Positions 1 through 22,528 of a stretch of 22,528 nucleotides of DNA are shown piece by piece. Under the pieces are notes generated by a model. The model was not told the origin of the DNA. It saw nothing but the letters and a program-made list of their open reading frames with translations, and made no database searches. Location: the IMG/VR virus record IMGVR_UViG_3300032322_002814, positions 1-22,528 of that record. One strand, written 5' to 3'. The position numbers and the translations under genes are program-made. Origin of the DNA: a virus. The number at the start of each line of letters is the position of its first letter. Positions within the stretch are counted from its first letter, which is position 1.

Positions 1-1
1 C

Positions 2-76
2 CATAGTGTGAATTTAGTCGTGCGGTTATCATCCAAAAAGCATAGGTGGAAATATACGGATAAATTAGCTTTTTAA
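2..76 (+). CDS. 3' end of an unidentified reading frame, cut by the window edge
   Basis: One frame is open from the first bases to a TAA at 74-76, giving 24 residues ending in HRWKYTDKLAF; the other two forward frames stop within the first ten bases. By hand count the first 70 bases are about 37% GC, richer than the DNA that follows, which fits coding sequence of separate origin. The fragment is too short for a family call. Its basic, aromatic end is loosely like the DNA-binding tails of phage homing-type endonucleases, but that is only a guess. Confidence 0.35.
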   Translation, partial: HSVNLVVRLSSKKHRWKYTDKLAF

Positions 77-79
77 ATA

Positions 80-104
80 TTTACAATAATAACAATTTTA
101 TAAT
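80..104 (+). promoter_or_regulatory. possible promoter of the early + strand block
   Basis: A perfect TATAAT lies at 99-104 and a TTTACA at 80-85, just after the stop of the left-edge frame and 14 bases before the first complete early gene. The 13-base spacer is shorter than the usual 16-18, and in DNA this AT-rich TATAAT occurs by chance, so the support is weak. It is listed because the first + strand gene needs a promoter in or left of this gap. Confidence 0.25.
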
Positions 105-118
105 AAAACTTTTAACCT

Positions 119-373
119 ATGGAAAAAAAATTTAATCTTTTGATAATTTTAGCAGATGAAAACCTTATTTTTTCTAAATATTTATTTCAAAATATTTCAA
201 AAGAATTATTTGATTTATATTTAACTGCTGATAATCAATTGTTAAATAATGATAACAATAAAGCTTGTGTTAAATTAAATCTTAATATAGAAAATGCAAT
301 AACAATTGAAAGCCCTTTGGATCCAAGATTGCAAAATCTTGATGCAATTATTACCGTTGGGGTGGCTTTTTAA
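119..373 (+). CDS. hypothetical protein, 84 aa
   Basis: I do not recognise this protein. It starts MEKKFNLLIILADEN and ends in ITVGVAF. It is acidic to neutral, rich in Asn, Leu and Ile, with no clear membrane segment and no catalytic motif. The N-terminal alternation of hydrophobic residues suggests a buried strand rather than a signal peptide. The start has no Shine-Dalgarno sequence; the preceding bases are TTTTAACCT. It is the first complete gene of the + strand early block and is followed 17 bases later by a small exported protein. It is accepted as a gene because of its tight fit in the run of same-strand frames. Confidence 0.6.
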   Translation: MEKKFNLLIILADENLIFSKYLFQNISKELFDLYLTADNQLLNNDNNKACVKLNLNIENAITIESPLDPRLQNLDAIITVGVAF

Positions 374-390
374 TTAACTAAATAAAACAT

Positions 391-630
391 ATGAAAGAAA
401 ATATTTTAATAACATTATTAATATTTAATCTAATATTCAATATATATAATGTTTTTTTTGCAAAACATAATTTAAGCAAACCTATGAAATGCGATGTTGA
501 TAAAAGAATCGAATTTATGGAAAAATGTATAAATAAAATTGATTTAATGTATAAACCAGAACAAGTTGATGCAACAGGTATAATTAGACAATGTGAAGAA
601 ACTTCTCAAAATCTATACTGCACTTATTAA
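391..630 (+). CDS. small predicted exported or membrane-anchored Cys protein, 79 aa
   Basis: The N-terminus has a Lys-containing start (MKEN) and a hydrophobic stretch at about residues 5-24, followed by Ala-Lys. This looks like a signal peptide or a single membrane anchor. The rest is charged and has four Cys at about 34, 46, 68 and 77, a number suited to two disulfides outside the cytoplasm. No family is recognised. The start context is AAAACATATG with no ribosome binding site, the same context as several neighbours. It could be a small moron-type envelope protein; that is inference from the layout only. Confidence 0.6.
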   Translation: MKENILITLLIFNLIFNIYNVFFAKHNLSKPMKCDVDKRIEFMEKCINKIDLMYKPEQVDATGIIRQCEETSQNLYCTY

Positions 631-661
631 TAATTTTTAATTAATTAAATAACAAATAATT

Positions 662-1021
662 ATGAACGAAAATATTTTAAAAGAATTTTATATTGGCAGA
701 ACAGTGTTTTTAGATCCTATTGATAATTTTTTAGAAAGAAAATTTACAATTAATAAAATTCCATTAAAATACTTAAAAGATTATGTACATATTCGTTTTG
801 ATGATTTTAGCGATGATTTTGATCAATTTTATTTACATGAGATTGTAATAAAATTAGATGAAATAAAAAATATTGATTTTATACCTGTTTGCGACATTAA
901 TAATAAAATACAAAAATTTAGACTTTTTTTAAATAAAAATTTATATTATTCTTATTTAATTTCTAAAAAAGAAAAAGAATTAGAAAATTTAAAAACCAAA
1001 CTATCAACAATTAACAATTAA
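662..1021 (+). CDS. hypothetical protein, 119 aa, with C-terminal coiled coil
   Basis: The function is not recognised. The sequence is soluble-looking, rich in Phe, Tyr, Asp and Lys. An acidic and aromatic middle (FDDFSDDFDQFYLHE, around residues 46-60) is followed by a Lys/Glu/Leu-rich C-terminus (about 102-119) that probably forms a helix or short coiled coil. The first residues MNENIL resemble the MKENIL start of the gene upstream, which may be chance. It sits five bases before the ribbon-helix-helix gene and is probably co-transcribed with it. Confidence 0.6.
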   Translation: MNENILKEFYIGRTVFLDPIDNFLERKFTINKIPLKYLKDYVHIRFDDFSDDFDQFYLHEIVIKLDEIKNIDFIPVCDINNKIQKFRLFLNKNLYYSYLISKKEKELENLKTKLSTINN

Positions 1022-1026
1022 AACAT

Positions 1027-1212
1027 ATGTCAAAACAACAAAAACAAAAACAACAAGTAATTTCTTTTGCACTTAATAACGAAATTTTTCAAGAATTAGA
1101 AAATTATTGTAAAGAATTAGACAGAACCAAATCTTACATTACTAGATATGCTTTAAAACAGTTTTTACAAAGTGTTAAAAATAAAAAAAATAATCAAGAA
1201 AATCAAAACTAA
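1027..1212 (+). CDS. ribbon-helix-helix (Arc/CopG-type) DNA-binding protein, 61 aa
   Basis: After a Lys/Gln-rich leader, residues about 10-48 match the ribbon-helix-helix layout. There is a short strand (QVISFAL), a first helix (NEIFQELENYCKEL), a turn with Thr/Ser (DRTKS), and a second helix (YITRYALKQFLQS). Proteins of this family dimerise and insert the paired strand into the major groove, usually to repress their own or nearby operons. The basic and polar tails fit DNA binding. The ATG lies five bases after the previous stop and follows AAAACAT. It could be the antitoxin half of a toxin-antitoxin pair, but the 56-residue neighbour downstream has no recognisable toxin feature, so an early phage repressor is equally possible. 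Confidence 0.75.
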   Translation: MSKQQKQKQQVISFALNNEIFQELENYCKELDRTKSYITRYALKQFLQSVKNKKNNQENQN

Positions 1213-1215
1213 TTT

Positions 1216-1386
1216 ATGTTAGAAAATATCAAAAAATTAGTGAATAATTGCAATGATTTTACTAAACTTATGAAGTTTATAGATGTTGAAAAACATTACC
1301 CTGAACTTAACCAAGAAGAGAGAAAAATAATTCAAGATTTGGCAAAAGTTAAAATACAAGAATTAGCAAAAGAAAATACAAAATAA
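1216..1386 (+). CDS. small helical hypothetical protein, 56 aa
   Basis: This short frame fills the gap between the ribbon-helix-helix gene and the MazG-like gene, starting three bases after one stop and ending two bases before the next ATG. The product begins MLENIKKLVNNCND and ends AKVKIQELAKENTK. It is highly charged and predicted helical, with regularly spaced Leu and Ile. No family is recognised. Its exact fit between two good genes and its coding-like composition support it as real. It could be a partner of the DNA-binding protein upstream, but nothing in the sequence proves that. Confidence 0.6.
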   Translation: MLENIKKLVNNCNDFTKLMKFIDVEKHYPELNQEERKIIQDLAKVKIQELAKENTK

Positions 1387-1388
1387 AT

Positions 1389-1973
1389 ATGAATTTTAGA
1401 GACTATCAACAACTTGCTTTAAAAACGGAAATGTTAACTTATGATGATGTTGCCAAAAGAATATTGATGAAAAATAGATTAAGGCTTTTACACGGCATTT
1501 ATATTAACTCCGAAATTAAAGAATTAGAAGATGCTATAAACAATGCCGATCAAATTAATATAATCGAAGAGGTCGGGGATTGTGCTTGGTATATTAACTT
1601 AATGAATGATTATTTTCAAGTTATTGAAAAAAAGACTATTAATCTTGATTATGTAATAGAAAAACCTGCTAATTTACAAGATTTGACTATTATAAAACAA
1701 AAAGCGGCTTTAATTGAAGACAACTTTAAAAAAGTAGTTTATTATAACAAATTTTTAGATATTGACAAAAATTTTATAGAGCCTTTGCAAGAGTTATATA
1801 ACGAATTTAAAAATCAATTTGGCGATATTTGGGAAGAGGCTTTGTCAAAAAACATTGAAAAATTAAAAAAAAGATATCCTGATAAATATAAAGATGACAA
1901 AGCAAATAATAGAGATTTGCAAGCTGAATATGAAGTTTTGAAACAATCATATTCTAAAAAATATGACAAATAA
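1389..1973 (+). CDS. MazG-like nucleotide pyrophosphohydrolase, 194 aa
   Basis: This is an all-alpha NTP pyrophosphohydrolase of the MazG / dUTPase-like superfamily, which hydrolyses (d)NTPs to the monophosphate and pyrophosphate. The metal-binding signature EXXE...EXXD is present as EIKE (42-45) and EVGD (61-64), inside helices typical of the fold. A phage-type C-terminus follows, with KLKKRYP (158-164) and NNRDL (173-177), a pairing I know from phage members of this family. In phages such enzymes adjust nucleotide pools, remove unusual nucleotides, or lower the host alarmone response. The nearby thymidylate synthase fits a pool-control role. Its 3' end overlaps the next small gene by 11 bases. 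Confidence 0.85.
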   Translation: MNFRDYQQLALKTEMLTYDDVAKRILMKNRLRLLHGIYINSEIKELEDAINNADQINIIEEVGDCAWYINLMNDYFQVIEKKTINLDYVIEKPANLQDLTIIKQKAALIEDNFKKVVYYNKFLDIDKNFIEPLQELYNEFKNQFGDIWEEALSKNIEKLKKRYPDKYKDDKANNRDLQAEYEVLKQSYSKKYDK

Positions 1974-2100
1974 AGAATATACTATTTTATTAGAAAAAAG
2001 CTTAACAAGAATAAAACAACAACAGCAAAGCATTGATAATTCGGCTCAAAATTTTGTTATTTTTTGTATAATATTTACCATTATTTTAATTTGTTTATGA
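1963..2100 (+). CDS. small tail-anchored membrane protein, 45 aa
   Basis: The ATG lies inside the end of the MazG-like gene, and the TGA at 2098-2100 overlaps the next ATG as ATGA. The first 30 residues are polar, with a Gln run (KQQQQQS), and the last 15 are strongly hydrophobic (VIFCIIFTIILICL), so a single C-terminal membrane anchor is likely. No family is known to me. The nested coupling to both neighbours supports expression. It may act with the two-helix membrane protein just downstream. Confidence 0.55.
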   Translation: MTNKEYTILLEKSLTRIKQQQQSIDNSAQNFVIFCIIFTIILICL

Positions 2101-2357
2101 TATATTTAAAAAACATTGTTAAAACATCGTTTATACTTTGGTTAAAAAGAATTATAGCTATTGTAATAATAGCAGAATTTGTATTGCTTGCTTTAAAAGT
2201 AAATGAATTTTTTACATTGTTAGATAGATTTTTAAAAACTCAATTAAATTTTTCTATTTATTATTGGGTTGGTGTATTTGCAGTTAATTATTGGTTTTTT
2301 TACTTTATATTTAAATTTATTGCCAAAATTTTAGATTTTTATGATAATTGGAGATAA
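2097..2357 (+). CDS. small membrane protein with two predicted TM helices, 86 aa
   Basis: I take ATG 2097 as the start because it overlaps the upstream stop as ATGA. The frame is open further upstream to a TTG at 2064, but that would add residues overlapping the neighbour. Hydrophobic segments lie at about 18-34 and 53-73, with an amphipathic, Lys-containing N-terminus and a short charged tail (DNWR). A holin-like or anti-defence membrane role would fit the size, but the proper lysis genes are on the other strand and no holin motif is seen. No family is recognised. Confidence 0.6.
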   Translation: MIYLKNIVKTSFILWLKRIIAIVIIAEFVLLALKVNEFFTLLDRFLKTQLNFSIYYWVGVFAVNYWFFYFIFKFIAKILDFYDNWR

Positions 2358-2360
2358 AAT

Positions 2361-2942
2361 ATGTATTACAGTGAAAAACAATTGAGATTAATATTATTTG
2401 TGCCTTTGTTGTTAAAATTTGTTTTTGAAAACGATGTTTTTGCAATAGATAATGAAGAGATTAAAGAAGGTTATCATAGCCAAACTGAATTAATTAACAT
2501 TTTTAGTAAAGAATCTATTGATTTTGTTAATCAATTTGTAAGTGAAAACAATATTGATGAGAAACTTTTTGACAAATTATCAAGATCTATTAATAAAACA
2601 ATTTTGCAATGTTATAATCATTTTTTAGATAAAAAAGCAAAAGCTTATAAAGTGCCAAAAGCAATAACAACGATTGTTTTATCTTGTTGGTATTTTTACC
2701 AAGATATAGCAGAAAAAACAGAAGATAGTTGGATTATTAATGATAAAAATTATTTGTTTTTTCAACCATATATTAATAAATGCCACAATCATTTAGAAGC
2801 TTTAAGAATACTTGGTTTGAATACATTAGAAAAAACCGAACAAGATCTTGCTAACAAAGGCAAAACCTTTAATGAAGATAAATTTTATAGACAATGCGAA
2901 GCAAAAATAGACAGTATAAAAAGTTTAATAATGAACATATGA
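2361..2942 (+). CDS. hypothetical protein, 193 aa
   Basis: The function is unknown. The product is mostly helical and soluble. It has a hydrophobic stretch near the N-terminus (about 8-24), which is probably a buried helix rather than a signal since no good cleavage site follows. The rest is mixed charged and aromatic (WYFYQDIAEKTEDSW at about 112-126). Four Cys are spread through the chain. The gene starts three bases after the previous stop, and its TGA overlaps the next ATG, so it sits in a translationally coupled string of small early genes. Confidence 0.65.
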   Translation: MYYSEKQLRLILFVPLLLKFVFENDVFAIDNEEIKEGYHSQTELINIFSKESIDFVNQFVSENNIDEKLFDKLSRSINKTILQCYNHFLDKKAKAYKVPKAITTIVLSCWYFYQDIAEKTEDSWIINDKNYLFFQPYINKCHNHLEALRILGLNTLEKTEQDLANKGKTFNEDKFYRQCEAKIDSIKSLIMNI

Positions 2943-3079
2943 AAAAAATTAATATTTTTTTTAATTACAACCTTAATGTTTTTCATATGCTAGGCATTAT
3001 GTTGGTTTTAGTGGCAATTGCATTAGTAATGCCATTTATTTTTATTTATCAATTAGTTAAAAAATGGGAAAGAGAATAG
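2939..3079 (+). CDS. very small single-pass membrane protein, 46 aa
   Basis: I choose the ATG at 2939, which overlaps the upstream TGA (ATGA), over a longer in-frame extension to 2894 that would overlap the neighbour by about 50 bases. The product has a Lys-rich start, one hydrophobic segment at about 17-39 (LGIMLVLVAIALVMPFIFIY) and a basic-acidic tail (KKWERE), so it probably spans the inner membrane once. Its 3' end overlaps the nuclease gene by 16 bases. The role is unknown. Confidence 0.55.
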   Translation: MKKINIFFNYNLNVFHMLGIMLVLVAIALVMPFIFIYQLVKKWERE

Positions 3080-3462
3080 GTATTGGTGAAGAGGGTTATT
3101 TGCATATTAATTTTAATACACAAATAACAGCTTTAATTTCATATAATCAATTAAAAATAAACCGTTATCATTATTCTACTTCTGGCGAAAACAGAAGTTT
3201 AACAACTGGTGCTTTGTTAAAAAGAAAAGGGGCAAAAAAAGGTTTGCCTGATTATGAATTTTGTTATAGAGGATCAATAGAAAATATAGATAATATTGAT
3301 TTTACTCTTTATATTGAATTTAAAGCTGGAAAGAATAAACAAACAAAAGAACAAAAAGATTTTGAAAATTTGTATTTAGATAGCAGAACTAAATTTTATT
3401 ATGTAGCCTACTCTGTTGAGGAAGCTATAAATATTCTAAAAAAACACAATTTAATTAAATAA
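3064..3462 (+). CDS. VRR-NUC domain nuclease (PD-(D/E)XK superfamily), 132 aa
   Basis: The catalytic signature of the VRR-NUC family is visible: GLPD (60-63), then IEFK with Glu85 and Lys87, then a Gln-rich helix (QTKEQKDF, 93-100). Together these form the PD...ExK...Q active site. Stand-alone VRR-NUC proteins of this size are common in phages and prophages. They are thought to be structure-selective DNA nucleases acting in recombination or DNA processing; the family was named for its presence in the Fanconi-associated nuclease FAN1. The upstream small membrane gene overlaps it by 16 bases. The N-terminal 55 residues are less conserved in appearance. Substrate preference cannot be told from sequence. 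Confidence 0.85.
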   Translation: MGKRIGIGEEGYLHINFNTQITALISYNQLKINRYHYSTSGENRSLTTGALLKRKGAKKGLPDYEFCYRGSIENIDNIDFTLYIEFKAGKNKQTKEQKDFENLYLDSRTKFYYVAYSVEEAINILKKHNLIK

Positions 3463-3467
3463 ACTAT

Positions 3468-4514
3468 ATGAATGCTTTAATAATCGGTTTAGGTTTAATT
3501 GGTGGATCGCTTGCCAAAGCCTTTAAAAAATATGAAATTGCAAAACACATTACTGTGTTTGATACCAACCAAAACTCTTGCAATTTAGCTTTACAGCAAC
3601 AAGTTGCTAACGAAATTTGTTATAATTTAAACAAAAAACAAATTGCTAAACAAAAAATTATTGTTATTGCTTGCCCCATATCAACTTATCTTGATATATT
3701 GCCAACAATTTTTAAATTCGCCAATAAAAATGCTTTAATTTTTGATGTTGGTTCGTTAAAAAATTTTGCCGAGCTTGATTTTACTAGTATAAAATTAAAT
3801 TTTGACCCTGCAATTTTTAATAATCTCCCTGCTAATTTTGTGCCCGCCCACCCCATTGCAGGATCGCACCTTACAGGCTATGAAAATTCTTGCGAAAATT
3901 TATTTGTCAATAAAAAATTTGTTATTTGCCCATTTAGATATGAAAAAAAAGAAGAAGAAAGAACTCATATAAAATGTGTTAATCAATTATATGATATTGT
4001 TATTAAAATTCAAGCTAAACATCTTTATTTAGATGCAAAAAAACATGATGAGATTTATACATTAATTTCGCATTTACCACAATATATATCTTTTGAATTA
4101 AAACATAAAATTAATTATAAAGAATTAAAATCTGATTTTTTTCAAACAGCTTTTCGTTTAGATAATTCAGATCAAAATTTATGGAAAGAAATATTTACAC
4201 TTAATTGCTATAATATAGTTAATTTATATAATAAATTATTGCTTGATTCATTATATAAATTAATTAATTGCCCTAATTTATATAAAAATGTAGAATATAA
4301 TGTTAATTATTTTAAAGAACCAGACTTAAAAGATATTAAGCATGATTTAAAAAATCTTGATAATCATAATATTTTATCAAGATTAATGATGGTAATTTGT
4401 TATTTAAATTTAGATAAAATTAAAGATTATAAACAGTATGCAGGTAAAGGTTTTGCCGATTTTACAAGTTTAATAAAAATAATACCACAAGAATTAAATA
4501 ATTTATTAAAATAA
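3468..4514 (+). CDS. tyrA: prephenate dehydrogenase / arogenate dehydrogenase (TyrA family), 348 aa
   Basis: The family catalyses the NAD(P)-dependent oxidative decarboxylation of prephenate to 4-hydroxyphenylpyruvate (or of arogenate to tyrosine), the tyrosine branch of aromatic synthesis. The Rossmann dinucleotide site is GLGLIGGS (7-14) with Asp32 at the end of strand 2, favouring NAD. DVGS is at 93-96 and the family motif AHPIAGSH at 127-134. HD (193-194) and SHLP (201-204) follow, then FRLDNSDQNLWKEIF around Arg230, which aligns with the conserved TRI...SDP.LW...F segment that carries the substrate-binding Arg. A C-terminal extension ends with AGKGFADFT (325-333), resembling a second copy of that region. 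It is full length and intact, and flanked by phage genes on the same strand with 5-base and 4-base gaps, so it is embedded in the phage block. Chorismate mutase is absent. Confidence 0.85.
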   Translation: MNALIIGLGLIGGSLAKAFKKYEIAKHITVFDTNQNSCNLALQQQVANEICYNLNKKQIAKQKIIVIACPISTYLDILPTIFKFANKNALIFDVGSLKNFAELDFTSIKLNFDPAIFNNLPANFVPAHPIAGSHLTGYENSCENLFVNKKFVICPFRYEKKEEERTHIKCVNQLYDIVIKIQAKHLYLDAKKHDEIYTLISHLPQYISFELKHKINYKELKSDFFQTAFRLDNSDQNLWKEIFTLNCYNIVNLYNKLLLDSLYKLINCPNLYKNVEYNVNYFKEPDLKDIKHDLKNLDNHNILSRLMMVICYLNLDKIKDYKQYAGKGFADFTSLIKIIPQELNNLLK

Positions 4515-4518
4515 CTAT

Positions 4519-4884
4519 ATGACAAAATTAGAACTAATGAAATACAAAGAAGATAAGCATTTTGATGATTTTGTTTGGTATTTATCTCGTAATTTACTTC
4601 TAAAAATTTTTAGAATACGTTGGTATAACGATGAACGTGATGAGAAACTTTTAAAAGACATAGATTTTATTTTGCACAAGACTAGCAAGGTTTGGGGTTT
4701 AAAATTTCCCATTACTAGATTGGAATTTGGGTTTGAAGAGTTTAATATAAAACCATTTTTAAGAGTTAATGTGGACAAAGTTTATTATTCAGAAATAATG
4801 AAGATAGTAGAGTTTTATAAACAACCAGAAAATCGTAAAAATGTGATGAATAACATTGACATAATTTTTGAGATAAAAACATAA
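4519..4884 (+). CDS. hypothetical protein, 121 aa
   Basis: I do not recognise this protein. It is charged and aromatic, with several Trp/Tyr/Arg-rich stretches (FRIRWYNDERDEKLL at about 31-45) and a beta-rich C-terminal half ending in IDIIFEIKT. It has no membrane segment, Cys cluster or obvious catalytic motif. The ATG follows AATAACTAT, nearly the same context as the TyrA gene just upstream (AATAAACTAT), which suggests common translation control. It lies between tyrA and thyX and could be co-expressed with both. Confidence 0.6.
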   Translation: MTKLELMKYKEDKHFDDFVWYLSRNLLLKIFRIRWYNDERDEKLLKDIDFILHKTSKVWGLKFPITRLEFGFEEFNIKPFLRVNVDKVYYSEIMKIVEFYKQPENRKNVMNNIDIIFEIKT

Positions 4885-4913
4885 AGACATAGAAACAATT
4901 TTATAAGAAATAT

Positions 4914-5693
4914 ATGACAAAATACATCAAACTAATTGATTACATGGGAAGCGACCAAGCAATAGGAGATTCTGCTAGAATATCTTATGGCAAAGCTAAT
5001 CAAGGTAAAGAATGCGAAAATCTTATCAATTATTTAATGGAGCATGACCACTCTTCGCCGTTTGAGATGGCGGAACTTATTTTTGAGGTGAAAGCCCCTA
5101 TTTTTATTGCTAGACAATGGTTTCGCCACAGAACATTTTCTTACAACGAAATATCTTTACGATACACAGAGCCTGCCAAAGACTATTATATGCCAACAGA
5201 ATTAAGAATGCAATCTAAAAAAAATAAACAAGGCAGTGTAGCAGTTGAAAGAGATCATAAAATGCAATCTTTAATAGAAAAAAGATTACAAGAGCATTTT
5301 GAGAACTCTTTTGAATTATACGAGTTTTTAATTAATAATAATGTTTGTAAAGAACAAGCTAGAATGGTTTTGCCATTAAATTATAATACAACCTTCATTG
5401 TTAAAGGTAATTTGCGAAACTGGTTGCATTTTGTTAAGTTAAGAATGCACTCCACAGCACAAGCCGAAATTAGATGGTATGCCGACAAAATAGCCGATAT
5501 TATAGCCGACAAATTCCCTATCACTTGGCAAGCTTTCAAAAAGTTTAAAATAGATAGTATAACTTTAACAAAACAACAAATTGAGGTTGTTAATAGAGCT
5601 ATTAACAATAACTTTTTAACACTTGAAGAAAGCGGTTTAAGTGAAAGGCATTACCAACAAGTAAGGGAGTTGTTTTTAAATGAAAGAGTTTGA
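4914..5693 (+). CDS. thyX: flavin-dependent thymidylate synthase ThyX, 259 aa
   Basis: ThyX makes dTMP from dUMP using FAD, NADPH and methylene-tetrahydrofolate. The ThyX signature RHRX7S is exact: RHR at 71-73, TFSYNEI, Ser81, continuing LRY. The downstream segment NLRNWLHFVKLRM with AQAEIR is the usual dUMP/FAD-binding second half, and the length is typical of the family. ThyX is frequent in phages and gives an independent thymidine supply for DNA synthesis, which suits this AT-rich genome. The 3' end overlaps the methyltransferase gene by 14 bases, so the two are probably coupled. No active-site residue appears lost. Confidence 0.95.
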   Translation: MTKYIKLIDYMGSDQAIGDSARISYGKANQGKECENLINYLMEHDHSSPFEMAELIFEVKAPIFIARQWFRHRTFSYNEISLRYTEPAKDYYMPTELRMQSKKNKQGSVAVERDHKMQSLIEKRLQEHFENSFELYEFLINNNVCKEQARMVLPLNYNTTFIVKGNLRNWLHFVKLRMHSTAQAEIRWYADKIADIIADKFPITWQAFKKFKIDSITLTKQQIEVVNRAINNNFLTLEESGLSERHYQQVRELFLNERV

Positions 5694-6624
5694 TACAAGA
5701 GCAAAAGCTAAAAAATTAGCAGAATTTATAACACCAAGTAAATTGCGAGACTTTTTAGCATCAAAAATTAATGGCAATAACTTAACTATATTAGAGCCAG
5801 CAATAGGTAGCGGACAGTTGCTTTTTAATATAAAAGATAAGATTAGTATGATTGATGGTTATGATGTTAATGATAATGCAATTAGTATTGCAAAAGAAAA
5901 TTTTGCAGAAAAAATTAACATTTTTAATCAAGACTTTATTACTTGCAATATTAATAAACAATATGATATAGTAATTGCTAATTATCCATTTAGTTTAAAA
6001 CCAACGGAAGAGCAAAAACAATATATTTGCAATGATAAATTTTTAAGTAAGTTTTATGATAAAGAAGTTGAACCAAATATGCTTGGTAATTTTGCAAAAA
6101 AGATTAAAACAAGCAATATTACTGGTGTTTTAGATTTTGTATTTATTTTAAAATCTTTTAATCTTGCTAATGAAGGTTATTATTTTTGCTTTCCGGGAAT
6201 TGGATATAGGCAACAAGAAAAAGTATTTAGAGAATATCTAATAAAAAATAAATACATTAAAGAATATGGTATTATTAGCAATTGTCAATTCGACCACACA
6301 ACAATATCAATATTGTTTTTGCATTTAACAAAACAGCAAAATGAAACAACAAAATCTTTTAATCTTGACTTAAAAACAAATGAAGTAATTGAGGCGGTTG
6401 CTAATTTTGATAATGCAATTTTTAATATGCCACAAAAAAAAGTTGCAAAAGAAGTTATTGACCCTATTGAGCTAGAAAAACAAGCAAGAGAAAGTGTTTT
6501 AAATATAGTTAAGCATAGTTTAAATTGCAGTAAAATGTTATGTGAGCTTGATAAAAATTTGCGAGACAATTTGCCATTCGATGATTTTAAAAAATCATTA
6601 ATACAAACAATAGAAAATATATGA
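5680..6624 (+). CDS. N6-adenine-type DNA methyltransferase with variant NYPF motif, 314 aa
   Basis: The N-terminal half is a Rossmann SAM-binding methyltransferase. Motif I is EPAIGSGQL (39-47), motif II has the acidic Asp62 in YDVND, and motif IV is ANYPF (100-104) after YDIVI. The motif order (I before IV) and the ITPSKLRDFL start are those of type I-like (gamma class) adenine methyltransferases. The usual catalytic NPPY/F is NYPF here, with Tyr for the first Pro, so activity is less certain. The C-terminal third is helical and would hold target recognition, but no type I specificity subunit or nuclease lies beside it. Unusually for this window, a GGGAG sequence precedes the ATG. It overlaps thyX by 14 bases. 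Confidence 0.8.
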   Translation: MKEFDTRAKAKKLAEFITPSKLRDFLASKINGNNLTILEPAIGSGQLLFNIKDKISMIDGYDVNDNAISIAKENFAEKINIFNQDFITCNINKQYDIVIANYPFSLKPTEEQKQYICNDKFLSKFYDKEVEPNMLGNFAKKIKTSNITGVLDFVFILKSFNLANEGYYFCFPGIGYRQQEKVFREYLIKNKYIKEYGIISNCQFDHTTISILFLHLTKQQNETTKSFNLDLKTNEVIEAVANFDNAIFNMPQKKVAKEVIDPIELEKQARESVLNIVKHSLNCSKMLCELDKNLRDNLPFDDFKKSLIQTIENI

Positions 6625-6630
6625 TTGTAA

Positions 6631-6710
6631 AAAAATTCTTATTTTATTTTAAAGGCTTAAAGTAAAATAACAATTTTCTTATTTTACTTTAAAGGCTTAA
6701 AGTAAAATAA
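6631..6710. repeat. two tandem 40-bp palindromic units in the largest internal intergenic gap
   Basis: Bases 6631-6670 and 6671-6710 are near-identical 40-bp copies, differing at five positions. Each contains a 14-bp inverted repeat around the loop AGGC. In copy 2 the arms TTATTTTACTTTAA (6679-6692) and TTAAAGTAAAATAA (6697-6710) are perfect complements. Copy 1 has a single C-to-T change in the left arm that would still allow a G-U pair in RNA. The stems have almost no GC and no U-run follows, so a classical terminator is unlikely; a tandem protein-binding operator or a processed RNA stem is more plausible. The units lie between the NYPF methyltransferase and an operon that includes the multi-HTH protein. 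Confidence 0.9.
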
Positions 6711-6732
6711 TAATTAAATAAGTGGTTTTTAA

Positions 6733-6978
6733 ATGAATTATAGGAAAATTAAAAAACAATTAACAAGTCAGGAAGCACAAAACGAAATAGAAAAAGTTTT
6801 ATGCAATATGCAAAACTTTCAAGAGGCTATTTTGTCTTGGCAAAATGGAGTTTCTGGAATTGTTTTATGTGTTATACAAACAGAGTTTGGCAGTGTAGAA
6901 AATGCAATAAAAGTAAATACTGACAAAATAGAATGGTGCATAAAAAGAATTGAGGATTTAAAAACATTTATTAAATAA
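6733..6978 (+). CDS. hypothetical protein, 81 aa
   Basis: The function is not recognised. The product is short, helical and mixed-charge, with two Cys, and a middle segment ILSWQNGVSGIVLCVIQTEF that is moderately hydrophobic but broken by polar residues, so it is probably not a membrane helix. The C-terminus is helical and Lys-rich (WCIKRIEDLKTFIK). It is the first gene after the tandem palindromes and is followed four bases later by the multi-HTH gene, so all three genes to 8220 probably form one transcript controlled from the repeat region. Confidence 0.6.
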   Translation: MNYRKIKKQLTSQEAQNEIEKVLCNMQNFQEAILSWQNGVSGIVLCVIQTEFGSVENAIKVNTDKIEWCIKRIEDLKTFIK

Positions 6979-6982
6979 ATAT

Positions 6983-7528
6983 ATGCAATTAATAAAAAAT
7001 AGAATAACTAAAAACGACATATTGAAAGTTATTGAAAAAAACAAAAGAATAACAATCAAAGAATTAGCAAATCATTTTGATATTGGATTCGAAAGCATGC
7101 GAAGATTGTTAAAATTTTATAATATGCAAAGTTATAAAGTATTGCCAAAAAAGATTAAAAAAATTGATATTTTTAAATATTTAAGTAATCAAAATAAAAA
7201 AATAACAGTTAAAGAATTAGCAAATTATTTTAATATATCAATCAATTCTGCAAGAAAATTAATTAAAAAATATAATATTGTTAAAGATTTTTTTAGAAGA
7301 TACGAAGTATCAAAAAGCGAAAAAATGCGAGCAGAAGTTGTGAGAAATTATAATATTGGATTCAGTAGATATGATATTGCAAAAAACCTTAATCTATCAC
7401 AAACAATGACTAATGATATAATTAGATTAGCAAAAATTGAGATGTTGAGAAAGCAAGGGCATAGTAAATTAAATTATAGCAAAATAGAATTTAATAATTT
7501 AATGAATAACATAACTAGGATAATATGA
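6983..7528 (+). CDS. DNA-binding protein with three helix-turn-helix units, 181 aa
   Basis: Residues about 9-48 and 59-99 are homologous repeats. Each has an Asp-Ile start, KxITxKELANxF, then a recognition-type helix ending in KxYNM/I. They look like winged or simple helix-turn-helix modules. A third, more distant helix-turn-helix lies at about 110-152 (YNIGFSRYDIAKNLNLSQTMTNDIIRLAK). The repeat is also visible in DNA: 7058-7083 and 7211-7236 agree at 24 of 26 bases. A chain of HTH units suggests binding of a long or repeated site, and the tandem palindromes about 270 bases upstream are an attractive candidate. The gene overlaps the downstream methyltransferase by four bases, so it may regulate that gene in the way controller proteins do; this is inference. 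Confidence 0.75.
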   Translation: MQLIKNRITKNDILKVIEKNKRITIKELANHFDIGFESMRRLLKFYNMQSYKVLPKKIKKIDIFKYLSNQNKKITVKELANYFNISINSARKLIKKYNIVKDFFRRYEVSKSEKMRAEVVRNYNIGFSRYDIAKNLNLSQTMTNDIIRLAKIEMLRKQGHSKLNYSKIEFNNLMNNITRII

Positions 7529-8220
7529 TTAAGCAAGAGTTTTTAAATGGCAGAATAACTTTATACAAAGGCGATTGTCTTGAATTAATGGCAAATATGC
7601 AAGAGAAGGTTGATCTTATACTTACCGATCCGCCATATTTGTATTTAGATTATTCTGCTGGCAATAAAGGATTTGATGAAAAAGAAAGCAACATTAATTT
7701 TATTAAAACAATCTCATCTAGTTTTGACATAAAAAACACTTTTAATCAATTTAAAAACATATCAAAATTTTTTAATTTATATTGTTTTTGCTCTACTCGA
7801 CAAATTCCAGAAATTTTAAATTGGGGTTTTGATAATAAATTGCAAACTAATTTATTGACTTGGAAAAAAGGAGGTAGACCTTTTGGCATAACTTACTTAC
7901 ATGATGTTGAATATATAGTTCATATAAGGCAAACAGGAGCTAGTTTTAATGGTGCTTATAATTCAAGAGTATTTAATTATATGACAAAAAGAGAAAACAA
8001 TCACCCAACCGAAAAACCAATTAATTTAATATCAAAATTAACATTGTTTGGTAGTAATGAAGACGAACTTGTTTTTGATGGTTTTAGCGGTAGCGGTAGT
8101 TGTGCCGTTGCTTGTATCAAAACTAATCGTAGGTTTATCGGTTGCGAACTTGACAACGAGTATTTTGATTTAGCTTGCAAAAGAATTGAAACAGAATTAA
8201 AACAACCTAGTTTATTTTAA
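7525..8220 (+). CDS. DNA methyltransferase, beta class (DPPY), 231 aa
   Basis: The catalytic motif IV TDPPY (34-38) comes first and the SAM-binding motif I last (FDGFSGSGS, 184-192), preceded by HPTEKP (160-165), the usual motif X region. This permuted order defines the beta class. DPPY favours N6-adenine methylation, though N4-cytosine activity in related enzymes cannot be excluded. At 231 residues it is small and typical of phage orphan methyltransferases, with the target-recognition region between about 50 and 120. No restriction partner is adjacent, so protection of phage DNA from host restriction or regulation of phage genes is likely. It starts at ATGA overlapping the HTH gene. Its TAA directly abuts the stop of the convergent nuclease gene. 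Confidence 0.9.
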   Translation: MIKQEFLNGRITLYKGDCLELMANMQEKVDLILTDPPYLYLDYSAGNKGFDEKESNINFIKTISSSFDIKNTFNQFKNISKFFNLYCFCSTRQIPEILNWGFDNKLQTNLLTWKKGGRPFGITYLHDVEYIVHIRQTGASFNGAYNSRVFNYMTKRENNHPTEKPINLISKLTLFGSNEDELVFDGFSGSGSCAVACIKTNRRFIGCELDNEYFDLACKRIETELKQPSLF

Positions 8221-8646
8221 CTATTTACACCAATCTTTTGTTTTAGTTCCGCCATCATAATATACAGCCAAACCGTTTTTAACAAGCTCATCGGCTAGAT
8301 TAATATTGCCTTTGATTATATGCACTAAATATCTTCCGTATTTGTCAATGCCAACATAAACAACATCAACATTATCTTTAACAAAATTATTTGTAAATTG
8401 TTTTGCCTTTAAGCCAAGTTCCATTTCTTTTTGACATTTTGCAAATTGTTTTAAACTTTCAGGAGTGTCTATGCCTTGTAGTCTATGGCTAGTTTGTATT
8501 AAATCGGCAGGAGGTTTTGGTTTTTTTATTATAAAAGTATCACCGTCAACTACTTTATCAATTGTTGTGGCAAAACAGGCTATGGTTATCATTATTGTTA
8601 ATAAATAAACAACAACTAAAAAAGCTAATATTTTTACTATTTTCAT
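8221..8646 (-). CDS. secreted staphylococcal-nuclease-like (thermonuclease) protein, 141 aa
   Basis: The SNase fold motifs occur in order: VVDGDT (32-37, metal Asp), RLQGIDTPE (55-63, with catalytic Arg55 and Glu63), DKYGR (101-105, second catalytic Arg105), and the C-terminal LADELVKNGLAVYY. These are Ca-dependent endonucleases of DNA and RNA. A hydrophobic N-terminus at about 5-25 followed by FATTI looks like a signal peptide or membrane anchor, so the enzyme should act in the periplasm or outside. It is the last gene of the - strand late block, coupled by ATGA to the membrane protein before it. Roles could be degrading incoming DNA of competing phages or scavenging nucleotides. Confidence 0.9.
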   Translation of the reverse strand: MKIVKILAFLVVVYLLTIMITIACFATTIDKVVDGDTFIIKKPKPPADLIQTSHRLQGIDTPESLKQFAKCQKEMELGLKAKQFTNNFVKDNVDVVYVGIDKYGRYLVHIIKGNINLADELVKNGLAVYYDGGTKTKDWCK

Positions 8647-9023
8647 TTTATTTTTTGTATTAAAGGTTTTTTGTTATGATTTTTAACAATAATAAATAAA
8701 GTTAAAAAGCAAGCAATAAAATAAATTGTTTCAAAAACATTATATATTAATTTTAATTGAGCTATTTTATTTATTGCTTCATTAACATTAATTTTAACTA
8801 AAAAATTATAGATTAAAACACTGTTTATTAAATATTTAAAAATAATTAAATAAATACCAAAAAAACCATAAAAAACAAAAGCACCTAAAACTTTTGTAAA
8901 AGTTTCGTTTTTATCTAATTTTAACCAATCCCAATTACTTTTGTTAGTTTTATTCGTTGGTATAGGTAATTTATTAAAAAACAATTTAAAAAATTTAAAA
9001 TATATGTCTAATAAAATTTTCAT
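8643..9023 (-). CDS. hypothetical membrane protein with two TM helices, 126 aa
   Basis: Two strongly hydrophobic segments lie at about 46-68 (LGAFVFYGFFGIYLIIF) and 95-113 (YNVFETIYFIACFLTLFIIV). The N-terminus is long and basic and the C-terminus short and basic (NHNKKPLIQKIK), so both ends are probably cytoplasmic. It overlaps both neighbours by four bases (ATGA) and therefore belongs to the coupled lysis-end operon. No family is recognised. A holin-related or envelope role would fit the place, but a separate holin-like gene exists at 11995-12231. Confidence 0.65.
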   Translation of the reverse strand: MKILLDIYFKFFKLFFNKLPIPTNKTNKSNWDWLKLDKNETFTKVLGAFVFYGFFGIYLIIFKYLINSVLIYNFLVKINVNEAINKIAQLKLIYNVFETIYFIACFLTLFIIVKNHNKKPLIQKIK

Positions 9024-9559
9024 AAAGTAATAATTAAGTTAGGGTTTTTCTTTTTTAATCTTGATAAAACAAGTTCGCTTTCATTATCAATAATATTTAA
9101 TAATATGTCTTCATTTTTTGTAAAATCACATAATCTATTTAAAGATTTTTGACTATCTACACCTAGATATTTATCCTTAATAACTACTTTTTTGATTGCT
9201 TGATTAATAAATGTATCAATAGGAGCTATACAACCTAATAATTCAGTGATATTATTAGCAGGGTGAATTAATATCCCACTTCTGCCCTCTACATTATCAA
9301 GTAAATAATATTTTTTCTTAAATTTTGGCGATAAAACTTGTGTTGCTTTATATTTGCCAATATTAATACAACAACTTTCATTGTTATTAGTTGTTTTATT
9401 ATCTCTTACATTGTTTTTGCCATTAAATAAAAGCGGTCTTTCAAGAGAAAAGCAAATAGGGTCAAAATTTAACTTTTCACGGTCGGGAGTAGTAAAATAA
9501 CCAATAGTGGCACCATTGCCATTGCTTGTGTATAATCTTTTTAATAAAATCTCAATCAT
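9020..9559 (-). CDS. DUF5675 family protein, 179 aa
   Basis: Residues about 1-135 match the phage- and prophage-borne DUF5675 family by their pattern. There is an N-terminal LLKRLYTSNG...TIGYF, the segment CFSLERP (36-42), and the hallmark stretch NVEGRSGILIHPANN with LLGCI (89-111), whose conserved His and Cys sit close together. The family function is not established. The H...GC arrangement resembles L,D-transpeptidase-like active sites, and the gene usually lies near lysis genes, so a peptidoglycan-related role is possible. Here it sits two bases after the o-spanin stop. The last 40 residues are a less conserved tail ending in LIITL. Confidence 0.75.
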   Translation of the reverse strand: MIEILLKRLYTSNGNGATIGYFTTPDREKLNFDPICFSLERPLLFNGKNNVRDNKTTNNNESCCINIGKYKATQVLSPKFKKKYYLLDNVEGRSGILIHPANNITELLGCIAPIDTFINQAIKKVVIKDKYLGVDSQKSLNRLCDFTKNEDILLNIIDNESELVLSRLKKKNPNLIITL

Positions 9560-9561
9560 AA

Positions 9562-9837
9562 TTATTTCTTTTTAAATTTTGCAAAACACTCATTTTTTTT
9601 TGCTTCATTATCAATACAACCGCATTTTTTAACCGATATAACTGCTATAATATCGGCAAATAAAGGTTCTGTTAAATATTTTGCATTTTGCATAACATCA
9701 TTAATCTTAATGTCTGGAATTTGTGCACAACAATTTTTATTAGTCTGCAATGTTAAAATCTTCGGCTTGTAGCTGTTGCAAGAATTCAATCCGCTCATTA
9801 GCATCAAGATTAGAAACATTGCTTTTAACTTTTTCAT
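9562..9837 (-). CDS. putative o-spanin (Rz1-like outer-membrane lipoprotein), 91 aa
   Basis: The first 20 residues form a lipoprotein signal: basic start (MKKLKAM), hydrophobic core (FLILMLMSG) and lipobox-like LNSC with Cys20. The Asn at -2 deviates slightly from the consensus. The 71-residue mature part has six further Cys and could be disulfide-linked. The gene begins inside the preceding inner-membrane protein gene, overlapping its 3' end by 98 bases in another frame, which is the Rz/Rz1 arrangement. Spanin pairs fuse inner and outer membranes in the last step of lysis of Gram-negative hosts. The mature part is larger than that of lambda Rz1, and Pro enrichment is absent. Confidence 0.75.
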   Translation of the reverse strand: MKKLKAMFLILMLMSGLNSCNSYKPKILTLQTNKNCCAQIPDIKINDVMQNAKYLTEPLFADIIAVISVKKCGCIDNEAKKNECFAKFKKK

Positions 9838-10030
9838 ATTTTATAATGGTTTTGATTGTTTTGTTATTAGATTGCAAATTTGCCTGACTTATCATATTTT
9901 CACAAGAGACCCTTTCTTCTTCTTGTGTTTTTTCTATTGCTTCTTTAATCTCTTGTTTTTTTTGGACTTCACAATAGCCAAGTGCCCCAACAAATGCAAT
10001 AACAACTGCTCCTATTATATAAGTATTCAT
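9740..10030 (-). CDS. putative i-spanin (Rz-like inner-membrane protein), 96 aa
   Basis: The layout is type II membrane: an N-terminal hydrophobic segment at about 4-19 (YIIGAVVIAFVGALGY), then a highly charged helical domain with Glu/Lys/Gln runs (EVQKKQEIKEAIEKTQEEE) suited to a periplasmic coiled coil. Cys20 and Cys43 could form intermolecular disulfides as in Rz dimers. The o-spanin gene starts within its last third. It lies two bases downstream of the predicted outer-membrane protein gene. The function is inferred from topology and overlap, since spanins are poorly conserved in sequence. Confidence 0.75.
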   Translation of the reverse strand: MNTYIIGAVVIAFVGALGYCEVQKKQEIKEAIEKTQEEERVSCENMISQANLQSNNKTIKTIIKYEKVKSNVSNLDANERIEFLQQLQAEDFNIAD

Positions 10031-10032
10031 AT

Positions 10033-10587
10033 TTAAAAAATATAGTTAATTCCCAAGCCAAAACTATCTTTTAAATAGATTTTTTTGTTTGGCATAATAT
10101 AAAAAACAGAAGAGCTTATATTTTTAGTAATAAAATAAGCTAAATTTAAGCCAGTTAAAATAGTATTTTGTTTTGATTTATTTTGTAAAATATTATTATA
10201 ATAAAGTGATTTTTCTAATTTTATATTAGATAAAAACATAGCAGGAACTATTCTTTTGTATCTATAACCAACTAATAAAGTATCGGCAGTTAGTTTTGAA
10301 TGGTTTTGTAAAGTTTTGCCAGTTTTATTGTTTATAACTGCTCTTTTGACATAATGGTTGCCTAAACGATTTGTTTGCAAAGTAATATTAATTTTATCAA
10401 AGGTTTTTGTTATGCCTGCACTAAAATTAACATTTCCAACACTTTCATATTTATTAACAAAAGTGTAGCGAGGATCTTTAATGTTTGCATAAAATGTTGA
10501 CAACCCTAAATTAACATTAAAGTTTTTGGCATATAAAATTTTATTATATAAAAGAAAAAAAATTAAAGTAAAAATTAGTTTAATCAT
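10033..10587 (-). CDS. predicted outer-membrane beta-barrel protein, 184 aa
   Basis: With the start at 10587 the protein begins with a clean signal peptide (MIKLIFTLIFFLLYNKILYA, cleavage expected after YA). An ATG six codons upstream would put charged residues before it, and the chosen ATG overlaps the upstream stop by eight bases. The mature part alternates polar and hydrophobic residues in many short strands (FNVNLGLSTFYA, VNFSAGITKTF, ILTGLNLAYF) and ends FGLGINYIF, with the terminal Phe typical of barrels inserted by the BAM machinery. Eight or so strands are plausible. It is related in concept to lambda Lom and other phage-borne outer-membrane proteins. Receptor masking or host-surface change is possible. 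No specific family is recognised. Confidence 0.7.
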   Translation of the reverse strand: MIKLIFTLIFFLLYNKILYAKNFNVNLGLSTFYANIKDPRYTFVNKYESVGNVNFSAGITKTFDKINITLQTNRLGNHYVKRAVINNKTGKTLQNHSKLTADTLLVGYRYKRIVPAMFLSNIKLEKSLYYNNILQNKSKQNTILTGLNLAYFITKNISSSVFYIMPNKKIYLKDSFGLGINYIF

Positions 10588-10765
10588 TTTGTGGTAATTT
10601 CTCATCTAATAATTTATTTAACATTGATTGAGTAGCTTTTTGATTTTTAATTTCGTGCTCTATTTTAATTAACATTTTTTTCATTGTCAAGGTAGAATAA
10701 ATAATTAATCCGACAATTAGTATTGCAGTAAAAATTTGCATTGTAATAATATAAATTATTGCCAT
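10580..10765 (-). CDS. small membrane protein with C-terminal coiled coil, 61 aa
   Basis: One hydrophobic segment at about 3-27 (IIYIITMQIFTAILIVGLII) is followed by a charged helical tail (MLIKIEHEIKNQKATQSML). This gives an N-out or N-in single-pass protein with a cytoplasmic or periplasmic coil. It overlaps the upstream gene by 10 bases and the barrel gene downstream by eight. Its size and position in the lysis region would fit a pinholin or antiholin, but no motif supports this, and another holin candidate is closer to the endolysin. Confidence 0.6.
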   Translation of the reverse strand: MAIIYIITMQIFTAILIVGLIIYSTLTMKKMLIKIEHEIKNQKATQSMLNKLLDEKLPQND

Positions 10766-11430
10766 AATTTTGATATTGGTAATTTTTGTTTTAATTTACT
10801 TAAATAAAGAATTGAATTTTCACAATCTTTATTTCCCCAAGTTGTCATTGACAACACATAAATTATTTTTTTTTCATTATTCATTACACAACCAAGCCAA
10901 AGTGTTTTGATATTATTAAAATTAGGTGATAATGTCAATACATCATAAATTGCGCTATATTTTGTAATATTAAAAGTTTGTAAATCTAACTTTTTTACCT
11001 CATTTTCAATAGCAATATTTTTAAAAAGCTCGTAAGAATCAGCATCGATATTATAGTCTGTTCTGTATTTTTCTTGTAATGTTAAATCAATCAATAAACA
11101 TTCTTGATTAAAATTTGGATTGCAAGTCCAAAATTCTTTAAATTTGCCATAGTAATTAGAATTAATTTCGGTGCTAACAACACTTATTCCTATTGCATAT
11201 TTATTGCCACATTTTTTTATAATATTTTGCATTTCTTTTCTTATCCGCTCATCTTGTATTGTATCAATATAAATTGAATTATCATAATGCTTTTTTATGA
11301 TAAAAAAACCAGTAATTGATATAAAAATTACTGCAAAAATAATAATTAGTAAAACCTTATTTAAAGATTTTACTAATTTAAAAAAACTATTAATTGCATT
11401 AATTTTAGATAAAAAATCAAACAAAAACAT
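10756..11430 (-). CDS. hypothetical single-pass membrane protein, 224 aa
   Basis: A short cytoplasmic N-terminus is followed by a TM helix at about 26-45 (VLLIIIFAVIFISITGFFII) and a long extracytoplasmic domain of about 180 residues. That domain has several Cys (about 74, 102, 111, 181, 204) that could pair in the periplasm, and mixed alpha/beta character (KYAIGISVVSTEI, IIYVLSMTTWG). I recognise no family or catalytic motif. It starts one base inside the stop of the candidate endolysin (TAATG) and overlaps the next small membrane gene by 10 bases, so it is a firm member of the lysis-region operon. Confidence 0.65.
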   Translation of the reverse strand: MFLFDFLSKINAINSFFKLVKSLNKVLLIIIFAVIFISITGFFIIKKHYDNSIYIDTIQDERIRKEMQNIIKKCGNKYAIGISVVSTEINSNYYGKFKEFWTCNPNFNQECLLIDLTLQEKYRTDYNIDADSYELFKNIAIENEVKKLDLQTFNITKYSAIYDVLTLSPNFNNIKTLWLGCVMNNEKKIIYVLSMTTWGNKDCENSILYLSKLKQKLPISKLWQ

Positions 11431-12011
11431 TATGAATAAATATTTAATTTTATTATTTCAAGAGGGCTTAAAAAGTCGCCTTGTGGCAACATAAAACCTG
11501 CTTTTTTTAAATTATAGGCAACATGTGTAGAGCAAACTCTTGCCCCTTGTTTTTTGTTTAGCCAATTAAAAAATCTTTTTGGTAAAATTTTTTCTATAAA
11601 TTCTGCACCAAAAATTAAATTTTCATAGCCATACCGTTTGCCAACTTGTTGTTTAGCATCGGCAATGCCCCTAGCAATTTGCTCTTGGCTCATTAAAATT
11701 TTATGCAAAGTAATTAAATTTTGTCGTCTAAAATATTTATCGGTAGTAAAATAATTATCATTGATTTTGTTAATTGATACTTTTTTATATCTAGCTCCAG
11801 AAAATGATTGTTCGCTAAACATAAAGTGAATACTGTTTTCTTTTTTATTTACTTCATACACAATACCACAATGATGGGGCACTAATTCATTTTTTCTTTC
11901 TCTTGTAAAGAAAGGTATAAATTGATAATACCACTCATCATGATAAAAAGCGAGAACACAACCATTAGTTATATTTTCGAATAAATATTTTAAATTATTT
12001 TGTTTTGTCAT
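11430..12011 (-). CDS. permuted papain-fold (YiiX/NlpC-P60-like) hydrolase, candidate endolysin, 193 aa
   Basis: The active-site order is His first and Cys late, as in the permuted NlpC/P60 (YiiX/YaeF, LRAT-like) group. PHHCGIVYEV carries His46/His47 and the Cys site is RVCSTHVAYNLKKAGF with Cys160. A conserved-looking AKQQVGKRYGYENLIF lies between them, and LSPLEI near the end is common in this group. Members cleave amide or ester bonds, including peptidoglycan peptides in phages and bacteria. It directly follows the holin-like gene (17-base overlap) and has no signal peptide, as expected of a holin-released endolysin. I chose ATG 12011 over an in-frame TTG at 12029. An alternative role is a lipid or peptide hydrolase. 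No other clear muramidase is visible in this window. Confidence 0.7.
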   Translation of the reverse strand: MTKQNNLKYLFENITNGCVLAFYHDEWYYQFIPFFTRERKNELVPHHCGIVYEVNKKENSIHFMFSEQSFSGARYKKVSINKINDNYFTTDKYFRRQNLITLHKILMSQEQIARGIADAKQQVGKRYGYENLIFGAEFIEKILPKRFFNWLNKKQGARVCSTHVAYNLKKAGFMLPQGDFLSPLEIIKLNIYS

Positions 12012-12231
12012 TTTTAAACTTTTTTTCAAAAATTGTTGATCCGACTAATGTTACCCCACCGTAAATTAAATCTCTGATTAAACTGCTAATATTAGTTGTT
12101 AAATCAGTGTTTTTAAGAATAGAGTAGCTTATTAAAAAACCTGCCAAAGTAATCATTAAAAAGCCAATTGTTCTTTTGCTTGATAATGTGCCTCCGGGGG
12201 TTATAAACATTGTTTTAATTAAATTAATCAT
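11995..12231 (-). CDS. holin-like small membrane protein, 78 aa
   Basis: The layout fits a class II holin: a short N-terminus with TPGGTLSSKR, a first hydrophobic helix at about 21-39 (TIGFLMITLAGFLISYSIL), a polar loop, a weaker second helix at about 51-68 (LIRDLIYGGVTLVGSTIFE) and a charged basic tail (KKFKNDKTK). The LSSKR-then-helix start is one I associate with small phage holin-type proteins. It follows the tail fibre by one base and overlaps the candidate endolysin by 17 bases, the usual holin-lysin pairing. Confidence 0.7.
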   Translation of the reverse strand: MINLIKTMFITPGGTLSSKRTIGFLMITLAGFLISYSILKNTDLTTNISSLIRDLIYGGVTLVGSTIFEKKFKNDKTK

Positions 12232-12232
12232 A

Positions 12233-15200
12233 TTAAATCCTGTAAGTTGTAAACGTATTTACCGCCGTTTTAATAGTTCTGAAACTTGCGCTGGTGTTGG
12301 CTGCAATAGTTGCATTGCCAACATAAGTATTACCAGTGTTGCCAGCCATTGTTATGGCGAAACCTGCCAAGTTAACCACTGACCATGTGAAACTTCGGTT
12401 GGTTTCTAGTGCCGATGATAAAATGCCGGCATCTACTGATGTTCCTGTTGGTAGTGTGAACGTTATTGCCGCTGTTGGCGTTGATTGAATAACCAGCGTT
12501 AATAGCTGAGCAATCGTTAAAGTGCTTGTGGTGTTAAGAGTGGTTATTGCACTAGCACCTTGATAACTTACGCCATTCACGCTTAGGCTTCCTGCAAAAT
12601 TCCCTACACCATTAACACTCAATTTTGAAGTTGTATTTGAAGGGTTGCCAATTAGAAAATTACCATTCGAATCAATAATGAGCCTACCGCCCACTACACC
12701 TGGCGCATCAAACTGCACAACACCGGGGGCTAATGAAAGAACAGTATTTGCACCATTGTCAAGACCTCCACCAATTCGCACTTTTCCGGCACCAAAATAT
12801 GCCGTGGTTCCGCCTAAAAAATCACCAGTCGAGAAACTGCCTGTGAGTGTTAAATTTCCACTAACGGTTCCACCAGTCAGCGGTAGTTTTGTTGAGTCTG
12901 CAACAGTTATATTTGCTGTGCCGTTAAAAGGCACTCCATTGATTGTTCTAGCCGTTTGCAATGCAGTAGCAGTAGCAGAATTGCCACTTAAATTTGCCGT
13001 TATATTGCCTGCACTAAAATTGCCACTCGCATCTCTTGATACAATTGCATTAGAAGTATTAGTATTTGTTGCAGTTGTTGCGGAATTAGCAACTTTGCCA
13101 GCAGTTGATATTGTATTTAATTTAGTGTCGGCAATAGAGCCAGCAAGCATAGTATTAGATACTGTGCCAGTATCACCAGTTGTAATTAAAGTTCCATTAA
13201 CATTAGGTAAAGTATAAGTTCTTGTTGTTGCGGTCGTAATACTTGCCGCATCAAAAGTTGCTTTTTTTGTTGTGTCAATGGAATTAATTATAAATGTTGT
13301 GCTGTCGCTTAAACTTTTATTTGTTAATGTTTGTGTGTCTGTTAAAGTAACCCCATCAGTTATGCCATAACCAGAGATTGTCGTTGGTTTGCTTGTTATA
13401 CTAGAAAAAGCAGGAGTTATTGTTGTTGCCGCTCCTACTGATGTTAATCTGCCTTTACTATCTACTGTAAATGTTCTGATTACTGTTGCGCTTTGATATG
13501 TGCCAGCAGTCACCCCACTATTAGCTAATGTTGTTGTTATTGCAGTTGTGCCAGTTCCTGATATATCGCCACTTAAAGTAATTGATTGATTTGCTGTTAA
13601 ATATGTGTTATTATCATAACTAATAGTTGTGCCACTTGCCTTTACAAAACCAGTGCCATTTAGTTGAGGTTGACCGCCAAGACCTGCGAGAGTATAATTA
13701 GGGATGTTAAGTGTGTTGCTTGCAAAAGTAGATGCCCCACTACTGCCAGTTGTTGTTAAAGTGATAGCATTTTGTTTATTATTAAATGTAGACCAGTCGG
13801 TAGATGATAAAAAGCCATTCGTTGTTGAATTTGCTTGGCTAATTGATATTGTATTAGTTGCTCTTGATAAAGGAGTAGAAAAAGTTAAAACATTTTCTTT
13901 GTTGTTAAAAGTAGACCAATCAGTAGATGATAAAGCACCTCTATTTGTTGCCGAAGCAGTAGGTAAATTAAAAGTATGTGTTGATGTTGATGATGATATA
14001 TTAAAATTAGTTCCTGTTGTGCCAATTGCAAATGTTTGAGTTAAAGCGGTTAAACCATTTAATGAAGTTATGCCAGTGTCAGTATCGCTATTATTGACCC
14101 AGTTTGTGCCGTTATATTTTAATACTTGACCGCTTGTTGGAGTTGTGATAACTACATCTCCAAGTAAATTTAAATTATAATCACCTTTAATAGCAACGAC
14201 TGCCCCAGTCCTGCCAAAAACACTTGATACACTAGTTGTTAAAGCACTAATATTGCCATTTAATTTTTGTATAGCACTTAATATTGTATCGGTTGCACTT
14301 ATAGTGCCAGCACCACTAACATAACCAGTTAAAAGCGAAGATATCGCTCTTGCATTTGTATAATATAAATTAGTGCCTTCACTAATATTTGTTGTTGTGG
14401 CACTTAAATAACTAAAACCACCAGTCCCATTGTTATATAATAAACCAGTAGAATTAGCCAAAGCACCTATATTTGTTAAATTAGTATTTAATGGTTGTTT
14501 AGTGCTATCGGCAATAGTTATATTTGCAGTGCCATCAAAAGACACTCCATTTATTAATCTTGCATTTTGTAAAGCCGTGGCAGTAGCAGAATTACCAAGA
14601 CCATAATTAGGCACTGCAATTACACCAGTTAAAGCATCATAAGTAGCAACTCCACTACTGCCAATTGAATTGACACTAATTGAATTTCTTGCTCTTGTTT
14701 GTGTAAAATATTGATTTGTGCCCTCTATAATATCGTCGGTTGTAGCATCGGCACCAGCAGTAATTAAGCCTTTGCTATCATAGGTTATTTTTGTTTTTGT
14801 GGCACCAGTGATTGCATTATTTTTAAAAGTATATCTATTGTCTAAATTAATACTAGAAAAACTTGTAATATGCCCAAAATCATCTAAATTCGCAGATTGT
14901 ATAACATTGCCATCAGTATTGACAATGTTAGCTTGTGTTGAAGTATCGGCATGTGAAATTGTGCGGTTTGCAGATAAATCACCACCACCAGCTAAACCAT
15001 TACCAGTATCTATTGTTATTGTTTTATCAGCTTTTGCATCTAATGAAGTCATCCATTTCCAATTTGTGCCATCACTTATATATAAACCTGCTTGTTTTGT
15101 AATAATGCCTAAAAAAGTGGTAGCATATCTAACAAGCCATATTTCGTTATTATGTGTTGATGCAGTAGGTAAGTCAGCAAAATAATCCACCTCTCCTTTT

Positions 15201-15304
15201 ATTGAAGAAATAAGATTAACTTCATCTTTTACCATTTTTTTTATTTCATCATTAAGATCTCGTCTTGTTAAATATTTATTTTCAAAATAACCTTGTGTTG
15301 TCAT
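12233..15304 (-). CDS. large tail fibre protein, 1023 aa
   Basis: This is a long, Thr/Ser/Asn/Gly-rich, repetitive protein that would form a trimeric beta-structured fibre. An N-terminal part (about 1-45) probably attaches it to the baseplate. YDSKGLITAGADATTDD, two copies of SSTDWSTFNNK (about 457 and 498), DTQTLTNKSL (about 655) and repeated SGNSATATALQ.AR.INGV.F.GTANIT units are familiar phage-fibre motifs. The last 90 residues (TLPTGTSVDAGI to the end at TTYRI) match a C-terminal beta domain shared by many phage structural proteins (NTGNTYVGNATIAANTSASFR). No collagen-like repeat or chaperone domain is seen. The final 255 residues are encoded by clearly GC-richer DNA than the rest. It overlaps the upstream gene by ATGA and is probably the main receptor-binding protein. 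Confidence 0.9.
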   Translation of the reverse strand: MTTQGYFENKYLTRRDLNDEIKKMVKDEVNLISSIKGEVDYFADLPTASTHNNEIWLVRYATTFLGIITKQAGLYISDGTNWKWMTSLDAKADKTITIDTGNGLAGGGDLSANRTISHADTSTQANIVNTDGNVIQSANLDDFGHITSFSSINLDNRYTFKNNAITGATKTKITYDSKGLITAGADATTDDIIEGTNQYFTQTRARNSISVNSIGSSGVATYDALTGVIAVPNYGLGNSATATALQNARLINGVSFDGTANITIADSTKQPLNTNLTNIGALANSTGLLYNNGTGGFSYLSATTTNISEGTNLYYTNARAISSLLTGYVSGAGTISATDTILSAIQKLNGNISALTTSVSSVFGRTGAVVAIKGDYNLNLLGDVVITTPTSGQVLKYNGTNWVNNSDTDTGITSLNGLTALTQTFAIGTTGTNFNISSSTSTHTFNLPTASATNRGALSSTDWSTFNNKENVLTFSTPLSRATNTISISQANSTTNGFLSSTDWSTFNNKQNAITLTTTGSSGASTFASNTLNIPNYTLAGLGGQPQLNGTGFVKASGTTISYDNNTYLTANQSITLSGDISGTGTTAITTTLANSGVTAGTYQSATVIRTFTVDSKGRLTSVGAATTITPAFSSITSKPTTISGYGITDGVTLTDTQTLTNKSLSDSTTFIINSIDTTKKATFDAASITTATTRTYTLPNVNGTLITTGDTGTVSNTMLAGSIADTKLNTISTAGKVANSATTATNTNTSNAIVSRDASGNFSAGNITANLSGNSATATALQTARTINGVPFNGTANITVADSTKLPLTGGTVSGNLTLTGSFSTGDFLGGTTAYFGAGKVRIGGGLDNGANTVLSLAPGVVQFDAPGVVGGRLIIDSNGNFLIGNPSNTTSKLSVNGVGNFAGSLSVNGVSYQGASAITTLNTTSTLTIAQLLTLVIQSTPTAAITFTLPTGTSVDAGILSSALETNRSFTWSVVNLAGFAITMAGNTGNTYVGNATIAANTSASFRTIKTAVNTFTTYRI

Positions 15305-15894
15305 AATACTGGCTCAATAATAATTGGTATATTTGTTGCAGAATTAGGACTATTTTTTAATTGCAAAGTAAATGTTTGATATTTATAAAATTCTAAATAT
15401 TTTTCATGCAAACTAAATAAAGATCCAGTGCCATCATTATATTCATCGCCTATTGTTATTGTGCCATTGCTAGTTGTCGCAACAATTTCTATTGATGCTG
15501 AATTAAAATTAACAATATTAGAATTGATTAATTTAAAGTTAAATTCTTTTATTTTATCGCAATTAATTATCCAACTATTATTTGCAGTAATTACAACTGG
15601 GGTTCCACTTACAACTTGCAAACTTATATTTATATTATCATAGACTGCCGACAAAACAACAGTTGCTTCAAGAATATTATTACTAACGGCTTCAAAAATT
15701 TTAGTGCCATTAAAAATATCATTATTATTTACATAATCAACAACATCAAGTCCAGTAATATTTATTTTACAATAAGTATTAAGTGCAATAAGATGATTGC
15801 CCTCTATTTGTAAAGTTAAAATTTTACCTTGGGTTTTATACTTTACCACCGCTCCATTAATAACTCTATTGTTTGTAAGTGTAGTTGAAAACAT
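15301..15894 (-). CDS. hypothetical tail-associated beta-rich protein, 197 aa
   Basis: I recognise no family. The chain is dominated by alternating hydrophobic and polar residues with many Asn, Ile, Val and Thr (VVKYKTQGKILTLQIEGN, ISLQVVSGTPVVITANN) and ends NSATNIPIIIEPVL, so it is likely all-beta. There is no signal peptide or membrane helix. It sits between the DUF4376 gene (two-base gap) and the big tail fibre (ATGA overlap), so a virion or fibre-adaptor role is likely. A small adhesin domain is the other option. Confidence 0.65.
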   Translation of the reverse strand: MFSTTLTNNRVINGAVVKYKTQGKILTLQIEGNHLIALNTYCKINITGLDVVDYVNNNDIFNGTKIFEAVSNNILEATVVLSAVYDNINISLQVVSGTPVVITANNSWIINCDKIKEFNFKLINSNIVNFNSASIEIVATTSNGTITIGDEYNDGTGSLFSLHEKYLEFYKYQTFTLQLKNSPNSATNIPIIIEPVL

Positions 15895-15896
15895 AT

Positions 15897-16355
15897 TTAA
15901 TAATTTACAATAATCTTATTAATATCGTCAATAGTTATTGCATTGTTTAAAGTTGTTAAAAAAGCACTTTCTTTTTGATATACACTAGAACTATTATTAA
16001 AAAAAGCATTTGCTAAACCAGTTGATTTTTCTTTATCTAAAATAACCCAAGTTATATCATCAGCAAGTCTCCATTCAATAGGAAATATGCTTAAATTAAA
16101 TCTAGTGCAAAATAAAGTTCTGGCATTTTCAGTGCCTTTATATTCTTGACTATCAAAAATAATATTGCTATTTAAAGCTTTATCTCTTTTTGTTTTTATT
16201 TCGGCAAATTTTAATTCTTTTGCTTTTGATAATAAATAAGATTGCACTAATTTATCATCGGCAATTTGCCAACCAGTAGCATAATTTAAACCAATACTAT
16301 CTTCGTTAGCAAATTCTATAATTTCTTTTGTTGTTATATTTTGTAAATAGATCAT
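15897..16355 (-). CDS. DUF4376-type phage tail protein, 152 aa
   Basis: An N-terminal strand-rich part (MIYLQNITTKEIIEF) with a central helix leads into the DUF4376 pattern from about residue 48. That pattern includes KRDKALNSNIIFDSQEYKG, where an R-D...N-F-D...Y-K-G run precedes a helix, then W...DD.TW (residues 95-103) and a long C-terminal helical stretch ending INKIIVNY. DUF4376 proteins accompany tail fibres in many proviruses and are related to fibre assembly proteins. Here it lies between two fibre-like genes, which agrees with an assembly or adaptor job. The assignment rests on pattern memory, not an alignment. Confidence 0.65.
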   Translation of the reverse strand: MIYLQNITTKEIIEFANEDSIGLNYATGWQIADDKLVQSYLLSKAKELKFAEIKTKRDKALNSNIIFDSQEYKGTENARTLFCTRFNLSIFPIEWRLADDITWVILDKEKSTGLANAFFNNSSSVYQKESAFLTTLNNAITIDDINKIIVNY

Positions 16356-16358
16356 AAA

Positions 16359-17564
16359 TTAATAATTTGTTGTGTCAATAAAACCGTAAGTGTAAATATA
16401 ATTTCTTCTAGCAGCGGCACCACCCCAAGTAATAGATGCACTTGATGTATTATTTAAAATAGGTAATTCACCATTATTTATAGAGCTACCATTAGAAGTA
16501 TTGCCTGAATCAATAGTCATTCCACCTGACGAAATGGTTGTGTATGCAAAGGCATTAGTTGCATCATTAAGTCCTTGCACCTGCACATAAGCAACCATTC
16601 CGTATAAATATGGCACACTAACATTATTAATTCCAGATCCACTAGTATTTTGTGAAAAATGAACTGTGATTGGACTTGCCCATATATACTGACCTCCTTC
16701 TGCAAAATATACAAACCCACGAATATTTGCACTAGCATTTGTTAAGAAAAAAGCCCCTTTAATTCTTCTTTTTTTAGTAAAACCGCTTGGCAATGTAGGA
16801 CTTGTAGGGCTTGCACTAAAAATAATATCAGCAACATTTGTTGTTGGATTGTATATAGCATAACCATAATACCAAGTGTTAATAGCTTTTGTGCCTGTAT
16901 CTAAACCACCTTGATTAGTGCCTGCTACCCAGTTTGCATCAAGTCTTTTTGTTAAATTACTTGTTAATGTTGCAGAACCACTGCCATCATCAAAATAAAA
17001 ACTATTAGCAAAAAAATCTACATCGTTATTAGGATCGGTTGAATTAAGACCAAAAGCTATTGGACCATTTACAATTTGTGAAGTGCCATAACTTGTTTTT
17101 GTTGCTCGATTAACACCTTCTAGTTTAATAAAGTCAGTCCCATTATATCTAAAAACAACATCCACAGTTGTTAAAATATCACCAGTCACAACATCAGTTC
17201 CATCGGCTTTTTTAAGATTTTTTACACCAGCACCATTGACATTGACTGTTGAAGCTCCGCTATTGGCATTGCCAGCACGAAAGATAATAATCATTCCATT
17301 AAAATAACCTTCGCCAGCTCCACTTGAAACCGGTGATTTAAAAGGTGAAACTGGTGTTAATACATAAGCATTCGCAGTCCCTGAATCGGTAAAAAATTGA
17401 CCTCCACTTGAATATCTTGCAGAAGCTATTGCAAGCTGATCTAAATTAGAAGTTGAAGGAGTTTGACCAGAGTTAATAACTAAATTATCAACATCGGCAA
17501 GTTGGTTCCATTCCGCACTCGCCACTGTGTTGCCATCAATTTTTGATGTGTTAAAATCAGACAT
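16359..17564 (-). CDS. phage tail fibre or tail-tip structural protein, 401 aa
   Basis: The N-terminal region (SKIDGNTVASAEWNQLADVDNLV) and the repeated motif region at about 85-150 are typical of phage and prophage fibre proteins. That region has GMIIIFRAGNANSGASTVNVNGAGVKNL, then DVVFRYNGTDFIKLE, the classic N-terminal attachment unit with NxGA...VNGxG...YNGxxF. The remainder is Gly/Ser/Thr/Asn-rich with few charges, and ends in Tyr. A middle section (about 235-320) with WYYGYAIYNPTTNVADIIFSASPTSP is probably a folded beta domain. It follows the gp48-like gene, where Mu-type phages put the first fibre gene. Receptor binding versus spacer cannot be decided. Confidence 0.8.
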   Translation of the reverse strand: MSDFNTSKIDGNTVASAEWNQLADVDNLVINSGQTPSTSNLDQLAIASARYSSGGQFFTDSGTANAYVLTPVSPFKSPVSSGAGEGYFNGMIIIFRAGNANSGASTVNVNGAGVKNLKKADGTDVVTGDILTTVDVVFRYNGTDFIKLEGVNRATKTSYGTSQIVNGPIAFGLNSTDPNNDVDFFANSFYFDDGSGSATLTSNLTKRLDANWVAGTNQGGLDTGTKAINTWYYGYAIYNPTTNVADIIFSASPTSPTLPSGFTKKRRIKGAFFLTNASANIRGFVYFAEGGQYIWASPITVHFSQNTSGSGINNVSVPYLYGMVAYVQVQGLNDATNAFAYTTISSGGMTIDSGNTSNGSSINNGELPILNNTSSASITWGGAAARRNYIYTYGFIDTTNY

Positions 17565-17581
17565 AGTTTTTTAAATTAAAA

Positions 17582-18187
17582 TTATAAAGCATTAGAATAC
17601 CTAAAAAATAATTGAGTATTTGCTGGTTTTAGCTTGTTAAATAAACAATCCAAAATTGCTGGTTGTTGAGATATTAAAGTAAAAGGGAATGTTAAAGCAA
17701 AGCCATTTGGCTGTATAGAGCTTGGCAATGTAATAACAATTGTAAATGGTGCTGAATCTTGACTAATCAACAAAAAAGGCAAAGTTAATGGGAATGATGA
17801 GGTTGAAACTCCATTCGAAACTTGTATGTTGTAGCCAAGAATTTCGGCAATTTTTTTAAATTGACTTTCGGTTGTGGCATTGATGCCAGCGAGTTTTAGC
17901 AAAACATTTAACCTTCTTTGCTCAATTGTTGAAGCTACTGGAATGCAAGAATCAGGAATGCCAACAAATCCTTCCCACTCTTGAATTAATGCTGTTGTTT
18001 TTTGCAAATTATACTCATTAGAAACTTCATTTATTTTATTTCTAAAATTTAACCATTCACTAGCCAAGCCTATTAATATTCTTCTTAATGTTGAATCCTC
18101 TGTGTTTTTAGCTTCGTGCAGTCTATCGTCTCTTAAATATTGCGATAAAATATCTGCTTGTTGTGTTTGACTTATTTCTTTTAACAT
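17582..18187 (-). CDS. Mu gp48 / YmfQ-like (DUF2313) baseplate protein, 201 aa
   Basis: The DUF2313 pattern is clear: an N-terminal helical part, LIQEWEGFVGIPDSC (67-81) with the WE...G.PD.C core, RRLNVLLKLAG (91-101), FKKIAEILGYNIQV (110-123), and near the C-terminus CLFNKLKPANTQLFFRY (181-197). Mu gp48-type proteins form part of the baseplate wedge beside gp47. The Cys at 81 and 181 are both kept, as in many members. A Phe-Pro/Leu repeat, FPLTLPFLLIS versus ALTFPFTLIS (about 132-142 and 163-172), lies between them and is peculiar to this protein. The gene starts one base inside the stop of the gp47-like gene (TAATG). Confidence 0.85.
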   Translation of the reverse strand: MLKEISQTQQADILSQYLRDDRLHEAKNTEDSTLRRILIGLASEWLNFRNKINEVSNEYNLQKTTALIQEWEGFVGIPDSCIPVASTIEQRRLNVLLKLAGINATTESQFKKIAEILGYNIQVSNGVSTSSFPLTLPFLLISQDSAPFTIVITLPSSIQPNGFALTFPFTLISQQPAILDCLFNKLKPANTQLFFRYSNAL

Positions 18188-19530
18188 TATGGATAAGTTA
18201 TAGTTCCTAAAATTGCTAATTGTGAATCGCTAATCACTGTTGTGCTGGATGGTGCCGATAATGTAAAAGTTGGCGAGTTGCCATCTTCATCAATAACACC
18301 ATAAATTAAAGCATTGATTTCATTTAATGTAATATCACCACCAACGTTGATTGAAGGGCTTTTAAAATAATCGGTAAGAGTTGTTGTAATAGCAGTTTTC
18401 ATTGCTACGGTGTTTGGGCTTAATGTTGCGAATGTTATTGCAATTGGCACGGCAGTTGGTGAAGATACTATAACATAATTATCTGGAGTATTTGCTGGCT
18501 TAATGCCAGTGTCAACATCAATGATTGCATTTTTAACAGCATTTACTTGCGAACTGGTGGGAATTATGTTTGCATCATTATCACGAGTAAAGTAAATGGT
18601 CACATAACCCGCAGATGGTGTTGCAGTTTGAACCCAAACCCTAATAATACCAGCAATTTTTTCTTTAATAAAAACTGGTAATCCAGAAGCTGTAAATGGA
18701 GCGGTAAAGTTCGCACATCTTTGATTTAAGCGACTTCTTAATTCGTCGTCAGTTTCAGCATCTAAACCAAGTGTCAAACCATCATAACTTAAATAGCAAT
18801 TATCATTGACATCAACTATTGGACTTATTAAAGTTAATTGAGAACCGCCAGCAGAATTGCCATTTACACCATAATTAACAGCTTTTATTGCAACAAATGC
18901 AGAAGTAAAGCTTGCAGTTATTGTGCCAGTGGCAGGGCTTACAGGTGTTCCGCTTATTGTGTAGGTAAATTGAGTGTTTGAAATAACATTAATTGTTGCA
19001 GTAATATTGTATTCGGTTTGAGAAGCTCCAGCGATGGTAACGGATACTCCTGTTGCTAAATTATGATTAGCGGTGGTTGTTGCCGTTGCAGTGCTTCCAC
19101 TTCTAGTCAATGTTGTTATACCTATTGTTTGAGCCGATATTGTTGCACTTGTTTGGGTTTCATATTGTGTGCCATCAGCTTTTTGAATTGTGGTTGTATT
19201 AGGAATTGTTGTTGAAGCAGTGCCTGTAAAAACAGCATAACCTTCGGCTTTCACTGGATCTTTTCTAGTAATGCCAAACCAAGAAGCCCATAATTCTAAA
19301 TACTCATCGGTTGCAGTTTGTGGAAATAGTTGTTTTAAAACTTCTTTGATATTATCGTTATTTTCATCAAAACCAGCCGACATTGATTTAACCAATCCCA
19401 AAGCAAAAGAATTTCTAATATTAGGGTCTATTTGCTTTGATGTATCAAGCTGTCCTGAATTTACGGCAAGAATAAAGGCATTTGCAAGTCTTTCTTGAAT
19501 TTGTGATATTGTTGAGAACTCAATTGCCAT
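18187..19530 (-). CDS. baseplate assembly protein J (Mu gp47-like), 447 aa
   Basis: This is a baseplate J protein, the wedge component of contractile tails. Residues 1-110 have the J-type helical start (RNSFALGLVKSMSAGFDENNDN, LFPQTATDEYLELWASWFGI). A beta region carries A...T.I...AV..G.NGNS (about 217-228), then DDELRSRLNQR, IPTSSQVNAVKNAIIDVDTGIKPA and a C-terminal beta domain with NALIYGVI. Between about 137 and 207 lies an insertion with HNLATGVSVTIAGAS, YNITATINVI and TISGTPVSPATGTITA. It resembles a small beta domain found in phage tail proteins that is not in the minimal gp47. It abuts the gp46-like gene with no gap and overlaps gp48 by one base. Confidence 0.9.
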   Translation of the reverse strand: MAIEFSTISQIQERLANAFILAVNSGQLDTSKQIDPNIRNSFALGLVKSMSAGFDENNDNIKEVLKQLFPQTATDEYLELWASWFGITRKDPVKAEGYAVFTGTASTTIPNTTTIQKADGTQYETQTSATISAQTIGITTLTRSGSTATATTTANHNLATGVSVTIAGASQTEYNITATINVISNTQFTYTISGTPVSPATGTITASFTSAFVAIKAVNYGVNGNSAGGSQLTLISPIVDVNDNCYLSYDGLTLGLDAETDDELRSRLNQRCANFTAPFTASGLPVFIKEKIAGIIRVWVQTATPSAGYVTIYFTRDNDANIIPTSSQVNAVKNAIIDVDTGIKPANTPDNYVIVSSPTAVPIAITFATLSPNTVAMKTAITTTLTDYFKSPSINVGGDITLNEINALIYGVIDEDGNSPTFTLSAPSSTTVISDSQLAILGTITYP

Positions 19531-19962
19531 TTATAAATTTAAAAAAAGATTATAATATTTACTGTTGACTTGTAATTTATTTATTAAATCTATTTCAACA
19601 TTAACTTTTGTATCTTGTTTAGTGGCTTTAACATTTATTTTACTAACTATACCATCGTCAATCATCCATTTTAGACCGTCTTTTATTGATGTTTCAATCA
19701 TTGTTAGATTAGATTGAGTTTGTTTGGCTTGTGTTGTATATAACCACAACAAAGAACCTATTTCATAGCCAGCAACACGATTAAAAGCATTTGTAAAGTG
19801 TCCTCGCCTTAATGTTGGCTCGCTTACTTTATTACTTCTTTTTTCGCAAAAAACTGACATATAAACGGCAGTATCTAGACTATCGGTTTTGGCAATATCG
19901 CCATTCTCAATGTCTAGATCCCAATAACCTTTTTTATATGTGAGTTTAAAATCTATTGCCAT
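19531..19962 (-). CDS. Mu gp46-like baseplate protein, 143 aa
   Basis: The family pattern is present: KGYWDLDIENGDIAK at the start, TAVYMSVFCEKRS, RGHFTNAFNRVAGYEIGSLLWLY (about 53-75), and a C-terminal half of alternating strands (KINVKATKQDTKVNVEIDL). Gp46-type proteins (T4 gp25-like in position) initiate sheath assembly at the baseplate wedge. The first ATG, after AAAATAAA, gives the full family start. It opens the run of - strand genes left of the inverted spike gene, so it probably has its own promoter in the 64-base gap upstream. It abuts the gp47-like gene directly. Confidence 0.85.
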   Translation of the reverse strand: MAIDFKLTYKKGYWDLDIENGDIAKTDSLDTAVYMSVFCEKRSNKVSEPTLRRGHFTNAFNRVAGYEIGSLLWLYTTQAKQTQSNLTMIETSIKDGLKWMIDDGIVSKINVKATKQDTKVNVEIDLINKLQVNSKYYNLFLNL

Positions 19963-20026
19963 TTTATTTTAAAAAAATTAGAATTATAAGATAAAATATT
20001 TTGTTAAAAAAGCACTAGAAAAAACT
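19963..20026. promoter_or_regulatory. divergent promoter region between gp46-like and spike genes
   Basis: This 64-base gap separates a - strand operon start (gp46-like) from the + strand spike gene. A perfect TATAAT reads on the - strand at 19988-19983. On the + strand TATAAG (19985-19990) and ATAAAATA (about 19991) are possible -10 elements. No strong -35 is seen at standard distance in either direction. No hairpin, Shine-Dalgarno or long inverted repeat is present. The case rests mainly on gene orientation. Confidence 0.35.
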
Positions 20027-20506
20027 ATGATTTTAAAAGGTTATATTACAAAAACCGATGGCACTTATGCAACGGTTGTTTCAATGTATAATGAAGTCTA
20101 TGACGATGTATTATTACTTTATCCTTACGGCTCACAATCACAAGTTAAGCCATCAGATACAACACTTATTTTATTGCTTGGTTGTAATGGTAGTAAAACA
20201 AATTTATTTGGCATACCTTACGAGGTAGCTACACAATCAATTCTCGAAGATGGTGATAGCGAATTAAAAAACAGAGTTTCTAAAAATGGTTTTAAAGCAG
20301 GAAGTGGCAAAAATAGTATTGTAGGTGATACTGACTGCGACAAATCTTTCAATGCCTTATCTTACAAAGTGAATAATATTAAAGTTGTTGGCAGTCAACA
20401 AGCAACAATTAACAATCCTGCTGGCGGAACGATAATAGATGCAGAATCAAGAGTTGCGATTGCAAGTATAATTACAGCTTTAAAAAATCACGGATTAATT
20501 GCTTAA
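20027..20506 (+). CDS. baseplate spike protein (Mu gp45-like), 159 aa, inverted relative to its operon
   Basis: The order N, P, [this], 46, 47, 48 puts it at the gp45 position, and the content agrees. The N-terminal beta region reads YITKTDGTYATVVSMYNEVYDDVLLLYPYG (about 6-35), then SDTTLILLLGCNGSKTNLFGIPYE (43-66) and LEDGDSE (73-79), like the LxxGE turn of the family. Repeated Asn/Lys/Val strands follow, and a C-terminal helix ends HGLIA. Spike proteins are trimeric and pierce the host outer membrane. The length is somewhat below Mu gp45. It is read from the + strand while all other tail genes are on the - strand. Its TAA overlaps the hub gene's stop in the shared tetramer TTAA (20503-20506). 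It needs its own promoter. Confidence 0.75.
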   Translation: MILKGYITKTDGTYATVVSMYNEVYDDVLLLYPYGSQSQVKPSDTTLILLLGCNGSKTNLFGIPYEVATQSILEDGDSELKNRVSKNGFKAGSGKNSIVGDTDCDKSFNALSYKVNNIKVVGSQQATINNPAGGTIIDAESRVAIASIITALKNHGLIA

Positions 20507-21579
20507 TAAATAATTAAATCATCGGCAAAACTGTTTCCAAGATTGTTTATTTTGCCTACACTAAAAGAACCTTGCTCTACGATATCAAGATCAGTAAATG
20601 AACCTTGTAAGTTTTGACGAAATGTAACACCTTGAATCAAAAAAGTTCCCTGCACCTCCATATCATAATCAATTATATCAACAAGAGTATTAGGTTGCCA
20701 TAATGTATTATTACTAGAATAATAGCCAAGAGTTGTGCAAGTATATCTTGAGCCCTTTGCCTTTCTAACTTGTATATTCCATTCGGCTAGAGCCTTTAAT
20801 GCTTTGCTTTCGCTTGCAGTATCCATTGTCAATATCTTTCTTCTAGTTGATCTAATTTGTGGATCAACAGCCCTCCCTTTTTGTGAAATACCTGTTTTAG
20901 TATGAGTTTTATTATTGCCTTGTGAATATACTTCAATAACATTAAATCTATCTATTGTTGATAATTTTAATCTTGATGCTAAAATGTTTGTGTTTGCAGT
21001 GTGATTATTAATTAACATATTTTTAACAACCTCATTATCTTCGCGAATAATATTTAAATTGCCGTTTTTATCCATTTTTAACAATACTTGTAATTTTTTG
21101 GCATACTGATCTAAAAAATTAAAAATAGACTGCCTTAGCTCCGTCTTTATCGTTTCTTTTGTTTCTAAATTTAATATGCCAACTTTATTAATCACTTTTA
21201 TTAAAAACCCATTATCTTTTAAAACAAGATTAACAAGACTTTCAAAATTTCTTTGATTGTAAGATTTTTGAATAATATCTGAGTCAATAATATCTCCGCC
21301 AATATCCCGCCCTGATGCCGTTTTAGAATGTGAACTTGGCGAAACTTCTTTATCTAATTCTTCAATAAAGCCAGTTGTTATTAATATGTCATCGATAAAA
21401 ACTCTTGCTTTTTGCCCTAATTTAATGTCATTTATAAGCCTACCAGATTTAGTTTCTTTAACAGTGGTTGTAAATGAAAAAGAAGAGGAGAAATTTTCCA
21501 TTGCTGAATTAACGGCAATGTCGGTAAAACCTTCGTATTTAACGCCATCAACTTCAAGATAAATATTATTGTTAAACAT
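20503..21579 (-). CDS. baseplate hub protein (Mu gpP / gp44-like), 358 aa
   Basis: This is a Mu gpP-type hub, the T4 gp27-like ring that carries the spike. The family features are an N-terminal beta domain (YLEVDGVKYEGFTDIAV, SFSFTTTVKE) and a second small barrel with GQKARVFIDDILITTGFIEEL. SGRDIGGDIIDSDI (about 88-101) follows, which holds the familiar GR...D.ID signature. Then come the LxxFLDQYAKKLQVLLKMDKNGNLNI region and a C-terminal domain ending SFTDLDIVEQG. The length is close to Mu gpP. It starts eight bases before the end of the N-like gene, so they are coupled. It converges with the spike gene, sharing the stop tetramer. Confidence 0.85.
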   Translation of the reverse strand: MFNNNIYLEVDGVKYEGFTDIAVNSAMENFSSSFSFTTTVKETKSGRLINDIKLGQKARVFIDDILITTGFIEELDKEVSPSSHSKTASGRDIGGDIIDSDIIQKSYNQRNFESLVNLVLKDNGFLIKVINKVGILNLETKETIKTELRQSIFNFLDQYAKKLQVLLKMDKNGNLNIIREDNEVVKNMLINNHTANTNILASRLKLSTIDRFNVIEVYSQGNNKTHTKTGISQKGRAVDPQIRSTRRKILTMDTASESKALKALAEWNIQVRKAKGSRYTCTTLGYYSSNNTLWQPNTLVDIIDYDMEVQGTFLIQGVTFRQNLQGSFTDLDIVEQGSFSVGKINNLGNSFADDLIIY

Positions 21580-22528
21580 TTGTCAAAATTTTTATATTGC
21601 CTTGAATTTGTGAAGTATCGCTAAAATTGTTTAATAATCTTATTGTTTCTTTTAATTCTAGGGAGCCATATAATTTAAAAATAAGTGCATTTAAGCTAAT
21701 TGGGTTAATAACATTATAACTAGCAACATTTGGCAAGCTAATTGCTAATTGAGAAAATATATTGTTAGCCTCAATTTTCATTTGCAATAATGTATCTCGC
21801 AAACTTTTATCAATACTATTTGGTAATTGATTAAATCCATTTTCTAAATCAGCAATAACTTGATTTAATTCTTGCAAATTATTATATTCTATGTTAACCG
21901 AGGCATCGTAGGCAGTGGCAAGCACGGCAACATTGACAAAATTATTTAATTGATCTTGATTTGTTTTAATGTCTTTTTGAATTTGTGAATTACCCACAAT
22001 GATTTGATCGCTTTCATTAAAGCCGAATAGTTTTTTAGTTGTATTAAATAAATCTTTTGAGTTTTTAAAGGCAACTCCTAGATTATCAAAAGAAGTTCGT
22101 AAGTTTGAGGCTAGTATCGATGGAGATTGCACTAATTTATTTGCACTATTGACAATTTGATTTAATGAAGTTGTTAAATCGGCGAAGCTATCGCCAGCAC
22201 CTTGAATTTGTTTAGCAATATTATTTATTTTGTTCGCAGTTTTTTTTAATGTTTTAACTCCTGAATCAAATTTTGCCTTGGCATTTTTTACCGACTTCCA
22301 GCCATCATCAAAAGCTTTTTCATTTTTGCCAAGAATGTCTGATTTTAATTTTGCTAAAAAACCTTTGGTTGCAGTTATTTTAGTTGGCAAAACATTTTGA
22401 GAAGCTACTTCAAAATTTATTGTGAATTTAGTTATGCCTAGCTCCTTGATGCTCTCAGCGAATGTATAGCCAACAACGACAACTTCTAAATCGCCAAAAG
22501 AAGGGTGAACTAATGTGCCAACTCCTGC
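21572..22528 (-). CDS. DNA circularisation protein (Mu gpN-like), 5' end beyond the window
   Basis: The frame stays open past the TTG at 22390 to the right edge. The upstream codons translate to an intact domain start: GVGTLVHPSFGDLEV, then VGYTFAESIKELGITKFTINFE. This is the pattern of the DNA-circularisation N-terminal domain (GxGxLxHPxxG...E...G...F...F.E). The remaining 272 residues are helical, Asn/Lys/Leu-rich and weakly conserved, as in other gpN proteins (FLAKLKSDI, FADLTTSLNQIVNSANKL). The Mu N product is a tail/baseplate component, also linked to DNA circularisation, encoded just before gpP, as here. The true start lies to the right of the window, so the gene is partial. It overlaps the hub gene by eight bases. 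Confidence 0.85.
   Translation of the reverse strand, partial: AGVGTLVHPSFGDLEVVVVGYTFAESIKELGITKFTINFEVASQNVLPTKITATKGFLAKLKSDILGKNEKAFDDGWKSVKNAKAKFDSGVKTLKKTANKINNIAKQIQGAGDSFADLTTSLNQIVNSANKLVQSPSILASNLRTSFDNLGVAFKNSKDLFNTTKKLFGFNESDQIIVGNSQIQKDIKTNQDQLNNFVNVAVLATAYDASVNIEYNNLQELNQVIADLENGFNQLPNSIDKSLRDTLLQMKIEANNIFSQLAISLPNVASYNVINPISLNALIFKLYGSLELKETIRLLNNFSDTSQIQGNIKILTNV

Follow-up and report, generated by a model that had tools for sequence, protein, structure and literature searches.

TyrA-family dehydrogenases catalyze an oxidative decarboxylation, converting prephenate to 4-hydroxyphenylpyruvate or arogenate to tyrosine. Metabolic genes carried by viruses are already known as such, and DRAM-v flagged prephenate dehydrogenases (EC 1.3.1.12) as auxiliary metabolic genes (AMGs) in human gut phages (PMC7498326); no other pairing of prephenate dehydrogenase with AMGs was found in the literature searched. 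The gut phage AMGs were called by automated annotation, whereas the phage described here has probable Rickettsiales hosts, and the origin of the gene, its slot in the genome and the host pathway were traced. Phage tyrA is a rare and unusually well traced case. Here we present the features of this gene and of its surroundings, which make it probable that tyrA is a phage-borne AMG encoding a functional TyrA from a Rickettsiales host, and that its product would divert prephenate to 4-hydroxyphenylpyruvate or tyrosine.

The stretch of DNA analyzed (the window) is a complete viral record of 22,528 bp. In its right half are baseplate and tail genes, with a baseplate hub 78-97% identical to that of many IMG/VR contigs, and in its left half short early genes form an array (MazG, nuclease, TyrA, a 121-aa ORF, ThyX and two DNA methyltransferases). 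The gap between tyrA and its upstream neighbor is 5 bp, that to its downstream neighbor 4 bp. The features of the early array are:

1389-1973, plus strand: MazG-like pyrophosphohydrolase (PF03819; phrog_229)
3064-3462, plus strand: phage nuclease (PD-(D/E)XK / resolvase-like), left border of the variable slot (phrog_5702 Holliday junction resolvase, 3e-9; phrog_824, 2.6e-13; 91% nucleotide identity in contig L052)
3468-4514, plus strand: tyrA, prephenate/arogenate (TyrA-family) dehydrogenase (Pfam PDH_N/PDH_C, 2g5c match, invariant residues)
4519-4884, plus strand: 121-aa ORF, second gene of the variable slot (no family match)
4914-5693, plus strand: thyX, FAD-dependent thymidylate synthase, right border of the slot (TIGR02170, 7e-58; phrog_85; 76% amino acid identity in L052)
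5680-6624, plus strand: DNA methyltransferase of phage type (phrog_6380, 7e-28; 94% nucleotide identity in L052)

The initial annotation placed tyrA between a VRR-NUC nuclease and a ThyX-linked block. The upstream gene has no Pfam match at 1e-3 and is a nuclease by its matches to PHROG endonuclease and Holliday junction resolvase families; ThyX is present downstream, with the 121-aa ORF as the direct 3' neighbor of tyrA. The claim that tyrA is phage-borne rather than part of a host flank holds, as the record is viral throughout, the genes flanking tyrA recur in the same order on another phage contig, the tail genes are 78-97% identical to those of IMG/VR phages and the base composition is phage-like. 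The host-derived gene has viral genes on both sides. The 10-mer AACTATATGA brackets tyrA exactly (3462-3471 and 4513-4522); it is present in related phages too and may represent a translation-start context, and no special role was assigned to it.

The ORF at 3468-4514 starts with ATG, encodes 348 aa and is intact and full-length, as first annotated. The chance of 348 stop-free codons at 24% GC is about 3e-15 under a base-composition model, so the open frame does not reflect chance. In the Pfam profile search both the nucleotide-binding domain PF02153 PDH_N (8.9e-22, 77.7 bits, cut-off 26.5) and the dimerization domain PF20463 PDH_C (7.1e-9, 36.4 bits, cut-off 22) scored above their gathering cut-offs; many NCBIfam TyrA models match, all under their equivalog cut-offs. 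The closest PDB relative is the prephenate dehydrogenase of Aquifex aeolicus (2g5c, E 6.8e-22; 3ggg, also about 7e-22). An AlphaFold model built from three sequences was poor (mean pLDDT 41).

In an alignment of 21 sequences, G7, G9, G12, S96, H128, H193, D194, S201, H202, P204, Q205, R230, S234 and W239 are invariant in phage TyrA and 20 Rickettsiales homologues. The catalytic Ser (S96), the His of HPIAG (H128), the His-Asp pair (H193-D194) and the substrate-binding Arg (R230) have counterparts in the enzyme structures from Haemophilus and Aquifex, and the motifs reported initially (GLGLIGGS, D32, H128PIAGSH, H193D194, S201HLP204, R230 and W239) are all present. A prephenate or arogenate dehydrogenase activity is predicted from these residues. 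With the Aquifex enzyme (2g5c, 3ggg/3ggo/3ggp) the phage protein shares the domain order, the catalytic Ser, His and Arg and the lack of an Arg at the NADP-binding position; it differs in having Gln205 in place of His217 and an extra conserved region at the C-terminus. The residues T33, N34 and S37 following D32 resemble I63, N64 and S67 of the NAD-preferring Aquifex enzyme, and the Arg of NADP enzymes is absent; NAD+ is the likely cofactor.

Aquifex His217 is needed for feedback inhibition by tyrosine, and Gln or Val at this position is noted only in some arogenate-type enzymes (PMC2954222). Phage TyrA, with Gln205, may escape inhibition by tyrosine. Because Gln or Val has been seen at the His217 position in some arogenate-type enzymes, the substrate may be either prephenate or arogenate, and the feedback insensitivity is a prediction. 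The same Gln is present in every Rickettsiales homologue whose motif can be read, and a phage-specific meaning of Gln205 was dropped for this reason. In the alignment phage TyrA is about 20-25 C-terminal residues shorter than the nearest host homologues. Near the C-terminus (window 4437-4469, residues 324-334) a YAGxGFxDFTS motif is kept in phage and Rickettsiales TyrA; it is similar to the stretch GGGFKDFTR in canonical TyrA, which ends in the substrate Arg, and may be a part of the dimerization domain that was duplicated or rearranged.

A TyrA tree with host-range candidates, proposed as a check in the initial annotation, was built from 46 rows. The phage protein is nested deep within the Rickettsiales tyrA clade, as sister to TyrA of the two Rickettsiales MAGs CE-Jul18-19 and ME-09jul19-104 (L002 and L003) at 100/100, and topologies placing it outside this clade were rejected (p-AU 0.003 and 0.0004). 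Amino acid identity to L002 and L003 is 51-53% overall and about 60% over residues 1-210, with a loop insertion after DxGSxK, the SHLPQ motif and the C-terminal YAGKGFADFTS in common. Unlike the phage gene, the host genes are chromosomal beside ispG, encode proteins 24-41 aa longer and have a higher GC content. The gene order in L002 and L003 is secF, PBP1a, tyrA, ispG, and ispG follows tyrA in most other host loci examined. From the nesting in the tree and this conserved chromosomal synteny we infer that the transfer went from host to phage. It is probably old, because the GC3 of phage tyrA (0.135) equals that of its phage neighbors (nuclease 0.128, first methyltransferase 0.149) and not that of host tyrA (0.25). 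Compared with the two host genes, phage tyrA has a dN/dS of about 0.38 (N-terminal domain 0.31-0.33, C-terminal part about 0.5), as expected under purifying selection, with a greater divergence in the C-terminal part (dN 0.44-0.52 vs 0.30). Phage-like composition and dN/dS together speak for an old and maintained acquisition rather than a chimera.

In the tyrA of L002 and L003 themselves (5962 to about 7130) dN is 0.03 in the N-terminal domain and 0.18 in the C-terminal part, together with a length change; by these values the C-terminal domain is fast-evolving. L003 (CAMAWV010000022.1) is labelled Rickettsia typhi. Its 1.3-Mb MAG encodes chorismate synthase and chorismate mutase besides tyrA and clusters with a MAG named Rickettsiales bacterium, and the species label looks wrong.

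The related viral contig L052 shares the nuclease (91% nucleotide identity), ThyX (79%) and the methyltransferase (94%) with the window. Nuclease and ThyX are separated by 1,451 bp in the window and by 860 bp in L052, where the interval holds two small ORFs unrelated to those of the window, and the slot aligns at 38% identity vs 37-40% for shuffled sequence. In the third relative, L058, a different ORF of 215 aa follows the nuclease. To judge from the unrelated ORFs between the same flanks in L052, tyrA is swappable cargo. TyrA was found in none of 21 related viral records, most of them fragments not covering the slot. ThyX (4914-5693) is 76% identical in amino acids and 79% in nucleotides to that of L052, with surrounding genes at 89-91% amino acid identity, which suggests that thyX itself recombines in the early array.

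Freshwater relatives of Rickettsia are most likely the hosts of this phage. A 17.8-kb contig in the Rickettsiales MAG G250 matches 5.4 kb of the phage tail region at 80.6% nucleotide identity. G250 also carries tyrA, its TyrA being the next branch out from the phage and L002/L003 (81/91). More distant tail homologues (about 50%) occur in G281 and a methyltransferase at 55% in G083. The G250 contig has phage-like genes only, and the host link thus rests on wholly phage contigs binned into MAGs, where mis-binning is possible. TyrA matches were found in 107 of 344 genomes of the order Rickettsiales. The 31 genomes with the best matches have chorismate synthase (aroC) in 27, prephenate dehydratase in 29 and chorismate mutase in 28 cases; in seven genomes with no TyrA match the respective numbers are two, zero and zero. 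As aroC, chorismate mutase and prephenate dehydratase occur in nearly all tyrA-bearing genomes, hosts of the L002/L003-type lineage can make prephenate, in agreement with the earlier expectation that the host supplies it. Compensation of a host pathway gap, also suggested earlier, is less likely, since the nearest hosts have their own tyrA.

TyrA had been described as no common AMG, and the databases agree: PHROGs gave zero matches for the phage protein, the gut phages are the precedent, and scans of IMG/VR for sequence patterns, based on this protein alone and on two alignments, yielded no second viral TyrA of the same kind. These scans depend on short conserved peptides and could miss other TyrA types. 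None of the TyrA matches in the phage collection reached 30% identity. Two phage-labelled records (L109, CAKLQH020000004.1; L108, MT835496.1) were rejected as viral TyrA because of their bacterial chromosome neighborhoods; in one of them the neighborhood is pheA-aroA-pepD of Acinetobacter, and in the other tyrA lies between the genes for a ParA-type ATPase and a cytidylate kinase/GTPase.

The sequence data are consistent with the following course. The phage would long ago have acquired the gene from a host chromosome of the Rickettsiales lineage CE-Jul18-19 / ME-09jul19-104, with insertion between nuclease and thyX, in a variable slot of the early-gene array. During infection phage TyrA would oxidatively decarboxylate host-made prephenate (or arogenate) to 4-hydroxyphenylpyruvate (or tyrosine), likely with NAD+, and the branch point would be pulled toward tyrosine while phage proteins are synthesized. 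Gln205, a residue shared with the host enzymes, may leave the phage enzyme uninhibited by tyrosine. The need for a phage tyrA is not obvious, the predicted host having its own. That an early, tyrosine-insensitive phage TyrA overrides host feedback and redirects prephenate from phenylalanine to tyrosine in aromatic-prototrophic Rickettsiales is a tentative and rather doubtful extension; no demonstrated phage example of such a branch-point takeover was found.

Three other explanations were weighed. A metagenome assembly chimera or host contamination is highly improbable. Only one record carries the gene and the inspected phage-labelled TyrA records are host DNA, but both flanks recur in unchanged order on another phage contig, with the matches ending at the gene borders, the base composition of tyrA equals that of its phage neighbors, and there is no ispG downstream as in most host loci examined. 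Repurposing of a TyrA-fold dehydrogenase by the phage, with a change of substrate or role, would fit the diverged C-terminal domain and the shorter tail; the invariance of Ser96, His128, His193/Asp194, Ser201/His202, Arg230 and Trp239 across the 20 Rickettsiales homologues makes it quite improbable.

The gene could also be a real phage-borne passenger, expressed or not, brought in by transduction-like hitchhiking or as lysogenic cargo, of no infection-specific benefit and only one of many genes gained and lost at this slot. The slot is hypervariable, with two unrelated ORFs in L052 and the 215-aa ORF in L058, and tyrA is kept in none of the 21 related records, mostly fragments that do not cover the slot. 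Against this, the long residence indicated by phage composition, the dN/dS of about 0.38, part of which reflects constraint on host branches, and the retention of all invariant residues point to a maintained function, and we consider a mere passenger unlikely. A functional AMG of Rickettsiales origin is the preferred reading, by which phage tyrA could raise the tyrosine supply during infection. It would add control of an amino acid branch point to the metabolic steps that may be open to manipulation by phages of reduced, host-associated alphaproteobacteria, and provides a well-anchored phage-to-host link for Rickettsiales. The nuclease-thyX slot is a defined place for seeking further host-derived cargo.

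In the right half of the window, positions 12233-15304 hold a repetitive tail-fibre-like gene of 1,023 aa. Its relatives match in parts only (residues 1-164 or 468-780), and the gene looks mosaic, as expected of a host-range gene.
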